Positions 1 to 64,000 of a stretch of 64,000 nt of DNA are shown here, in pieces. A model generated the notes under the pieces. The model saw only the letters and a list, made by a program, of their open reading frames with translations, was not told the DNA's origin and made no database searches. Source of the stretch: Brevibacillus massiliensis (GTDB taxonomy: Bacteria > Bacillota > Bacilli > Brevibacillales > Brevibacillaceae); assembly GCF_000311785.1 (NCBI RefSeq), contig NZ_HE978539.1:57431-121430 (forward strand), given 5' to 3'. A program made the translations under genes and the position numbers. Each line of letters begins with the position of its first letter. Within the stretch, counting starts at the first letter, position 1.

Positions 1-95
1 GAGCCGACATTTTCATAAAAAAAATCTTGACAGACCCTGTTTTTTAGTAAAGATGAAAGCATTCGGCTAGATATCCAGTTCCTTTAGATGTTTCG

Positions 96-530
96 CTATA
101 GATGAACGATTTCGATGCGGTTGTCAAATTCCCTTAAATATTCAACAACCAATCTTCTGTGGCAATGATGAGGCTTCTCTTCGCTGCATAAGAAACACGG
201 AACACCGTCACCCAACATTTTCTGCATTCCTGTTTCAATTTTTCGTTGAGATAATAAATCCAGGAATGCAGTCTCAAACTCTCCCCAAGAAATATCTTTG
301 TGTTTAATGGCCTTCAGCAGGCCTTCCGTCGGAGCAAGCGAAAGATCATGAACGTATTCGATATTCAGCAGTTCCAAAATAAATTCCAGGTCATCCTTTT
401 TGGCGAAGCCAGCCAGTTGAGATGTGTTTTGCAGACGTGTATCAATAAGACGTGTAACTTTGTTTGTCTGAAGGGCTGACACAAAGGTCCGCAGCGATTT
501 TTTGGAAAAACCTATTGTGGTAAGTAACAT
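96..530 (-). CDS. DUF488 family protein
   Basis: A 144-residue protein of the DUF488 family, small cytoplasmic proteins of unknown biochemical role. Visible features are the N-terminal TIGFSKKS segment, the LIDTR motif near residues 28-32, and a C-terminal CxxEKPHHCHR motif that is the family hallmark (Cys/His-rich, possibly metal binding or catalytic). The open frame extends upstream to 578, but AAGGAG sits six bases before the ATG at 530, so I start there. It lies 22 bases downstream of a broken acetyltransferase gene on the same strand and looks intact. No function can be assigned. Confidence 0.8.
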   Translation of the reverse strand: MLLTTIGFSKKSLRTFVSALQTNKVTRLIDTRLQNTSQLAGFAKKDDLEFILELLNIEYVHDLSLAPTEGLLKAIKHKDISWGEFETAFLDLLSQRKIETGMQKMLGDGVPCFLCSEEKPHHCHRRLVVEYLREFDNRIEIVHL

Positions 531-552
531 GGTATGCTCCTTTTCGCTTCCT

Positions 553-1110
553 TTACTCATGACACCGCCAAGCGTCATGCAATTTTTGTTTATTGTTTCG
601 TAAAACGGTTATAAAACCGTCCAATATATCATGACTAACTGAAAAACCTTTGCGTTTATAGAACTCCAGGGCGTTATGATTGCCATTCGAAACAAAGAAA
701 AAATAATCTTCGACATCGTCAAATTGCATGAACCACACCATTGACATATGGAAGAGTGCTGATCCAATCCCATATTGTCTATACTCTTCTTTAAGATAAA
801 ATTGAGATAAACAACCGACATTTTTTCTGCTGACAGAAGAAAGGTCAAAAAAAGTGGCAAACTCGTTTGCATACGTTTCTTTGGGGGAGATATTTGACAT
901 AACCTACTGGTTTATCATCGGCTTTTACTACCACAATATGGTTGTGTATTGCACGATTTATTGAAGGAATCATCCTTGTGTCAAAATTCATGTTGTCAAA
1001 CAATTCTGGTTTGATCTGTGATTTCGACTTCTGAAAAGCCATAAGTTCATTGCATAGCTCCCTACAGCATTCAACTTCTTAACAGATATAATTTCATAAT
1101 TTACATTCAT
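553..1110 (-). pseudogene. GNAT N-acetyltransferase, broken by two frameshifts
   Basis: Three consecutive reading frames on the minus strand together give one GNAT-type acetyltransferase of about 180 residues. It begins at ATG 1110 behind GGTGAGAAAG (MNVNYEIISVKK), must shift frame near 1060-1070 to continue as VECCRELCNELMAFQKSKS, and must shift again at the CCCCC run near 885 to continue as KETYANEFATFF. The C-terminal half carries the acetyl-CoA region (YLKEEYRQYGIGSALF) and ALEFYKRKGF. Each break is explained by one inserted or missing base. They could be real decay or, for the C run, a sequencing error. Confidence 0.75.
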
Positions 1111-1230
1111 CTTTCTCACCTCTCTTTACGCGTTTACCTACAATATAATTTTAGTGCATAGTTAAGGTAAAACAAGTACGCAGTAATTTATGACTAAGTC
1201 AGTAAAAACTGATTTAAAGGAGCCTTCGCG

Positions 1231-1565
1231 ATGAATAGTGAACAAACGGGATACAAAAATAGAAATGATGCCCATTAACCTATGCTTTGAACATCATAGG
1301 AGGTAAATGGCGACTTCCTATTATCTGGGCTTTGTGGCAAAACAATACTTTGCGTTACAACGAGTTGAAACGGAAGATTGATGGAATTACAAATATGATG
1401 TTGTCTCAAGCATTAAAGGAAATGGAGGAGTATGGGCTCGTTGCTCGTAAGATGTATATGGAAATTCCTCCAAGAGTAGAGTACTCCCAGACTGAAGCGG
1501 GAATGGACTTGGTACCCTCTCTAAAATCACTGGCAAAATGGGGAAAGCAAATGCAAAATAAGTGA
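1231..1565 (+). pseudogene. HxlR-family transcriptional regulator with one frameshift
   Basis: A MarR/HxlR-type winged-helix regulator. The visible body reads LNIIGGKWRLPIIWAL, LSQALKEMEEYGLVARK and PPRVEYSQTEAG, diagnostic for HxlR proteins, which usually respond to redox or electrophile stress and control a nearby enzyme. The natural start is ATG 1231 behind AAAGG at 1216-1220, but that frame hits TAA after 15 codons. Adding one T near 1270 restores the conserved CPLTYALNIIGG lead-in with its sensing cysteine. The gene diverges from the broken GNAT gene and was probably its partner. It is scored as a pseudogene, although a single-base read error is possible. Confidence 0.75.
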
Positions 1566-1989
1566 ATTTCTTCCTCCCTAGAACCAAAGAAAGAAGGTAA
1601 CTCATGCCAGGTGCTGGGGCAGGGTGTCCCTTCGCGTATCCAATACCGAAACATAAAGGAGTGACTGCGCGATGCTTATGTATCGCTGTTTTCGGACGGG
1701 GGGGGGGCCGAATCCCTCCGCCCTCCACATACACATGCGAAGATACCACCTGATCAGGGTGGTCTAGACATTTGCCGCTTGATAAAACGGCCAGGACAAT
1801 GTTAAAATCACCAGCCTCTGGATGTTTGCTCCTATTTTAACTTTAAACTACGCGATGCCTTTTGTGTATTAACCGGTCCAGCCAACGTTTTTTACCCCAC
1901 CCCAGGAACAGATTACTCCAAACATCGGCCGGAAATATCCATGTTCAGCCGGAACAAATTCTGCATTAATTAGTATCACGTAATCTGGC
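1566..1989. other. Gene-free stretch with a G10 run
   Basis: No coding frame here resembles a protein I recognise. The stretch holds an uninterrupted run of ten G at 1698-1707, a place where reads and assemblies often gain or lose bases. The rest looks like mixed debris between two decayed genes. Confidence 0.5.
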
Positions 1990-2285
1990 TTGGCAAAGGG
2001 GGAAACGGAATTGGCGGCACAGGTTCGGTTTGAGGATCAGGAGTGGGCTGATTTGGCGGCATGTTTTCATTTGGAATCTGGCGGGCGCAGCACGGATTCC
2101 GTCCGGACGCTGGATTTGCTCGATCTGGACGTGTGCGGTGCGTACTTGGATCGTTTAAATGGCGTCTTACGCTCTCCGTCGCGCATGGTCAGCGCTTCGC
2201 AATTTGCGAAACGCTACGCTTTTTTGATGATGGCGCCATTGTATGCGATGACGCGGTTCAACAAAAGCTTCCAAATCACGCTGGG
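1990..2285 (+). pseudogene. FhuF/IucA-type siderophore iron reductase fragment
   Basis: A fragment of about 95 codons resembling the middle of FhuF-like ferric-siderophore reductases, which release iron inside the cell. The supporting segment reads YLDRLNGVLRSPSRM, ASQFAKRYAFLMMAPLYAMT and FNKSFQITL. There is no proper start (TTG at 1990 without a good ribosome site), and the CxxC iron-sulphur end of the family is missing. The reading switches near 2285 into a different gene. Base composition is visibly richer in GC than in flanking DNA, suggesting transfer from another genome followed by decay. Confidence 0.5.
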
Positions 2286-2654
2286 CAGCTACCGAATAAC
2301 ATTACCGTGCAAGAGTTCGGAGACGACGTCGCGAAAGGGCTCGGCGCCCCGGTACAGCTGCACCGGGGCGTGCTGCTCGCCGTCAGCGTCGGGCTCGCCG
2401 GTTCAGCGGTGTCGGTCGCTAGGGCAGTCGGCTTCGTTGGACTGATCGGCCCGCATATTGCCAGAAAGCTCGTCGGACCGTCGTTCGGCACGCTCATTCC
2501 CGCCGCTGCGCTCGTCGGCGCACTGCTCGTGCTCGTGTCGGACACGGCGGCGAGAACGGTATTTTTGCCACTCGACATTCCAGCGGGCGTGTTCACTGCA
2601 GGTGTTGGGGCGCCGTTTTTTATCTACTTGCTGTATCGGAATCGGAACCGGTAG
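2286..2654 (+). pseudogene. FecCD-family siderophore ABC permease, C-terminal fragment
   Basis: About 120 codons match the C-terminal third of FecCD/BtuC-type permeases, which form the channel for ferric-siderophore import. Visible landmarks are EFGDDVAKGLGAPV, VGFVGLIGPHIARKLVG (the family's GLIxPHxxR motif), a hydrophobic VGALLVLVSDTAAR helix and the PAGVFTAGVGAPFFIYLLYR ending. The N-terminal two thirds are absent; upstream sequence belongs to a FhuF-like gene. The pair is the residue of an iron-uptake locus collapsed by deletion. Confidence 0.7.
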
Positions 2655-2808
2655 GAGGTTATGCGGACGCAGTCGCTTTCGCTGTCGTACGGCAGCGATG
2701 GGGTAAACGGAAAACGACGTATCTACACTTCTGCTTGGAAAAGGTTTTTTACCGGTTTCATAGAATAGTGATAAAAAAAGTAACCATTCAGAAAGAGGAG
2801 GGGCAGTG

Positions 2809-3642
2809 ATGATTCAGGGCGGAAAGTATCTGAAGGTGGAACCGGGTGTTGAAATTTTTGTTCAGGATATCGGAAATGGGGATCCCATTGTCTTTATTCC
2901 CGGATGGACGTTTACCACCGAAGTGTTTCATAAGCAAGTCGAACATTTTCAAAAAACGAACAGAGTCATTGCAATAGACCCGAGAAGTCATGGAAGATCG
3001 TCCATTACGATGCATGGAAATGATTATGCGACACACGGCTCGGATTTGGCAAAAGTGATGGAAGCATTGGAATTGAAGGACGTTACGTTGATTGGTTGGT
3101 CATTCGGATGTTTGACGATGTGGGAATATATCAGGCAGCACGGGACCAAGAATATAAAATCGCTGGTCTTTATCGATTTGTCGGCCAAGCCGCTATCGAT
3201 CAACCATGAACAGGACTGGGTGGAAGGACCGCTTGATGAGATTGCGGCAGTCTATAACCATTATCTAAGAGATTCCGAAAAGCAGCGGGAGTTTGTAGCG
3301 GCATACGCGACAGAAGTAATGGTTCAGAGAGAGCTGGAGGAAACAGAGCTCAACTGGATTATTGAGCAGTCTTTAAAAACACCTCATTACATCGCGGCAA
3401 ATTTGTTTGCGTCCGGGATGTTCTCCGATTACCGGGAAGAAGCCAAACTCGCAAGTGAGTCTGTGCCGACCCTTACCATCATTGCAGAGCATTGGGCTGC
3501 TAAAGCAAAGAGGTTTGTTGAACAGCATGCTCCAAAATCTGCCGTAGAAGTGTTAGGGGGGCATATGATGTTTTGGGAGCATGACGAAAAATTCAATCGG
3601 ATTCTCGATCAGTTCATAAAGGGTCAAAATCCCGCTGGATGA
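2809..3642 (+). CDS. Alpha/beta-fold hydrolase
   Basis: A 277-residue soluble alpha/beta hydrolase. The nucleophile elbow is GWSFG (serine near residue 101), the oxyanion/HG-type region is VFIPGWTFTT, the strand before helix C is AIDPRSHGRSS, and the catalytic histidine is in LGGHMMFWEHD near the C-terminus. Such enzymes cleave esters, lactones or similar bonds; the substrate cannot be read from sequence. AGAGGAGGGG precedes overlapping GTG (2806) and ATG (2809) codons, and ATG gives the better spacing. It appears intact, alone on its strand between decayed genes. Confidence 0.85.
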   Translation: MIQGGKYLKVEPGVEIFVQDIGNGDPIVFIPGWTFTTEVFHKQVEHFQKTNRVIAIDPRSHGRSSITMHGNDYATHGSDLAKVMEALELKDVTLIGWSFGCLTMWEYIRQHGTKNIKSLVFIDLSAKPLSINHEQDWVEGPLDEIAAVYNHYLRDSEKQREFVAAYATEVMVQRELEETELNWIIEQSLKTPHYIAANLFASGMFSDYREEAKLASESVPTLTIIAEHWAAKAKRFVEQHAPKSAVEVLGGHMMFWEHDEKFNRILDQFIKGQNPAG

Positions 3643-3835
3643 TGAGCCCGGCGGAGATGATGAAGGCATTCCCATTGGCGCAAGCAAAGTCGGCGGCAGC
3701 CCCGATTTGCCGGAGAACGTCGAATGGCCTGCATGGAAGCAGTACAATCAGTCTTTCATCGCCCAGATCAATCTGGCAGACTTGCCCTCGCCTTCACCGC
3801 TTCCCGCGAGTGGACTGCTTTCTTTCTTCGTCTTG
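3641..3835 (+). pseudogene. DUF1963 (YwqG-like) fragment
   Basis: In the frame beginning inside the hydrolase stop codon the sequence reads DEPGGDDEGIPIGASKVGG, SPDLPENVEWPAWKQ and SFIAQINLADL, ending PASGLLSFFV. This is the core motif block of DUF1963 proteins (B. subtilis YwqG type). There is no start codon of its own and the match stops around 3835, so only about 65 of roughly 250 codons remain. The piece abuts the hydrolase gene directly, so the hydrolase 3' end may lie on a deletion junction. Confidence 0.6.
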
Positions 3836-3932
3836 TCAAACAGCAATTTGACTGTGTTGTTTGTGAAATGCAATGTGGATAAGAATGGCTCATCTGGCAA
3901 CGGTGATAACCAGCCAATCGGAATTGGCGAAA

Positions 3933-3970
3933 AATGCAGTCCGTACTCCCTTTAGGAGGCGGGCTGCATT
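3933..3970. terminator. Stem-loop, possible terminator remnant
   Basis: AATGCAGTCCG (3933-3943) pairs with CGGGCTGCATT (3960-3970), and CTCC/GGAG pair inside the loop. There is no long T-tract, so terminator activity is uncertain. The sequence between here and 4125 shows only a short unassigned open frame ending near 4075. Confidence 0.45.
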
Positions 3971-4125
3971 CGCTTTTCGATTACGACGAAGGCTTCCTTG
4001 GCTATGACCCCACTGAGTCATCCGTATTTGCGACAAGCTATTCAAAATATTGAGAAATTTATCGGAAAACGGTAAGCTAAAGGTAATTCCCTTATTCATG
4101 AGAAAAGGCAAAGGGGGGCGGCTCC

Positions 4126-6033
4126 TTGTTTAACGAAACGCTTTCTTCGAAAATGTGGAAACGTTTTGTACAAGAAGGTGTAATCGACTCTGCACGCATC
4201 AATAAGCGAATAACGGAATCGTGGATTCGCTGTAAAAACAGGTATGTCAATCCGTATCTGGGCACAGGGCGGGAAATTCTGACTGGCGAGTCCTTTGACA
4301 GCCAGAAGAAAAAGTATCAGGAATTGCTGGATATTACTTTGCCGCATGTAGAGAAGATGTCCAAATTTATTGCAGACACCGGGATGATCGCCATACTGAT
4401 TGATCCTGAGGGCTATGTGCTCTCCATGAAAGGGAAAAAGCCGATCCTGCAATACGCCGGAGACATAAATTTTGTGGAGGGTGTTCGCTGGACGGAGGAT
4501 GAGGTGGGAACAAATGCAATCGGGACGGCGCTCCATGCCAAAGAACCGATACTGGTCAGCGGCACGGAGCACTACTCGGTAGCTTCCCATAAATGGAGCT
4601 GCTCCGCGGCGCCCATTCACGATGAAGAAGGCAGGCTGGTAGGTATTCTCGATATCTCCTGTCCGCTGGAGCACAGTCATCCCAATATGCTGGCGATCGT
4701 TTCTTCCATTGCCTATACGATCGAGCAAGAATGGAGCAGAAGGCGCGAGCTGGACGAGTTGGAGCTGATTCGCTGCACGTGGGAACTCGCGGAAACCAAT
4801 CAGCCGATCGTGATTTTGAACCAGAAACAGCAGGTCATCTTTGCCAATAAGGTAGTGCGGCAAAAGGTATTGCAATGGCCGAGCAAATGCGACTACCAGG
4901 ACTTGCTGCGCGAATACGGGTATGTGGAACGAAAGCGAACCCCTGTCTACTCCAAACAACACGGTGGGCTGCTTGGATACAGTGCCTTCTTGCTGGAGGC
5001 AGCCGTGAACTCCCGCCATGCTGCTGTGACGCTGCCTTTCTCGCTGAATCCCATTTTATTCCATGGTGAAGCGGGAACGAGCATTTCGTTCCAGCGCGTT
5101 CTGAAGCAGATTGAACGCATTTCCCGCAGCAGCGTAAATGTGTTTATCCGGGGGGAAAGCGGCACCGGAAAGGAGCTTGTCGCTCGGGCCATCCATGAGA
5201 ACAGTCCATATAAATCGGGTCCCTTTGTCGCGATGAATTGTGGCGCTATTCCCAAGGACCTGATCGAAAGCGAACTGTTTGGCTACGCGGAAGGAGCGTT
5301 TACCGGTTCGCGCCGCCACGGGTACAAAGGAAAACTGGAGCAGGCAAATGGAGGCACCTTGTTTCTTGATGAAATTGGGGAGATTCCTCATCAAATGCAG
5401 GTTGCGCTGCTGCGTGTCTTACAGGAAAGGAAAGTGACGCCCATTGGCAGCACTTCCGAAATACCGGTAAACATCCGCGTCATAACTGCGACACACCGGG
5501 ATATTACGCAACTGGTGAAGGCGGGGACATTTCGCGAGGACCTGTACTACCGACTGCACGTTTTCCCTCTCCATGTGCCGCCCTTGCGCGAACGGAAAGA
5601 AGACATCCCCTATCTGATCCGCTATTACTGCCGGAAAAACAATCTCGAGCTGCCGGCAATCCCTCACATCATACAGCAGCTCATGGAATACGACTGGCCA
5701 GGGAATATTCGGGAGCTGTTCAATACGCTGGAACGCATCAGCATTATCGGCGACGAGGAAATACCGCTTCTGCTGCAGGAGCTGTTCCAGTCTGGATCGA
5801 GGGGCAAAGCTCCAGCAGCCGTGCCAGATCATCTCCCGGAGCGCGAAAACGGGCCCGCTCCCCCTGAGAGGCTGCCGGTTCGCTTCGCCAAGCTGACCTA
5901 TCGAGAGGAGATTGAAAAACAATCGATCATCCAGGCGTTGCGGAAAACAAATGGAAGCGCTTCGGCAGCGGCTGGTCTTTTGGGAATTCCACGAAGCACC
6001 TTTTACAGGAAATTGCAAAAGTACAACCTGTAA
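4126..6033 (+). CDS. acoR: Sigma-54-dependent acetoin operon activator AcoR
   Basis: A 635-residue enhancer-binding protein that activates RNA polymerase containing sigma-54. Order of domains: N-terminal GAF sensor (about residues 50-200, with WTEDEVGTNAIGTAL and the SxxHKWSCSAAPIHD block typical of AcoR), a PAS-like linker (215-300), an AAA+ domain with Walker A GESGTGKE (about 342-349), the sigma-54 contact loop GAFTG (about 390), Walker B LFLDEIGE (about 411), arginine finger region PLRERKEDIPYL, and a C-terminal Fis-type helix-turn-helix (AAAGLLGIPRSTFYRKLQKY). The start is TTG 4126 behind AAGGGGGGCGG. It precedes lipL and acoABCL, and a -24/-12 promoter lies before acoA. GAF-domain AcoR proteins respond to acetoin. 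Confidence 0.92.
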   Translation: MFNETLSSKMWKRFVQEGVIDSARINKRITESWIRCKNRYVNPYLGTGREILTGESFDSQKKKYQELLDITLPHVEKMSKFIADTGMIAILIDPEGYVLSMKGKKPILQYAGDINFVEGVRWTEDEVGTNAIGTALHAKEPILVSGTEHYSVASHKWSCSAAPIHDEEGRLVGILDISCPLEHSHPNMLAIVSSIAYTIEQEWSRRRELDELELIRCTWELAETNQPIVILNQKQQVIFANKVVRQKVLQWPSKCDYQDLLREYGYVERKRTPVYSKQHGGLLGYSAFLLEAAVNSRHAAVTLPFSLNPILFHGEAGTSISFQRVLKQIERISRSSVNVFIRGESGTGKELVARAIHENSPYKSGPFVAMNCGAIPKDLIESELFGYAEGAFTGSRRHGYKGKLEQANGGTLFLDEIGEIPHQMQVALLRVLQERKVTPIGSTSEIPVNIRVITATHRDITQLVKAGTFREDLYYRLHVFPLHVPPLRERKEDIPYLIRYYCRKNNLELPAIPHIIQQLMEYDWPGNIRELFNTLERISIIGDEEIPLLLQELFQSGSRGKAPAAVPDHLPERENGPAPPERLPVRFAKLTYREEIEKQSIIQALRKTNGSASAAAGLLGIPRSTFYRKLQKYNL

Positions 6034-6055
6034 GGCAGCGCAGAAAGGAGAAGAG

Positions 6056-6874
6056 ATGGACAGCGTAAGCTTGCCTGCACGGCTCAGTGTAATCGATACC
6101 ACTTCCGCAATCATGACTGGGGACATAACAGTGCCTTTTGCTTTTGACGAGGTATACGGACGGCAGGTAGGAGAAGGGCTGCTGGAACCAACCGTTCATA
6201 TCTGGAGGCATCAAAGAGCATTTGTGCTGGGCTCAAGAGACTGGAAGCTTCCGCAGGTCCAGGAGGCAATCAAGTGGCTGCAGGGTCAGGGATATTCGGT
6301 CACGGTCCGCAATTCGGGAGGAGCAGCCGTTCCCTTGGATCCTGGGGTTGTCAATCTGTCGCTGATTTTGCCCAACCGGCAAGGCAGTCTGGATGTACAG
6401 CGCCATTTTGTCCTGATGGCTGAGCTTATTCGCCAGAGCCTCGAACGTTGGGCTTGCAGGGTCAGCACAGGCGAAGTAAGCGGCTCGTACTGTCCCGGAG
6501 AATTCGACGTAAGCGTGAATGGAAAGAAGTTCTGCGGGATTGCCCAAAGAAGGCAAACCAGGGCGGTCATCATCCAGGCATTCGTGCTGGCAGAAGGCAG
6601 CGGGGAGGCCAGAGGGAGGCTGGTCAAAGCCTTTTATGAACGCGCTGCCGGAGGATCATCTTCAGCGGATCATCCCATTGTGGAACCGGCGAGCATGTCC
6701 AGCCTTTCCGAGCGGCTTGGCAAGTCAAGCGCAGAATCGTTTGTCAGATTGATCAAACAGCAGCTTGCACTGCAGGGACTCTTTGCCGAGTATCGCGACT
6801 ATTCGCCGTTCAAACTGGAGGGTGTGCAAAAAACGGTTGAGGAGTACCGAAGAAGATATCACGTGCACGTGTAA
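6056..6874 (+). CDS. lipL: Octanoyl-[GcvH]:protein octanoyltransferase-type LipL
   Basis: A 272-residue member of the BPL/LplA/LipB fold. It has GGAAVPLDPGVVNLSL (the arginine-asparagine-serine-glycine-glycine pocket) and GSYCPGEFDVSVNGKKFCG followed by IAQRR, placing the acyl-carrying cysteine at about residue 146, as in B. subtilis LipL. LipL moves octanoyl groups from GcvH to E2 subunits in lipoate synthesis. The start is ATG 6056 behind GAAAGGAG. It is 22 bases after acoR and ahead of acoABCL, whose E2 (AcoC) needs lipoylation, so it likely supplies that modification. A lipoate ligase activity cannot be excluded from sequence alone. Confidence 0.82.
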   Translation: MDSVSLPARLSVIDTTSAIMTGDITVPFAFDEVYGRQVGEGLLEPTVHIWRHQRAFVLGSRDWKLPQVQEAIKWLQGQGYSVTVRNSGGAAVPLDPGVVNLSLILPNRQGSLDVQRHFVLMAELIRQSLERWACRVSTGEVSGSYCPGEFDVSVNGKKFCGIAQRRQTRAVIIQAFVLAEGSGEARGRLVKAFYERAAGGSSSADHPIVEPASMSSLSERLGKSSAESFVRLIKQQLALQGLFAEYRDYSPFKLEGVQKTVEEYRRRYHVHV

Positions 6875-6890
6875 TGGAAGAAAAACCAAG

Positions 6891-6923
6891 AGCCATCGGT
6901 GTTTAGGCACTGGTGGCTATTTT
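6891..6923 (+). terminator. Terminator after lipL
   Basis: AGCCATCGGTG (6891-6901) pairs with CACTGGTGGCT (6908-6918) through a six-base loop, followed by ATTTTG. It separates acoR-lipL from the sigma-54 transcript of acoABCL. Confidence 0.6.
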
Positions 6924-6960
6924 GTTGCGCAAAAACGGTCTTAAAACGATTCTGGGAAAG

Positions 6961-6989
6961 AATGAGACAATTTGGGACTCTGTCTCATT
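6961..6989. promoter_or_regulatory. Inverted repeat, candidate AcoR enhancer site
   Basis: AATGAGACA (6961-6969) and TGTCTCATT (6981-6989) form a perfect 9-bp inverted repeat with an 11-base spacer. Its centre lies about 88 bp upstream of the GG of the -24 element, the usual distance for a sigma-54 activator site. It could alternatively be a second terminator stem, but the T-tract is poor. Confidence 0.55.
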
Positions 6990-7061
6990 TTGTATTGCCG
7001 CCTCCCGGAAAGAAGAGATGGCAACCCCCTGTTTTCAGCGAAAGGAGAGCGTTTGCTGTGT

Positions 7062-7077
7062 TGGCACACGACTTGCT
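7062..7077 (+). promoter_or_regulatory. Sigma-54 (-24/-12) promoter of acoABCL
   Basis: TGGCAC-N5-TTGCT, a perfect match to the sigma-54 consensus, with GG and GC exactly 12 bases apart. Transcription would begin near 7088, about 98 bases before acoA. AcoR, encoded just upstream, is the expected activator. Confidence 0.88.
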
Positions 7078-7185
7078 TTTGGGATAAGGAAAGAAAGGGG
7101 GAAGGCAGGTCAGCCGTTGGAGGATTGCGTGATGGATCACCGTGTTTCAAGTTGGGACATGAAGGAAAGATGGGAGGAAGATCGT

Positions 7186-8178
7186 ATGGAAGTAACCGCA
7201 AAAGAAAACAAGGTATTGTCACAGGACAAGGCCAGGTGGATGTACCAGAAAATGCTGGAGATCCGCAAGTTTGAAGATGCCGTGCATCTCCTGTTCGGCC
7301 AAGGAAAATTGCCGGGATTTGTTCATTTGTACGCGGGGGAGGAAGCCATTGCGGTGGGAGTCGGGGCCCATCTTGACGTAAAGGACTCGATTACGAGCAC
7401 TCACCGTGGACATGGCCACTGCATTGCCAAAGGCTGTGATCTGGATGGAATGATGGCCGAAATTTATGGGAAGGCAACGGGTTTGTGCAAAGGGAAAGGC
7501 GGCTCCATGCACATCGCCGATTTGGATAAAGGGATGCTGGGCGCAAACGGAATCGTGGGCGGAGGCTTCCCCTTGGCTTGCGGTGCCGCACTGACGGCCA
7601 AGCTGAAAAAGACGCAAAGTGTAAGCGCTTGCTTTTTTGGTGACGGAGCCAACAATCAGGGGACATTTCATGAGGGAATCAACCTGGCCGCGATTTGGAA
7701 GCTGCCCGTGATATTTGTTGCCGAGAACAACGGATACGCGGAGGCGACACCGTTTACGTATGCGTCGAGCTGCATAAATATCGCTGATCGCGCAACCGCT
7801 TACAATATACCCGGCGTGACTGTCGACGGCAAAAATGTGATGGAGGTCTACCGCGTTGCAGAAGAAGCTGTGAAAAGGGCCAGAAACGGAGAGGGGCCTA
7901 CCCTGATCGAGTGCATCACCTATCGCAACTACGGACATTTTGAGGGAGATGCCCAGAAGTACAAAACGGAAACGGATAAGCAAAAGCACGCGCATGAGCA
8001 GGATGCGATCAAGATTTTCCGGGATTATCTGACAGAGCAGCAGCTTTTCACGGAAGAAGAATTGACTGAGATGGAGGAGGCAGTCGAGCAGTCGATTCAG
8101 AAGGCCATCCGTTTTGCCGAAGAGAGTCCATACCCGGACGCAAGCGAGCTGTTGACCGATGTGTACGTCTCTTATTAA
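7186..8178 (+). CDS. acoA: Acetoin dehydrogenase E1 component, alpha subunit
   Basis: A 330-residue thiamine-diphosphate-dependent E1 alpha subunit. With AcoB it cleaves acetoin to acetaldehyde and passes the hydroxyethyl/acetyl unit to lipoyl-AcoC. Visible motifs are STHRGHGHCIAKG, GKGGSMHIAD and the ThDP/Mg motif GDGANNQGTFHEG ending VAENN. An open frame continues upstream to 6913, but ATG 7186 has GGGAGGAAG at optimal spacing and lies downstream of the expected start of the sigma-54 transcript, so the longer start is rejected. It is first in the operon acoA-acoB-acoC-acoL; E1 beta follows after 18 bases. Confidence 0.93.
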   Translation: MEVTAKENKVLSQDKARWMYQKMLEIRKFEDAVHLLFGQGKLPGFVHLYAGEEAIAVGVGAHLDVKDSITSTHRGHGHCIAKGCDLDGMMAEIYGKATGLCKGKGGSMHIADLDKGMLGANGIVGGGFPLACGAALTAKLKKTQSVSACFFGDGANNQGTFHEGINLAAIWKLPVIFVAENNGYAEATPFTYASSCINIADRATAYNIPGVTVDGKNVMEVYRVAEEAVKRARNGEGPTLIECITYRNYGHFEGDAQKYKTETDKQKHAHEQDAIKIFRDYLTEQQLFTEEELTEMEEAVEQSIQKAIRFAEESPYPDASELLTDVYVSY

Positions 8179-8196
8179 TGGAAGGGAGGAGAAATC

Positions 8197-9234
8197 ATGG
8201 CGAGAATGATCAGTTTTTCAAAAGCGATCAACGAAGCGATGAAGATCGCGATGGAGCAGGATGAAAATGTAGTTCTGATGGGAGAAGACGTAGCGGGGGG
8301 AGCCCAGGTCGATCATCTGCAGGATGACGAAGCGTGGGGCGGCGTTCTGGGTGTGACCAAAGGCTTGGTCCAGACATTTGGCCGTGACCGCGTGCTGGAT
8401 ACGCCGATCACGGAAGCCGGGTATGTCGGTGCGGCCATGGCGGCTGCCGCCACAGGCCTGCGGCCGATTGCCGAGCTGATGTTCAACGATTTCATTGGCA
8501 GTTGTCTTGACCAGGTGATGAATCAGGGGGCCAAGTTCCGCTACATGTTTGGCGGCAAAGCCCAGGTGCCGATCACGATTCGAACCATGCACGGGGCAGG
8601 GTTCCGCGCCGCGGCCCAGCATTCGCAAAGTTTGTACGCCATGTTCACCCATATACCAGGGGTCAAGGTAGTCGTCCCATCAACGCCATACGATGCGAAA
8701 GGCTTGCTCCTGGCCGCTATCGCCGATAATGATCCGGTTATTTTCTTTGAAGACAAGACCCTTTACAACATGACAGGAGAGGTTCCGGAAGGCCATTATA
8801 CGATTCCGTTAGGCCAAGCGGACATTAAGCGAACCGGCTCGGATTTGACCATCGTGGCCATCGGCAAGCAGGTGCATACGGCCCTGGAAGCGGCAGAGCT
8901 GCTTGCCAAAAAAGGGATTGAAATCGAGGTCGTGGACCCCCGCAGCTTGTCTCCGCTGGATGAAGAAACAATTCTCTCTTCCGTTGCCAAGACCAACCGC
9001 TTGATCGTCATTGACGAAGCGAATCCGCGCTGCGGCATCGCGGCTGATATCGCCGCGCTTGTCGCCGACAAAGGATTTGATACCCTGGATGCGCCAATCA
9101 AACGGATTACGGCTCCGCATACACCTGTGCCGTTTTCGCCGCCACTCGAAGATTTGTATCTGCCCACCCCGAAAAAAGTGATTGAAGTCGTCTCGGAACT
9201 GATTGGTGACGCTTCCATCATGGCCGTTTCCTAA
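8197..9234 (+). CDS. acoB: Acetoin dehydrogenase E1 component, beta subunit
   Basis: A 345-residue transketolase-like pyrimidine-binding subunit of the E1 heterotetramer. It has ENVVLMGEDVAGGAQ, DTPITEAGYVGAAMAAA and, in the C-terminal transketolase domain, EVVDPRSLSPLDEETI and DEANPRCGIAADI. Length and domain order match AcoB and PdhB/BkdB proteins; the AcoR gene and neighbours favour acetoin as substrate. The start ATG 8197 follows GGAAGGGAGG. A hairpin lies in the 76-base gap before acoC. Confidence 0.93.
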   Translation: MARMISFSKAINEAMKIAMEQDENVVLMGEDVAGGAQVDHLQDDEAWGGVLGVTKGLVQTFGRDRVLDTPITEAGYVGAAMAAAATGLRPIAELMFNDFIGSCLDQVMNQGAKFRYMFGGKAQVPITIRTMHGAGFRAAAQHSQSLYAMFTHIPGVKVVVPSTPYDAKGLLLAAIADNDPVIFFEDKTLYNMTGEVPEGHYTIPLGQADIKRTGSDLTIVAIGKQVHTALEAAELLAKKGIEIEVVDPRSLSPLDEETILSSVAKTNRLIVIDEANPRCGIAADIAALVADKGFDTLDAPIKRITAPHTPVPFSPPLEDLYLPTPKKVIEVVSELIGDASIMAVS

Positions 9235-9244
9235 ACATGACGCG

Positions 9245-9276
9245 GGGCACTCCTCCAAACATGGGAAGGGGTGCCC
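9245..9276 (+). other. Intergenic hairpin between acoB and acoC
   Basis: GGGCAC (9245-9250) pairs with GTGCCC (9271-9276), extended inward by TCC/GGA pairing. There is no T-tract, so it may serve mRNA processing or stability within the operon rather than termination. Confidence 0.5.
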
Positions 9277-9310
9277 ATTTATCCGACGAACGAAGGAGTG
9301 AATCGAAAAC

Positions 9311-10588
9311 ATGGCTGCAGAAGTCATTATGCCGAAATTGGGAATGTCCATGGCAGAAGGAACCGTGATCGGCTGGAAAAAGAAAGTTGGCGATCAGGTC
9401 ACCAAGGGCGAGGGAATTGTGGATATCAGTTCGGAAAAAATTGAGATGGAACTGGAAGCGCCGGCGGATGGCATTTTGCTCGCGATCGCCGTCGCCGATG
9501 GCGGGGTCGTACCCTATGGAACGGTGCTCGGCTATATCGGACAGTCAGGGGAGAATCTGGAGACCACTTCCCATGCGGCAGCAGGAACCGCGGAGCACCA
9601 GGAGGTGGCGGCAACAGCGATGATGGAAGAGAAAGCCGTTCCGGCGCCAGCCGCGAACAAAGGCAGCAGCTTGAAAATTTCCCCCGTTGCCAAAAAAATC
9701 GCCGAAGAAGCAGGGCTAAATCTGGAGTCCATCGTGGGTACAGGCCCGCAAGGCCGCATCACGAAAGAAGATGTAGAAAAGGCTTTGGCGAGCCGTGCTG
9801 CTTCCGGGCCGGTAGCGACAACCCCAGCTTCAGCTGCTGCTTCAGCTTCTACACCTGCACCCATGCAGACTGCTTCTGCCCAGGAGGTGGTGGAGACTAC
9901 TCCGGTTATCGGTATGCGAAAGGTAATTGCCACCCGGATGCTGGAGAGCTTGCAGCAGAGCGCCCAGCTGACGATGACGGCCAAGGTCGATCTGACCGAG
10001 CTGCTCTCGCTGCAAAAACAACTGGCGGTTGAGATTGAAAGACGCCAGGAAGGAAAACTTACCGTTACCGACTTTATCGCCCGGGCTGTCGTCCTCTCGC
10101 TGAAGAAGCACAAACAGCTGAACAGCGCTTATTTCGCCAATCAGCAAGAAGCGCGAATCGAAACATATGGACATGTTCACCTGGGAATCGCTGTCGCGCT
10201 GGAGAAGGGCTTGGTGGTTCCGGTGATTCGTCACGCCGACACGCTCACTTTGCTGGAAATCTCAAAAGCGATCAAATCGTTGGGCGAGCGGGCCCGCAAT
10301 AACCAGCTAAGCGGTGACGAAATGAAGGGATCTACCTTTACGATCAGCAATTTGGGAGCTTACGGGGTCGAGTATTTTACACCTGTATTGAATCCTCCGG
10401 AAGCCGGGATTCTTGGTGTCGGGGCGATCGAGGCAGTTCCGATGTACCGGGGAGAAGAACTTACGCGGTGCAGCCTGCTTCCGCTCAGCCTGACATTTGA
10501 CCACCGCGTGTTGGATGGAGCGCCGGCCGCTCAATTCCTGGGAAGCGTCAAGGATTACCTGGAACACCCGTACACTCTGTTGTTGTAA
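9311..10588 (+). CDS. acoC: Acetoin dehydrogenase E2, dihydrolipoyl acetyltransferase
   Basis: A 425-residue E2 core protein that transfers acetyl from lipoyl to CoA. N-terminal lipoyl domain (about 1-78) with lipoylation site SSEKIEME (K43); an Ala/Pro/Thr linker; peripheral subunit-binding domain (about 120-160: [27 protein letters not shown]); a second flexible linker rich in Ala, Ser and Thr; catalytic CAT fold (about 195-425) ending with the active-site block [14 protein letters not shown]. The single lipoyl domain is as in other Firmicute AcoC proteins. The start ATG 9311 follows GAAGGAG. It is the likely client of LipL encoded upstream. Confidence 0.93.
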
Positions 10589-10599
10589 GGAGGAGACCC

Positions 10600-11979
10600 G
10601 TGGGAACCGTAGTGATTATCGGTGGAGGACCGGCAGGTTACGTAGCTGCGATAACAGCTGCCCGCAAAGGACAGCAGGTGACAATCATAGAGCATCAGCA
10701 ATTGGGCGGCACTTGTCTCAATGAGGGATGCATCCCGACGAAGTCGCTTCTGGAAAGTGCGGAAACCTATGAAAAGGTGAAGCGAGCCGCAGCCTTCGGG
10801 ATCGACGTGCCGGCTGACGGAGTATCCGTCAATTGGCGAGGCGTCCAGCAGTATAAAGGGAAGGTGATGAAAAAGCTTGTCCTCGGAGTAGGCTATTTGA
10901 TGAAGAAGAACCAGGTGCAGGTAATCAAGGGGAAGGCAGCTTTTTTGACAGACCGGATCGTGAAAGTGGAAAAAGCGGACGGAGCCGAGCAGATCACCGC
11001 TGACCGCTTTATCCTCGCAACGGGCTCCGAGCCGATCGAGCTGCCGTTTGCTCCTTTTGATGGACACTGGATCATTCACAGCAGCCAGGCGATGTCGCTT
11101 CCCGGCATCCCCGCCAGCTTGCTGATCGTGGGGGGAGGAGTCATCGGCTGTGAATTTGCCAGCATCTACAGCAGAATGGGAACAAAGGTTACCGTGGTAG
11201 AGATGGCAGGGCAGCTGTTGCCGGGGGAAGACCGCGATATTGCGGAGGTGTTAACCCGGCAGTTGGAGGCGGCGGGGGTAACCATTTACACCGGGACTTC
11301 GCTGCAAAGCTTGGATGCAGCGGCGAAAACAGCGACCGTGCAAAAAAGAGACAGAGTGGAAGAAATACAGGCAGAACGTGTATTGGTGGCAATTGGCCGA
11401 AAGCCGCGAGTAGAGGAGCTGGGCTTGGACCGGATTGGTGTAACGTATTCCAGGCAAGGCATCCAGGTAAACGAAAACATGCAGACGAGTGCCTCTCATA
11501 TATATGCCTGCGGCGATGTGATTGGCGGTATTCAGCTTGCCCATGTTGCCTTTCACGAGGGAGAAGTGGCAGCGCTCAACGCATGCGGCATTGAGAAAAG
11601 CGTTTCTTATCACGCCGTTCCCCGCTGTATCTATACGTCACCGGAGATCGCCAGTGTGGGGCTTACGGAGATGCAGGCCAGAGAAAAGTACGGGGATGTT
11701 CGCATTGGGGAATTCGCATTTACGGCGAACGGAAAAGCGTTGATTCTAAATGAACAGACAGGGAAAGTGAAAGTGATTGTCGAGCCGAAGTTCAACGAGA
11801 TCGTCGGGATTACGATTGTCGGCCCCCGGGCGACCGAGTTGATCGGCCAGGGAACAATCATGCTGCACACGGAAATGACTGCGGATGCCATGGAAGATTT
11901 TATCGCGGCCCATCCGACACTGTCAGAAAGCCTGTTGGAAGCCGTGTTGAACGTAACGGGTCAAGCCATCCATGGTTAA
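10600..11979 (+). CDS. acoL: Dihydrolipoyl dehydrogenase (E3) of acetoin complex
   Basis: A 459-residue flavoprotein disulfide reductase that reoxidises dihydrolipoyl-AcoC with NAD. Features: N-terminal FAD-binding GGGPAGYVAAI, redox-active disulfide GGTCLNEGCIPTKSL (about 39-51), central NAD-binding IVGGGVIGCEFASI, second FAD contact YACGDVIGG, and the C-terminal histidine-glutamate active-site segment AAHPTLSESLLEAV. The start is GTG 10600 after AAGGAGGAG, 11 bases past acoC. It ends the operon ahead of a strong terminator. No N-terminal lipoyl extension is present. Confidence 0.93.
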   Translation: MGTVVIIGGGPAGYVAAITAARKGQQVTIIEHQQLGGTCLNEGCIPTKSLLESAETYEKVKRAAAFGIDVPADGVSVNWRGVQQYKGKVMKKLVLGVGYLMKKNQVQVIKGKAAFLTDRIVKVEKADGAEQITADRFILATGSEPIELPFAPFDGHWIIHSSQAMSLPGIPASLLIVGGGVIGCEFASIYSRMGTKVTVVEMAGQLLPGEDRDIAEVLTRQLEAAGVTIYTGTSLQSLDAAAKTATVQKRDRVEEIQAERVLVAIGRKPRVEELGLDRIGVTYSRQGIQVNENMQTSASHIYACGDVIGGIQLAHVAFHEGEVAALNACGIEKSVSYHAVPRCIYTSPEIASVGLTEMQAREKYGDVRIGEFAFTANGKALILNEQTGKVKVIVEPKFNEIVGITIVGPRATELIGQGTIMLHTEMTADAMEDFIAAHPTLSESLLEAVLNVTGQAIHG

Positions 11980-11980
11980 G

Positions 11981-12012
11981 GCTGTCGGGAAAATCCCGGC
12001 AGCTTTTTTTCT
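11981..12012 (+). terminator. Rho-independent terminator of aco operon
   Basis: GCTGTCGGG/CCCGGCAGC stem with a short A/T loop followed by seven T at 12004-12010. Confidence 0.9.
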
Positions 12013-12251
12013 TTTTATATCGTTAGAGTAAGAGTTATAAAAGATCCCCGTTAATTAGATACATATATTAGCATAAATAGAAATATTTTTACCATAGCCA
12101 CGTAATCATCCGTAAATTAAACGTTCAGGGAATTTAGAATATACAATTTGCGAAATGATAGTCTGAGAGGAGGTACCGTTGCTCAAAATGGCATAATCAT
12201 AATTGATAATATTAAATTTGAGCATCGTAAGGAACAGGGTCTGCAGGCTTT

Positions 12252-12455
12252 TTGTTGAATATAGAACGTTGGCTAAAAAGGAAAAGGTACCCCCATTTCA
12301 TACCGAATATTCCCGTAATTACGAATCGTGGGAAATGGTTGTTGCCGTTACTTGTGCCATTTACAGCGGCGGGATTGGGGGCTGCGCATGTACATGGCAG
12401 TTTTTCGCCAACCATCGGGATAACAGCGACTTTTGGAGAGGAGCGATACTTGTGA
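12252..12455 (+). CDS. Possible small membrane protein
   Basis: A 67-codon frame starting TTG TTG. It has a basic N-terminus (ERWLKRKRYPHF), a hydrophobic stretch (KWLLPLLVPFTAAGLGAAHV) and the end FSPTIGITATFGEERYL. Its stop codon overlaps the GTG start of the following hydrolase, which suggests translational coupling. No ribosome site of quality is visible and I do not recognise the family. The remaining stretch 12012-12251 shows no gene. Confidence 0.3.
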   Translation: MLNIERWLKRKRYPHFIPNIPVITNRGKWLLPLLVPFTAAGLGAAHVHGSFSPTIGITATFGEERYL

Positions 12456-13228
12456 AAGATCATGTCTGGATTGAGAGCAGAGGAAAACGTCTGTCGGCGA
12501 TGGTTCATCAGCCGCAGGGCGTGAGCAATCCCCCTGTCGTGATTGTTTGTCACGGATTTACCGGGGAAAAAGTGGGCGGCAACCAATTTAATCTGCATGT
12601 GGCGAATGGCATTGAAGCAGCCGGCTTTGCGGTTGTTCGCTTTGAATATGCCGGCTCGGGAGAAAGCGAAGGAGAATTTGCCGTCGATACGACGATCACG
12701 GGCTGGAAAAGCGACCTGCGCGAAGTCGTCCACTGGGTGAAAAAGCAGTCGGCTCTTCAGAAGGGGCCATTGTTTCTTCTCGGGCATAGTCTGGGCGGAT
12801 GTGTCGTGCTTCTCCATGAAGACACGGATCATTTGATTTCTGGACGGATCGCGTTGGCTCCGGTCATTCATCCCGAAGAAAACTTTCGTGAGATCATCCT
12901 TGGGCCACAGATGTGGGCGGCGTCCTTGGCAGGCGAGACAATCTCGCACTTTTTTGGCAAAGGTTACTTTTTGCAGCCGAATTTCGTGCGCGACATTGCC
13001 CGGCAGAATCACTCTCCGCTGCAAGTCGGCCAAACCTATGCCGATCCGGTTCTGCTGATCCACGGTACAGAAGATCCGGCTGTTCCGGCGGAAGGGTCCA
13101 GGCAGTTTTACCAGGAGTATAATGGACCAAAGGAGCTTTTTCTAATCGAAGGGGCCGACCACAGCTTTTCGCGGCACATGGCTGAGCTGAGGGAGAAGAT
13201 CGTGGAATGGTTGAGGTCACATGTTTGA
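12452..13228 (+). CDS. Alpha/beta hydrolase, esterase/peptidase S9-like
   Basis: A 258-residue soluble hydrolase resembling the cinnamoyl-esterase/dienelactone-hydrolase branch. Motifs: VVIVCHGFTGEKVGG (oxyanion hole), RFEYAGSGESEG, nucleophile GHSLGG (serine near 117), acid residue in HGTEDPAVP, and catalytic histidine in GADHSFSRH. An in-frame extension to 12203 exists, but GTG 12452 has GGAGAGGAG upstream and gives a protein of normal length. Likely substrates are carboxyl esters; nothing nearby fixes the substrate. A good terminator follows at 13307. Confidence 0.8.
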   Translation: MKDHVWIESRGKRLSAMVHQPQGVSNPPVVIVCHGFTGEKVGGNQFNLHVANGIEAAGFAVVRFEYAGSGESEGEFAVDTTITGWKSDLREVVHWVKKQSALQKGPLFLLGHSLGGCVVLLHEDTDHLISGRIALAPVIHPEENFREIILGPQMWAASLAGETISHFFGKGYFLQPNFVRDIARQNHSPLQVGQTYADPVLLIHGTEDPAVPAEGSRQFYQEYNGPKELFLIEGADHSFSRHMAELREKIVEWLRSHV

Positions 13229-13306
13229 TGGGAAACGCCCAGGCGATCGTGTGCTCCCGTCAATGGAAGCGTAAAGGCAAGGAATCAGCAAGGAAGGAAA
13301 CAAAGC

Positions 13307-13347
13307 TGCGGCTTTCTCAGTGAACTGAGGAGGCCGCACTTTTTTTG
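13307..13347 (+). terminator. Terminator after hydrolase gene
   Basis: TGCGGC (13307-13312) pairs with GCCGCA (13333-13338), with an inner CTCAG/CTGAG stem, followed by seven to eight T. Confidence 0.85.
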
Positions 13348-13469
13348 TTCGGCTAACTATGCCCCGTCCGTGCGCCGCAACTTAGGCTCCGCCAAAAAGC
13401 TTGCGGAGCCGGGTATCCTTATCTCGGAGCATGTGTCATGGATCCCCCCGCACAAAAGAATGTTAAAAA

Positions 13470-13488
13470 TTTGTAAATCATTTACAAA
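13470..13488. promoter_or_regulatory. 19-bp perfect palindrome, candidate operator
   Basis: TTTGTAAAT-C-ATTTACAAA lies about 200 bp before the PHP-SurE-ABC operon. The 9-1-9 symmetry is typical of Fur/PerR/Zur-family or GntR/LacI operators. The sequence is not a canonical Fur, PerR or Zur box. The only open frame over this gap (13370-13654) has no protein-like features. Confidence 0.5.
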
Positions 13489-13505
13489 ATCTTTGCAAAA
13501 GACAT

Positions 13506-13519
13506 TGAAAGCGCTGCGA
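13506..13519 (+). promoter_or_regulatory. cre-like site
   Basis: TGAAAGCGCTGCGA matches the strong core of the CcpA-binding cre consensus (TGAAANCGNT) but deviates at two 3' positions. It sits between the palindrome and the operon start, so catabolite control is plausible. Confidence 0.4.
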
Positions 13520-13691
13520 ATCTATGTTCAAACATCACACATTCTTACCCGAATGTCGGATGGATGCGTGATGACGTTTACCTGCCGAGAAGAGCAGCGG
13601 CGCTTCATAAAAGCTTATCACTCTGCTTATTCGGGATTAAAACTTATTTTCTAAAATGAAGCCAGGGTGAAACGAGAGGGGGGAGTGTAAC

Positions 13692-14513
13692 ATGATCGAT
13701 CTGCATACACACACGACGGCATCTGACGGACTTATGACTCCTCGGGAGCTGCTAGACGAGGCGCAGCAAGTGGGCGTCCGTTATTTAGCGATTACCGATC
13801 ACGACTCGATCGACGGCTACCTTGCCATCAGGGAAGAAAGCAAACAAGCAAAAGTCCGGGTGCTCCCGGGAATTGAATGGAACACGGACGGTCCGGACGG
13901 CGAACTGCACATCCTGGGTTATGGCTTTGACATCGCCGATCCCCGTCTGCACTATATCATCGATCGACGGAAGCAAGAGCGCATCGATTGGGCCAAAGAG
14001 ATTGTCGGCAAGTGCCGGCAGTTGGGAATGGAGATACCCTTTGCGGATTGTCTGGCCCGGGCCAAGGGAGGGGTTGTGGTCCGCACCCACATCGCGGAGG
14101 TGTTGGTTTCACACGGGTACGGAACGGACCCGCGGGAGGTTTTTGGCAAGCTGCTGCAAAAAGGCTGTCCAGCGTATGTGCCCAGACCGGTTTTTACTGC
14201 CCGGGAAGCGATTGAGTTAACCCGTGAGATCGGCGGAATCGCCATCCTGGCGCATCCCGGCATCTATCCGTTCGAGTTTGATTTCAAGCTTTTAGTCGAG
14301 TATGGGATAGACGGAGTAGAGGTTTACCATGCAAAGCATTCGCCCGAGCAGACAACAAAATGGGAGCGGGAAGCACAGCAGTACAACTTAATTCGTTCAG
14401 GAGGCAGCGACTTTCACGGGTATGGGTCAAGGAATCCGCATCCAATCGGAAGTGTAGATATCCCGCCTGAAGTAAAGGAGTGGTGGACTTGTTTTATGTC
14501 TCATCAACCCTGA
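13692..14513 (+). CDS. PHP-domain phosphoesterase
   Basis: A 273-residue PHP-family metallo-phosphoesterase similar to TrpH/RNase AM (3',5'-nucleoside bisphosphate phosphatase). Metal-binding motifs are in the expected order: DLHTHTTASDG (HxH), ITDHDSIDGY, PGIEWNTDGPDGELHILGYG (Glu), TRTHIA-type segment VVVRTHIAEVL, LAHPG and SGGSDFHG. The start ATG 13692 follows GGGGGGAGTG. It is the first gene of a six-gene operon with an isomerase, SurE and an ABC importer; it overlaps the next gene. It probably removes a phosphate from the imported substrate; the exact substrate is unknown. Confidence 0.85.
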   Translation: MIDLHTHTTASDGLMTPRELLDEAQQVGVRYLAITDHDSIDGYLAIREESKQAKVRVLPGIEWNTDGPDGELHILGYGFDIADPRLHYIIDRRKQERIDWAKEIVGKCRQLGMEIPFADCLARAKGGVVVRTHIAEVLVSHGYGTDPREVFGKLLQKGCPAYVPRPVFTAREAIELTREIGGIAILAHPGIYPFEFDFKLLVEYGIDGVEVYHAKHSPEQTTKWEREAQQYNLIRSGGSDFHGYGSRNPHPIGSVDIPPEVKEWWTCFMSHQP

Positions 14514-15262
14514 TGTGGTCTTATCCGGTAGAAGAAGCGATTCTGATAGCGAAACAGCATGGGTTTCAGGGAGTAGAGATATGGGCCGAGCACGTCTGGT
14601 TTCATCAGAGCGATGCGGCAAAAATCAAGCAGGTTGCAGCTCGGGAGAATATGTCGTTGACGCTTCATGCAGCCAGTTGGGATTTGAATCTCTGTTCGCT
14701 CAATCAAGGAATCCGGGAACAATCGGTGGCGGAAATCACCAAGTCGTTTATCCTGGCGGCCCAGTTGGGAGCCAGGAATGTCACGATCCATCCCGGGCGG
14801 GTCACCCTCTCGCAGAGCTGGAAGGGTTGGCATATGGACATTCTCACGCAAAAGCTCAACACGCTTGCAAAAGAAGCCGGAAAACTTGGATTGGACTTAT
14901 CCATCGAACATATCGAACCAATCAAAAAAGAGTTTATTGTAACCCCGGCAGATATGAATGAACTGACCGCGAGGATCGCTTATCCCGTCAGTACAACCTT
15001 CGACGTGGCTCACGTTCCGCTCACTTATCCCCTCGTCGATTTTTACCGGGAACTGCGCTGGATCAGCAAGGTGCATATTAGTGACGCGACCGTGAACCAA
15101 CTGCATCTTCCGCTTGGACAAGGCGATGTGGCACTGCAATCCATCCTGCCTGTGATCATGGAAAAAGAAACGATCATCGTCGTCGAAGGAATCGACTTTT
15201 CCAAAGAGACTGAAGACTTGAAACAAAGCGCGAAGTACCTGCAAAGTGTGGTCAAGCGATAG
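14489..15262 (+). CDS. Sugar phosphate isomerase/epimerase (AP-endonuclease 2 TIM barrel)
   Basis: A protein of about 257 residues with the xylose-isomerase-like TIM-barrel fold. Visible are GFQGVEIWAEHVWF (first strand and metal-site Glu), LHAAS, ARNVTIHPGR, LSIEHIEP, TTFDVAHV, KVHISDA and IVVEGID, the alternating strand motifs of this family. Members isomerise or epimerise sugars or act on cyclitols. Frames allow GTG 14480 or 14483, but AAAGGAG at 14474-14480 points to TTG 14489. It overlaps the end of the PHP gene, showing tight co-transcription. Confidence 0.8.
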   Translation: MFYVSSTLMWSYPVEEAILIAKQHGFQGVEIWAEHVWFHQSDAAKIKQVAARENMSLTLHAASWDLNLCSLNQGIREQSVAEITKSFILAAQLGARNVTIHPGRVTLSQSWKGWHMDILTQKLNTLAKEAGKLGLDLSIEHIEPIKKEFIVTPADMNELTARIAYPVSTTFDVAHVPLTYPLVDFYRELRWISKVHISDATVNQLHLPLGQGDVALQSILPVIMEKETIIVVEGIDFSKETEDLKQSAKYLQSVVKR

Positions 15263-15273
15263 GAGCCGTGAAC

Positions 15274-16044
15274 ATGTCCTATAAAATACTAGTTACCAAT
15301 GATGACGGCATTTTTTCGAATGGTGTGTATCACCTTGCGCGAGCGTTGCAGCCGTTTGGCGAGGTCTTTGTTGTTTGTCCGGATCAGGAAAGAAGCGCGA
15401 TCAGCCATGCCATTACACTCAAGTCTCCCTTGAAAGCAAACAAGGTAAATTTTTTTCAAATGCCCTGCGAGGCGTGGGCTGTCAACGGAACGCCGGCAGA
15501 CTGTGTCAAAATGGCGGTCGAGGTCATTTTGAAAGAAAAGCCCGATTTTGTCATTTCGGGAATCAATCTCGGTCCGAACCTCGGACGGGATGTATTTTAC
15601 TCGGGGACCATCTCGGCAGCGGTCGAGGGCGTGATGTACCAAATCCCTTCTATTGCCGTATCGCTGGCCACCTTTAAGAAAGACGCGGATTTTTCCATTG
15701 TCGAACCATTGGCTTACAGGGTGTTTGAAACCCTTTTTCAACACAAGCACAGCGCTGAACACGTGTTGAACATTAACCTTCCGTACTTGTCAAAAGAAAT
15801 GGTGAGCGGGGTGGCAGTGACCCAACTCGGGATGGATGTGCTGCGCTATCAGTACGTTGGCTTGAATGATCCGCACGGCTATTTATGCTATTGGCTGAAA
15901 GACAACCTGGCCGAACTGAGCTTGAACGACGAGGAGAACGATTTCCAACAGCTTTGCAACGGCTATATTACCGTGACCCCGCTGCAGTTAAACATGACGA
16001 ATACCGCATTGAAAACCAAAATGATGAAGTGGTTTCAAGACTGA
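15274..16044 (+). CDS. surE: 5'/3'-nucleotidase SurE
   Basis: A 256-residue SurE-family phosphatase, a divalent-metal enzyme that dephosphorylates nucleoside monophosphates and other phosphate esters. Motifs: ILVTNDDGIFSNG (metal-binding DD), CPDQERSAISHAITL, AVNGTPADCVKMA and SGINLGPNLGRDVFYSGTIS. The start ATG 15274 follows AGGAG; a GTG at 15268 is too close to that site. SurE is normally a housekeeping gene next to pcm or rpoS-type genes in other bacteria. Here it sits third in a transport operon, an unusual setting that suggests a dedicated paralogue. Confidence 0.9.
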   Translation: MSYKILVTNDDGIFSNGVYHLARALQPFGEVFVVCPDQERSAISHAITLKSPLKANKVNFFQMPCEAWAVNGTPADCVKMAVEVILKEKPDFVISGINLGPNLGRDVFYSGTISAAVEGVMYQIPSIAVSLATFKKDADFSIVEPLAYRVFETLFQHKHSAEHVLNINLPYLSKEMVSGVAVTQLGMDVLRYQYVGLNDPHGYLCYWLKDNLAELSLNDEENDFQQLCNGYITVTPLQLNMTNTALKTKMMKWFQD

Positions 16045-16084
16045 CAGTGAGCCCAATCGCTGATCCATTTAGGGGGAGTCTATT

Positions 16085-17164
16085 ATGTTGAGTGCTGTTA
16101 CGAAGAAAATCGCTTTGCCCATTCTTACTGTCCTGACTGCTGCCAGCCTGGGTGCTTGTGGCGCCACACCCGCAGGGCAGCAGTCAAGCGAGGCCGCCCC
16201 AAAGCCAACGGCTAATGCTGCCGTAACCGTGGAGGCGCCGAAAGTCGAAGGAACACTCCACTTCTACACGTCGCAACCGGACAAGGATGCGGCGGCGCTG
16301 ATTGACGCCTTCACCAAGAAGTATCCGGATGTGAAAGTGGAGCTGTTCCGCTCCGGCACCGAAGAGGTGATCAGCCGTTTGCTGGCAGAGGCGGAAACCA
16401 ACAATGTGAAAGCGGATGTCCTGCTGGTTGCCGACGCTCCCACCTTTATCAGTTTAAAGAAGCGGGACTTGCTGCTGCCCTATCAGTCAAAAGAGGCTGA
16501 CGAAATCCCCGACGAGTTGAAAGATGCCGATGGGACCTACTACGGAACAAAAATCATGTCTACCGTATTGGCTGTAAATACAAAGAACGTCACGGAGCTG
16601 CCAGATAGCTGGAAGGTGTTGACCTCTCCGGCTGCGGCTGAAAAGGGCATTATGCCAAGTCCGCTGTATTCGGGGGCGGCCGCCTATAACCTGGGCGTTC
16701 TGATCAGGCAGGAAGGATTTGGGTGGGATTATTTTCAGGCGCTTGCGGCGAACAAGGTGACAGTCGTAAAAGGGAATGGCGCTGTGTTGAAAAGCCTGGC
16801 AAGCGGCGAAAAGGATTACGGAATGATTGTGGATTACATGGTGGCCCAAGCGAAAAAGGAAGGTTCTCCGGTTGAGCTTGTGTATCCGAAAGAGGGAGTC
16901 CCGGTCATTACCGAGCCGATTGGGATTTTAAAAGCGACGCAAAATGCGGAAGCGGCGAAGGCGTTTGTCGATTTCGTGCTCTCGGAAGAAGGGCAAAACG
17001 TGGCTTCAAGTCTGGGCTATACGCCGATACGAAAAGGCGTGAAAGCGCCGGAAGGACTAAAATCGATCGATCAACTGAACGTTTTGTCGGCCAATCCGCA
17101 AGAGTTGGAAGAGACGCGCGAGGAAGACAAAAAGAAATTTGGAGAGATGATCGGTGGAAAGTAA
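16085..17164 (+). CDS. ABC transporter substrate-binding lipoprotein (FbpA/AfuA/PhnS type)
   Basis: A 359-residue extracytoplasmic binding protein. N-terminal lipoprotein signal ends at LGAC near residue 20. The mature part begins EGTLHFYTSQPDKDAAALID and carries TEEVISRLLAEAE, PSPLYSGAAAYNLG, GNGAVLKSLASGE and EPIGILKATQNAEAAKAFVDF, the pattern of the cluster that includes ferric-iron, 2-aminoethylphosphonate and sugar-phosphate (AfuA) binders. I see no clear tyrosine pair for iron. The context of three phosphate- and sugar-processing genes favours a phosphorylated organic substrate. Confidence 0.82.
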   Translation: MLSAVTKKIALPILTVLTAASLGACGATPAGQQSSEAAPKPTANAAVTVEAPKVEGTLHFYTSQPDKDAAALIDAFTKKYPDVKVELFRSGTEEVISRLLAEAETNNVKADVLLVADAPTFISLKKRDLLLPYQSKEADEIPDELKDADGTYYGTKIMSTVLAVNTKNVTELPDSWKVLTSPAAAEKGIMPSPLYSGAAAYNLGVLIRQEGFGWDYFQALAANKVTVVKGNGAVLKSLASGEKDYGMIVDYMVAQAKKEGSPVELVYPKEGVPVITEPIGILKATQNAEAAKAFVDFVLSEEGQNVASSLGYTPIRKGVKAPEGLKSIDQLNVLSANPQELEETREEDKKKFGEMIGGK

Positions 17165-18872
17165 GCTCCAGGCGGCTTGGAAAGAAAACCGGCTAAAGAA
17201 CCCGCTTCCTCCATTGCGGCGCTTCCATCTGGGCGAAATCGGCAAGTGGACGACCTTGGCGCTGGTTGCCTGCTTCTTCCTCTTTCCGCTGCTCAAGCTG
17301 ACGTTTCTCAGCGTGAAGACAGATACAGGGATCGGCCTTACCCATTTTACGGAAATCCTGGCCGACCCGCGGACCTGGCTGGCTGTTGAAAACACCTGCT
17401 GGGTCGCGGGCGGATCTACCGCGATCGCCGTTGTGATCGGAGTCGGATTAGCCTGGATTTGCGCTTATACGGATATCCGGAGAAAGGGCTGGATTCACCT
17501 TCTGGCCCTGATGCCGTTACTTATTCCCTCCTATGTGACTTCACTGGCGTGGACGCAATTGGCTGGCCCGACAGGATTTCTGAATAAATGGGCTTCCTTA
17601 TGGAATGTCTACGGATTGGACGGGATTATCGTCGTGATGGGACTGACGCATTATCCCCTGGTCTATCTGCTGACGCTGTCCGTCTTGTACCGCATCCCCA
17701 AAGAATTGGAATGGGCGGCGCGGGCATCGGGTGCCGAGGGGATGAAGGTATTTCGCCAGGTGACGCTGCCGCTCGCTTTGCCCGGGATAGCCGGGGGCGG
17801 ATTGCTGGCTTTTATCGCCAGCCTCGATAACTTTGGCATCCCTGCATTTCTCGGCATCCCGGAAGGAGTCACAGTGCTGAGCACCCTGATTTATGAACAA
17901 GTGATCGGGTTTGGCCCCAGCGCTTTTGCCCGAACAGCGGCTCTATCGATCATTTTAGGTGTGATTGCCCTCCTTGGAACCGGCGCCCAGTGGATGCTGG
18001 TGCGAAATAACCGTTTGGACCAGACGGACGCCGAAGACCGCTCGATTCGCTATCCGCTCGGCAAGAAGCGTTTTCTGCTGGAAGGGCTGGTGTGGATCTT
18101 TCTGCTTGGAACAAGCGTCGTTCCCCTGCTGGCAATGGCAGCCACTTCTTTTCTCAAGGCATATGGGCTTGCTTTTACGCTGGAAAACCTGACCTGGGAC
18201 AACTTTCGGTTTGTCCTGGCAGGCAATGCGGCTTCCCAAGGCGCGATCAGGAACAGTCTGGCTCTCGCCTCGATGACGACAGTCATCTGCATGGTGGCGG
18301 GAACGCTGTTGGCCTACTGGCGAGTAAAGCAGCCGACGATTTTGCTCAAGGCCATAGAGGGCGCAGTATCGCTCCCTTATGCGCTGCCTGGAATCGTGCT
18401 GGCTCTGGCCATGATCCTGACCTGGATCGAGCCGTTCCCCGGATGGCAGCCCGGTATTTACGGCACAATCTGGATGATTCTGGTTGCCTATCTGACGAGA
18501 TTCCTGATCTTGCAGGTGAGGAGCAGTTCGAGCGCCATGCTGCAGATCGGCAATGAAGTGGAGGAAGCGGCCAGGATAAACGGAGCGGGCTTGCTGGCTC
18601 GCTGGCAAAAGGTGCTCATCCCGCTGTACCTGCCTGGCATCCTGACGGGAGCCTTTCTCGTTTTTTTAACATCTGTTACGGAATTGACGATCTCTTCTTT
18701 GCTCTGGTCATCTGGAACGGCAACAATCGGCGTCGTCATTTTCAATTTGGAACAGGCTGGACAGACTGCGAACAGCACGGCCTTTTCCACGGTAATCGTG
18801 GCTGCCATCGGACTGGCCATCTCACTCGGGGGATTGATGAAACAATGGTGGCGAAGGAGGGAAGCAAGATGA
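17154..18872 (+). CDS. ABC transporter permease, duplicated FbpB type
   Basis: A 572-residue inner-membrane permease with two tandem BPD_transp_1 units, about 12 transmembrane helices. EAA-like loops for ATPase contact are ELEWAARASGAEGMKVFRQVTLPLALPG (split here over two parts: ELEWAARASGAEG and VFRQVTLPLALPG) and EVEEAARINGAG with VLIPLYLPG. Single-chain duplicated permeases are standard for Fbp/Afu/Phn-type systems. The start is GTG 17154, overlapping the end of the binding-protein gene by 11 bases. Confidence 0.88.
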   Translation: MESKLQAAWKENRLKNPLPPLRRFHLGEIGKWTTLALVACFFLFPLLKLTFLSVKTDTGIGLTHFTEILADPRTWLAVENTCWVAGGSTAIAVVIGVGLAWICAYTDIRRKGWIHLLALMPLLIPSYVTSLAWTQLAGPTGFLNKWASLWNVYGLDGIIVVMGLTHYPLVYLLTLSVLYRIPKELEWAARASGAEGMKVFRQVTLPLALPGIAGGGLLAFIASLDNFGIPAFLGIPEGVTVLSTLIYEQVIGFGPSAFARTAALSIILGVIALLGTGAQWMLVRNNRLDQTDAEDRSIRYPLGKKRFLLEGLVWIFLLGTSVVPLLAMAATSFLKAYGLAFTLENLTWDNFRFVLAGNAASQGAIRNSLALASMTTVICMVAGTLLAYWRVKQPTILLKAIEGAVSLPYALPGIVLALAMILTWIEPFPGWQPGIYGTIWMILVAYLTRFLILQVRSSSSAMLQIGNEVEEAARINGAGLLARWQKVLIPLYLPGILTGAFLVFLTSVTELTISSLLWSSGTATIGVVIFNLEQAGQTANSTAFSTVIVAAIGLAISLGGLMKQWWRRREAR

Positions 18873-19921
18873 ATGGGACGATCATCCGGGGAGTCAACAA
18901 GAAATTCGGGCAGGTAACGGCTCTGCACCATGTTGACCTCTCCATCAAACGCGGGGAATTTATCGCCCTGCTTGGGCCAAGCGGCTGCGGGAAAACGACC
19001 TTGCTGCGGCTGATCGCGGGATTTGAATCGCCGTCGGCTGGCGAAATCTGGCTCAATGATGAATTGGTGGCCAGTGCCGAATTCAGGAAACCTCCGGAAG
19101 AGAGACGGATTGGAATGGTGTTTCAATCGTTTGCCCTCTGGCCGCATATGACCGTCTATGAAAATGTGGCGTTTCCGCTAAAACATCAGTCCGACATCTC
19201 GCCAGCGTATAAACAGAATCCGCAAAAACGGGTAAAAGAGGTTTTGGAAATGGTCGGGCTGGGCGGGTTTGAACGGCGTTACCCCAATCAACTGTCCGGC
19301 GGGCAGCGCCAGCGGGTTTCGCTGGCGCGGGCGGTTGTCTTTAACCCTTCCGTGCTGCTGATGGATGAGCCGTTGAGCAGTTTGGACGCGGAATTGCGCA
19401 TTCAGATGAGAAAGGAGATTCAGGAGATTCACCGGGAGTTGGGTACATCTATCGTTTACGTCACCCACGATCAGTCGGAAGCTCTGGCGATGGCAGACCG
19501 CATCGTCGTGATGAAGGAAGGCAGAATCGAGCAAGTGGGGACGCCGCAAGACATCTATTTTACGCCGCAAACGCCATTTGTCGCCAAGTTTGTAGGGAGA
19601 GCCAACTTTTTATCAGGTACGTGGCTAAATCCCAGCACGTTTGTACCCGCCAACGCTCGGGAACCGGTCACGATTCAATCCCCCCACTTTTTTTCGTTTT
19701 TTCACAAACACAATCTCCTGCCTGTCAGACCCGATCAAATCAGCTTGAAGAAGTGGAATGAGCCGGCAACGGGACTGACTGGAACGATTACGCATATCCA
19801 ATTTCAAGGGAAAGAGCTGATCTACTCGGTTCAGACCCCGGAGAGCCAGGTGGAAGTGATCACCGATATCCATACCAGGTTTGCCTATCAGGAAAAGGTG
19901 AGATTGGAGCTGCAAGTGTAG
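18869..19921 (+). CDS. ABC transporter ATP-binding protein (FbpC/PotA type)
   Basis: A 350-residue importer ATPase. Walker A GPSGCGKTTLL, Q-loop MVFQSFALWPHM, signature LSGGQRQRVSLARA, Walker B LLMDEPLSSLD and H-loop VYVTHDQSEA, followed by a C-terminal TOBE-type domain (about 245-350). The start ATG 18869 has GAAGGAGGG upstream and overlaps the permease stop; a longer in-frame start at 18845 would lack a ribosome site. It ends the six-gene operon. Confidence 0.9.
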   Translation: MNGTIIRGVNKKFGQVTALHHVDLSIKRGEFIALLGPSGCGKTTLLRLIAGFESPSAGEIWLNDELVASAEFRKPPEERRIGMVFQSFALWPHMTVYENVAFPLKHQSDISPAYKQNPQKRVKEVLEMVGLGGFERRYPNQLSGGQRQRVSLARAVVFNPSVLLMDEPLSSLDAELRIQMRKEIQEIHRELGTSIVYVTHDQSEALAMADRIVVMKEGRIEQVGTPQDIYFTPQTPFVAKFVGRANFLSGTWLNPSTFVPANAREPVTIQSPHFFSFFHKHNLLPVRPDQISLKKWNEPATGLTGTITHIQFQGKELIYSVQTPESQVEVITDIHTRFAYQEKVRLELQV

Positions 19922-20157
19922 CGGTGCGTGGGACAGATCCCCCGTTCTACTAAAGAGGGCGACGCCAAGACACTTTTTGGAATGATAACCCTTGTCATCT
20001 TCACACGTCAGTGATTTGGACAGCGAGTCTTTCGCAGGCTGCCGGTTGCCAATTGGGTCAACTTGGCAGCCTGCTTGGCGCTGTCAACCGGACGCTGCGT
20101 TTGTCGGCTTGTTGTTGACAAGATTACCGACGTATAACAAGGCCGAAGGCAAAAAAA

Positions 20158-20185
20158 TTGACACATCGAGAATTCTCGATATAAT
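20158..20185 (+). promoter_or_regulatory. Promoter with embedded 16-bp operator of arsR-like gene
   Basis: TTGACA (20158-20163) and TATAAT (20180-20185) are spaced by 16 bases. The spacer is filled by the perfect palindrome ATCGAGAATTCTCGAT (20165-20180). A repressor bound there would block RNA polymerase, so autoregulation is expected. The initiation point would fall at 20191-20193. Confidence 0.8.
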
Positions 20186-20192
20186 GATGTGT

Positions 20193-20495
20193 ATGAAACC
20201 AATCGAAATTTTCAAGGCCCTGTCCAATGAATCGAGGCTGCAAATATTACAATGGCTGAAAGAACCGGAACATCACTTTACTCCCCACGAAGGGGTTGAT
20301 CTAAGGGAAACTGGGGTATGTGTAGGTCAAATTACCAAAAAGTTGAATATGACGCAGTCAACGGCTTCACAGTATCTTTCCATTCTGCAGCGGGCTGGGC
20401 TGATAAAGACCACCCGAATTGGGAAGTTTACTTACTTTAAAAGGGATGAGCAGGCCATTCAGGAAATCGCTGAATTCATGAAGCGGGATTTATAG
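20193..20495 (+). CDS. ArsR/SmtB-family transcriptional repressor
   Basis: A 100-residue winged-helix regulator. MKPIEIFKALSNESRLQIL is the classic ArsR opening; the recognition helix region reads QITKKLNMTQSTASQYLSIL, followed by the wing RIGKFTYFKRD. A cysteine-containing segment LRETGVCVGQI could be a sensor, but the metal box ELCVCDL is absent. The upstream frame stays open to 19992, but the promoter -10 ends at 20185, so the ATG at 20193 lies at the transcript start and the mRNA is probably leaderless. The MFS gene that follows carries similar motifs upstream and is the likely target. Confidence 0.82.
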   Translation: MKPIEIFKALSNESRLQILQWLKEPEHHFTPHEGVDLRETGVCVGQITKKLNMTQSTASQYLSILQRAGLIKTTRIGKFTYFKRDEQAIQEIAEFMKRDL

Positions 20496-20546
20496 ACGAA
20501 CTGAATTTCTCTCAGGAGATATTCAGTTTCATTTCAGCTCAACATA

Positions 20547-20625
20547 TTGACATATCGGGATATATCGAATTGAGTTCTTTTTTGCTTAAACATATATCTA
20601 TATTTCCTAATATGTCGAAACAATC
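20547..20625. promoter_or_regulatory. Repeated ATATCG/TATATC motifs before MFS gene
   Basis: A TTGACA at 20547 is followed by ATATCGGGATATATCGAA, and a second block around 20592-20625 repeats ATATATCTATAT and AATATGTCGAAA. These resemble the half-sites of the ATCGAGAATTCTCGAT operator before the ArsR gene, so the same repressor likely controls the exporter. The -10 element is not clear. Confidence 0.45.
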
Positions 20626-20678
20626 GTCTTAACAGACAAAAAAATCATCAGATCCAAACAAACAGGAGTGGAGAGAGC

Positions 20679-21842
20679 TTGTCGAACACATGGAAAATTT
20701 ACGCATTGGCAATCGTCAGCTTTTTAGTGGGAACGTCTCAGTATATCATATCTGGCATTCTGGATAAAATTGCGGATACGATGGGGATTACCCTGATGGC
20801 TGCGGGTCAGCTTATTACCGTTTACTCACTTGCTTACGCGATCGGCACCCCCGTTCTGATGGCGGTCACGGCAAGCGTCGACAGACGCAGATTGCTCGCT
20901 TCTGCGTTCGGTATATTTGTCATAGGAAATATCCTCTCGTTTGCCCTGCAGGGATTTGAGGCATTTATGGCCGCGCGCGTTGTCATGGCGCTTGGAGCGG
21001 GGATGGTTGTCGTTACGGCACTGAGCATTGCGGCTAAAATAGCCCCGCCAGGCAAGCAGGCCAGTTCCATCGCGACAGTCGTGATGGGATTTACAGCCTC
21101 TTTAATTATTGGTGTGCCGCTTGGAAGAATTGTCGCTTTCACCTATGGCTGGCAGTCAGTTTTTGCTGGAATCGCCCTTTTAGGACTAATGGGAATGGTT
21201 GTTATTTTCTTTGCCATTCCGCGCATGAAAGGGGATCAACCCGTACCTCTGCGCAAACAGATTTCCTTTTTAAGAAATCCGAAAGTCGCTTTGGGCTTAT
21301 CCATCACCTTCTTCTGGCTGGGAGGGTATTCGATCGCTTATACGTATATATCGCCTTACCTTTTGACCGTTGCCGGAATGAGCGAAAAAATGTTAAACGG
21401 GGCATTGCTCGCTTTCGGTATCGCCAGCCTCGTCGGATCTAAATTTGGAGGCTACAGTACGGACAAGTGGGGGCCGTCCTTTACGCTGATGGGCGGGATG
21501 ACCCTGCATATCATATCCCTTGTCGTTCTGGCCCTCATACCGCACTCCTACATTGCGGTATTCCCCTTGCTTTTAATCTGGTCCTTTGCGGCCTGGTCAT
21601 CGGGCCCGACACAACAATACAATTTGGTCACACTTGCGCCTGAATCTTCGGGTGTGATGCTCGGTCTCAATCAGTCGATGATGCAATTGGCCATGGCTGC
21701 CGGAGCAGGGATTGGCGGTGTGGTCGTGGGTCAAGTTTCGTTGGCGTCGATCACCTGGATCGGAGCGTTGGGGGTTGCTGTTGCGATTGTTGCGACTTTC
21801 GGGCTGGCTCGTTTGCGGTCCTTCAGGGAAGCGGCAGAATAA
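20679..21842 (+). CDS. MFS transporter, drug/sugar efflux (AraJ/YdhP-like)
   Basis: A 387-residue major facilitator with 12 predicted membrane helices. The opening WKIYALAIVSFLVGTSQYIISGILDKIA and the motif-A-like loop ASVDRRRLLASAFGIF between helices 2 and 3, plus VMALGAGMVVVTALSIAA, match the arabinose-efflux/drug-proton antiporter group. The start is TTG 20679 after AGGAGTGG. It is paired with an ArsR repressor, so it probably expels a toxic small molecule sensed by that repressor. Confidence 0.83.
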   Translation: MSNTWKIYALAIVSFLVGTSQYIISGILDKIADTMGITLMAAGQLITVYSLAYAIGTPVLMAVTASVDRRRLLASAFGIFVIGNILSFALQGFEAFMAARVVMALGAGMVVVTALSIAAKIAPPGKQASSIATVVMGFTASLIIGVPLGRIVAFTYGWQSVFAGIALLGLMGMVVIFFAIPRMKGDQPVPLRKQISFLRNPKVALGLSITFFWLGGYSIAYTYISPYLLTVAGMSEKMLNGALLAFGIASLVGSKFGGYSTDKWGPSFTLMGGMTLHIISLVVLALIPHSYIAVFPLLLIWSFAAWSSGPTQQYNLVTLAPESSGVMLGLNQSMMQLAMAAGAGIGGVVVGQVSLASITWIGALGVAVAIVATFGLARLRSFREAAE

Positions 21843-21919
21843 GCCTGCACGGGGTCGGGCCCAAATGGCGGACTCGCATGGCTGGAAGCATTCAATCAAC
21901 AATCCCGTTAAAAACCAAG

Positions 21920-21947
21920 TTGACAAATCGGTAATGCATATTATATT
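21920..21947 (+). promoter_or_regulatory. Sigma-A promoter of S-box transcript
   Basis: TTGACA (21920-21925), 16-base spacer, TATATT (21942-21947). It lies about 40 bases before the SAM riboswitch. Confidence 0.65.
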
Positions 21948-21988
21948 CTGTATTCACAATACGAAATACAGTTGCGAATCATCATTAC

Positions 21989-22112
21989 TCTTATCCAGAG
22001 AAGGCTGAGGGACAGGCCCTATGACGCCCGGCAACCTAGCAAAGAGAGAGCTGCGCTCCCCCGCGCCAAGGTGCTAACTCCTACAGGTATGAAAATACCT
22101 GACAGATGAGAG
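21989..22112 (+). ncRNA. SAM-I riboswitch (S-box)
   Basis: The leader has all S-box signatures: P1 strand CTCTTATC, AGAGAAGGCTGAGGGA, GGCAACC, AAGGTGCTAACTCCTACAGG and the closing CAGATGAGAG. P1 pairs CTCTTATC (21989-21996) with GATGAGAG (22105-22112). AGAGGC at the 3' edge of the aptamer can instead pair with GCCTCT (22132-22137), giving an antiterminator. High SAM should therefore terminate transcription before the ABC transporter genes. Confidence 0.97.
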
Positions 22113-22130
22113 GCCGGAATCGTTGATGGA

Positions 22131-22160
22131 AGCCTCTTTCTGTACGAAAGAGGCTTTTTT
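22131..22160 (+). terminator. Riboswitch-controlled terminator
   Basis: AGCCTCTTTC (22131-22140) pairs perfectly with GAAAGAGGCT (22146-22155) around TGTAC and runs into six T. It is the expression platform of the SAM-I riboswitch. Confidence 0.95.
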
Positions 22161-22212
22161 GGTGCGCATCTGCGGCTGCTTCTTTGGGCAACAAAAAAAA
22201 GGGGGAAACACA

Positions 22213-23232
22213 GTGAAAAAGAGGTTTGGTATTGCTTTAGCGATCACGTTGGCATTGTCTGTTGTCCTGACGGGATGCGGAGCGGGAGGCAGCAGCAGCG
22301 GTACGGGCGGCAATCAAGCTTCAGGCGAAAAAGCGAAGCGGATTGCGCTCGTGATGCGTCAAAACGTGGGCACTTTCTCAGCCCAGTACATCAATGGCGT
22401 CAAAAAGGAAGTAGAGAAAAATGGCGGCGAGCTGACCGTCTTTAATGCCGATGGCGATCTGGCAAAAATGGCTTCCAACCTGGATGCCGCGGTCAACCAG
22501 CATTTCGACGGCATTTTGATCGACCATGGTACCGCAGAGGCGCTGCAGCAGGGGGCCGAAAAAGCCGTAAGCAGAAACATTCCGGTTGTCTTGTTTGACA
22601 CCGATATCAAGCTTCCAGGCGTGCCGGTGGTAGAGCAGGATGACAACAAGCTGGCAGAACTGAGCCTGGAGAAGCTGGCTGCCGATACAGGCGGTAAAGG
22701 CGGTATCGTCAAAATCTGGGTGGCCGGTTTTGCCCCGATGGAGAAGCGTCAAGTAACGTATGAAGCCTTTTTGAAGAAGTACCCGGATATAAAAGAGATT
22801 GCCGCGTTTGGGACGGCTTCCAACAACACCGCTTTGGATACGCAGACACAGATGGAAGCCATTTTGAAAAAGTACCCGAATAAAGGCGACATCACAGCCG
22901 TGTGGGCCTCCTGGGATGAATTTGCCAAAGGAGCGACACGCGCGATTCAACAGGCCGGACGGACAGAGATTAAAGTGTACTCGATTGATTTAAGCGATGA
23001 GGATCTGCAAATGGTTCAGGAGGAAAATTCCCCCTGGGTGGCAACGGCCGCGGTCGATCCGGCCAATATCGGCTTGATTCAGGCACAAACGGTCTTTAAG
23101 AAGATCAACGGGGAGGAAGTCCCGGACAGCGTGAAGCTAAATCCCGTGCTTGTCGACTTTGCGGATTTGCCGAAAGACAAAAAGGTGACGATGGAGGATC
23201 TGCCTGAGTACATCAAAGATTGGGGCAAGTAA
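22213..23232 (+). CDS. Sugar-type ABC substrate-binding lipoprotein under SAM control
   Basis: A 339-residue RbsB-like (Peripla_BP_4) binding protein. The lipoprotein signal ends at LTGCG near residue 20. Typical strands: RIALVMRQNVGTFSAQYINGV, ADGDLAKMASNLDAAVNQHFDG, DHGTAEAL, VVLFDTD, and a WASWDEFAKGA ligand-site segment. The longer frame from 22123 would run through the riboswitch terminator, so GTG 22213 after GGGGGAAAC is chosen. Because the operon answers to SAM, the ligand is likely a sulphur metabolite built on ribose, such as methylthioribose, rather than plain sugar. That substrate is inferred. Confidence 0.9.
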   Translation: MKKRFGIALAITLALSVVLTGCGAGGSSSGTGGNQASGEKAKRIALVMRQNVGTFSAQYINGVKKEVEKNGGELTVFNADGDLAKMASNLDAAVNQHFDGILIDHGTAEALQQGAEKAVSRNIPVVLFDTDIKLPGVPVVEQDDNKLAELSLEKLAADTGGKGGIVKIWVAGFAPMEKRQVTYEAFLKKYPDIKEIAAFGTASNNTALDTQTQMEAILKKYPNKGDITAVWASWDEFAKGATRAIQQAGRTEIKVYSIDLSDEDLQMVQEENSPWVATAAVDPANIGLIQAQTVFKKINGEEVPDSVKLNPVLVDFADLPKDKKVTMEDLPEYIKDWGK

Positions 23233-23299
23233 GGCAGGTGATCTGTTTGGTTAGTCCCGTTGATCGATCAACGGGTCTTCCTATGAAAAGGGGGGATAC

Positions 23300-24793
23300 A
23301 TGATGACTCATTTGCAGATGAACGGGATCATCAAGCATTTTTCAGGTGTCCCGGCCCTTCGCTCGGTCGATTTCGAGGTGAAGGGGGGCGAGGTGCACGC
23401 TCTGCTCGGCGCCAATGGGGCGGGAAAAAGCACCCTGATGAAAATTCTGACGGGGGCTTACCAGGCGGACGCAGGGACGATTTCGCTGGATGGCAGTGAG
23501 GCAGCCATCCACTCTCCGCAGGATGCCAAGGCCCTCGGGATTCAATGTGTCTACCAGGAAGTGGATACGGCGCTGATCCCGTATTTGAGCGTGGCGGAAA
23601 ATATCCTGTTGGACCAACTGGTGCAGACGAAAGCAAAGGGACTGATCAACTGGCAGCGCCTCTATTCTCAAGCGGAAGAAATCCTGCAAAGCCTGGGCTT
23701 TTCGATTCCCGTGAAAAAGCATGTGGAAGCGTGTACCCTGTCAGAAAAGCAGCTGATCTTGATTGCCCGGGCCACTGTGCAGAAAGCAAAACTGGTGATC
23801 TTTGACGAACCGACCGCCCCGCTGAGCAGCAAGGAGAGCGAGCGGCTGTTTCAGATCATTGCCCGCCTGAAACAGAACGGAGTCGGAATTATCTACATCT
23901 CTCACCGGCTGCCGGAGATTTTCCAGATTTGCGACCGCATTACGATCATGCGGGATGGCAGAAATGTGACCACCAAGAAGACCAGCGAGACCAATCTTGA
24001 CGAAGTCATCACCCATATGTTGGGGAAGTCCTTTGCCGAGGAGTTCCCCAAAGTGCAGGTGCCGATCGGAGAGCCGCTGCTGGAGGTAACGGGAGCCGCC
24101 GGCGGCAAAGTGAGCGGCGCCGATCTGACAGTGCGGGAGGGAGAGATCGTCGGGGTCGTCGGTCTGGTCGGCGCCGGGAAAACCGAGCTGGCCCGGCTGC
24201 TGTTTGGCGCGGACGGGATGGAAGGGGGCAAGGTCACCCTCAAAGGGAGGCAGGTGCATTTTCGCAGTCCAAAAGACGCTGTCGAGGCGGGGATCGTGCT
24301 CGTACCGGAAGAGCGGCGCAAGGAAGGCATTTTTGTCGAGGAATCGGTCAAAAACAACCTGTCCGTGACGACGCTGGCAAAGTGGTCGCCGCTGGGATTT
24401 ATCCGCCGGGGGATGGAGTCCGGCCATGCCAGGGAGCTGGTGAACAAACTGGACGTGAAGACTGCGGATATCAGCCAACTGGTCGGGTTTCTCAGCGGGG
24501 GCAATCAGCAAAAAGTGGCGATCGGCAAGTGGCTTGGCACGGAATGCGACGTCTTTATGTTTGACGAACCGACCAAAGGAGTCGATATCGGGGCAAAGAG
24601 CGACATCTATCGGCTGATCGGCAATCTCGTGGAACAAAAAAAGGGAGTCCTCTATTTTTCCTGCGAATTTCAGGAAGTGATCGGGATCGCAGACCGGATT
24701 CTGGTGATGTTCGAAGGGAAGATCGTCAAAGAACTGAGCCGCGAGCAGGCTACGCAAGAATTGATCATGTACTACGCAAGCGGAGGTGAATAA
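23300..24793 (+). CDS. Sugar-type ABC transporter ATPase (RbsA-like)
   Basis: A 497-residue ATPase with two nucleotide-binding domains. The first has Walker A GANGAGKST and IFDEPTAPLSSKE, but its signature is degenerate: CTLSEKQLILIARA replaces the usual LSxGxQQ. The second has GLVGAGKTELARLLFG, signature FLSGGNQQKVAIGKWL, FDEPTKGVDIGAK, and an H-loop replaced by FSCEFQEVIG. One degraded half is normal for the RbsA/MglA group. Start ATG 23300/23303. It sits between the binding protein and the permease in the S-box operon. Confidence 0.92.
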   Translation: MMTHLQMNGIIKHFSGVPALRSVDFEVKGGEVHALLGANGAGKSTLMKILTGAYQADAGTISLDGSEAAIHSPQDAKALGIQCVYQEVDTALIPYLSVAENILLDQLVQTKAKGLINWQRLYSQAEEILQSLGFSIPVKKHVEACTLSEKQLILIARATVQKAKLVIFDEPTAPLSSKESERLFQIIARLKQNGVGIIYISHRLPEIFQICDRITIMRDGRNVTTKKTSETNLDEVITHMLGKSFAEEFPKVQVPIGEPLLEVTGAAGGKVSGADLTVREGEIVGVVGLVGAGKTELARLLFGADGMEGGKVTLKGRQVHFRSPKDAVEAGIVLVPEERRKEGIFVEESVKNNLSVTTLAKWSPLGFIRRGMESGHARELVNKLDVKTADISQLVGFLSGGNQQKVAIGKWLGTECDVFMFDEPTKGVDIGAKSDIYRLIGNLVEQKKGVLYFSCEFQEVIGIADRILVMFEGKIVKELSREQATQELIMYYASGGE

Positions 24794-24794
24794 G

Positions 24795-25793
24795 GTGGAG
24801 GCAAAGAAAATCAGTTTGTTTGATCTTGTCTATAAATACGGAACAGTCGCCGTGATCGTGATCGTCATGCTGGTATTTAGTCTGACAAATCCCTATTTCT
24901 TTACCTATGACAATATTGCAGATATCTTGCGCTCCATCTCGATTGTCACGTTCGTTGCGATCGGAGTTACCTTTTCGTTGATCGTCGGAGGTTTTGACCT
25001 GTCAGTCGGATCGACGGTCTCCCTGACCACCGTTGTCACTGCCTCGATGATGGTCTGGTATGAGCAGGGGGCGGTTGTCACATTGGTGGTGCCGATTGTA
25101 GTCAGTCTGCTGGTAGGTCTTATCAATGCACTGCTCGTGGTGAAAATCCGGATTCCCGACTTGTTGGCCACCTTGGCCATGCTGTACATTGTCAATGGCA
25201 TTCATATGACGTATTCCAAAGGCTACTCCATCTATGCCAATATGCCGATGAGCGATGGGACAACCGCGCCGGGAAAATTTCAGCAGTGGTATCTCTGGCT
25301 GGGACAGGGAGAAATCCTCTCGATTCCGGTGCCGGTGATTTTAACCTTTTTGCTCGTCGTGATCACGCATATCTATTTGACCTACACCAGACAGGGACGG
25401 ATGCTGTACATGACGGGCGGCAATCTGGAGGCGGCCCGCTTATCCGGCATTCCGGTGGATCGGTACCGCACGCTTGCTTATGTCCTCTCCGGCCTTTTTG
25501 CCGGACTTGGCGGCATGCTTCTGGCAGCCCGCATCGGGACGGGGCAGGTGAGCAGCGGCGGATCCATGTTGATGGATGCGGTTGCTGCCGCTTTCGTCGG
25601 CTTTTCCGTATTTGGCGCAGGAAAGCCAAACGTATTCGGCACCTTCGTCGGAGCCATCCTGATCGGGGTACTGCTGAACGGGATGACCATGCTCAACCTT
25701 CCCTACTACGCCTACGATATTATCAAAGGGGTCGTATTGGCGCTGGCTTTGGCCGTTACCTACTACCAGCTGCGCCGGAAGAGAAGGGCGTAG
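24795..25793 (+). CDS. Sugar-type ABC transporter permease (RbsC-like)
   Basis: A 332-residue inner-membrane permease of the BPD_transp_2 family with about ten helices. Key segments are VGGFDLSVGSTVSLT, IRIPDLLATLAMLYIVNGI, YMTGGNLEAARLSGIPVDRY and FGAGKPNVFGTFVGAILIG. GTG 24795 is preferred over GTG 24786 because GCGGAGG at 24780-24786 then has an eight-base spacing. It completes the importer and is followed by a strong terminator. Confidence 0.92.
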   Translation: MEAKKISLFDLVYKYGTVAVIVIVMLVFSLTNPYFFTYDNIADILRSISIVTFVAIGVTFSLIVGGFDLSVGSTVSLTTVVTASMMVWYEQGAVVTLVVPIVVSLLVGLINALLVVKIRIPDLLATLAMLYIVNGIHMTYSKGYSIYANMPMSDGTTAPGKFQQWYLWLGQGEILSIPVPVILTFLLVVITHIYLTYTRQGRMLYMTGGNLEAARLSGIPVDRYRTLAYVLSGLFAGLGGMLLAARIGTGQVSSGGSMLMDAVAAAFVGFSVFGAGKPNVFGTFVGAILIGVLLNGMTMLNLPYYAYDIIKGVVLALALAVTYYQLRRKRRA

Positions 25794-25807
25794 AGTATCT
25801 TATTATC

Positions 25808-25833
25808 GCACCGCGTGAGCGCGGTGCTTTTTT
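25808..25833 (+). terminator. Terminator of S-box ABC operon
   Basis: Perfect 8-bp stem GCACCGCG/CGCGGTGC with a TGAG loop and six T. Confidence 0.93.
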
Positions 25834-26000
25834 CGTTTTGTATAGAAGTGGAAAATTTGATAAAATTGAATAAGTAGGAAACAAATGGGGGAGCTTCGGC
25901 GTTCCCTTTTGAAGGATGTGATCCAATCGTGATTCTTTTCATTGCTGTAGCCCCAAAGTATTCGAAGTAAAACAAGCAATACTTTGGGGAGGATACTCTT

Positions 26001-26741
26001 ATGAAATACGCAATTTTCACGTTAACCGAGCGGCCGGAATTAGCCGACCAGATAGACGAGTTGTTTGCGGCAAGCTGGCCGGAATTTATGCGGCACGATC
26101 AAGTGGCCGATGAATATTTTCCGTATTTGGAGCAGTTGTTTCCGCAGTTTCAGTTTTTTCTGCTTGAAGAAGGCGGGAAAGTCATCGCTGCGGGGAACGT
26201 AATTCCATTTTACTGGGATGGCACACCTGAAGGACTGCCGGCTGGATGGGATGATGTGCTGATCCGCGGGGTGGAGGAACACCGCAGCGGCCGGAAGCCA
26301 AACGCCGCATCCGCCCTTTCCATCGCTGTTGATCCCGCCTTCCGCGGACAGGGAATCAGCCAGCGAATGGTTGCGGCCATGAAAGCATTGGTAAAGGGAC
26401 AGCAGCTAGGGCAAATGGTTGCGCCTGTGCGCCCTTCTCTGAAACACAAGTATCCGCTTACTCCAATAAACCGCTATGCTGATTGGAAGACTCCGGATGG
26501 AGCCCCGTTTGATCCATGGGTACGGACTCATTGGAAGACGGGTGCTGAAATCATCAAAATGGCATCAGAATCCATGATCATACGAGGGACAGTTGAAGAG
26601 TGGGAAAGCTGGACAGGCATGAGATTTCCCGCGTCAGGCACGTATGTCGTTCCCGACGCGCTGGTTCCCGTTGCGATTGATGTGGAGACGAATAGCGGTT
26701 GTTATGTCGAGCCGAATATCTGGATGAGGCACATGCTTTGA
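26001..26741 (+). CDS. GNAT-family N-acetyltransferase
   Basis: A 246-residue protein with a single GNAT core. The acetyl-CoA loop is IAVDPAFRGQGISQRMVAAM (about residues 112-131), preceded by KVIAAGNVIPFYWDG. The C-terminal half (PVRPSLKHKYPLTPINRYADW and ESMIIRGTVEEWESWTGM) matches a larger Bacillales GNAT subgroup of unknown substrate. ATG 26001 follows GGGGAGG. It stands alone, with a small terminator downstream at 26871. Confidence 0.82.
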   Translation: MKYAIFTLTERPELADQIDELFAASWPEFMRHDQVADEYFPYLEQLFPQFQFFLLEEGGKVIAAGNVIPFYWDGTPEGLPAGWDDVLIRGVEEHRSGRKPNAASALSIAVDPAFRGQGISQRMVAAMKALVKGQQLGQMVAPVRPSLKHKYPLTPINRYADWKTPDGAPFDPWVRTHWKTGAEIIKMASESMIIRGTVEEWESWTGMRFPASGTYVVPDALVPVAIDVETNSGCYVEPNIWMRHML

Positions 26742-26870
26742 GCGGCGAAGCGTAAAGTCGGCAAACCCCCGGGTTTTCTTCGCTTTGCGCAGGACATCCA
26801 CATCCATCGAAACACCTCGGAAACTCCTTCTGCCGACTGCGGCAATGAGGGAGTTTCTCTGTAATCGAAT

Positions 26871-26892
26871 GCTGCCCATAGGCGGCTTTTTT
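26871..26892 (+). terminator. Terminator after GNAT gene
   Basis: GCTGCC/GGCGGC (one G-U pair) around CATA, then six T. An additional hairpin with GAAACTCC/GGAGTTTC arms lies at 26820-26857. Confidence 0.6.
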
Positions 26893-26956
26893 GCTTGTTG
26901 GCTGTCCGCCGCGGCGGCAGACGGTTGCCTCCCGACAGCGAAGTGAGTTCGAAATG

Positions 26957-27172
26957 CTTCCTTTCATCCCATGCGATGCTTTGCAGAACACAAGCAAACA
27001 TAGGCCGACCAGGGCTTACGATAAGGAGCAAGCGAGAGAGTCGTGCATGCAGCACCTGCTCGCCCGGCTTGAGAGCAAGTCGCCCCGGCTCGTCTTTTGT
27101 TTGGGAAATGCAGCGGTACAAACCTTGCCGTATTTTTTGGAGGACTGGGAGTTTCTTGTGTCGGAATGTTGA
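26957..27172 (+). pseudogene. Uracil-DNA-glycosylase-like fragment
   Basis: About 70 codons resemble the C-terminal part of uracil-DNA glycosylases of the family 4/5 type: NTSKHRPTRAYDKEQARES, then MQHLLARLESKSPRLVFCLG and NAAVQTLPYF. This corresponds to the stretch in which such enzymes read CRPYL-x-ELxxxxPKxxxxLG. The N-terminal catalytic motifs and the C-terminal HPS-type loop are missing. It is a decayed remnant; the family call is tentative. Confidence 0.45.
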
Positions 27173-27179
27173 CTGTTAG

Positions 27180-27219
27180 GGTTTATCGAATTTCTTTTGA
27201 AAATCGATAAACCTTTTTT
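27180..27219 (+). terminator. Strong terminator before the tetritol-type operon
   Basis: GGTTTATCGA (27180-27189) and TCGATAAACC (27204-27213) pair perfectly and are followed by six T. It insulates the operon promoter from upstream transcription. Confidence 0.9.
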
Positions 27220-27300
27220 ATTTGCAATCGAAATGAACAATTTCCATAGAATAAACACGACAAATCTGGAAGAAATACAAGAATAAAGTCACAAGATAAA

Positions 27301-27329
27301 TTGACAAAAGAAAATCTCGAATATATAAT
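27301..27329 (+). promoter_or_regulatory. Consensus sigma-A promoter of ABC-polyol operon
   Basis: TTGACA (27301-27306), 17-base spacer, TATAAT (27324-27329), a perfect consensus promoter. Such strength implies tight repression, consistent with the DeoR gene inside the cluster. Confidence 0.88.
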
Positions 27330-27388
27330 ATCACTTAAAAACAATGAAAAAAGATAATAATCAAAAGAATATTTATGTGTTAAATGAA

Positions 27389-27428
27389 AACAAATGAAGT
27401 TTTTTGTTGAATAATGAAAACGGTACCT
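27389..27428. promoter_or_regulatory. Inverted repeat and cre-like site downstream of promoter
   Basis: AACAAA (27389-27394) and TTTGTT (27403-27408) form an 8-base-spaced inverted repeat in the leader, a candidate DeoR operator. TGAAAACGGTACCT (27415-27428) matches the CcpA cre consensus at 12 of 14 positions. Both lie between the promoter and the first gene, so repression by roadblock is possible. Confidence 0.4.
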
Positions 27429-27456
27429 TAAACAAGCCGTGCAACGAGGTGGGGAA

Positions 27457-28998
27457 ATGAGTGATCAGACCGTCTATTCACTTGAAATGAGAAATATCTC
27501 AAAAACTTACCCGGGTGTCCAAGTATTACATAATGTCTCTTTGAAATTGCGACCGGGAACCGTTCACGTGCTGATGGGGGAAAACGGTGCGGGCAAGTCG
27601 ACATTGATGAAGATCATAGCTGGTATCGTACAACCGACATCGGGAGACATCGTGCTCTTCGGAAAAAAAGTGAAATTCAACAGTCCCCGAGACGGATTAA
27701 GACACGGTATTTCCATGATTCATCAAGAGTTAAGCCCCATTCCGGACATGACTATTGCAGAAAATTTGTTTTTAGGTCGTGAGCATCAGTACAAGGGAAC
27801 ATTCGTCATTCATTACAAAAAAATGAACGAAGAGGCGGCAAAACTGCTTTCCGGCATTGGCTTGAAGATCGATCCTGGGACGAAAATGCGCGATTTGACC
27901 GTAGCGGAGACACAGATGGTGGAAATAGCCAAAGCGATTTCCTACAACTCTGACATCATCATCATGGATGAGCCAACATCGGCTATTACCGATCGGGAAG
28001 TTGAAACCCTTTTCAGTTTGATCAATCAGCTCAAAAGCCAAAATAAGTCAATTATTTATATCTCGCATAAAATGGACGAGATTTACCGGATTGCCGACGA
28101 GATATCGGTCCTCCGTGACGGCCACTATATCGGGACATATGCTGCGTCCCAGATCACTCCCGATCAATTGATCAACAAGATGGTTGATCGGGAATTAAAA
28201 GAGGTTTTTCCGGAAAAGAAGGCAAAGGTGTCCCAAGAAGTCGTACTAAAAGTAAAGAATTTAAGCCACTCCAAAAAATTTCGTGATATCAGCTTTGAGG
28301 TGCGGGCAGGTGAAATCGTCGGGATAGCAGGGCTGATGGGCTCGGGGAGAACGGAAGTGGTAGAGAGCATTTTCGGTATCAGGCCGTTGGACAGCGGAGA
28401 GATCTACATTCGTGGAACAAAGGTGAAAATCAGGAATGCCAAAGAAGCTATTCGACATCGAATCGCCCTGATTACGGAAGACAGGAAGCAGCAAGGACTG
28501 ATTTTGCCGTTGAGTGTCAAGGATAACATGACTTTGCTTTCGCTGAAAGATTTTCAGAGGGGCAAAATCATCATTGACCGCAAAAAAGAACAGTCGAAAG
28601 CGAAAGAGTACGTTTCATCGTTAAAGATAAAAACTGCCGGCTTGCAGCAGAGCGTCGGATCACTAAGCGGCGGAAATCAGCAAAAGGTTGTGTTGGCCAA
28701 GTGGCTGATGAAAGCGCCGGAAATTCTGATATTTGACGAGCCAACCAGGGGTGTTGATATCGGTGCAAAAGCGGAAATTTACAAATTGATTGCTGATTTG
28801 GCGGAACAGGGTGTGGCGATCATCCTCATTTCCTCGGAACTGCCCGAAGTACTGGGCATGAGCGATAGAATTATTGTTTTTCACGAAGGGAAAATCTCCG
28901 GGGAACTGCAAAAACAGGAGGCCACCCAAGAGAAAATCATGAAGTTGGCGACAGGAACTAATAACAGGGAGGTAACCAGCGTTGGAGTTAACGAATAA
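27457..28998 (+). CDS. Ribose-type ABC transporter ATPase (tetritol-type operon)
   Basis: A 513-residue double ATPase of the RbsA/EryE type. The first half has GENGAGKSTLMK, MIHQELSPIPDM and MDEPTSAITDREVE; the second half has GLMGSGRTEVVESIFG, SGGNQQKVVLAKWLM and FDEPTRGVDIGAKAE. The start is ATG 27457 after GAGGTGGGG; an in-frame GTG at 27439 has no ribosome site. It is the first gene of the operon, followed with overlap by the permease. Together with the RbsC- and RbsB-like proteins it should power uptake of a small polyol or sugar. Confidence 0.92.
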   Translation: MSDQTVYSLEMRNISKTYPGVQVLHNVSLKLRPGTVHVLMGENGAGKSTLMKIIAGIVQPTSGDIVLFGKKVKFNSPRDGLRHGISMIHQELSPIPDMTIAENLFLGREHQYKGTFVIHYKKMNEEAAKLLSGIGLKIDPGTKMRDLTVAETQMVEIAKAISYNSDIIIMDEPTSAITDREVETLFSLINQLKSQNKSIIYISHKMDEIYRIADEISVLRDGHYIGTYAASQITPDQLINKMVDRELKEVFPEKKAKVSQEVVLKVKNLSHSKKFRDISFEVRAGEIVGIAGLMGSGRTEVVESIFGIRPLDSGEIYIRGTKVKIRNAKEAIRHRIALITEDRKQQGLILPLSVKDNMTLLSLKDFQRGKIIIDRKKEQSKAKEYVSSLKIKTAGLQQSVGSLSGGNQQKVVLAKWLMKAPEILIFDEPTRGVDIGAKAEIYKLIADLAEQGVAIILISSELPEVLGMSDRIIVFHEGKISGELQKQEATQEKIMKLATGTNNREVTSVGVNE

Positions 28999-29950
28999 TC
29001 CGGCTATAACGGAAAAAAAGACATTTCAGCCTAAACATCTGCTCTCTTCCTACGGAATTGTAATCGCGCTTATCTTGCTGTGCATAATCCTTTCCTTTAC
29101 GGCAGACAACTTTCTCCGCTCGGAAAACCTGATCAACGTCCTGAGACAAGTGTCGATTAACGGAATTCTTGCGATCGGCATGACTTTTGTCATTATTACT
29201 GCGGGAATTGACTTGTCTGTGGGATCGATCGTGGCCTTGACGGGAGTGTTGGCGGCAAGTTTTGCCAAGGACGAAACGACACTGTGGCTGGCGGTTCTGA
29301 TCGGATTGATGTCAGGTCTGATTTTAGGATTTTTAAACGGGTTGGTCGTCGCCAGATGGGGAGTCGCCTCATTTATCGTAACGCTGGCGATGATGACCGT
29401 AGCCAGGGGGTTAACATTTGTCTATTCCGATGGAAAACCGATATCAGGCTTATCGAATGCGTATTTAACCATCGGGAAAGCAGATTTTCTCGGTATTCCG
29501 ATCCCTGTCTGGATATTTTTGGTGACGTTTGCCCTGTGCCACTTTATCTTGTATCACACAAAGTTTGGCCGATATGTGTACGCCGTTGGCGGTAACGAGA
29601 ATGCGGCGTCAGTCTCTGGAATCAACGTCTCGCTTATTAAGGTCCTGGTATTTTCCATCAGCGGCCTGCTGGCAGGACTAGCCGGTATCGTCTTGTCATC
29701 ACGCGTGTCGGCAGGACTGCCGCAAGCTGGGACAAGTTACGAACTTGATGCGATTGCCGCAGTGGTAATCGGCGGGACAAGCTTGTCCGGCGGGCGCGGG
29801 AGACTTTGGGGAACATTGGTCGGAGTACTCATCATTGGTGTGGTAAATAACGGACTCGATCTGTTGAATGTCTCATCGTACTACCAGCAGATAGTAAAAG
29901 GATGCATCATTGTCGCTGCTGTTTTGCTGGATTCGAAAAAGTCAAAATAG
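28982..29950 (+). CDS. Ribose-type ABC transporter permease
   Basis: A 322-residue BPD_transp_2 permease with about ten helices. Motifs: INGILAIGMTFVIITAGIDLSV, GVASFIVTLAMMTVARGL, YAVGGNENAASVSGINV and VVIGGTSLSGGRGRLWGTLV. The start is TTG 28982 after GGGAGG, overlapping the ATPase stop by 17 bases. It is strongly related to RbsC and EryF-type permeases. Confidence 0.92.
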   Translation: MELTNNPAITEKKTFQPKHLLSSYGIVIALILLCIILSFTADNFLRSENLINVLRQVSINGILAIGMTFVIITAGIDLSVGSIVALTGVLAASFAKDETTLWLAVLIGLMSGLILGFLNGLVVARWGVASFIVTLAMMTVARGLTFVYSDGKPISGLSNAYLTIGKADFLGIPIPVWIFLVTFALCHFILYHTKFGRYVYAVGGNENAASVSGINVSLIKVLVFSISGLLAGLAGIVLSSRVSAGLPQAGTSYELDAIAAVVIGGTSLSGGRGRLWGTLVGVLIIGVVNNGLDLLNVSSYYQQIVKGCIIVAAVLLDSKKSK

Positions 29951-30107
29951 GGTGAAATCACGATTGGATGCATGAGCAATCGTGAAAGGTGGTGATTGCG
30001 GGCGAGGCAGACCCTTGATTGTCAAAACAGGAACGACGGGGGTACATTCGGGAATCGGTAAAAAAAGAGTAACAGTAGGCAAAAACAAAAAACGGGGAGG
30101 CAATGAG

Positions 30108-31118
30108 ATGTTTGTTTCAGCAAAAAGAAAAATTTCCATACTCTTCTCGCTCTTTGCAGTATTTGCGATGCTGGTTGCGGGATGCAGCAATCCATCGGTC
30201 GGCAATACCTCGTCTGACAGTGGGCAAACGGAAGCTGGCAGCGGTGGGAGTGCAGAGAAGAAAGATAAACTGAAAATTGGTGCTACTGTTTATTATATGA
30301 CGGAATTTATTACCCTGGCTACGGAAGGTCTGAAGAAAGAGGCCGAAGAACAAAATGTTGAACTTACCGTACTGGACGCCAACAACGATGTGGCAAAGCA
30401 GATCTCTCAGATCGAAAACCTGATTTCTCAAAAAGTGGATGCGATTATTGTCGCAGCAGTGGATTCGGACGCCTTGGCACCGGCTGTTCAGAAAGCCAAA
30501 GAAGCGGGAATACCGCTGATTGGTTTAAATATGATCATCAACAGCCCGGATGTGACTGCGTACTCCGGCCCCAATGACGTAGAAGCAGGGGAATTGGAGA
30601 TGCAATATGTTGCAGATAAACTTTCTGGCAAAGGAAATATCGTCATCCTGGAAGGGCCGATTGGCACTTCCGCCCAGTTGCAGCGCCGGGAAGGAATCCA
30701 TAATGTTCTGGACAAAAATCCAGAAATCAAGGTGCTGGCTGAGCAGACTGCAAACTGGTCCCGTGCAGAGGCGCTGACGTTGATGGAAAACTGGCTGCAA
30801 AGCTTCGATGGCCAGATTGATGCGGTCGTCGCCCAGAATGACGAGATGGCGTTGGGTGCGATCCAAGCTTTGGAAAGCAAGGGATTAAAGGATAAAATTC
30901 CGGTGGTTGGCGTAGATGCGATTAAAGATGCTTGCGAGTCGATCAAGAATGGAGTTCAAGATGCGACTGTTTTCCAGGATGCCGAAAAAGAAGCGAGACA
31001 ATCTGTGCAGTTGGCGATCAAAGCGATCAAAGGCGAGCCAATTGAAAAAGACAACCTGATCAAAATGGAACTGGTCACAAAAGAAAACGTGGACAAGTAT
31101 TTGTCGATCTATCAATAA
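30108..31118 (+). CDS. Ribose-type ABC substrate-binding lipoprotein
   Basis: A 336-residue RbsB-like binding protein. Signal peptide with lipobox VAGC near residue 24, then a Ser/Gly/Glu-rich tether. Fold markers are VDAIIVAAVDSDALAPAVQKA, NVDVTAYSG-type segment SPDVTAYSGPNDVEAGEL, GTSAQLQRREG, WSRAEALTLMENWLQ, AQNDEMALGAIQAL and PVVGVDAIKDA. Frames run back to 29982, but ATG 30108 has GGGGAGG at the right distance. Binding residues cannot be matched to a sugar by eye; the operon enzymes suggest a C4 polyol or ketose. Confidence 0.92.
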   Translation: MFVSAKRKISILFSLFAVFAMLVAGCSNPSVGNTSSDSGQTEAGSGGSAEKKDKLKIGATVYYMTEFITLATEGLKKEAEEQNVELTVLDANNDVAKQISQIENLISQKVDAIIVAAVDSDALAPAVQKAKEAGIPLIGLNMIINSPDVTAYSGPNDVEAGELEMQYVADKLSGKGNIVILEGPIGTSAQLQRREGIHNVLDKNPEIKVLAEQTANWSRAEALTLMENWLQSFDGQIDAVVAQNDEMALGAIQALESKGLKDKIPVVGVDAIKDACESIKNGVQDATVFQDAEKEARQSVQLAIKAIKGEPIEKDNLIKMELVTKENVDKYLSIYQ

Positions 31119-31126
31119 CGAGTAAA

Positions 31127-31162
31127 ACGAGATAGCCGAAGCGAAAACTTCGGTTATCTCGT
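31127..31162 (+). terminator. Hairpin after binding-protein gene
   Basis: ACGAGATAGCCGAAG and CTTCGGTTATCTCGT pair over 15 bases, with one mismatch-like G-U, but only a short pyrimidine tail follows. It may be a partial terminator or RNA-stability element that raises transporter message over the downstream enzymes. Confidence 0.6.
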
Positions 31163-31197
31163 TCTAAACAAGACGTCCATCTGGGGGAGGAAATCAT

Positions 31198-32295
31198 ATG
31201 GGATTGAATACGAAGGAATTGCCAAAAACCATGAAAAGGCTGGTGGCTCATGCGCCTCATGACTATCGTTTGGAAGAAGCACCCGTTCCCCAACCGGGAT
31301 ACGGAGAAGTGATTGTAAAGGTGCTGGCATGTGGCGTATGTGCCAGTGACATCAAGGCATTCAAGGGTGCGGGCATGTACTGGGGAGACGAGTTTAACCA
31401 GGCTTGGTTGAAAGCGCCAGTCACACCGGGACATGAATTTTTCGGTGAAGTTGTTGCGCTTGGCGAGGGTGCTGCAGAAAAACATCAGGTACAGCCGGGA
31501 GACTGGGTGATCGCCGAGCAGTTGATTCCATGCGAGAAATGCCGCTACTGCAAGCGCGGCGAGTATTGGATGTGCCAGGTCCACAACATGTTTGGCTTTC
31601 AAAAGGATGTAGCTGAAGGGGGAATGGCTGAATATATGCGTTTCCCGAAAAACGCTATCGTTCATAAAATTCCGCCAAGCTTTACCGTTGAGCAGGCTGC
31701 CGTCATCGAACCTCTGGCTTGTGCGATTCACGCAGTGCAGCGGGCGAAAATTGAATTTGAAGATACGGTTGTAATCGCTGGAGCGGGGCCGTTGGGATTG
31801 TTCATGATTCAACTCGCCCATCTGAAGACGCCAAAGAATCTGGTCGTCCTGGACATGAAGGATGAACGTTTGGAGCTGAGCCGAAAATTTGGAGCAAATG
31901 TTGTGATCAATCCGTCCAAAGAAGATGCACTGGAAAGAGTGCTGGAATTAACCGATGGCTACGGCTGTGACGTTTATATAGAAACAACAGGTCATCCGGT
32001 CGGGGTTACCCAAGGTCTGCAGATGATCCGCAAGCTGGGCAGATTTGTCGAGTTCAGCGTGTTTGGCCAACCGACGACAGCGGACTGGAGCGTAATCGGA
32101 GACAAGAAGGAATTGGATGTATTGGGTTCGCACATTAGTCCCTATACCTATCCCATCGCCATCAGTCTGCTGGAGCGCGGCTTAGTGACAGTCGACGACA
32201 TCGTTACCCATACTTACCCGTTGGATGACTTCGCCAGCGCTTTTGACACCGCAGCGAAAGGTGACGGTTCGATAAAAGTACTGCTCAAGCCATAG
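31198..32295 (+). CDS. Zinc-dependent alcohol (polyol) dehydrogenase
   Basis: A 365-residue medium-chain dehydrogenase. Catalytic zinc ligands C48 (CGVCASD) and H79 (PGHEF); structural zinc cysteines C112, C115, C118 and C126 (CEKCRYCKRGEYWMC); Rossmann motif AGAGPLGLFMIQ near 193-204; LDMKDERLEL fits NAD binding. The length and form resemble sorbitol/threonine dehydrogenases and the erythritol/L-threitol dehydrogenase EltD. Located after the importer and before DhaK, it most simply oxidises a tetritol to erythrulose. Glycerol or another polyol remains possible. Confidence 0.88.
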   Translation: MGLNTKELPKTMKRLVAHAPHDYRLEEAPVPQPGYGEVIVKVLACGVCASDIKAFKGAGMYWGDEFNQAWLKAPVTPGHEFFGEVVALGEGAAEKHQVQPGDWVIAEQLIPCEKCRYCKRGEYWMCQVHNMFGFQKDVAEGGMAEYMRFPKNAIVHKIPPSFTVEQAAVIEPLACAIHAVQRAKIEFEDTVVIAGAGPLGLFMIQLAHLKTPKNLVVLDMKDERLELSRKFGANVVINPSKEDALERVLELTDGYGCDVYIETTGHPVGVTQGLQMIRKLGRFVEFSVFGQPTTADWSVIGDKKELDVLGSHISPYTYPIAISLLERGLVTVDDIVTHTYPLDDFASAFDTAAKGDGSIKVLLKP

Positions 32296-32332
32296 TCTCA
32301 TCACGGGACCATGATCACGGAGGAATCAGCAG

Positions 32333-33328
32333 ATGAAAAAAATCGTAAATGACACCAATCAAGTGGTAACTGAGATGCTCGAGGGATTTATGGAGGCGTA
32401 TGGACAAGCGTACGAAAAATTGCCCGATGTGAACGGCATCGTATTAAAAGACCGAAAAGAGAAGGTGGCCGTGGTAATTGGCGGCGGCAGCGGTCATGAA
32501 CCGATGTTTTTCGGCTTTGTCGGCGAGGGATTGGCGGATGGCGTGGCGGTTGGCAACGTGTTTGCAGCACCTACCCCCAATACGGTATATGAAGTCGCGA
32601 AAGCTGTCAATTCAGGCAAAGGGGTTCTCTTTGTGTACGGCAATTACGCCGGCGATGTCCTCAACTTCAATATGGGGGCGGAACTGTGCGAAATGGACGG
32701 TATTCCTACCAAGACGGTGCTGGTATGCGATGACGTAGCTTCGGCGCCCCGCGATCGTGCGGATGACCGCAGGGGAATTGCCGGTGACGTGTTTGTGTTT
32801 AAGATCGCAGGTGCGGCGGCAAACAAAGGGCTTTCGCTTGAGGAAGTTGCGAGAATCACGGAAAAAGCCCGTGATAACACAAGATCAATCGGAGTGGCGC
32901 TTACACCAGGTTCGATTCCGGATACGGGGAAGCCTACTTTTACGCTAGCAGATGATGAGATTGAATTTGGCATGGGGATTCATGGCGAACCGGGTGTTCA
33001 ACGAACCAAATTGATGAAAGCAGATGAGCTGACGGACGTGATGATGAAGGAACTCTTGCAAGACCTTCCGTTCGCTCGCGGCGACGAGGTTTGCGTACTA
33101 ATAAACGGGCTTGGTTCCACTACCTTGATGGAGATGTTTATTGTCAACCGCAGAGTTGCTCAAATATTGAGGGAGCTGGGCATCAAGGTGCATGACAGCG
33201 ATGTCAACAGCTATTGCACGACACAGGAAATGGGCGGTCTCTCGATCACGCTGATGCGGTTGGATGAAGAGTTGAAGGAGTATTACGACGCTCCGGCCTA
33301 TTCTCCGTTTTATATAAAAAAAGGATAG
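32333..33328 (+). CDS. dhaK: Dihydroxyacetone kinase-like DhaK subunit (ketose kinase)
   Basis: A 331-residue DhaK-type subunit. It carries VIGGGSGHEPM, GNVFAAPTPNTVYEVAK, YGNYAGDVLNF and GMGIHGEPGVQR, with H217 as the residue that forms a hemiaminal with the ketose carbonyl. In PTS-dependent or ATP-dependent Dha kinases this subunit binds dihydroxyacetone; homologues in tetritol clusters phosphorylate erythrulose. The partner DhaL subunit follows after 13 bases. No DhaM/PTS gene is present here, so ATP via DhaL is the likely phosphate source. Confidence 0.93.
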   Translation: MKKIVNDTNQVVTEMLEGFMEAYGQAYEKLPDVNGIVLKDRKEKVAVVIGGGSGHEPMFFGFVGEGLADGVAVGNVFAAPTPNTVYEVAKAVNSGKGVLFVYGNYAGDVLNFNMGAELCEMDGIPTKTVLVCDDVASAPRDRADDRRGIAGDVFVFKIAGAAANKGLSLEEVARITEKARDNTRSIGVALTPGSIPDTGKPTFTLADDEIEFGMGIHGEPGVQRTKLMKADELTDVMMKELLQDLPFARGDEVCVLINGLGSTTLMEMFIVNRRVAQILRELGIKVHDSDVNSYCTTQEMGGLSITLMRLDEELKEYYDAPAYSPFYIKKG

Positions 33329-33341
33329 GAGTTAACGAGAG

Positions 33342-33989
33342 ATGACAGATCGATTGGACATGCAACAAACGCGGGACATGTTTCTGTATGTGGCCGACCA
33401 GTTTGAAACAAACAAACCGTTTTTGACGGAAATTGACAGCGCGATTGGCGACGGTGATCACGGGATAGGGATGTCCGTAGGGTTTGCCAATGCCGGCAAG
33501 ATCGTCAAAGAAAAAGAGTTTCAAACGGTAAATGAGATGTTTCATCAGATCGGCATGGCGATGATCGGTTCAATGGGCGGAGCATCGGGCGTTATCTTCG
33601 GAACGATGTTTATGGGCGGAGCAAAAAATGCTGCCCCATTTGCAGCCTTCGATCTGGAAGCAGTCACTCATTTGTTCGGGGGCTCCCTACAGGCTATTAA
33701 AGACCGGGGAAAAGCCCAACTTGGCGACAAAACCATGGTAGATGCGTTAGAGCCGGCCATCGCCTCGCTGCAGGAAAGCTTGCGTCAGTCCAAAACGCTT
33801 CTCGACGGGCTGAGGGAAGCGGAAGCAAGCGCCAAGGCAGGAATGGAAAAAACCAAAGAGTACATTGCCAAATTTGGCCGGGCGAAGTCGCTCGGTGAGC
33901 GCGCCCTTGGTCATCAAGACGCGGGTGCTACCTCTGTCTGGATTATCTTCAAATCGATGCGGGAATGGGTAGAAGGCATCCATGAATAA
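33342..33989 (+). CDS. dhaL: Dihydroxyacetone kinase-like DhaL subunit
   Basis: A 215-residue ATP/ADP-binding subunit of a Dha-type kinase. The Mg-nucleotide motif IDSAIGDGDHGIGMSVGF contains the three conserved aspartates, and MGGASGVIFGTMFMG is the nucleotide loop. The C-terminal end KSLGERALGHQDAGATS contains the remaining contacts. The start ATG 33342 follows GGAGTTAACGAG. It overlaps the TPI-like gene by eight bases, indicating coupled translation. Confidence 0.92.
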   Translation: MTDRLDMQQTRDMFLYVADQFETNKPFLTEIDSAIGDGDHGIGMSVGFANAGKIVKEKEFQTVNEMFHQIGMAMIGSMGGASGVIFGTMFMGGAKNAAPFAAFDLEAVTHLFGGSLQAIKDRGKAQLGDKTMVDALEPAIASLQESLRQSKTLLDGLREAEASAKAGMEKTKEYIAKFGRAKSLGERALGHQDAGATSVWIIFKSMREWVEGIHE

Positions 33990-34755
33990 AATATGGATTG
34001 GTACAAATTGGAAGATGCATAAATCGTTGCAAGAAGGAATGGCCTATTGCCGGGAGCTGATCCGCCTGCTGGATGAAGTAAAGCCCGCTTTCGAAGTATT
34101 CGTCATTCCGCCGCATACATCGCTCCTGCCGCTCAGGGAACTGACCAGAGAGTCTCGTCTGCTGTTAGGCGCACAAAACATGCATTGGCTCGACGAAGGA
34201 GCATACACAGGTGAAATTTCGCCGAAAATGCTGAACGAAATCGGGATTGATCTGATTGAATTGGGTCATTCTGAGCGCAGGCAGTACTACAATGAAAACG
34301 ACATAGCCATTAACAAGAAGGTGCATGCGGCTATTCGGCATGGAATCAAACCGTTGATTTGCATCGGCGAAACCGCAGAGCAAAAGGAGTACGGAATCAG
34401 TCTGGAGACCATCGCAGCGCAAGTAAAGGTCTGTCTCTACGGCATCGACAGCGATCAAGCAGGGCAACTGATGCTCGCCTACGAACCGGTCTGGGCCATC
34501 GGCGAGCAGGGAATCCCTGCTGATCCGGCTTATATTGCCAATGTACATCGGCACATCCGCCAGATTTTGCGCGAACAATTTGGCAGCGCAGGCGATGCTG
34601 TACCGATTCTGTATGGCGGCAGCGTTCATGTGGACAACAGTCTGCAGTATCTTGCCCAACAACATGTAGATGGCTTGTTTATCGGCCGTTCGGCATGGAA
34701 TATGTTCAGTTTTGAGGAAATCATTCGGAAGGTGCATGCTTTCCAGGCGGGATAG
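33982..34755 (+). CDS. Triosephosphate-isomerase paralogue, probable erythrulose-phosphate isomerase
   Basis: A 257-residue TIM barrel with the catalytic set of triosephosphate isomerase: K11 in TNWKMH, H96 in GHSERR, E168 in AYEPVWAIG. The active-site lid differs: housekeeping TPI has AIGTGKTA, here it reads AIGEQGIPADP, as in EryH/LerI-type isomerases that convert L-erythrulose 1-phosphate to D-erythrulose 4-phosphate. Its place after DhaK/DhaL fits that step. A second TPI as an extra glycolytic enzyme is the alternative. Confidence 0.88.
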   Translation: MNKIWIGTNWKMHKSLQEGMAYCRELIRLLDEVKPAFEVFVIPPHTSLLPLRELTRESRLLLGAQNMHWLDEGAYTGEISPKMLNEIGIDLIELGHSERRQYYNENDIAINKKVHAAIRHGIKPLICIGETAEQKEYGISLETIAAQVKVCLYGIDSDQAGQLMLAYEPVWAIGEQGIPADPAYIANVHRHIRQILREQFGSAGDAVPILYGGSVHVDNSLQYLAQQHVDGLFIGRSAWNMFSFEEIIRKVHAFQAG

Positions 34756-34775
34756 AGTGAGAGGCGGGGAAAGGG

Positions 34776-34805
34776 AAAAAAGATAGCCGACCAGCTATCT
34801 TTTTT
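34776..34805. terminator. Bidirectional terminator between TPI-like gene and deoR
   Basis: AAAAAAGATAGC (34776-34787) and GCTATCTTTTTT (34794-34805) are exact complements around CGACCA. A-tract and T-tract on both sides allow it to stop transcripts from either direction. Confidence 0.92.
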
Positions 34806-35588
34806 CTATGCTTTTTCCACAATGATCACGTTAATTTGCTTTTTTCTCAGCTGTTCCACGATGTCGTCCGGTGTATTCCGATCCGTGATGATCGTCTCAA
34901 TTTGCGGTACCTTTGCAAAGGAAGCGATTGAGCTTTTCCCAATTTTTGTATGGTCGAGCAATGCGACGACACGTGATGCGGAGTTGATCATGGCTTTTTT
35001 TAGTTCTACTTCATATACGTTGAAATCTGTCAGGCCATCCTCTAAGGTAAACCCGCTGGCTGAAGTGAACATGGTGTCGACGTTAATTTGATTGAGGATG
35101 CTGGCCCCGAGCAGCCCTTCCAATGCAGAACAGCCTATTCGCAGTACGCCGCCGATGAGTATCACGGTGATCCCAGGGTTATCCTTGAGTTCCATTGCGG
35201 TATACAATCCGTTCGTTACCACGGTTAGACGAATTTGTTTCTGCTTGAGTGTCCTTGCCAGCTCCAAAGCCGTCGAACTGGCATCAAGCAGAATACACTG
35301 CCCATCATGGATAAGTTCAGCCGCCCGATTGCCGATGAGCATTTTCTCTTCCCGGTTTTTTTGCTCTCGAACAGAAAAGTTGTGTTCTGCCCGTAAGCTG
35401 TCATCGATCATGGCTCCGCCGTGTGTGCGGATAATAAGCCCTTCTTCTTCCAGTCTATTCAAATCAGCCCGCAGAGTAGCATCAGATACGTTGAGGAGTT
35501 GCGAGAGCTCCTTTACGGTTGCGCGTTGCTGTTTTAATAGGAGATCAATAATCTTGTTTTTCCGTTCCGTCGAAAACATTTTTGGCAA
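34806..35588 (-). CDS. DeoR-family transcriptional repressor
   Basis: A protein of about 260 residues with an N-terminal DeoR helix-turn-helix (STERKNKIIDLLLKQQRATV, KELSQLLNVSDATLRADLNR, GGAMIDD) and a C-terminal sugar-phosphate-sensing ISOCOT-type domain (DASSTALELARTL, GVLRIGCSALEG, FTSASGFTLEDGLTD, LLDHTKIGKSS). DeoR proteins usually bind a phosphorylated intermediate, here likely erythrulose or erythrose phosphate, and then release DNA. GAGGTGAG precedes TTG 35588; an ATG lies at 35579. It faces away from rpiB, so operators should lie at 27390 and in 35600-35990. Confidence 0.88.
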   Translation of the reverse strand: MPKMFSTERKNKIIDLLLKQQRATVKELSQLLNVSDATLRADLNRLEEEGLIIRTHGGAMIDDSLRAEHNFSVREQKNREEKMLIGNRAAELIHDGQCILLDASSTALELARTLKQKQIRLTVVTNGLYTAMELKDNPGITVILIGGVLRIGCSALEGLLGASILNQINVDTMFTSASGFTLEDGLTDFNVYEVELKKAMINSASRVVALLDHTKIGKSSIASFAKVPQIETIITDRNTPDDIVEQLRKKQINVIIVEKA

Positions 35589-35816
35589 ACAACTCACCTC
35601 AAAAAAGAAGTAAACAGCAATTATGTAATTTATGATACTCAACATTCGTAAAACAAGCAACACAAAAACAAAAAAATACAAGAGAAAACGCTAGCCAATA
35701 TTATTTCCGGCTGCTTATGCAGGTGAAAAGAAAGGCGGAGTGGAATTTGAAAAACCAAAAAACGAAAGAAAAAATTATAAAAATGATATAAAACAAAAAC
35801 AAAAGGCAATACAATA

Positions 35817-35844
35817 TTGACAATTCGACAGAATATAATAAAAT
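35817..35844 (+). promoter_or_regulatory. Sigma-A promoter of rpiB-glpX-tal-tkt operon
   Basis: TTGACA (35817-35822), 16-base spacer, TAAAAT (35839-35844). The whole gap 35589-36005 is very A+T-rich with repeated ACAAAAACAAA tracts (35660s and 35790s) that may be repressor sites. The leader of about 155 bases shows no riboswitch I recognise. Confidence 0.6.
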
Positions 35845-36005
35845 ATGAAATATAAATTAATGGAGATGGGGTGGTCTTTATTTAATTTTACTAAATTCTT
35901 AAAATCGTGCTAAATAGTCCGAATTGATTTGAGTGATTTGCTAAGTATTTTGATTGAAATAGAAAAGAAATAAAAGTTATGTGAAAAGAAATGGAGGAAT
36001 CATCT

Positions 36006-36494
36006 GTGAAAATAGCTGTCGGTTCTGACCACCATGGATTTGCCTATAAGGAAGTCATTAAACAGTATCTGCAAGACAATCATCATGAAGTAATCGATTA
36101 TGGCTGCTATTCTTGTGATGAAGTTGATTATCCGGGGGTAGCGTTTGAGGTAGGCAAGGATATCGTCAACGGGAAGGCTGAGCGGGGGATTCTAATCTGT
36201 GGAACAGGGATCGGTGTTGCCATCGCTGCTGGAAAAGTTCCGGGGATTCGGGCAGCGCTTTGCCATGACACGTATTCAGCCGAGAGGTCACAAAAGAGCA
36301 ATAATGCGCAGATCCTAACGTTGGGGGCAAAAGTTATCGGCATTGAAGCTGCATTAAAAGTAGTAGAGACATGGGTAAACTCCAAGTATGAAGGAGGCAA
36401 CTCCGGAAGAAAAATCCAGCAAATCATGGATCAGGAGCAAGAGTTTTTAAAAGCCGGACTCGCTGATGAAACTACCAATCCAACCAAATGCTAG
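36006..36494 (+). CDS. rpiB: RpiB-type sugar-phosphate isomerase
   Basis: A 162-residue RpiB/LacA-family isomerase. It begins VKIAVGSDHHGFAYKE, has YGCYSCDEVDYP, the catalytic loop ICGTGIGVAIAAGK (C65) and RAALCHDTYSAERSQKSNNAQIL. RpiB interconverts ribose and ribulose 5-phosphates; its homologues DerI/EryI convert D-erythrulose 4-phosphate to D-erythrose 4-phosphate, the step needed here. GTG 36006 is chosen because GGAGG at 35993-35997 gives eight-base spacing; ATG 35991 overlaps that site. Confidence 0.9.
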   Translation: MKIAVGSDHHGFAYKEVIKQYLQDNHHEVIDYGCYSCDEVDYPGVAFEVGKDIVNGKAERGILICGTGIGVAIAAGKVPGIRAALCHDTYSAERSQKSNNAQILTLGAKVIGIEAALKVVETWVNSKYEGGNSGRKIQQIMDQEQEFLKAGLADETTNPTKC

Positions 36495-36512
36495 GCGCCC
36501 GGGTGACCCGAG

Positions 36513-37457
36513 ATGAAGAGTCTGATGATGGAGTTCGTTGCTGTTACAGAAGCTGCTGCACTAGCCTCTTTTTACTGGATCGGTCGCGGTAACAAGCATG
36601 AAGCGGATCATGCTGCAACGTCTGCAATGCGGAACAAACTAAATCAGATTCCGTTTGCTGGGAAAATCGTGATTGGCGAAGGAGAATTGGATCAAGCCCC
36701 GATGCTGTACATTGGCGAAAAGGTGGGTACGGGTAGCGGGATCCAGTGTGATATTGCTGTAGATCCGCTGGAAGGAACCAATTTAATTGCGAAAGGCCAG
36801 AGCAACTCGATTACCGTTTTGGCGGCAGCGGAAGCGGGAGCGCTGCTTCACGCTCCTGACATGTATATGGAGAAAATCGTCGTCGGCCCGAAAGCTTCAG
36901 GGAAGATCGATATTGATGCGCCGCTGATGGAAAATTTGCAAGCTGTAGCAAAGGCTAACGGAAAAGCACTGCAGGATCTGACAGTAATGGTTCAGGATCG
37001 GCTGCGCCATCAGAAAATCATCGACACCATACAGCAAGCGGGCGGCAGAGTGCACCTGTTTTCTGATGGTGACGTTACCTGTGCGATCGCAGCTTCGCTA
37101 GAAGGATCCGGGGTCGATATGCTGGTAGGAATTGGCGGCGCACCGGAGGGTGTGGTCTCCGCTGTCGCTGTCAAGTGCTTGGGCGGTGAGATGCAGGCCC
37201 GGCTGCTGCCGCAAAACGAACAGGAATATTCCCGGTGTATGCAGATGGGCCTGACCAAGCCGGAGCAGACCTTGACGATGAATCAATTGGTTGGTTCGGA
37301 TGAGTGTGTATTTGCCGCTACCGGTGTTACCGACAGTCTGCTTTTGCGAGGAGTCAGGCAGGGAAACGGCGATCGGAAAATGACTCATTCCCTCATGCTT
37401 TACGGTAAAGACAAAACCATCCATTATCTTGATACCGTGCATGAAAATCATCTGTAA
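36513..37457 (+). CDS. glpX: Class II fructose-1,6-/sedoheptulose-1,7-bisphosphatase (GlpX type)
   Basis: A 314-residue lithium-sensitive-type phosphatase of the GlpX family. Metal and substrate motifs: IGEGELDQAPML, CDIAVDPLEGTNLIA, SDGDVTCAIAA and GIGGAPEGVVSAVAVK. It hydrolyses fructose 1,6-bisphosphate and often sedoheptulose 1,7-bisphosphate. Sited between RpiB and transaldolase, it can regenerate fructose 6-phosphate, the dihydroxyacetone donor for transaldolase. The ribosome site is weak (GGGTGACCCGAG), and it follows rpiB by 18 bases. Confidence 0.92.
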   Translation: MKSLMMEFVAVTEAAALASFYWIGRGNKHEADHAATSAMRNKLNQIPFAGKIVIGEGELDQAPMLYIGEKVGTGSGIQCDIAVDPLEGTNLIAKGQSNSITVLAAAEAGALLHAPDMYMEKIVVGPKASGKIDIDAPLMENLQAVAKANGKALQDLTVMVQDRLRHQKIIDTIQQAGGRVHLFSDGDVTCAIAASLEGSGVDMLVGIGGAPEGVVSAVAVKCLGGEMQARLLPQNEQEYSRCMQMGLTKPEQTLTMNQLVGSDECVFAATGVTDSLLLRGVRQGNGDRKMTHSLMLYGKDKTIHYLDTVHENHL

Positions 37458-37505
37458 AATAGGTGGTCGAGCTTCAGAATATCAGAAAAGTCTGGAGGAG
37501 ATATC

Positions 37506-38159
37506 ATGAAATTTTTCTTGGATACGGCAAACATAAAAGAAATTGAACGGATTCACAAGCTTGGTCTGGTAGACGGTGTCACGACAAATCCGTCGATCAT
37601 CGCAAAAGAAGGCGGCAACTTCAAAGAGTTGATCAAGCAAATCTGCGGCTTGATCGACGGGCCGGTAAGCGCAGAAGTGATCGGACTTACAGTAGAAGAG
37701 ATGATCGAGGAAGCGCATGAATTAGTCAAATGGTCTCCCAATGTCGTGGTTAAACTGCCAATGACTGAGAGCGGTTTGGAAGCGACATCCCGCTTGTCCA
37801 AGGAAGGCATCAAAACAAATGTAACCCTGGTGTTTACGGCAGCGCAAGGATTGTTGGCGGCAAAAGCCGGGGCGACGTACATAAGTCCATTCGTCGGCAG
37901 ATTGGATGATATCAGTTCAAATGGATTGGAACTGGTGAAAGACTTAAAAACGATTATGCAAAACTACCAATACCCCACCGAGATTATCGTGGCCAGCGTG
38001 AGAAGTATTCAACACGTGGAGCAGGCGGCTGTCGCCGGAGCTGATATCGCCACGATCCCCGGTTCGCTGTTCCCCAGCCTATGGAAGCATCCGTTGACAG
38101 ACACCGGTATCGAACGATTCCTGAAAGATTGGGAGCAAGCGTCTGCCGCATCAAAATAA
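37506..38159 (+). CDS. tal: Transaldolase / fructose-6-phosphate aldolase family
   Basis: A 217-residue short transaldolase (TalC/FSA group). [29 protein letters not shown], the Schiff-base lysine K83 in [18 protein letters not shown] and SPFVGRLDD are all present. Short forms either transfer dihydroxyacetone between sugar phosphates or cleave fructose 6-phosphate; both are used with E4P. With transketolase it would link erythrose 4-phosphate to glycolysis. Start ATG 37506 after CTGGAGGAG. Confidence 0.9.
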
Positions 38160-38182
38160 ATCTTCGTTAAGGAGCGGATGGT

Positions 38183-40204
38183 ATGTCAATGAAACAAAGT
38201 ACGTCGCAGCGGCTGGCGGTTGATACGCTGCGTGTCCTCTCTATTGATATGATCGAGCGGGCCAATTCGGGTCATCCGGGGATGCCGATGGGAGCAGCGC
38301 CAATGGCTTTTGAATTATGGGTGAATCAGATGAAGCACAATCCCGGCAACCCGAAGTGGTTTAACCGTGACCGCTTTATTTTGTCTGCCGGCCATGGTTC
38401 TGCGCTGTTGTACAGTCTGCTCCACCTAACGGGCTATGACTTGTCCCTCGATGAGTTAAAGCGCTTTCGCCAATGGGGCAGCAAGACGCCGGGACACCCG
38501 GAGTACGGCCATACTCCAGGCGTGGAGGCTACGACCGGGCCGCTTGGGCAGGGGATCGCGATGGCGGTCGGTATGGCGATGGCGGAAGCGCATTTGGCCG
38601 ATCGGTTCAATCGGGAAAATTTTGCCGTCATCGATCATTATACGTATGCCATATGCGGTGACGGGGACTTGATGGAAGGAATATCGGCGGAAGCCGTATC
38701 GCTGGCGGGACACTTGGGGCTGGGCAAGCTGATCGTCCTGTATGATTCCAATGACATTTCCCTGGATGGTGAGCTGTCCCAGGCGTTTGGCGAAGACATC
38801 CGCGGCCGGTTTGAAGCCTGCGGCTGGCAGTATCTCCGCGTTGACGACGGGACGGATATACAGACCATTGGCGAAGCGATCCAGCAGGCGAAAGCGTCTG
38901 TGAGCCTGCCTACGCTGATCGAGGTAAAGACCGTGATTGGCTACGGAAGTCCAAACAAAGCAGGGAAGTCGAGTGCTCATGGTTCTCCTTTGGGAGCAGA
39001 GGAAATGCGGTTAACCAAACAGCAGTACGGATGGAATTTTGGCATGTTTGAAATTCCGGAAGAGGCAAAAAAGCTGTTTCTGCAAGTGAAAGCCGCTGGC
39101 GCCAACCAGGAAGCGGAATGGAATCAACTCTTCTCGCAGTATCGGGAAGCTTATCCTGAATTGAGCAAACAGTTGGAACAAATGATCAACGGAGAATTGC
39201 CCGATTCATGGGATGCTTCGCTCCCTGTGTATCAGACCGGTTCTTCTGACATGGCTACTCGCGATGCTTCGGGAATTGCGCTTAACTCGTTTGCCAGCGT
39301 GTTGCCGTCACTTATCGGCGGCTCTGCAGACTTGGCCTCTTCCAACAATACTGTTTTAGGCGGTTTCGACAGGCTGGAAAAAGGCAATTACAGCGGGAGA
39401 AACATCGCCTTCGGAGTTCGCGAACATGCGATGGGCGCTATCCTGAATGGACTTTCCCTGCATGGCGGTATCCGTCCGTACGGGGGAACGTTTCTCGTCT
39501 TTTCCGACTATCTCCGCCCGGCGATACGCTTGTCAGCACTCATGAAGCAGCCAGTCATTTACGTCTTCACGCACGACAGCATCGCCGTAGGCGAAGATGG
39601 GCCGACCCATGAACCGATCGAGCATCTGCCTTCTTTGCGGTTAATTCCGGGGCTGTGCGTGTTTCGGCCGGCCGATGCCAATGAAACGATCCAGGCGTAT
39701 CGCTGGGCACTGGGGCAAAAGGAAGTGCCGACAGCGATGGTGCTCAGCCGTCAAAAACTGCCTGTTCTTCCCGGGACCTCAAAACTGGCGGCCGACGGAG
39801 TGGCGAGAGGAGCGTATATCTTGAAGGAGCCTGAAAAGGGAGAAAAGCCTGCGTTAATCCTGATTGCTTCCGGTTCAGAGGTAAGCCTGGCCATGGCGGC
39901 ACAGCACATCCTCAGGGAGCAAGGTGTTGCCGCACGGGTCGTCAGCATGCCAAGCTGGGAGCTGTTTGAACAACAGCCCCAAGCGTACAAAGAATCTGTT
40001 TTACCGTCGGGGATAAAAGCCCGAGTTGCAGTGGAAATGGCTAACCCGATGGGATGGGAGCGTTATGTCGGCGATCATGGCACAGTGATCGGGATAAACA
40101 GCTTCGGGGCTTCCGGAAAGGGCAGTCTGTTGATGGAGAAATTTGGTTTCACAGTTGATCATGTCGTCACAGCCGCAAAGCGGATCGTTGCCAGCCAACG
40201 TTAG
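38183..40204 (+). CDS. tkt: Transketolase
   Basis: A full-length 673-residue thiamine-diphosphate enzyme. Motifs: [46 protein letters not shown], ThDP motif [13 protein letters not shown] with the downstream [17 protein letters not shown], and in the pyrimidine domain [20 protein letters not shown] and [20 protein letters not shown]. The transketolase-specific histidines are present. It accepts erythrose 4-phosphate in the standard reaction with xylulose 5-phosphate. Its location in an inducible operon suggests a dedicated second copy. Confidence 0.94.
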
Positions 40205-40244
40205 CAAGAACGAAATCGAACGGAAGTTTGAAACAGGAGATCGA

Positions 40245-41987
40245 ATGAGAAAAACATTTCAATTGACTGTGGGAAAGAAGTTGTTTGCCAGTTTTTTTGC
40301 GATCTTGTGTCTGATGGTGTCTTCAGCCTGGTATAGCCTGAGCGGGTTTAAGAGCGTTCAAGACAATACGGAAGATATTATGCAGAAAAAGCTGCCGCAA
40401 GTGGCTATCATCAACAACATCAATTATTTGACGGAACATATTTTATCGCTCAACTTGAAAAATATCATTGAACAGGACCAGTCTCCCGTCAAGGTAAAAG
40501 CGAATGGGGAGGAGATCGTCCGCACATTTCAAGTGATTAATGAAGAGTTGAGTCGTTATGGAAAAGCTATCGATCAGGAAGAAGTGAAGAAAATCTATGC
40601 CTCGCTTCAGACGGAATGGGAAAGCTTTAAAGCGCTTCACCAAGAAATTGATCAGGTAAGCAAAAATGCCTCTTCGGCCGATTCTGCTGCCAGCACTGCA
40701 CTGAAGCTGCTTGAACTGGTTAGAAAATCGGACGCCATTTTTAACAATATGAAACAGTATCTTGAATACCTTGCCCGTTTGGACACCGATAGCGCTGACA
40801 AGGCATACGCAGAAGCGGAACAGATTAGCACAAGACAAATGACGGTTTCGCTCTTGTTTACGGGCATCTCGATTTTGCTTGCTTTGATCCTGGCTTTTGT
40901 CCTGACGCGCAATATCTCCAGACCCGTGCAAATCGTGTCAGCATCCCTGAAACATATAGCAGAAGGAGATCTCCGGATTGGCGATGCCAAGATCAAAAAT
41001 CGGGATGAGTTAGGTGGTTTGGTAAAACTGCTGGGAAAAATGGGGGACGACTTGCGGGCAGTCATCACCGGGATGAGAAATGCATCCGTCCATGTTGCCT
41101 CTTCGGCCGAGGTTCTGACGGCAAACGCCGATCAGGGGAAAGCTTCGATTGAGCAGATCGTTTCGACGACACAGCAGATTGCTGCTACATCGGAGGAATC
41201 ACTGGAATCGGTTGAAAATGCACGGAAACTAATCAACCAGATGACCGTCGAAATGCAACAAGTCGCCGCAAACAGTCATGAGGTGGCGAAGCTAACCAAA
41301 CATACCGCCCAGGTAACGACCCAAGGGTCAGAAGTTGTCCATCATGTTCTCAGCCAGATTAACGACATAAACAAGACGGTCAAAGAATCTGCCGAAAGCG
41401 TCAAAAACCTGGAAGGCCATTCTCGGCAGATCGGCGATATTGTGGCGATTATTACGGAAATGGCGAACCAAACCAACCTGCTGGCGCTGAATGCGGCGAT
41501 TGAAGCCGCACGTGCCGGGGAGTCTGGCCGAGGGTTTGCTGTAGTCGCGAATGAAGTCCGTAAATTAGCGGAACAATCGGCGATGTCGGCGCAGCAGATA
41601 GCGGGCTTGTTAGGGGCAATTCAAACAGAGATTGAGCAGACGGTGGTGTCCATTAACACCGGAGCGGACAAAGTAACGGAAGGTTTTACTCAAGTTGAAC
41701 AGGTGGGACAAGTTTTTCAGGAGATCGATAACGCGATTCAGGATGTATCGAGCAGGGTCCACGAGGTAACCAACTCTGTTTCACAAGTTGCCCTGGACAG
41801 CAGGCAAATTGTTGAGTCCCTTGACGTATTGGGAAAAATCGCCGAGGAAGTGGCAGCCGGCACACAGCAAAACTCGGCGGCCACACAGGAACAACTTGCC
41901 ATGCAGGATGAGATTGTGGAGAAGGCCCGTTCGTTATCGCAGTTAGCCGAGGAACTCCGGCGTATGATAGCCAGATTCCAGTTGTAG
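40245..41987 (+). CDS. Methyl-accepting chemotaxis protein
   Basis: A 580-residue transmembrane chemoreceptor. N-terminal helix (about 11-31), an extracellular four-helix-bundle sensor (about 32-195, with [20 protein letters not shown]), a second helix (about 198-220, [19 protein letters not shown]), HAMP (about 220-275) and a signalling domain whose tip reads [20 protein letters not shown] followed by [23 protein letters not shown] 40245 follows ACAGGAGA, 40 bases past tkt, within the same apparent transcript. It therefore may sense the substrate of the operon, directly or through the binding protein. Confidence 0.92.
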
Positions 41988-42006
41988 TTTATACGCACAG
42001 ACAGAG

Positions 42007-42059
42007 AAGGCCAGGTATTTCAAAACAGACGCGTTTTGAGATACCTGGCCTTGTTTTTC
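42007..42059 (+). terminator. Terminator of tkt-mcp transcript
   Basis: AAGGCCAGGTAT (42007-42018) pairs with ATACCTGGCCTT (42041-42052), continued by TCAAAAC/GTTTTGA, and is followed by GTTTTTC. The next 170 bases hold no gene. Confidence 0.92.
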
Positions 42060-42223
42060 TGTATAAGAGTTTTTTTTACTTGACCCACGCCCCAAAGCGG
42101 TACAGAGGACAACATGCCGGCCAGGCACATGGTCATGATGATCTTTTGGAAAAAAAGCGCCCTCACCGGACGCTATTCTTGCAAATGCGGTTCGCAATCC
42201 CCAATATTGAGATGGTTCAGCTA

Positions 42224-43123
42224 CTAAGTCTCGGTCATTATGCCGCCGTTTACATGCAGCACCTGTCCCGTCACGAAAGAAGAATCATCTGACGCCAGGT
42301 AAATATAGGTCGGCGCCAGTTCAAACGGCTGTCCCGCCCGCTTCATCGGCGTTTCGGTGCCGAATGTCCTTACGTAATCGGCTGAGTAGCTGGATACGAT
42401 CAAGGGAGTCCAGATCGGTCCGGGAGCTACCGCATTGACGCGTATTCCCTGATTCACCAGTTGGAGGGACAGGGAGCGGGTAAAGGATACGATGGCACCT
42501 TTTGTCGCCGAATAATCGACCAACAGGGGAGCTCCGGCGTAAGCTGTCACCGATGCCGTGCTGATGATGGAACTGCCTGGCCGCAGATAGGGAAGAGCGG
42601 CCTTGGTCATGAAGAAGTGCGGGTAGATATTGGTGCGGAACGTATCTTCCAACTGCGCCGCCGAAATGTTTAAAATGCTCTCCTGCGGAAATTGGACGCC
42701 TTGATTCAAGACGAGGACATGCAGCTTGCCGAAACAGGCCAATGTTTGCCGGACCACTTCATATGAAAATGCTTCATCCCGCAGGTCTCCCATTAACAAC
42801 AGACAGCGCCCGCCGTATCGTTCGACCATCTGCCTGGTCGCCTCTGCATCTGGTTGTTCGTACAGATACACAATCGCCACATCGGCGCCTTCTTTTGCGA
42901 AGCCAATCGCGACGGCGCGGCCTATTCCGCTGTCGCCGCCTGTAATGATGGCCACTTTTCCCCGCAATTTTCCGCTTCCCGCGTAATCGGGATTGTTTGA
43001 GATAGGCAGTGGAACCATCAAGTACTCGAGGCCCGGTTGGACGTCCTGATGCTGCGGGGGAAAGGTAATTGGCGTCAGTTCGCACCTGGTTTCGTAACTG
43101 TAGTACGGATACATCGGAATCAT
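42224..43123 (-). CDS. SDR-family oxidoreductase (YhxC/YhdF-like)
   Basis: A 299-residue short-chain dehydrogenase with the long N-terminal tail of general-stress SDRs (PYYSYETRCELTPITFPPQH). NAD(P) motif TGGDSGIGRAVA, VLNQGVQ in place of NNAG, catalytic serine in IISTASVTAY, YSATKGAIVSFTRSL catalytic Tyr/Lys, and the closing FVTGQVLHVNGG. The start is ATG 43123 with GGAGGG seven bases before; a frame to 43216 lacks a ribosome site. Substrate unknown. The upstream side contains the short palindrome TGTAAGTTACA, not a clear sigma-B promoter. Confidence 0.88.
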   Translation of the reverse strand: MIPMYPYYSYETRCELTPITFPPQHQDVQPGLEYLMVPLPISNNPDYAGSGKLRGKVAIITGGDSGIGRAVAIGFAKEGADVAIVYLYEQPDAEATRQMVERYGGRCLLLMGDLRDEAFSYEVVRQTLACFGKLHVLVLNQGVQFPQESILNISAAQLEDTFRTNIYPHFFMTKAALPYLRPGSSIISTASVTAYAGAPLLVDYSATKGAIVSFTRSLSLQLVNQGIRVNAVAPGPIWTPLIVSSYSADYVRTFGTETPMKRAGQPFELAPTYIYLASDDSSFVTGQVLHVNGGIMTET

Positions 43124-43409
43124 GATCAACCCTCCAGATTGTAAGTTACAACTGTAGGTTATTCGCCTAGCAAGCAGGATGTTCCATCGCCTGCCCGGCG
43201 CTGTCCAATGGCGCAAAGCCGATCCCTGACGACGTCGCCTGGTTATAATCCCTTTCTGGGAATTTTAGGAAAACGCTTGCTTTCCGGTTTTACTTGTAAA
43301 GGGATCTACCCGGCTCGCGTGAACTTGCCGCCTTCGTCGGGGAGGAGGCAAACCTGCTTGGCGGTACATTTGGCAGCCGCGCTGCAGACGGGATTGATTC
43401 CATATTCTG

Positions 43410-43568
43410 ATGAATTTTCAAAAAAACCTTTCCTGGTTTATTTCCACCGTCGCGATCAGTGCATTCGGCTACTTCATGTGGCGGCATAACGCTCCGACGA
43501 TCTTTAGTAAAATATCGGATACAATGGGCTGCTCGATGAGCGGCTTTTTGGGCTGTGATGAAATGTGA
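43410..43568 (+). CDS. Possible small membrane protein, 52 residues
   Basis: The frame reads MNFQKNLSWFISTVAISAFG, then YFMWRHNAPTIFSKISDTM, and ends in a Cys-containing tail (FLGCDEM). One hydrophobic helix precedes a polar tail. No clear ribosome binding site is visible. Family not recognised; it could be the end of a deleted gene. The rest of 43124-43641 holds only an unassigned frame ending at 43408 and a small ORF from ATG 43642 behind GGAGGAGGG that overlaps the next gene. Confidence 0.3.
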   Translation: MNFQKNLSWFISTVAISAFGYFMWRHNAPTIFSKISDTMGCSMSGFLGCDEM

Positions 43569-43735
43569 CAGGAATGCTGTCGGCGAGTCGGCGGTTGTGT
43601 AAGATTTTCGGTAAGCAAATGGATTTCGGAGGAGGGAAAGCATGGGATATTTGTACGATTTGGTCATGAAACAGCTCCGTGATCAAGCAGAGGGGGAGCG
43701 GAAGACAACGTCGCAGCAAAAGGAGGATGATTCCC

Positions 43736-44040
43736 TTGATCGGAGCGCGCGTAGTCAAGACGTCCCTGGCCGTTTTCCTGTCGATTCTGATCGCGAGGAG
43801 CCTTGATTTGCACACTCCCCATTTTGCCGGAATCATTGCCGTACTGTCGGTCCAGCCATCGATCTACCGATCCCTTCGCTACGGTTTGCAGCATACGATC
43901 AGCGCTGTGATGGGGGCAGCAGCGGGGGCCTACTGCCTTTACCACCTGGGCGGCTCCGCCGTTGTCATGGGAGTTGTGGCATTTTTGCTGATGGCTGTAC
44001 ACGTCTGGATCCAATGGACCAATTCGCTGCTCGTCTCTTT
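43736..44040 (+). pseudogene. Aromatic-acid exporter (ArAE/FUSC-like), N-terminal fragment
   Basis: From TTG 43736 (AAGGAGG upstream) the frame gives about 100 residues of an ArAE_1-type membrane exporter: IGARVVKTSLAVFLSILIAR, LHTPHFAGIIAVLSVQPSIY, RSLRYGLQHTISAVMGAAAG and MAVHVWIQWTNSLLVSF. After about 44040 the frame runs on to 44164 but only as antisense of a VOC gene. Typical members have about 330 residues, so two thirds are lost. A deletion removed the 3' end and fused it to a convergent gene. Confidence 0.7.
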
Positions 44041-44329
44041 TCGACTTCTCCTTATCGTCCGTCGAGATACAGATGGTGACCTGGTTTCCCGATTGATGGG
44101 GCTGACCCGGGAAGCTATCAGAAAACATCAGGTCGGTTTCGCCAACCTTTACCATCGCGTGTGAGATACGCTCTTTTACCTCTGCCGACGGCGGGCACCC
44201 TGCGTCTTCCGGCATCTCTCCGAAAGTTTGGCTGAAGAGAACTTCGGCACCCAGCGCTTTTTCGTAAAATTGGATCGCTTCCCTGGCATTTCCGTCCATC
44301 ACCAGATAGGGGATCAAGCGCAATGTCAT
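44040..44329 (-). pseudogene. VOC/PhnB-like glyoxalase-fold protein, N-terminal fragment
   Basis: On the minus strand ATG 44329 (AAGGAG upstream) begins TLRLIPYLVMDGNAREAIQF, YEKALGAEVLFSQTFGEMP, VKERISHAMVKVGETDLMFS and NQVTICISTDDKEKS, the first two thirds of a PhnB-type VOC protein of usual length about 145. Near 44040 the match ends and the frame reads through the opposite strand of the exporter fragment. It is the partner of the same deletion junction. Confidence 0.75.
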
Positions 44330-44474
44330 CACAATCAGCTCCTTGGTTTTACATCATTTTAGTATTTCTCAAAACTTATGGCTAAATCCCATTATAGCAA
44401 AAGATGTTTGAAAGCTTTTCTTATCGATTGCTATGTTTCAATGAACGGAGGAGGTATTTCCTTAACGCAAAAAG

Positions 44475-44503
44475 TTGTATGGTACATGGTAACCATGTAA
44501 AAT
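44475..44503 (+). promoter_or_regulatory. Promoter with 17-bp palindromic operator (GntR gene)
   Basis: TTGTAT (44475-44480), 17-base spacer, TAAAAT (44498-44503). The spacer contains TACATGGTAACCATGTA (44483-44499), a perfect palindrome about one central base with the GT-N-AC pattern of FadR/GntR operators. Autoregulation is expected. Confidence 0.75.
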
Positions 44504-44538
44504 ATAGGGTAAAAACAGTCGGGCAAGGGGGGAAGGAA

Positions 44539-45219
44539 TTGGATCTTTCTGTTTCTACTGAAAGCATTCACGCGCAGGTTACCAATCTTTTGCGCAAGGC
44601 AATTGTTTCCGGGGAATTCGCTTTAGGCGAAAAGCTCTCGGAAACGGCTTTATCCCAACGGCTTGGTGTCAGCAGGACTCCTGTTCGCGAAGCGCTTAAG
44701 CAATTGCAGCAGGAGGGGTTAGTGGATATCATTCCACGTGTAGGCACCTGTGTCGCCAAACCGACAGAGAAGGAAATATCAGAGCTTTTTACGATAAAAG
44801 AAGTACTGGAAGGGCTTGCTGCCGGGCAGATGGCAAAAAGAGGCGACACTTCGGAGCTTCGCGAACTGGTTGGTGCGATGAACGACATGGAAGCATCGGT
44901 GCAGAGCAGAAATATCGATGCTTACGTGGAAGCCAATGACCGCTTTCACGACGCCATTATTAAGGGATCGGGAAACAGCAAGCTGCAGTACCATTTCAAT
45001 TTGCTAATCAATCAATTGCCGTATCGGCGATTCGTTTACCTCACATTGGATCAGCCAAACCGCCTGGAAAAATCCGTCGAGGAGCATAAGCAGATTGTGC
45101 ATGCCATAAAATCTCAGGATCACCAATTGGCGGAACAGGTGATGAGGGAACATGTACGGGCAAGCGGCGAAAAGCTGATGCAGTTGATGAAGAGCGAATT
45201 GTTTGAAAATCGGTCATAG
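44539..45219 (+). CDS. GntR/FadR-family transcriptional regulator
   Basis: A 226-residue regulator. The N-terminal winged helix reads AQVTNLLRKAIVSGEFALGE, KLSETALSQRLGVSRTPVRE and ALKQLQQEGLVDIIPRVGT; the C-terminal FCD all-helical domain has DRFHDAIIKGSGN and HKQIVHAIKSQD. FCD members bind metal plus a carboxylate ligand. The start is TTG 44539 after GGGGGGAAGG; the frame opens at 44404 only through the promoter region. Its target may have been in the deleted neighbouring DNA. Confidence 0.85.
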   Translation: MDLSVSTESIHAQVTNLLRKAIVSGEFALGEKLSETALSQRLGVSRTPVREALKQLQQEGLVDIIPRVGTCVAKPTEKEISELFTIKEVLEGLAAGQMAKRGDTSELRELVGAMNDMEASVQSRNIDAYVEANDRFHDAIIKGSGNSKLQYHFNLLINQLPYRRFVYLTLDQPNRLEKSVEEHKQIVHAIKSQDHQLAEQVMREHVRASGEKLMQLMKSELFENRS

Positions 45220-45430
45220 GGGAAGTCAGATTGAACAATCGAATAGGGTAAGGGGTGTCTCGGCAGCGGGGTGTGCTAGAATGAGGACATGCCTCCCGCC
45301 CTGGATAAAGCAATAAGACAAAAACTGGACAAGCCGTCTGGAAAACTGACCAAAATTTTTCACGACCAAAAAGGGGGGGCCTAAGCCCGAGCCCTGATGC
45401 ATGGGATAATTTCCGCCGGGAGGAATGTAC

Positions 45431-45991
45431 ATGAACAGATGCGCCTGGGTCAATCAAGATCCTTTATACATCGACTATCACGACAGGGAATGGGGCGTTC
45501 CCGTCTACGACGACCGCTTGCTGTTCGAGTATCTGAATCTCGAAGGGGCGCAAGCCGGCCTCAGTTGGTATACGATCTTGAAAAAAAGGGAAAATTACCG
45601 CCGGGCTTTTGACCAGTTCGACCCGGAGAAGATCAGCAAATACGATGATAAAAAAGTGGAAGAGCTGCTCAATGATCCGGGTATCGTGCGAAACAAGCTG
45701 AAAATAGGGGCCGTCATCGCAAATGCCAAAGCGTATTTGGCTGTGGTCGAAGAATTCGGCTCCTTCAGCAAATACATCTGGTCGTTCGTGGACGGAAAGC
45801 CCATTCTGAACCACTATAAAGAGCCGAGTGAAGTCCCTGTTTCCACCGAGATCAGCGACCGGCTGAGCAAGGATCTCAAACAACGCGGGTTCAAGTTCGT
45901 GGGCACGACTATCTGCTACGCCTACATGCAAGCGGTCGGAATGGTGAACGACCACCTGGTGACCTGCTGCTGCCACCCTCAGTCCCATTGA
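45431..45991 (+). CDS. tag: DNA-3-methyladenine glycosylase I
   Basis: A 186-residue Tag-family base-excision enzyme that removes 3-methyladenine from DNA. Landmarks: NRCAWVNQDPLYIDYHDREW opening with the zinc-site cysteine, EGAQAGLSWYTILKKRENYR, the helix-hairpin-helix-like LLNDPGIVRNKLKIGAVIANA, KFVGTTICYAYMQAVGMVNDH and the final C-C-CHPQ zinc ligands. ATG 45431 is chosen because GGGAGGA ends just before ATG 45425. It overlaps the convergent regulator at its 3' end by 13 bases. Confidence 0.93.
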   Translation: MNRCAWVNQDPLYIDYHDREWGVPVYDDRLLFEYLNLEGAQAGLSWYTILKKRENYRRAFDQFDPEKISKYDDKKVEELLNDPGIVRNKLKIGAVIANAKAYLAVVEEFGSFSKYIWSFVDGKPILNHYKEPSEVPVSTEISDRLSKDLKQRGFKFVGTTICYAYMQAVGMVNDHLVTCCCHPQSH

Positions 45992-47337
45992 GTGCCGCAG
46001 TACTTGCGGATCAATTTTGACGCTCGCGTCTGGCTGATTTGCAGATCGGCGGCTACTTTACGGGAGCTTTTCCACTTTCGGTAGGATTTGGTGACCAGCT
46101 TTCGTTCCACCTCTTCGATGGCGGCATCCAGTGACGACCAGGGAGTATCGGGCGACCCGGGCTTGGCATGCTGGTGAATGATCTCCGGCAGATCACCGGG
46201 GTTGATGATCGACTCGGTGGTGATGACTGAGCGTTCCATGACATTTTCCAGCTGGCGCACATTGCCCGGCCAGGAGTAGTTTGAAAGAATCTCAAGCGTT
46301 TCCTGGGAGATCAGGCGATCCACCTGGTATTTTTTATTAAAGCGATTGATAAAGTAGTAGGTGAGAGGAATGATATCTTCCGGGCGTTCGCGAAGCGGCG
46401 GGATTTTGACGTCAATGACGTTCAGCCGGTAGTACAGGTCCTCCCGAAACTGCTTGTTCTCAACCATTTTGAGCAGATCCCGGTTCGTGGCGGCGATGAT
46501 CCGGATGTCTACCTGCTTTACCTCAGTGCCGCCAACTGGAAGGAATTGGCGGTCCTGAATCACCTGCAGCAGCTTTGCCTGAATCTTCAGCGGCACCTCG
46601 CCGATCTCATCCAAAAACAGGGTACCGTTGTTTGCCGCTTCAATCAGCCCCATTTTGCCCGCTTTATTCGCCCCTGTAAAGGCCCCTTGGTTATAGCCAA
46701 ACAACTCCGATTCCAGCAATTCTTCCGGGATCGCTGCACAGTTGATCGTCAGCAGGGGCCCATTCTTTCGCTGGCTGACCTGATGGATGAACTTTGCCAA
46801 AGCACCCTTCCCGGTTCCTGACTCTCCCTGGATCAGAATTGTCGAATCAACAGCAGCGACCCGTTCACAAAAGGCAAGCAGTTCCTTCATCTTCGGGTTG
46901 TTGGTGATGATATTGCCGACGGATATATGGTGTTCGCTTGCATTTTCCTCCCTTGAAAGCGTCAATTCCTTAAAGTTCGGCTCATGGGCCGTGATGACGA
47001 CCAGTTCAATCTCTTGGCTCCTGTTGAGGATGGGGACGGCAGTCGTGATTAACTCACCGCCGTAATAGGTGGTTTGTTTGATCGTGACGGGCTTTTTTTC
47101 TGCCATCACGCGGGGTACCACAGTCGGTGTCCAATATCCCTGTTTGAACAGCTTTTCATTTTTGACGCCGATCACCTCGGAGCGCTTCAGCCCGTAATGC
47201 TGCTCGCAAATCCTGTTGATAAAGACGATGCGGGTATCGCCGTCGAGGACGTATATCTCGTCTGATGAATGGTCCAGGATTTTTTCAAAGATTTCCGTGC
47301 TCATTTCAATCATCTGGTTCCCGGTTTCTTTATACAT
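45979..47337 (-). CDS. Sigma-54-dependent activator with PAS domain
   Basis: A 452-residue enhancer-binding protein. N-terminal PAS sensor (about 10-110: YVLDGDTRIVFINRICEQHY), AAA+ domain with Walker A GESGTGKG, GAFTGANKAG contact loop, TLFLDEIGEVPL and LYYRLNVIDVKIPPLRER, and a short C-terminal TyrR/Fis-like helix-turn-helix (RKVAADLQISQTRASKLIRK). Start ATG 47337 with AAGGAGGG. It diverges from a Rieske oxygenase gene with a -24/-12 promoter, so it likely activates that gene on sensing the substrate or a related amine. Confidence 0.92.
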   Translation of the reverse strand: MYKETGNQMIEMSTEIFEKILDHSSDEIYVLDGDTRIVFINRICEQHYGLKRSEVIGVKNEKLFKQGYWTPTVVPRVMAEKKPVTIKQTTYYGGELITTAVPILNRSQEIELVVITAHEPNFKELTLSREENASEHHISVGNIITNNPKMKELLAFCERVAAVDSTILIQGESGTGKGALAKFIHQVSQRKNGPLLTINCAAIPEELLESELFGYNQGAFTGANKAGKMGLIEAANNGTLFLDEIGEVPLKIQAKLLQVIQDRQFLPVGGTEVKQVDIRIIAATNRDLLKMVENKQFREDLYYRLNVIDVKIPPLRERPEDIIPLTYYFINRFNKKYQVDRLISQETLEILSNYSWPGNVRQLENVMERSVITTESIINPGDLPEIIHQHAKPGSPDTPWSSLDAAIEEVERKLVTKSYRKWKSSRKVAADLQISQTRASKLIRKYCGTQWD

Positions 47338-47372
47338 GGACAGCCCTCCTTGGACAAGCAAAAAAAGCCAGA

Positions 47373-47410
47373 TTGAGTTGAAAACACTTCAGTTGAGTTG
47401 ATATTAACTC
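47373..47410. promoter_or_regulatory. Candidate activator sites in divergent region
   Basis: TTGAGTTGA occurs at 47373-47381 and again at 47393-47401, 20 bases apart (two helical turns). The second copy forms an inverted repeat, GAGTT-N6-AACTC (47395-47410). It lies about 55-90 bp upstream of the -24 element of the Rieske gene. Confidence 0.5.
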
Positions 47411-47461
47411 GAATAGAAGCGGCGAGGCAACGAGAATTAACGAAATAGTAAAAAAATAATT

Positions 47462-47477
47462 CGGCACGGTTTTTGCT
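47462..47477 (+). promoter_or_regulatory. Sigma-54 promoter of Rieske oxygenase gene
   Basis: CGGCAC-N5-TTGCT with GG and GC 12 bases apart, one mismatch to the TGGCAC-N5-TTGCW consensus. Predicted start near 47488, 46 bases before the coding region. Confidence 0.82.
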
Positions 47478-47533
47478 ACGCTGTTTTTGTCGAAAACCGA
47501 AATCATCTTGTGAATGGAAGGGGACGAACCAGC

Positions 47534-48619
47534 ATGTCAGTTCAAGAAGCGAAAGCCAATATCCATAACGATGAGGTGAGAACACTCCCGTACGGTTTGT
47601 ATACCGATCCCCGGGTATTGAAGGAAGAGCAAGAGAAGATCTTCGCCCGCTCCTGGCAGTTCGTCGGGCATGTCAGCCAGGTGGAGCATCCGGGGGACTA
47701 TTTTACCTGTGAGGTGGCGGGAGAGCCGATCCTCCTCGTCCGGGGAAAAGAGGGGACGCTGCGGGCGTTCTACAATGTGTGTCCGCACCGCGCGACCAAA
47801 CTGGAAAAAAGCGCAGAAGGAAATAAAAAAGTGCTGCAGTGCGGGTATCACGGCTGGACGTTCAACCTCGACGGCTCGCTGCACAGGGCGCCGAATTTCA
47901 AGGGAGCGGATGGCCTTTGCGCGGAAAGGTCCTGCCTCAGAAGCGTCAGAGTGGAAGTGCTGGCCTCCTTGATTTTCGTCAATCTGGATGACCATGCCCA
48001 GCCGCTGTCGGCCTCATACGGCAATTTCTTTGCCGAGCTGGAGGGTTTTCCCTTCCTGGGTGAGTTGAAAAAAATCAACAGCAAGACAAGGGTCATCAAG
48101 GCGAACTGGAAGGCCTTTATCGACAACTATCTGGAATGCGACCACTGCCCGATCGCCCATCCGGGATTTTCGGCGGCTTTGGATCTCAGCCAGTACAAAA
48201 TCATTCAGTGCGAAAACTACTCCGTGCAGGGAACTGTCGTAAAGCCGGATAAACAGTACGGATCGGTCGAGCTGAACAAGGCGGAAATGCAGGGGGGCCG
48301 GTTCTACTGGCTGTGGCCCAATCTGATGGTGACGATCTACCCCGGACCGGGCAATATGTCGATCATCCAAATGGTGCCGATCGACCATGAGACGACACTG
48401 GGCATCTACACCTACCTTTTCCGAGACGACCAGCTGACCCAGGAGGAGCGGGACCTGATCGCTTTTGCCGAACAGGTTCGGGACGAAGACGTCGAACTGG
48501 TCGAGCTGGAACAGATCGGGTTTCGTTCCCGCGCCTTTTCAAAGGGCCAATTTTCTCCCACCGAGCACGCGGTGCTGCAGTTTCACGAGATGGTGCTGGG
48601 CGCTCTGGAGCAAAAATAG
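47534..48619 (+). CDS. Rieske non-haem iron oxygenase, alpha subunit
   Basis: A 361-residue aromatic-ring-hydroxylase-type oxygenase. Rieske [2Fe-2S] ligands are C-P-H and, 17 residues on, CGYH (HRATKLEKS to LQCGYHGWTF). The mononuclear iron site is NYLECDHCPIAHPGF. The genes that follow form a glycine-betaine/choline-type importer, so it most likely demethylates or cleaves a quaternary amine, as GbcA (glycine betaine) and CntA (carnitine) do. The ferredoxin reductase partner is not in this window. ATG 47534 has GGAAGGGG; frames to 47510 lack one. Confidence 0.9.
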   Translation: MSVQEAKANIHNDEVRTLPYGLYTDPRVLKEEQEKIFARSWQFVGHVSQVEHPGDYFTCEVAGEPILLVRGKEGTLRAFYNVCPHRATKLEKSAEGNKKVLQCGYHGWTFNLDGSLHRAPNFKGADGLCAERSCLRSVRVEVLASLIFVNLDDHAQPLSASYGNFFAELEGFPFLGELKKINSKTRVIKANWKAFIDNYLECDHCPIAHPGFSAALDLSQYKIIQCENYSVQGTVVKPDKQYGSVELNKAEMQGGRFYWLWPNLMVTIYPGPGNMSIIQMVPIDHETTLGIYTYLFRDDQLTQEERDLIAFAEQVRDEDVELVELEQIGFRSRAFSKGQFSPTEHAVLQFHEMVLGALEQK

Positions 48620-48671
48620 ACGGGGCTTCCGACGAGGAAGCTCCTGCTGAAGAAAACGTGGCCAAATGACT

Positions 48672-48685
48672 TGAAAGCGTTCTCT
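48672..48685 (+). promoter_or_regulatory. cre-like site before OpuC-type operon
   Basis: TGAAAGCGTTCTCT matches the CcpA cre consensus at 13 of 14 positions. It lies between the oxygenase gene and the importer, suggesting carbon catabolite control of the importer. Confidence 0.5.
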
Positions 48686-48757
48686 TTCCATGTCAATTGG
48701 GTTATAGTAGGGCAAATGCCGCAGCTCTCACAAAACGAAAATAGAAGGGGGATGCCG

Positions 48758-49573
48758 ATGATACGATTTCACAATGTCAGCAAGACGATCAATCAGGTTC
48801 AGGTCATCAAGGGGCTCGATCTTCAGATCCGTGAAGGGGAACTGTTTGTCCTGATCGGTCCCAGCGGATGCGGCAAGACGACCACGATGAAAATGATCAA
48901 TCGCCTGGTTGAGCCTTCATCGGGAACGATCGAAATCAACGGGGAGGACATTTCGAAAAAAGACCCTGTGCAGCTTAGGCGCAATATCGGGTACGTCATC
49001 CAGCAAATTGCCCTGTTTCCTCACATGACGATAGGTCAGAATGTTTCGATTGTTCCCAAACTAAAGAATGTCCCGTCTCAGGAGTGCGAGAGAAGAGTGG
49101 ATGAGCTGCTGGACCTGGTGGGACTGGATCCGAAGAAATTCAAGGACCGCTACCCGTCCGAACTGAGCGGCGGACAGCAGCAGCGGGTGGGCGTCATTCG
49201 GGCCATGGCCGCCGACCCGCCGATCATCCTGATGGATGAACCATTCAGCGCCCTGGACCCGATCACGCGGGAGCAGCTGCAGGACGAGTTCGTCCGCCTG
49301 CAGAAAGCGATCAAAAAAACGATCGTCTTCGTGACCCACGATATGGACGAGGCCTTGAAAATAGCCGACCGGATCTGCCTGATGAAGGATGGGAGCATCG
49401 TGCAAATCGATAAGCCGGCCCAACTCTTGCAGAATCCTGCGGGCGAATTTGTGATCGAGTTTATCGGGCCAAAACGCTTGCAGAAGCATCTGCGGGAATA
49501 CAATACGTCCCAGCCTCCCGGCGAAATCGGTCCCCTCCAGACGGGAACTTCCAAAAGCGGGGGAGTGCGATGA
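48758..49573 (+). CDS. Quaternary-amine ABC transporter ATPase (OpuCA-like)
   Basis: A 271-residue importer ATPase of the glycine betaine/carnitine/choline group. IRFHNVSKTINQVQVIKGLD, Walker A GPSGCGKTTTMKMIN, YVIQQIALFPHMTIGQN (Q-loop), LSGGQQQRVGVIRA, ILMDEPFSALDPITR and VFVTHDMDEALKIADRI. Unlike B. subtilis OpuCA it has no C-terminal CBS pair, so osmotic gating by that module is absent; this favours nutrient uptake. ATG 48758 follows AGAAGGGG. Confidence 0.9.
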   Translation: MIRFHNVSKTINQVQVIKGLDLQIREGELFVLIGPSGCGKTTTMKMINRLVEPSSGTIEINGEDISKKDPVQLRRNIGYVIQQIALFPHMTIGQNVSIVPKLKNVPSQECERRVDELLDLVGLDPKKFKDRYPSELSGGQQQRVGVIRAMAADPPIILMDEPFSALDPITREQLQDEFVRLQKAIKKTIVFVTHDMDEALKIADRICLMKDGSIVQIDKPAQLLQNPAGEFVIEFIGPKRLQKHLREYNTSQPPGEIGPLQTGTSKSGGVR

Positions 49574-50208
49574 GTGAGTTGATTGCCTTTGTCCAGGAGA
49601 GGTACAGCGATATTTTCACTGTCATCTGGCAGCATCTGTACATCTCCGCCATCGCGGTCATCGCGGGATTCATCGTTTCCGTCCCCTTGGGGATCGTTCT
49701 GACCAGAACGAAAAAAGTGAGTCAATTCGTGATCGGGATTGTGAACGTGATACAGACCATCCCCAGTTTGGCGCTGCTTGGGTTTATGATTCCCCTGATC
49801 GGGATCGGGACATTTCCCGCGATCGTCGCGCTGTTTTTGTACTCGATTCTGCCGATGCTGCAAAACACCTACACCGGGATCAGGGAAGTGGACCCAGCGA
49901 TGAAGGAAGCGGCCAGGGGGATGGGCATGACGGATTTGCAGATCTTGCTGAAGGTCGAGGTTCCGCTGGCGATTTCCGTCATTATGGGAGGCTTTCGCAC
50001 AGCGACGATCTACACGATCAGTTGGGCTACGCTCGCTTCCTTGATCGGCGGGGGAGGGCTGGGGTATCTGGTCTTTACCGGGCTGACGATCAACAACGAG
50101 AGCATGCTGCTGATCGGAGCCATTTCCGCCGCGCTGCTGGCGGCTTTGGCAGATATCCTGACGAGGAAGATTCAGAGTATCTGCACGCCGAGAGGACTGC
50201 GAAAATAA
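49570..50208 (+). CDS. Quaternary-amine ABC permease (OpuCB-like)
   Basis: A 212-residue permease with about six helices. AVIAGFIVSVPLGIVLTRTK, VIQTIPSLALLGFMIPLIGI and the EAA loop MKEAARGMGMTDLQILLKVE then VPLAISVIMGGFRTATIYTI are all family hallmarks. The ATG overlaps the ATPase stop (ATGA). It partners with a second, homologous permease after the binding protein. Confidence 0.9.
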   Translation: MSELIAFVQERYSDIFTVIWQHLYISAIAVIAGFIVSVPLGIVLTRTKKVSQFVIGIVNVIQTIPSLALLGFMIPLIGIGTFPAIVALFLYSILPMLQNTYTGIREVDPAMKEAARGMGMTDLQILLKVEVPLAISVIMGGFRTATIYTISWATLASLIGGGGLGYLVFTGLTINNESMLLIGAISAALLAALADILTRKIQSICTPRGLRK

Positions 50209-50223
50209 CAGGGGGGGAATTTC

Positions 50224-51135
50224 GTGAAGAGAATAGGGTCTTTTATCATTGCCGGCCTGCTGCTGTTTAGCGTGATCACAGGCTGCTCCCAGAGCGGAGC
50301 TTCCGGATCGGGGGATGTCGTCAAAATCGGCTCCTGGTCCACCTCTGAGCACTTGATTCTCGCTCATATGATCAAGCTTCTGATCGAACAAGACACAAAG
50401 CTGAAGCCGGAGATCGTGGAAGGACTGACCTCCACGCCGGTCGTGCTCAAAGCGATGGAGAACAACGAAATCCAGATTTCCGCCGTGCGGTACGTGGGAA
50501 CGGACTTGTCCAGCAGCCTGAAAATCGAAAATCCTCCGCGCGATCCGGACGAAGCGCTGAAAATGGTGCAAGAAGGAATGCAGGAAAAATACGATCAGAA
50601 GTTCTTTCCCTCTTACGGCTTTGAAAATACCTATGTGTTTACCGTGCGTCAGGACTTGGCCGACAAACTCAACCTGCAAAAGGTATCGGACGTAGCTCCT
50701 TATGCCAAGGACCTGCACCTGGGTACGGACAATGCTTGGCTGGAACGCCCCAATGACGGCTATCCGGCGTTCAAAAAGGCGTATGGAATCGAGTTTGGCA
50801 AAACCTCGCCGATGGAGATCGGTTTGGTGTACAAGGCTGTCAGCAACAAAGACGTGGACATCGTGCTGGCGTATTCGACAGACTCGCGTCTGAAGGAATA
50901 TCAGTTGAAAACGCTGGAAGACGACAAAAAATTCTTCCCGCCGTATCAGGCAGCACCTGTTGCCCGCAACGACTTGTTGAAAAAGCACCCCGAATTGGAG
51001 GACGTGATCAGTAAACTGGTCGGCCAGATTGACACGGAGACGATGACGGTATTGAATTATCAAGCAGATATCAAGAAAGTACAGCCGGCCGAGATCGCAA
51101 AAAACTTCCTGAAGGAAAAGGGGCTGCTGAAATAA
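50224..51135 (+). CDS. Quaternary-amine substrate-binding lipoprotein (OpuCC-like)
   Basis: A 303-residue OpuAC/ProX-type binding protein. Lipoprotein signal to ITGC near residue 21; VVKIGSWSTSEHLILAHMIK, VEGLTSTPVVLKAMENNEIQ, SYGFENTYVFTVRQDLADK and LAYSTDSRLKEYQLKTLEDD are the usual fold strands. Aromatic residues around Tyr/Trp segments (RYVGTDL, NAWLERPNDGYPAF) could form the cation-pi cage for a trimethylammonium group. Starts GTG 50224 after GGGGGG. Confidence 0.9.
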   Translation: MKRIGSFIIAGLLLFSVITGCSQSGASGSGDVVKIGSWSTSEHLILAHMIKLLIEQDTKLKPEIVEGLTSTPVVLKAMENNEIQISAVRYVGTDLSSSLKIENPPRDPDEALKMVQEGMQEKYDQKFFPSYGFENTYVFTVRQDLADKLNLQKVSDVAPYAKDLHLGTDNAWLERPNDGYPAFKKAYGIEFGKTSPMEIGLVYKAVSNKDVDIVLAYSTDSRLKEYQLKTLEDDKKFFPPYQAAPVARNDLLKKHPELEDVISKLVGQIDTETMTVLNYQADIKKVQPAEIAKNFLKEKGLLK

Positions 51136-51171
51136 CGAAAAACATCGATAACGGTGAAGGAGAGAGGCAGC

Positions 51172-51828
51172 TTGAATACCTTGATGGACGTTTTGCGATA
51201 CATGATCAACGACTGGGAAAATATCCTGACAATCACCGGTGAACACCTGTACATGAGCTTGAGCGGGGTTGTGCTGGCTGCGATTGCAGGCGTGCCGACA
51301 GCTGTGTTGATGACGAGGAACCAAAAGCTGGCCGTGTCCGTACAAGCTGTGGTCAACATGATTCAAACCATCCCGAATCTGGCGCTGCTCTTGATCGTCA
51401 TGATCTTCTTCGGGCTGGGCTACACGACGGCCATCATCGCCCTGATCTGTTATTCCCTGCTGCCGATTATCCAGAATACCTATACGGGGCTGCAGAATGT
51501 AGACCCTCATCTGATCGAAGCGGGAAAAGGCATGGGCATGACGCCCATGCAGCTGCTGGTAAAAGTAAAAATTCCTCTGGCTCTGCCTGTCATGATGGCG
51601 GGTTTTCGGGTAGCGACGGTCATCTGCATCGGCGTCGCCACCATCGCCACTTTTGTCGGCGCAGGCGGGCTTGGGCAGCTGATTTTCCGGGGGATCCTAT
51701 CCACGGATGACGTGAAAATCCTGGCTGGTTCCATTCCGGCTGCCTGTCTTGCCGTCGGCGTGGACTTTTTGCTGAAATGGGTGGAAAAGCGGTCCGGGTT
51801 TTACCTGCACAAAGTGAGGAACGAGTAA
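51172..51828 (+). CDS. Quaternary-amine ABC permease (OpuCD-like)
   Basis: A 218-residue permease paralogous to the one at 49570, about six helices. LYMSLSGVVLAAIAGVPTAV, MIQTIPNLALLLIVMIFFGL and the loop LIEAGKGMGMTPMQLLVKVK then IPLALPVMMAGFRVATVICI. The start is TTG 51172, eight bases after AAGGAGAG; the GTG at 51154 overlaps that site. It ends the operon; its last 28 bases overlap a truncated nitrilase on the other strand. Confidence 0.9.
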   Translation: MNTLMDVLRYMINDWENILTITGEHLYMSLSGVVLAAIAGVPTAVLMTRNQKLAVSVQAVVNMIQTIPNLALLLIVMIFFGLGYTTAIIALICYSLLPIIQNTYTGLQNVDPHLIEAGKGMGMTPMQLLVKVKIPLALPVMMAGFRVATVICIGVATIATFVGAGGLGQLIFRGILSTDDVKILAGSIPAACLAVGVDFLLKWVEKRSGFYLHKVRNE

Positions 51829-52469
51829 CCCACGACCGCTGTCTCAGGGCCGGCGATTTGGTGCATCTCGTTCACAGTAGGCCATACTGCGACGTGGATC
51901 TGTTCCGCGGTATTGTGCAGTACCTGACGGGCGAGCGGCATCCAGTGTTCCCAGCAGATGAGGCCGCCGACCCTGCCGACCGGTGTCTCCACGGCCTTCA
52001 GTCCGTCCGCTTCGCCCGGCCCCCAGATGACCCGTTCCGTGTAGGTCGGCACCAGTTTGCGGTGGTGGTTCAACAGACTGCCATCGGGCCCGATCGTGAT
52101 CAAGCTGTTGTAGAGGGTGCCGTTCCCCGGTCCCTGTTCGACTCGTTCGTTTAAACCCATTACGATCACAACGCCGTGTTCTTTGGCCGCCTGGGCGATG
52201 CGGCCGATTTCTTTGCCCGGCACCGTTGGACTGTTTTGGCGAAGCAGGGCGAAGACTTCTTTTGTCGGCGGATGGTTCCACAGGGCAGCGCCCGGGCAGT
52301 AGTCCAACCAGGTAGGATAGCCAATCAGCCAGGTCTCGCCGAATGCAATCAATTTGGCTCCCTTTCTGGATGCTTTTTCGATGTAGTGGACAGCTTTGTC
52401 GACGCTCTCTTGCAGATTCAGGTAGACGGATTTGCTTTGTACGATGGCTGCGGTTACTTTCTGGGACAT
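51801..52469 (-). pseudogene. Nitrilase/carbon-nitrogen hydrolase, C-terminally truncated
   Basis: From ATG 52469 (GGAGG upstream) the frame shows a nitrilase with its catalytic triad: Glu in IAFGETWLIGYPTW, Lys in LLNHHRKLVPTYTE and Cys in GGLICWEHWMPLA. Conserved sequence continues to AVWPTVNEMHQIA, then switches at about 51840 to the antisense of the OpuCD-like gene end. Nitrilases are about 310-330 residues; about 100 C-terminal residues that build the fold and assembly interface are missing. It is scored as a pseudogene, since a functional enzyme is unlikely. Confidence 0.75.
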
Positions 52470-52698
52470 TCTGTATTCCTCCAGTGATTGTTGGTAAATG
52501 AACAATGTATTGACAATTATACAAAAGGTTTAAATTATTTAGAAATATTTTTGTTGATATCCGGCAGCAATAAAAAGCCCTGGCTCGCAAGCCGGGCTTC
52601 TGCAGTACAAAAGCAGCAATCATTGACGTTTGCCCTCCGTTCTCTTGCTTTTGAGAATCGAGTATGGTATTGTGTTATCAGTCCGATAACGTGAGAGT

Positions 52699-52760
52699 AA
52701 ATTCACATATTGTAAAGGGCTGCATCTTAACAGTTTGTGCCTTTTACAATATGTGAATTT
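52699..52760 (+). promoter_or_regulatory. Long perfect hairpin in leader of cold-shock gene
   Basis: A 22-bp stem (52699-52720 with 52739-52760, one G-U pair) closes an 18-base loop. It lies 52 bases before the csp start and is followed by TTATTTTG. Possible roles: attenuator, RNA thermometer, or terminator of an upstream small RNA. The rest of 52470-52698 shows no gene; GATAACGTGAG near 52685 may be part of a promoter. Confidence 0.75.
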
Positions 52761-52812
52761 TTATTTTGAAAATAAAATGAACATGTTAAATGAAAAAATG
52801 GAGGTTTTGCAC

Positions 52813-53013
52813 ATGCAAACAGGTACAGTCAAATGGTTCAACGCTGAGAAGGGCTTCGGTTTTATCGAAGTGGAAGGCGGCAGCGACGTATTCGTGCACT
52901 TCAGCGCAATCCAAGGCGAAGGCTTCAAGTCTTTGGATGAAGGCCAACGCGTTCAATTCAACGTGGTGCAAGGAAATCGCGGTCCGCAAGCTGAAAACGT
53001 CATAAAGCTGTAA
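52813..53013 (+). CDS. Cold-shock protein, CspA family
   Basis: A 66-residue single OB-fold nucleic-acid-binding protein. [20 protein letters not shown] contains RNP1 (KGFGFI), [10 protein letters not shown] is RNP2, and [19 protein letters not shown] is the final strand. CSPs bind single-stranded RNA and DNA and melt secondary structure. ATG 52813 follows GGAGG. The long leader with a stem is consistent with post-transcriptional control typical of csp genes. Confidence 0.95.
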
Positions 53014-53021
53014 CGAGAAGA

Positions 53022-53059
53022 AAACTGCCCTTACAACAGGCGTGAGGGCAGTTTCTTTT
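53022..53059 (+). terminator. Terminator of csp gene
   Basis: AAACTGCCCT pairs with AGGGCAGTTT, followed by CTTTTG. Confidence 0.85.
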
Positions 53060-53076
53060 GGTTCCGTATCGGTGAG

Positions 53077-53122
53077 ACAGTCATTACAGTGATCTGCTGT
53101 AATGACTGTTTTTATTTTTTTT
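53077..53122. terminator. Second strong terminator before iron-uptake operon
   Basis: ACAGTCATTACAG (53077-53089) and CTGTAATGACTGT (53097-53109) form a perfect 13-bp stem followed by TTTTATTTTTTTT. It can also insulate against opposite transcription. Confidence 0.93.
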
Positions 53123-53146
53123 GCACATTTTCTTATCTGCATATTA

Positions 53147-53210
53147 TTGACAATGCATATGGGCTATTGTAAACTAATCGCGAAGTTAATTGATAATGAA
53201 TATCATTATT
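53147..53210 (+). promoter_or_regulatory. Promoter and Fur box of siderophore importer
   Basis: TTGACA (53147-53152), 17-base spacer, TAAACT (53170-53175). Downstream at 53192-53210, GATAATGAATATCATTATT matches the classical 19-bp Fur box in nearly all positions. Iron repletion should repress the operon through Fur. Confidence 0.85.
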
Positions 53211-53224
53211 AAATAGGGAGAGCC

Positions 53225-54178
53225 ATGAAAAGAAGGTTTCTGTTGCTTGCACTCATCATCTTGTCCCTCGCTTCCATTTTTATTGGAGTCAAGGATATTA
53301 CGCCCTTGGACCTGTTCCATCTGTCTGAAGACAAAGCCCAAATCCTGTTGGTCAGCAGGCTGCCGCGGCTGATCAGCATCATCATTGCCGGGGTCAGCAT
53401 GAGTGTATGCGGATTGATCATGCAGCAGCTCAGCAGGAACAAGTTTGTATCACCGACTACCGCCGGCACGCTGGATTCTGCCCGGTTGGGCATTCTGGTT
53501 TCCCTGATGGCATTCGCTACGGCCAGTCCCTTCCTGAAGATGCTTGTCGCCTTTGTCTTTGCACTGCTCGGCACGTTTCTGTTTATGAAAATTCTCGAGA
53601 GGATCAAGTTCAGGGATACGATCTTCATCCCGCTGGTGGGGCTGATGTTCGGCAACATCATCAGTTCGATATCGACGTTTTTCGCCTACAAGTACGATTT
53701 GATTCAAAACATGTCGGCTTGGCTGCAGGGGGATTTTTCCCTGATCATGAAGGGCAGGTACGAACTGCTGTATGTGAGCATTCCTTTTTTGGTCCTGGCG
53801 TATCTATTTGCCAACAAATTTACCGTCGCGGGGATGGGCGAGGAGTTTTCCAAGAATCTGGGCCTGAACTACAAGCAGGTGGTCCGGATCGGCTTGATCA
53901 TCGTGGCACTCGTCACTTCCTCTGTCGTACTGACAGTCGGGACGATTCCATTTTTGGGTCTGATTATTCCGAACATCGTCTCCATCTACCAGGGAGACCA
54001 TTTGAAAAAAAGCTTGCCTCACACGGCGCTGCTCGGGGCTGTCTTCATCCTGTTTTGTGACATCCTCGGCCGGATCATTCTCTATCCGTACGAGATATCC
54101 ATCAGCCTTACCGTCGGCGTGATTGGAAGTGGTATCTTTGTTTATTTACTGATGAGGAGAAGGGCACATGGGGTATAA
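53225..54178 (+). CDS. yclN: Ferric-siderophore ABC permease (YclN-like)
   Basis: A 317-residue FecCD permease of the petrobactin (YclN/FatD) group. RLPRLISIIIAGVSMSVCGL then IMQQLSRNKFVSPTTAGTLD is the conserved first coupling segment; VGTIPFLGLIIPNIVSIYQG is the C-terminal GLIxPN motif. About nine to ten helices. It forms a heterodimer with the next permease. Start ATG 53225 with GGGAGAG. The Fur box is directly upstream. Confidence 0.92.
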   Translation: MKRRFLLLALIILSLASIFIGVKDITPLDLFHLSEDKAQILLVSRLPRLISIIIAGVSMSVCGLIMQQLSRNKFVSPTTAGTLDSARLGILVSLMAFATASPFLKMLVAFVFALLGTFLFMKILERIKFRDTIFIPLVGLMFGNIISSISTFFAYKYDLIQNMSAWLQGDFSLIMKGRYELLYVSIPFLVLAYLFANKFTVAGMGEEFSKNLGLNYKQVVRIGLIIVALVTSSVVLTVGTIPFLGLIIPNIVSIYQGDHLKKSLPHTALLGAVFILFCDILGRIILYPYEISISLTVGVIGSGIFVYLLMRRRAHGV

Positions 54179-55118
54179 GGCAAAGACGTGGTTCCTCGCT
54201 GTCATCGCCGTGATATTGATAGCCGTCTTTTTGTTCATAAGCATTGGAAGCAGTTGGGACTACATACTGCCGAGAAGGGCTGCCAAGGTGTTTGCGATAC
54301 TCTTGACCGGGGGATCGATCGCATTTGCGACGACCGTTTTCCAGACGATTACGAACAATCGCATCCTCACCCCCAGTATTTTGGGCCTGGATTCCCTGTA
54401 CTTGATGATTCAGACGATTGTCGTGTTTCTGTTTGGTTCCAAGACCCTGACGATGGGCAGCAGCAATCTCAACTTTGTCGTTTCGGTCGGTTTGATGATC
54501 CTGTTTTCGGGAGTGTTGTACAAAGTCATCTTTAAGCGGGAGCAGCAAAACATTTACTTTCTGCTGTTAATCGGTTTGATTTTCGGCACACTCTTTCAAA
54601 GCATGGCAACATTTATGCAGGTGCTGATCGATCCAAACGAGTTTCAAATCGTCCAGGACAAGATGTTTGCCAGTTTTAACAATATCAAGACAGACCTGCT
54701 CGGGATTGCCGGCATCTCCGTCCTGCTCGTCTCTGCCTACTTTCGCAAGTTTATCAAGTATCTGGATGTGCTTTCCCTGGGCCGAGAGCAGGCGATCAAC
54801 CTCGGGGTCGATTACGATTACGTCGTAAAACGGCTGCTGATCGTCGTCGCGATCCTGATCTCCGTTTCGACAGCGCTGGTCGGGCCGATTACGTTTCTGG
54901 GGCTGCTGGTCGTCAATGTCACGTATGAATTTTTCAAAACCTACCGGCATCAGTATCTGCTTCCGGGTTCCATTCTGGTCAGCATCGTCGCTTTGGTCGG
55001 AGGCCAGCTGATTGTTGAAAGGGTCTTTACCTTCGCCACAACCTTAAGCGTGATCATCAATTTCTGCGGCGGAGGCTACTTTCTATACCTTTTGTTAAAG
55101 GAGAACAAATCGTGGTAG
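54168..55118 (+). CDS. yclO: Ferric-siderophore ABC permease (YclO-like)
   Basis: A 316-residue second FecCD permease. YILPRRAAKVFAILLTGGSI, TNNRILTPSILGLDSLYLMI, LGREQAINLGVDYDYVVKRL and GPITFLGLLVVNVTYEFFKT match the YclO/FatC subfamily. It overlaps yclN by 11 bases (ATG 54168), giving translational coupling and stoichiometric pairing. Confidence 0.92.
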   Translation: MGYKAKTWFLAVIAVILIAVFLFISIGSSWDYILPRRAAKVFAILLTGGSIAFATTVFQTITNNRILTPSILGLDSLYLMIQTIVVFLFGSKTLTMGSSNLNFVVSVGLMILFSGVLYKVIFKREQQNIYFLLLIGLIFGTLFQSMATFMQVLIDPNEFQIVQDKMFASFNNIKTDLLGIAGISVLLVSAYFRKFIKYLDVLSLGREQAINLGVDYDYVVKRLLIVVAILISVSTALVGPITFLGLLVVNVTYEFFKTYRHQYLLPGSILVSIVALVGGQLIVERVFTFATTLSVIINFCGGGYFLYLLLKENKSW

Positions 55119-55870
55119 AAGCAAAACATGTTTCCAAGCTGTACGCAGGCAAAAAGGTGATCGACGATGTGACCGTGACCATCGGAAAAGGCAAGATAAC
55201 CTCCTTTATCGGGCCAAACGGAGCAGGCAAAAGCACCTTGCTGTCGATGATCAGCCGTCTGATCTCCAAGGATGCAGGGCATATATACATAGACGGAAAG
55301 GAGCTGGGCCAGTGGAAAAGCGGCGACCTCGCGAAAAAAATCTCCATCCTGAAGCAGTCCAACCACATCAGCCTGCGGTTGACGGTCAGAGAACTGGTTT
55401 CCTTTGGGCGCTTTCCTTATTCGCAAGGCAAGCTTTCAAAAGAAGATGGGAGGTATGTGGAGGAAGCGATTCGGTACATGGAGCTGGAGGAGATGCAGCA
55501 CAAGTACCTCGACCAGCTGAGCGGCGGCCAAAGACAGAGGGCCTACATCGCCATGGTCATCGCCCAAAATACAGAGTACATCCTGCTCGACGAGCCGTTA
55601 AACAACCTGGACATGAAGCACTCTGTGCAAATCATGAAGATCTTGAAGCGGCTGGTGGATGAGCTTGGAAAAACCATCGTGATCGTCATCCACGACATCA
55701 ATTTTGCCTCCTGCTATTCGGACACGATCGTTGCGCTAAAAGCAGGCAAAATCGTCCGGGAAGGCACTCCGGACGAGATGATGGATCCTGTGGTGCTGCG
55801 GGAAATTTACGAGATGGAGATGAAAATCGAGACGGTGGATAACCATAAAATTTGCATTTATTTTTCCTGA
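55112..55870 (+). CDS. yclP: Ferric-siderophore ABC ATPase (YclP-like)
   Basis: A 252-residue ATPase of the FepC/FhuC group. Walker A GPNGAGKSTLLSMISRL, ILKQSNHISLRLTVRELVSF, signature LSGGQRQRAYIAMVIAQ, Walker B ILLDEPLNNLD and switch VIVIHDINFASCYSD. Start GTG 55112 after AAGGAG, overlapping yclO by seven bases. Confidence 0.93.
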   Translation: MVEAKHVSKLYAGKKVIDDVTVTIGKGKITSFIGPNGAGKSTLLSMISRLISKDAGHIYIDGKELGQWKSGDLAKKISILKQSNHISLRLTVRELVSFGRFPYSQGKLSKEDGRYVEEAIRYMELEEMQHKYLDQLSGGQRQRAYIAMVIAQNTEYILLDEPLNNLDMKHSVQIMKILKRLVDELGKTIVIVIHDINFASCYSDTIVALKAGKIVREGTPDEMMDPVVLREIYEMEMKIETVDNHKICIYFS

Positions 55871-55910
55871 ATCATGGCTTCAATCAAAAAACTGATAAGA
55901 GGTGGATAAA

Positions 55911-56864
55911 ATGAAACAAGTACTTCTATTTTTCACGATCGCATTGGCGGCTGTCTTTGCGGCTGCGTGCGGTTCCAACAGTTCCAATACCGCTGCAGTG
56001 CAGGACACGGATGCAAACCAGGCGGGCGAAGAGCTGACGATCAAGCATGAGCTGGGGGAGACGCAAGTTAAGAAAAACCCATCCAAAGTGGTTGTGTTTG
56101 ACTTCGGCACGCTCGATTCCCTGGATAAGCTGGGGATTGAAGTGGCGGCATTGCCAAAAAGCAGCATTCCTCCCTATCTGGAGAAGTACAAGGATGACAA
56201 ATACGTAAACGTAGGCAGCCTGAAAGAGCCGGATTTTGAAAAAATTCATGAGCTGCAGCCCGATTTGATCATGATCTCGGGAAGACAGTCCGACCTGTAC
56301 GATGAGTTTAAGAAGATTGGACCTACGATTTATCTGGGTGTTGATACATCGCGTTATATGGAGTCATTTGCCGAGAACGCGAGAACATTGGGGAAGATTT
56401 TCGACAAAGAAGCCGCTGTCGAGGAAGAACTGGCGAAAGTGAATGAATCGATCAAGCAACTGCACGAAAAGGTATCGGCAAGCAAACAGAACGCTCTGAT
56501 CATCCTGGCCAATGACGGAAAAGTCAGCGCCTATGGAGCGGGTTCCCGCTTCGGAATTATCCACGATGTATTCGGCTTCACGCCTGTTGATGACAAGATA
56601 GAGGTGTCGACTCACGGGCAGAGCATCTCTTTTGAATACATCGTCGAAAAAGACCCGGATTATCTGTTTGTCATCGACCGGGGCACAGTGGTAGGCGGCA
56701 CATCGTCGGCAAAAAATGTTGTGGAAAACGAGTTGGTCAAAAACACGAAAGCGTTTAAAAACAACCATATTGTCTACCTTGATCCGAATTACTGGTACCT
56801 TTCCGGCGGAGGACTTGCTTCCGTAGCGGACATGGTTAAGGAAGTAGCAGACAGCATCAGGTAG
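55911..56864 (+). CDS. yclQ: Ferric-siderophore binding lipoprotein (YclQ-like)
   Basis: A 317-residue extracytoplasmic binding protein of the FhuD/YclQ fold. Lipoprotein signal ends at AAAC near residue 20. Body: NPSKVVVFDFGTLDSLDKLG, VNVGSLKEPDFEKIHELQPD, SKQNALIILANDGKVSAYGA, GQSISFEYIVEKDPDYLFVI. In B. subtilis YclNOPQ imports petrobactin and related catecholates; homology suggests the same ligand class. ATG 55911 is preferred over GTG 55902 because AGAGGTGG overlaps the latter. Confidence 0.92.
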   Translation: MKQVLLFFTIALAAVFAAACGSNSSNTAAVQDTDANQAGEELTIKHELGETQVKKNPSKVVVFDFGTLDSLDKLGIEVAALPKSSIPPYLEKYKDDKYVNVGSLKEPDFEKIHELQPDLIMISGRQSDLYDEFKKIGPTIYLGVDTSRYMESFAENARTLGKIFDKEAAVEEELAKVNESIKQLHEKVSASKQNALIILANDGKVSAYGAGSRFGIIHDVFGFTPVDDKIEVSTHGQSISFEYIVEKDPDYLFVIDRGTVVGGTSSAKNVVENELVKNTKAFKNNHIVYLDPNYWYLSGGGLASVADMVKEVADSIR

Positions 56865-56872
56865 AGAATGTT

Positions 56873-56899
56873 AAAAAAGGCACCTTGGGTGTCTTTTTT
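56873..56899 (+). terminator. Terminator of yclNOPQ operon
   Basis: AAAAAAGGCACC pairs with GGGTGTCTTTTTT around TT. It overlaps an upstream in-frame ATG (56868) of the next gene, which is therefore not the true start. Confidence 0.85.
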
Positions 56900-56972
56900 G
56901 CTGTTAAATGATGTTAAAATTATAGGGGGAATTATCTATATTTATTCTGAAAGCGCGAAGGGGGAAAGCGGA

Positions 56973-58553
56973 TTGCACTTCAAGGATCATAAAGACTCTG
57001 ACTCTGCCGTGAAGAAGGGCACCCATCTGGGGCAGCTTGCGTCAGTAGGGCAAATCGCTGCTGGAATTGCACATGAGGTAAAAAATCCCTTAACAGCCGT
57101 CAAAGGTTTTTTACAATTACTAAAAGAGGACTATAAGGATTCGTATTTGGAAATTGCCCAAGCGCAATTGCAGAATGCTCTCCTGACGCTGGAAAATTTA
57201 CTGCATGTCGCCAAGCCCGACTTGGAAACGGAACCCGATCAAACCGTTAATTTGTCCGTAGAATTGGAGTCCCTCATCAACCTCTTTCAAGATCAGATTT
57301 ACCGCGTAGAGATTACAAAGGACTTTTCCGATACGGAAGCCTTGGTGTACGGAAAAAAGAATCAACTGAAAAAAGCATTTTTCAATCTCTTAAAGAATTC
57401 ATTTGAGGCAATACCAGAACAGGGCTCGATAACGATTGAACATTTTGTCAAAGACGGGAATGTAACCGTTTCGATCCAGGACACGGGAGTCGGCATTCCC
57501 GAAGACAAGCTGTCTATGCTGGGAACCCCGTTCTTCTCGACGAAAGTGGATGGAACAGGGATGGGATTAACCCAGGTGTTCTCGGTTATCTATCAGCATG
57601 GAGGGGAGATCCAGGTCTACAGCAAAGAAGGAGAAGGGACGAAGTTTGTCATCACGATTCCCAAGGAATCCAAAAAGATAACACGTAGAGTGATGGATTT
57701 GGACTTGCATTTTGAGAAGGGTCTCAACCTGAAAGGGTTTCTTATCAGGAACCGGGAGAACTTTGAGGAGCGCCTGCTTGCGGAAGCAGTCAATGTCAGG
57801 GGAAAAATAGACGAGATTCAGCGGACTGGAAACGTCAACCTGCTGGACAACGCCCACAAGCTTGTGCACTACATAGTTGATGCCCAAGAACACGAAGTGA
57901 TTTCCTTTGCGCAAGAGGAAGGGATCTCATGGGCCAAATACTCGCTAACCCTGGCTTTTAAGCTGGAGTGGATCCAAACAATCCGAAGAGTACTCTGGGA
58001 ATTCCTGTACAATTACGATCGCCTGTGTGATAGGGAGAATAGCCGCGAACATTTTTACTCACTGGAAAAAAGCATTAATGAATTGATCGATCAATTCCTT
58101 CATTATTTCTTTATCAGTTATTCGCAGTACAAAGATGAATTGATCCGCAAGCAAAGGGAGACCGTGCGGAACTTATCTGTGCCGATCATCCCGCTGACTG
58201 CCTCGATGTGCATTCTTCCCCTGATTGGGACGATCGATTTGCAGCGAGCTGCTGAAATCGGGGAGAAAGTGATTACCCAGATAGGTGCAAATCGAATCGA
58301 AGTGTTGATCATTGATTTTTCCGGTGCTGGTGAAATCGAAACCCAGGTCCTCAAACATTTGATGAATCTCTTGGATGGCGTAGCCATGATGGGATGTCAA
58401 GCGGTTATCACGGGATTGCGCCCGGAAACGGTGAAATTGATGATCAGTCAGGGCTTGTCATTTGAAAACAAGGCAGTGACCAAAGGCACGCTGCAACAGG
58501 CATTAGTGGAATACCTAACCTTACAAAAGAAAAATGACGCTTCACTTGTATGA
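56973..58553 (+). CDS. Cytoplasmic histidine kinase fused to RsbR-like STAS protein
   Basis: A 526-residue protein with no membrane helix. Residues about 15-85 form a HisKA dimerisation domain with phospho-acceptor H34 in AGIAHEVKNPLTAVKGFLQL; about 120-232 an ATPase domain with N box AFFNLLKNSFEAIPE, G1 DTGVGIPED and G2 GTGMGLTQVFSVI. Then a helical RsbR-N-like segment (about 250-400) and a STAS domain (about 405-515) with IIDFSGAGEIETQVLKHLMN, retaining the Ser and Thr positions modified in RsbR. Start TTG 56973 after GAAGGGGGAAAG. No response regulator or RsbT gene is adjacent. Confidence 0.85.
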   Translation: MHFKDHKDSDSAVKKGTHLGQLASVGQIAAGIAHEVKNPLTAVKGFLQLLKEDYKDSYLEIAQAQLQNALLTLENLLHVAKPDLETEPDQTVNLSVELESLINLFQDQIYRVEITKDFSDTEALVYGKKNQLKKAFFNLLKNSFEAIPEQGSITIEHFVKDGNVTVSIQDTGVGIPEDKLSMLGTPFFSTKVDGTGMGLTQVFSVIYQHGGEIQVYSKEGEGTKFVITIPKESKKITRRVMDLDLHFEKGLNLKGFLIRNRENFEERLLAEAVNVRGKIDEIQRTGNVNLLDNAHKLVHYIVDAQEHEVISFAQEEGISWAKYSLTLAFKLEWIQTIRRVLWEFLYNYDRLCDRENSREHFYSLEKSINELIDQFLHYFFISYSQYKDELIRKQRETVRNLSVPIIPLTASMCILPLIGTIDLQRAAEIGEKVITQIGANRIEVLIIDFSGAGEIETQVLKHLMNLLDGVAMMGCQAVITGLRPETVKLMISQGLSFENKAVTKGTLQQALVEYLTLQKKNDASLV

Positions 58554-58756
58554 ATGATTCCTTGAATAGTGGCTGCCGTCCGGTTATGGCGGGTTTTTGA
58601 TCACTCGCTATAACTTTTTTTTGTCAATTTATGAGCAAATCGCGAATAATAGGCACTAAGAACCAGGAAATATGTAACTTCATGTTGAATGGTGTCAAAA
58701 TTTGTGCTACATTTTGCATTGAACAAAACTCACATGATAATTCAAAAGTCACAGCA

Positions 58757-58848
58757 TATTCCGATACGGGCAAACTCATCGAAAGGTGGGGACGCAAAGC
58801 CATGGGTCTGTGGTTCTGACTGAACTATGATCGCCAGGTTGCCGAAGA
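58757..58848 (+). ncRNA. Cyclic di-GMP-I (GEMM) riboswitch
   Basis: The conserved GEMM elements appear in order: ATACGGGCAAAC, the GGTGGGGACGCAAAGCCA tetraloop-receptor block, GGGTCTGTGG and GATCGCCAGGTTGCCGA. It lies ahead of an EAL phosphodiesterase gene with a terminator between them. A short frame across the region (58631-58819) is not a gene. Confidence 0.95.
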
Positions 58849-58861
58849 ATGGCTTTTCATC

Positions 58862-58893
58862 ATGGCTATTCTTATTTGAATAGCCATTTTATT
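58862..58893 (+). terminator. Terminator linked to c-di-GMP riboswitch
   Basis: ATGGCTATTC (58862-58871) pairs exactly with GAATAGCCAT (58878-58887), followed by TTTATT. This is the probable expression platform. Whether ligand favours or prevents it cannot be told by eye. Confidence 0.85.
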
Positions 58894-58940
58894 ATGCATC
58901 GGGGGTTCTAGACAAAAAGGCAGTCAAAGGAGGGATAAAA

Positions 58941-59672
58941 ATGTCTCAGTGTGAAACAAATGAGAAAGTCAACGAATTGATCCAAAAAAAACAATACTAT
59001 CATTCCTATCAGCCGCTTTTCAGGTTTAGCGATTGGGAACTGTTTGGTTATGAAGCATTCTTCCGTTGTGAATCTTTCACCCCAGAAGCTCTCTTCACAA
59101 GCCCGTTGGAACAAGACTTGATGTTCGAATTAGATACGGTATCCATATATGAAGCCATTATGTCCTATGCCCGATCGATGACTTCTGCGCCCAAAAACCT
59201 GTTTGTGAATATTCTGCCCTCAACACTACTCCACCCATCGCTGCCGTCTTTCTTGGAAAAGTTGTATGCCACAAACTCCGTTCCCAGTAGATACATCGTA
59301 TTTGAAATCAATGAAGCGGAAGAAATAGCCGACTATAGGGCTTTCGGCGAAGCGATCAGCCGTTTGCGCCGGGCGGGATTCCGGATTGCTCTCGATGACG
59401 TCGGAAAAGGAGTCGCCTCTTTGCGAAGAATCGTGGAAGTAGAACCGGACTATATCAAATTGGATCGATATTTTGCAACCAATTTGTCCAGATCACCGAA
59501 AAAACAAAGATTGATTCAGCTGCTCGTGACGTATTGCCAGGACCATACATATCTGATTTTGGAAGGTATAGAGACACCTGAAGATCTGGCTGCAGCCAAG
59601 GTGCTGGGTGTCGACATAGGACAGGGCTATGTTTTGGGCAAGCCTGCAGCCTTGCAGCAAGGGAATTCATAG
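58941..59672 (+). CDS. EAL-domain cyclic di-GMP phosphodiesterase
   Basis: A 243-residue stand-alone EAL protein. Catalytic residues can be followed: the EAL signature appears as YEAFFR, the metal-binding Asn is in FVNILPSTL, Glu in FEINEAEE, Asp pair in IALDDVGKG, Lys in IKLDRYF, Glu in LEGIET, and the end is GQGYVLGKP. The third motif letter is F rather than L, which is tolerated in some active enzymes. The gene is controlled by a c-di-GMP riboswitch, giving a likely feedback circuit, and is followed by CheX. Confidence 0.9.
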   Translation: MSQCETNEKVNELIQKKQYYHSYQPLFRFSDWELFGYEAFFRCESFTPEALFTSPLEQDLMFELDTVSIYEAIMSYARSMTSAPKNLFVNILPSTLLHPSLPSFLEKLYATNSVPSRYIVFEINEAEEIADYRAFGEAISRLRRAGFRIALDDVGKGVASLRRIVEVEPDYIKLDRYFATNLSRSPKKQRLIQLLVTYCQDHTYLILEGIETPEDLAAAKVLGVDIGQGYVLGKPAALQQGNS

Positions 59673-59698
59673 ATCAGCCTAGAGAAGGAGTGGTATTC

Positions 59699-60148
59699 AT
59701 GACCGGTTCGGTTGTCATCACCGATTTTTTAAATGGATCGATTCAAGCGGCAACGACCGTTATTCCCCTTTCCAATACGTTAGGAATACCTGTACGGGTG
59801 ACAGTCCCGATTCTGCAGCCTGAGATGGGCGTGCTGATCGGGGTCACGGGAGCCGTCCAGGGCAGCCTGATTCTGGAGGGAAAGGCGAGTACGTTTGGCT
59901 TTCTTGGAAAGACGATGTTTGGCTTTGACCTGGAAAGCGAGATGCTCCGTTCTTTTGTCGGCGAATTCGGCAACATGATCGCAGGGAATATGTCTACGTT
60001 CTTGTCCCAGCGAAATCTTTTCGTTGACATTACCCCTCCGGTCGTCATGGATAAGGAGACGAGCTTGGCCGGCTATAGTGAGACGCTCAGAGTGCCGATC
60101 GACATCCAAGAAGCCGGTGCTATCAATATGATTCTGCTGCTCAAATAA
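59699..60148 (+). CDS. CheX-type chemotaxis phosphatase
   Basis: A 149-residue protein of the CheC/CheX/FliY phosphatase family that dephosphorylates CheY-P. The signature helix is FVGEFGNMIAGNMSTFLSQ with the ExxN pair (Glu and Asn). Other segments, FLNGSIQAATTVIPLSNTLG and GAVQGSLILEGKASTFGFLG, are as in CheX. Start ATG 59699 with AAGGAG; a GTG at 59690 is too close to that site. The EAL gene is 26 bases upstream, so c-di-GMP level and motor control may be joined. Confidence 0.88.
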   Translation: MTGSVVITDFLNGSIQAATTVIPLSNTLGIPVRVTVPILQPEMGVLIGVTGAVQGSLILEGKASTFGFLGKTMFGFDLESEMLRSFVGEFGNMIAGNMSTFLSQRNLFVDITPPVVMDKETSLAGYSETLRVPIDIQEAGAINMILLLK

Positions 60149-60176
60149 AACCGGGCAGGGGCAGCAGCCGCAAAGC

Positions 60177-60203
60177 AACCACAAGGAAGTGGTTGTTTTT
60201 TTT
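60177..60203 (+). terminator. Terminator after cheX
   Basis: AACCAC and GTGGTT around AAGGAA, then eight T. Confidence 0.85.
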
Positions 60204-60220
60204 CGTAAGCGAAGGATTAC

Positions 60221-60254
60221 TTGATTGAATTTTCAGCATCATATATAATATATG
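60221..60254 (+). promoter_or_regulatory. Promoter and palindromic operator of second GntR gene
   Basis: TTGATT (60221-60226), 17-base spacer, TATAAT (60244-60249). The -10 sits inside CATATATAATATATG (60240-60254), a 15-bp palindrome about one central base. Autoregulation is likely. Confidence 0.65.
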
Positions 60255-60283
60255 AAATTTATCGAGAATGGAGGTGCTTTTAT

Positions 60284-60922
60284 GTGAAGCCTCTGGTATC
60301 TCCAAAATCTCTCAAGCTGCAAACCTACCATGTTTTAAAGGAGGCAATCATCAGCGGGGAACTGAAGGACAATGAAATGATCACGGAAAAAAAGGCGATG
60401 GAACTGTTCGGCATCAGCCGCACTCCTTTTCGCGAGGCAATTCAAGCGCTGGAAGCAGAGGGATGGGTCTTCTCCCTGCCTTATAAGGGTACGTACGTCA
60501 GCTCATTTTACGAGAGGGATATCGAAGAGGTGTTTGAACTTCGCGCAGTGCTTGAAACCGCGGTCGCCAGAAAGGTGGCAGGGCGTCTGGATCAACAGGC
60601 GTATGCGGCATTGGAGGAAATCATCTGCCAGATGACGACGGATGCGAAGGTACAGAATGATTACGCGTTTACCTCGCTGGATTTTGAGTTTCATCGGGCA
60701 TTGAACAGGCTGGCCGATAACAAGCGCCTGCTGTCGATGACCGAACAGATTTACGACGTGATGCGGCGAATCGGCATGCGTGTTCTGCAAAGGCCGATTC
60801 AGCGCAGGGAGGAGGTGATTCGCGAGCACAGGAGGATTTTGGACGGGCTTAAAAACGGAGATGCGGAAGCAGCCGTTATCGAGCACTTGGAGCGAGTGAA
60901 GCAGATTATTCTGAGCAGGTAG
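60284..60922 (+). CDS. GntR/FadR-family transcriptional regulator
   Basis: A 212-residue regulator with a GntR winged helix (TYHVLKEAIISGELKDNEMI, TEKKAMELFGISRTPFREAI, LEAEGWVFSLPYKGTYV) and an FCD ligand domain (DFEFHRALNRLADNKRLLSM, VIREHRRILDGLKNGD). GTG 60284 follows GGAGGTG; the preceding frame passes through the promoter. It precedes an MFS symporter of the organic-acid type and an amidase fragment, so it probably governed uptake and use of a carboxylate or amide. Confidence 0.87.
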   Translation: MKPLVSPKSLKLQTYHVLKEAIISGELKDNEMITEKKAMELFGISRTPFREAIQALEAEGWVFSLPYKGTYVSSFYERDIEEVFELRAVLETAVARKVAGRLDQQAYAALEEIICQMTTDAKVQNDYAFTSLDFEFHRALNRLADNKRLLSMTEQIYDVMRRIGMRVLQRPIQRREEVIREHRRILDGLKNGDAEAAVIEHLERVKQIILSR

Positions 60923-60939
60923 TGGAGGAGTGGATCAAG

Positions 60940-61706
60940 ATGAGTCGAAATTATCGTTACATCATCATGGGAATGATCGTCTTTATGACGGTGGTCAATT
61001 ACGTAGACCGCGGGGCGATCTCCTATGCCCAGGAAGCGATCATTAAAGAATTCGGGCTCGATCCCAAGACCTGGGGAGAAATCCTCGGCTACTTTGGGTA
61101 CGGTTACATGTTTGGCGCTTTGTTTGGCGGATTCCTGGCCGATAAAAAAGGTCCCAAGTACGTATGGATCCTGGCAGGCACCGCTTGGTCGATAGCGGAA
61201 ATGGCAACCGCTTTCGCCGGTCAGATCGGGATTGCCGTCTTTGGCGGATCTGCCATTGCAGGTTTTGCCGTGTTCCGGGTGTTATTCGGCTTGGCAGAAG
61301 GGCCGGCCTTTTCGACGATCAACCGCACAATGGCGAACTGGGCGTCACCGAAGGAGCGGGGCTTTGCCGCAGCCCTCGGACTCTTGGGCACTCCGCTGGG
61401 GGCCTTGTTGACGGCGCCGGTAGCAGTCGCATTGCTGTCTTTTACGAGCTGGAAAATGATGTTTATTATCCTCGGCCTGATCGGACTTGTATGGGTGATT
61501 GTCTGGAGAAAGATGTTTACCGATCTGCCGGAACACCATCCCAAAGTGAGTCCGGAAGAGCTGGCGGAAATTCGTTCGACGAAGGGCCTGCTGTCGGGGG
61601 AAGGCACCGTATCTGCTCCTGCGGATGAAAAAATCCCCTGGTATCACTTCTTTAAAAATCCGACATTGGTACTGAATGCGCTTGGTTATTTTTCTTTCCA
61701 ATATGT
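60940..61706 (+). pseudogene. MFS anion:cation symporter, N-terminal part interrupted by IS
   Basis: The first 255 codons of an ACS-family MFS symporter (hexuronate/glucarate/aromatic-acid type): MVNYVDRGA-type opening VVNYVDRGAISYAQEAIIKE, YFGYGYMFGALFGGFLADKK (motif A region), LFGLAEGPAFSTINRTMANW and GLLGTPLGALLTAPVAVALL. ATG 60940 follows GGAGGAG. The sequence is cut at 61706 by an IS element. Joining 61706 to 63146 restores one open frame of 433 codons including stop, so nothing else was lost. Confidence 0.9.
61698..61706. repeat. 9-bp target-site duplication, left copy
   Basis: CCAATATGT at 61698-61706 is repeated at 63137-63145 on the other side of the element. Confidence 0.9.
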
Positions 61707-63136
61707 CACTAGCGTCGCATGAATATTTTCCCATTATTCATAGTTCCTGCAATGTTCGGTATTTATATGGTCACGTCATAAAAAAATCCTTTACACTGGG
61801 AAAGGTCAGGTAGTTCCCGTCCAAATCCAACGCAAAGGAAATCTTATGGACAAGAATACCCTATTTTCTTCATTTGGTAAATGGGTTGCACCCATCAATA
61901 TTGTGAACTTTCAGCAACGAATTGACGAAACGGATCAAGACAAATACGCGAAAAAGTTGACAACAAAAGCGTACCTTCTCCTGTTTTTACATGCTCAACT
62001 TCCACAATGAGTAGGACTTCGAGCCATTGCCGACGATGTTTTTATCGGTGGAATTTCAGCGGGAGTTAGGGCTGTCATCCATTAGTTCAGCACAACTTAG
62101 CCGTAAAAATAATGCAGTAGTTCCTGCTTTGCTTGAAGAGATTTTTCTTGATCTTGTCAGACAAATATCACCGACTCTCCGGCAACACCTATTCCGATCG
62201 AACACCCATCAAAATCATCGATTCAACGACCATCGGGTTATGTTTGAAAACGTACAAATGGGCCGATTTCCGAAAAACCAAGACAGGAATCAAGATCCAT
62301 CCTCGCCTCATCTTTGCCAACCACCGGGATGTATGCCCTGAAAAAATCACCATAACGACCGCCAAGTCCAACGACCGTACGCAAATGGAGTCGCTCATTG
62401 ATGAAATCGGAGCGATGTACGTCTTTGATCGAGGGTATGTGACGAAAAGTTTGATGAGTATACGGACACAGGCATCTTTTTCGCTTCTCGTTTGAAAGAG
62501 AACACCCAAGTCCGTCATCTGCACGCTTTCAAAGTCCCTCCCGAAAGCGCAGTTTTGTCAGATTCCATGATTCTTTTGGGAACGCCACAAAAACGGGTCG
62601 ATAACGTACTGCAATTGATTGAGACGCTTGATTCAAAAGGAAATCGGATTCGAATCATTACCAATCGATTCGATTTGAAAGCAGAAGAACTCAGTGACAT
62701 CTATCGTTGGCGATGGCAAATTGAACTGTTTTTTTAGTGGATCAAACAGCATGTCAAGATAAAGAAGTTTTACGGAACGAGTGACAATGTGGTACACAAC
62801 CAAGTCTTTCTTGCTCTGATTACCTACTGCTTGCTTCTCCTTGTAAAACTGGAAAAGAAAAGTACGCATAGCCTGTTGCAGATCAGTAGATGGCTCAAAG
62901 TGTTTCTCTGGCAAACGTTTGAAGAAAGGATTACCAGTCCAAACGAACATCCAGAGGCCGACAGAGAAGGAATTAGGTCTTGGTTGTCGGTGTCTCCTTT
63001 GTTATAAATGCATAAAACTACCAAATGGACAGTAGCTACCTTTTGCTTGGATGCTGTCGCTTTTGGTTTCGGAGTTGGAATTTTGGTTCTGAATACTCTG
63101 ATAAGTATTGGGCTTATTTTTTATGAAACGCTAGTG
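61707..63136. mobile_element. IS4-family-like insertion sequence, 1430 bp
   Basis: The element is bounded by imperfect terminal inverted repeats beginning CACTAGCGT at the left (61707-61715) and ending ACGCTAGTG at the right (63128-63136), flanked by a 9-bp duplication. It contains one transposase gene with several frame breaks. The family is assigned from the transposase (DDE_Tnp_1, IS4/IS231-like). Confidence 0.88.
61846..63007 (+). pseudogene. IS4-like transposase, multiply frameshifted
   Basis: The gene begins MDKNTLFSSFGKWVAPINIV at ATG 61846 and continues in three frames: first to a stop in the LHAQLPQ region (about 62010), then SVEFQRELGLSSISSAQLSR, then KIIDSTTIGLCLKTYKWADF with the first DDE aspartate, GAMYVFDRGYVTKSLMS with the second, and IYRWRWQIELFF, the YREK-like block holding the catalytic Glu, followed by TAG at 62736. 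At least three breaks mean no full-length transposase can be made, barring read errors. Confidence 0.85.
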
Positions 63137-63145
63137 CCAATATGT
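63137..63145. repeat. 9-bp target-site duplication, right copy
   Basis: Second copy of CCAATATGT. Confidence 0.9.
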
Positions 63146-63677
63146 GAATTTCCTGTTGCTGACGTGGACGCCCAAGTACTTGCAGGATACGTTTGACTTC
63201 AAGTTGTCTTCCCTCTGGTATCTGGGGATGATCCCCTGGATCGGCGCCTGCATCACCGTGCTGCTTGGCGGGCGCATCTCTGACGCCTTGAGAAGAAAGA
63301 CCGGAAGTCTGCGGATTGCCCGGTCAGGGCTCGCGGTTGTCTCGCTGTTTTTTACGGCTGTCTGTTTTATGTTCATCCCGGCCATGAGCAGCGTAACGGG
63401 TGTCCTGTTGTTGATGGCGGTTGGCAATGCCTTCAACTTCGTGCCAAATACCGTGTACTGGACGGTGATTATCGATACGGAGCCCTCCAAGGCGGGAACA
63501 TTTGGCGGAGTGACCCATTTTTTCACCAACATCGCGACCATCGTGGCCCCGACTCTGACAGGGGTATTGGTAAAAGGATACGGCTATTCAGCCATGTTTA
63601 CAGCGGCAGCGGTCGCCGCCTGTATCGGGATGGTAGCCATGGCTTTTGTCAAACCCGGACTGCGGGTTCAGCAATAA
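63146..63677 (+). pseudogene. MFS anion:cation symporter, C-terminal part
   Basis: The last 177 codons of the interrupted symporter: NFLLLTWTPKYLQDTF, GMIPWIGACITVLLGGRISD (second motif A), AVGNAFNFVPNTVYWTVIID and GVLVKGYGYSAMF. Its frame continues exactly from the N-terminal part when the IS and one duplication copy are removed. Confidence 0.9.
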
Positions 63678-63709
63678 CCAAATCTGTGACGACTGTTTAG
63701 GAGGTAACC

Positions 63710-63898
63710 ATGGATGTTTTGACTTTATCCCAATCGATTCGGGAGAAAAAACTCTCTCCTGTGGAAGTTGTCCGGCAGATGCTGGCGGACGTCCAAAAAC
63801 AAAATCCGCTGTACAACGCGTATGTCACCGTATGTGAAGAGGAGGCGCTTCCGCCGCTGCCCGGGCGGAGGAGGAGATCGCCAGAGGATACGTCAGGG
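63710..63898 (+). pseudogene. Amidase (GatA-like), N-terminal fragment with frameshift
   Basis: ATG 63710 after AGGAGG begins MDVLTLSQSIREKKLSPVEV, VRQMLADVQKQNPLYNAYVT and VCEEEA, the typical opening of amidase-signature enzymes. A single-base shift near 63846 is needed to continue as SAAARAEEEIARGYVR. At about 63898 the sequence stops being amidase, before any catalytic Lys or Ser, and joins an unrelated fragment. Confidence 0.75.
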
Positions 63899-64000
63899 AC
63901 CTGATCCAAGATTTGATCGCGGGAAAGAACCATCCCGGCATGGCGCAGCAAAAAGACCAGAAGCTGAAATTCTTTTTTGGTCAACGAAATCGGGGTATCC
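63899..64000 (-). pseudogene. OmpR/PhoB-type response regulator, C-terminal fragment
   Basis: On the minus strand the sequence reads ISLTKKEFQLLVFLLRHAGM then VLSRDQILDQV, the start of a Trans_reg_C winged-helix domain. Its 3' end is replaced by antisense amidase sequence, so the DNA-recognition helix is missing. The rest of the gene, if present, lies beyond the window edge. Confidence 0.7.

Follow-up and report, generated by a model that had tools for sequence, protein, structure and literature searches.

Gene structure and genomic context

The window, a stretch of 64,000 nucleotides from Brevibacillus massiliensis, carries a gene that we call HK-RsbR, which encodes a histidine kinase core, an RsbR-like segment and a STAS domain in one chain (Table 1). 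The frame is open throughout and all of these domains are present in it, which confirms the first-pass annotation of a single gene. A frameshift or a pair of separate genes was looked for and none was found. We also considered, and discarded, an artefactual join of two genes through frameshift or misassembly, given the open frame and the 43 fused relatives that could be aligned.

An alternative start, the ATG at 56868, extends the frame by 35 residues, a hydrophobic stretch included, to 561 aa. The sequence AAGGGGGAA lies ahead of the TTG, at 56958-56966. In four relatives (L015-L018) the longest frames start 17-32 residues ahead of a conserved LASVGQ region, which in the window protein lies about 20 residues from the TTG and about 55 from the ATG. 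Since these frame starts resemble the TTG distance and not the ATG distance, the TTG is the likelier start.

The neighbours of the gene are unrelated: a siderophore ABC operon lies upstream, and downstream come a c-di-GMP-I riboswitch, the EAL gene that it directly precedes, and a CheX-like gene. These three may possibly form a c-di-GMP feedback.

Table 1. Features in and around the HK-RsbR gene (positions in the window).
Feature	Position	Strand	Remarks
Siderophore ABC transport operon	53225-56864	+	Binding protein SstD-like, below the model's cut-off
HK-RsbR gene	56973-58553	+	TTG start, 526 aa; single open frame
HisKA (dimerisation/phosphoacceptor), residues 26-83	57048-57221	+	Pfam 2.6e-12
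HATPase_c ATP-binding domain, residues 128-232	57354-57668	+	Pfam 1.1e-23
RsbR-type helical domain (non-heme-globin-like) and long linker helix, residues ~250-401	57720-58175	+	AlphaFold helices; 7b0u overlay
STAS domain, residues 409-499	58197-58469	+	Pfam 8.1e-9; RsbR PDB alignment; family alignment
Terminator-like hairpin	58582-58615	+	3' of the HK-RsbR gene; pattern scan, consensus match only
c-di-GMP-I riboswitch	58759-58846	+	82.4 bits
EAL gene	58941-59672		

The kinase core

The HisKA, HATPase_c and STAS domains all score above the Pfam curated cut-offs. The phospho-acceptor, His34, lies within AAGIAHEVKNPLTAVKGFLQLL and is kept in all 44 aligned fused proteins, as are the ten positions examined across the H, N, G1, F and G2 boxes, of which the last four, all in HATPase_c, are intact in the window protein. 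The window protein thus has what characterises a HisKA histidine kinase, namely both Pfam domains above cut-off and the H, N, G1 and G2 residues. A Pfam scan of the window protein matched no sensor domain N-terminal of the kinase, in agreement with the earlier description of a kinase pair with nothing of that kind ahead of it.

Among PDB sequences the kinase half best matches KinB (3d36, 2.8e-32), with ZraS a close second (5.5e-31), and its H-box motif is presumably of the same type as that of KinA. The NCBIfam order is AtoS, ZraS and then KinD (2.3e-35), and the score falls below every equivalog cut-off listed. AtoS is also the top NCBIfam match for five other kinases of the window genome, with KinD second to fourth, so this ranking says little about output. 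Nevertheless, as ZraS comes near KinB in the PDB search and both AtoS and ZraS rank above KinD in NCBIfam, the regulator may be other than Spo0F. These rankings, together with the adjoining EAL/CheX pair, would suit an ordinary orphan histidine kinase acting on an unrelated regulator (AtoC/ZraR-like, or in chemotaxis/c-di-GMP signalling), with the STAS domain serving only for dimerisation or ligand binding. The window protein itself is consistent with such a reading, but the rsbT pairing and Thr retention in its relatives, described below, speak for the STAS domain as a site of regulated Ser/Thr signalling, and we consider the orphan kinase unlikely.

The RsbR-type half

A PDB sequence search with the C-terminal 297 residues gave Listeria RsbR (7b0u) at 1.8e-22, aligned over residues 120-289. 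The AlphaFold model of the C-terminal half (mean pLDDT 82.3, pTM 0.54) consists of six helices, a 44-residue helix and a STAS fold. Its top match in Foldseek is the Listeria stressosome RsbR (1.5e-10, rmsd 5.5), and VIA-align superimposes 268 of the 274 chain residues of the 7b0u RsbR (Z 17.5, rmsd 4.6); RsbS equals RsbR in VIA-align, but for the STAS part alone (Z 17.7). The full-length model is weak (pTM 0.39), and histidine kinases make up most of the 50 Foldseek matches listed for it. In NCBIfam, residues 418-544 of the 561-aa reading match the YtvA family model in its C-terminal portion (2.2e-22, below cut-off).

The first-pass annotation had described the middle segment as RsbR-N-like. 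The Pfam RsbRD_N profile (PF14361) did not match the window protein, and it was seen once among ten proteins scanned, in a fused relative (L128) and below cut-off (19.4 of 24.3 bits). The segment is, however, 47-54% identical along its length to ten orthologues that lack the kinase (hereafter HK-less), seven of them beside rsbS-rsbT-rsbU. It is on this identity and on the structure comparison, not on RsbRD_N, that we call it RsbR-like; the description holds in these respects and fails in its Pfam profile. The N-terminal domain of RsbR proteins has been described as a non-heme globin (PMC7522486), and the arrangement typical of RsbR, an N-terminal domain of this type followed by a helix and STAS, is found here with a kinase added N-terminally. 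By sequence and model, then, the window protein is a histidine kinase followed by an entire RsbR.

The STAS domain proposed earlier was recovered by the Pfam profile search, and DFSG and the ET position are kept as had been noted: D448 and S450 are identical in 44/44 fused proteins, and the threonine of ET, T457, occupies the second RsbR phosphosite. The first phosphosite, a Thr in RsbR, is Leu423, so the window protein (L423/T457) does not have the two RsbT-target Thr of an RsbR. The corresponding pair is T175/T209 in the Listeria register (PDB alignment) and is given as T171/T205 for Bacillus subtilis RsbR (PMC3944199).

Occurrence among Bacilli

A scan of named genomes yielded 15 loci. Four are fusions (L015-L018; Paenibacillus, Cohnella), and ten from Bacillaceae (L019-L028) hold the RsbR half alone, seven of these downstream of rsbS-rsbT-rsbU. 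The remaining locus, from Paenibacillus cookii (L029), has both halves, with a frameshift at a T run (near 3840-3915). The genus-level search sample was the window's own genome alone; within its family, 16 of 39 genomes gave a match. In the class sample, 76 of 398 Bacilli genomes matched at 1e-25, RsbR paralogues included; the fusion is present in 39 of the 398 and an HK-less orthologue in 24.

A genome was counted as fused when its locus had been fetched and a single frame spanned the kinase and the RsbR half, the window serving as the locus of G000. This excludes G021, G240 and G015, whose copies are broken, split or partial, and G115, whose locus was not fetched. Eighteen of the 24 HK-less loci were fetched, and six (G253, G332, G324, G300, G361 and G377) were classed solely from the length of the open frame. 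The alignment of 44 fused proteins consists of the 39 plus G033 and L015-L018, the last five from outside the class sample. The full alignment of 80 rows omits partial or broken loci (L060, L061, L063, L064, L155 and L134) and ten duplicates; it scores L029 as HK-less, the kinase being in another frame. The tree omits L120_A. One of the broken copies, L155, has an internal stop at 6074.

Of the 16 family matches, three (G015, G021 and G034) are broken or partial; together with the frameshifted Paenibacillus cookii copy, they might suggest that the gene is decaying in the window lineage and does little there. The window copy, however, is intact and has every motif residue examined, and in the RsbR half its identity to a relative (L047) reaches 68%; we therefore regard decay as highly improbable.

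Pairing with RsbT

A gene of rsbT type lies upstream of the fused gene, overlapping its start by longest-frame starts, in 22 of the 44 cases. The earlier statement that HK-RsbR has no adjacent partner gene is thus correct for the window, with its unrelated neighbours, but not for half of the aligned family. In a further three fused genomes RsbT is present but not beside RsbU, and we refer to all 25 as having a dedicated RsbT, labels that were assigned by hand.

No RsbT structure was found in the PDB by sequence and no RsbT model among the NCBIfam matches, so these proteins were named from synteny with rsbS/rsbU and from a profile of canonical RsbT. Built from seven canonical RsbT alone, this profile gave 58-124 bits for 21 adjacent RsbT, as against 25 for the SpoIIAB of the window genome; seven ATP-site positions were identical in all 21. 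The profile test covered 21 of the 22 adjacent proteins; the one outside it is the divergent RsbT of G391 (1e-21; locus L150).

Of the 25 proteins with a dedicated RsbT, all but L120, which has T/K, retain the Thr pair of the phosphosites (24 of 25; 21 of the 22 with adjacent rsbT). None of the 19 without a dedicated RsbT does, the window protein (Leu/Thr) among them. Six of these 19, the window protein included, retain a single Thr. The Fisher p of this difference is 1.4e-11 with relatedness not removed, but the association comes down to three independent contrasts for dedicated RsbT (a mean of 2.9 as expected, none against; sign test p 0.25), or six for strict adjacency (2.8 in the expected direction, 3.2 without difference). 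Three loci (L147-L149) keep both Thr without an adjacent rsbT. Nine of 12 genomes searched separately gave no RsbT-level match; eight of the nine are aligned and lack the Thr pair. At the level of sequence, the dedicated rsbT and the Thr pair appear to have been lost together.

No full-length RsbU match was obtained in 28 of the 58 genomes searched. Among the fused genomes it is missing from 18 of the 25 that have a dedicated RsbT and from 7 of the 19 that do not, counts assigned by hand in a setting where partial PP2C matches are found in many genomes and a very divergent RsbU could escape. In those 18 genomes RsbT must therefore act on something else. Where full-length RsbU is missing, HK-RsbR would offer RsbT an obvious substrate in its STAS domain and an obvious output in its histidine kinase.

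In the window genome, the sigB operon reads ndoA-rsbT-rsbU-rsbV-rsbW-sigB-tex (L040 3834-7063, contig C25), with no rsbR or rsbS. No second RsbT was found in this genome, the sole one being that of the operon. A genome-wide search recovered five STAS proteins, of which HK-RsbR is the only RsbR-like one, and there was no RsbS match at E 1e-20 in this genome, where an RsbR would have its RsbS partner, or in same-family genomes of the class sample, using a profile built from three Neobacillus/Bacillus sequences that a divergent RsbS could escape. The genome also holds a second partner-switch set (L041 4089-7950, contig C2) comprising an anti-anti-sigma STAS protein, a 411-aa HATPase_c_2 protein and a 709-aa PP2C protein.

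The first-pass annotation had proposed that two-component phosphotransfer and stressosome-type Ser/Thr regulation meet in one chain. The architecture and the rsbT-paired relatives support this in part, but in the window Leu423 and the lack of an RsbS match and of a second RsbT speak against it. With one Thr lost and no dedicated RsbT, Ser/Thr control of the window protein itself is doubtful, and stressosome-type regulation is better supported for its relatives.

Relationship to the stressosome

The operon of the window genome raises the question of whether HK-RsbR could stand in for a stressosome, alone sequestering RsbT and so governing RsbU, RsbV, RsbW and SigB, with the kinase part as a sensor or accessory output. 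The complete rsbT-rsbU-rsbV-rsbW-sigB set, the lack of an RsbS match and the position of HK-RsbR as sole RsbR-like protein all accord with this, and phosphorylation-independent signalling, able to proceed without the phosphosites, has been reported for the Bacillus subtilis stressosome (PMC3944199). Yet 17 other genomes of the window's family have RsbT with neither an RsbR-like nor an RsbS match (the rsbT neighbourhoods were inspected in four of them), so such a partner is unneeded there and the fused protein is not an obligatory SigB regulator. Nor can SigB control via RsbU be the common function when so many of the fused genomes, with or without a dedicated RsbT, have no full-length RsbU. 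We consider the substitution improbable.

RsbS is nearly absent alongside the fusion: it was found in 2 of 39 fused genomes (G077 and G147), versus 23 of the 24 with an HK-less orthologue, the exception being G034 (Fisher p 7e-14, relatedness not removed). The main HK-less clade (27 rows, support 100/98) is nested inside the fused proteins, in a tree whose root, placed at midpoint with a long outgroup branch, is uncertain. G034 falls outside this clade and has a kinase remnant just upstream of the surviving RsbR half (L053 2318-2513), the only such remnant in the 29 HK-less loci examined. Because the HK-less clade nests within the fused proteins and G034 holds a kinase remnant, we favour an order in which the fusion came first; the reverse, an HK-less ancestor with a later fusion, is disfavoured on the same grounds. 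The simplest reading would be that loss of the kinase left an RsbR half, which then joined the stressosome.

More tentatively, and at somewhat less than even odds, RsbT and HK-RsbR may form a self-contained unit in which a stressosome-type Ser/Thr kinase switches a histidine kinase through its STAS domain, without RsbS and often without RsbU, toward the sporulation phosphorelay. The HK-less RsbR of Bacillaceae stressosome operons would then be descendants by kinase loss, the module having donated a part to the stressosome and not the reverse.

Predicted signalling and output

The reading that we favour, with a probability of roughly 55%, is that HK-RsbR is a sporulation-type histidine kinase governed by its C-terminal RsbR-like sensor, with RsbT as ancestral partner and a Thr switch that has decayed in the window lineage. 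The kinase is putatively soluble, and its input would be the C-terminal module of non-heme-globin-like sensor, long coupling helix and STAS. The chain would dimerise through the DHp helices of the kinase and the RsbR part alike, and how fast His34 is autophosphorylated would depend on changes in the globin/STAS part. From His34 the phosphoryl group would pass to a response regulator encoded elsewhere in the genome, with Spo0F the likeliest, and hence to Spo0A.

In the presumed ancestral form, which many Bacilli retain, the adjacent RsbT would bind the STAS domain and phosphorylate both Thr, resulting in a Ser/Thr switch on a His kinase that needs no RsbS and often no RsbU. The adjacent rsbT being absent and one Thr lost in the window lineage, the kinase there is probably under ligand or conformational input to the RsbR module, not RsbT phosphorylation.

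An output through Spo0F and Spo0A is what we infer from the kinase matches and the company of the gene. By a count made by eye, 38 of the 39 fused genomes have Spo0A, which is common anyway (325 of 398 overall); the one fused genome without a match, G198, is 91% complete. In G003 (L131 3475-6436), spo0A, rsbT and HK-RsbR are consecutive, with spo0A ending about 235 bp ahead of the rsbT frame. Its sister G026 has spo0A 3.3 kb away, and in the other carriers with listed coordinates the distance exceeds 200 kb or spo0A is on a different contig.

Comparison with known systems

The C-terminal half of HK-RsbR overlays the whole length of the Bacillus and Listeria stressosome RsbR (7b0u, 6qcm), but the window protein differs from these in having an intact kinase in front, Leu at the first phosphosite and no RsbS match in its genome. 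Of the sporulation kinases KinA-KinE, KinB is the best PDB sequence match of its kinase core, although ZraS and AtoS score about equally or better; unlike these kinases it has its sensor, an RsbR module, at the C-terminus, and its transfer to Spo0F is a prediction. The helical domain also resembles in fold the Bacillus anthracis sporulation inhibitors pXO1-118 (3pmd; 141 residues aligned, VIA-align Z 13.8) and pXO2-61 (3pmc; 127 residues, Z 13.2), values that are borderline for helical bundles, whose chance matches can score nearly as high. Their chains, of 153 and 132 residues, are too short for a STAS domain or a kinase, unlike HK-RsbR.

Two known systems merge both kinds of signalling. RsbK of Bacillus cereus is described as a membrane-bound hybrid kinase that acts through a receiver-PP2C protein, RsbY, and so feeds the SigB partner switch (PMC7522486); two-component signalling is joined to partner switching there as it is here, but HK-RsbR has kinase and RsbR in a single chain, which in relatives comes paired with RsbT. 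For Vibrio vulnificus, a stressosome without RsbU is described and RsbT-dependent phosphorylation of a downstream sensor kinase, VvD1, has been proposed, although the authors report no positive RsbT-VvD1 interaction (PMC9237108). RsbR, RsbS, RsbT and the kinase are separate proteins in that account (PMC9237108), whereas HK-RsbR unites RsbR and kinase in one chain and RsbS is missing. A fusion of RsbR and histidine kinase paired with RsbT was not described in the titles and abstract openings of the literature matches listed.

General stress response and sporulation are presented as alternative fates in such bacteria (PMC7522486), and HK-RsbR may connect stress sensing with the decision to sporulate. 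Together with the RsbT that neighbours it in many species, it would allow both Ser/Thr and His phosphorylation to be tested in vitro with just two proteins. The signal sensed by the globin-type domains of RsbR was described in 2016 as unidentified for Gram-positive stressosomes (PMC4976288), and autophosphorylation of HK-RsbR would offer a readout for what these domains sense.
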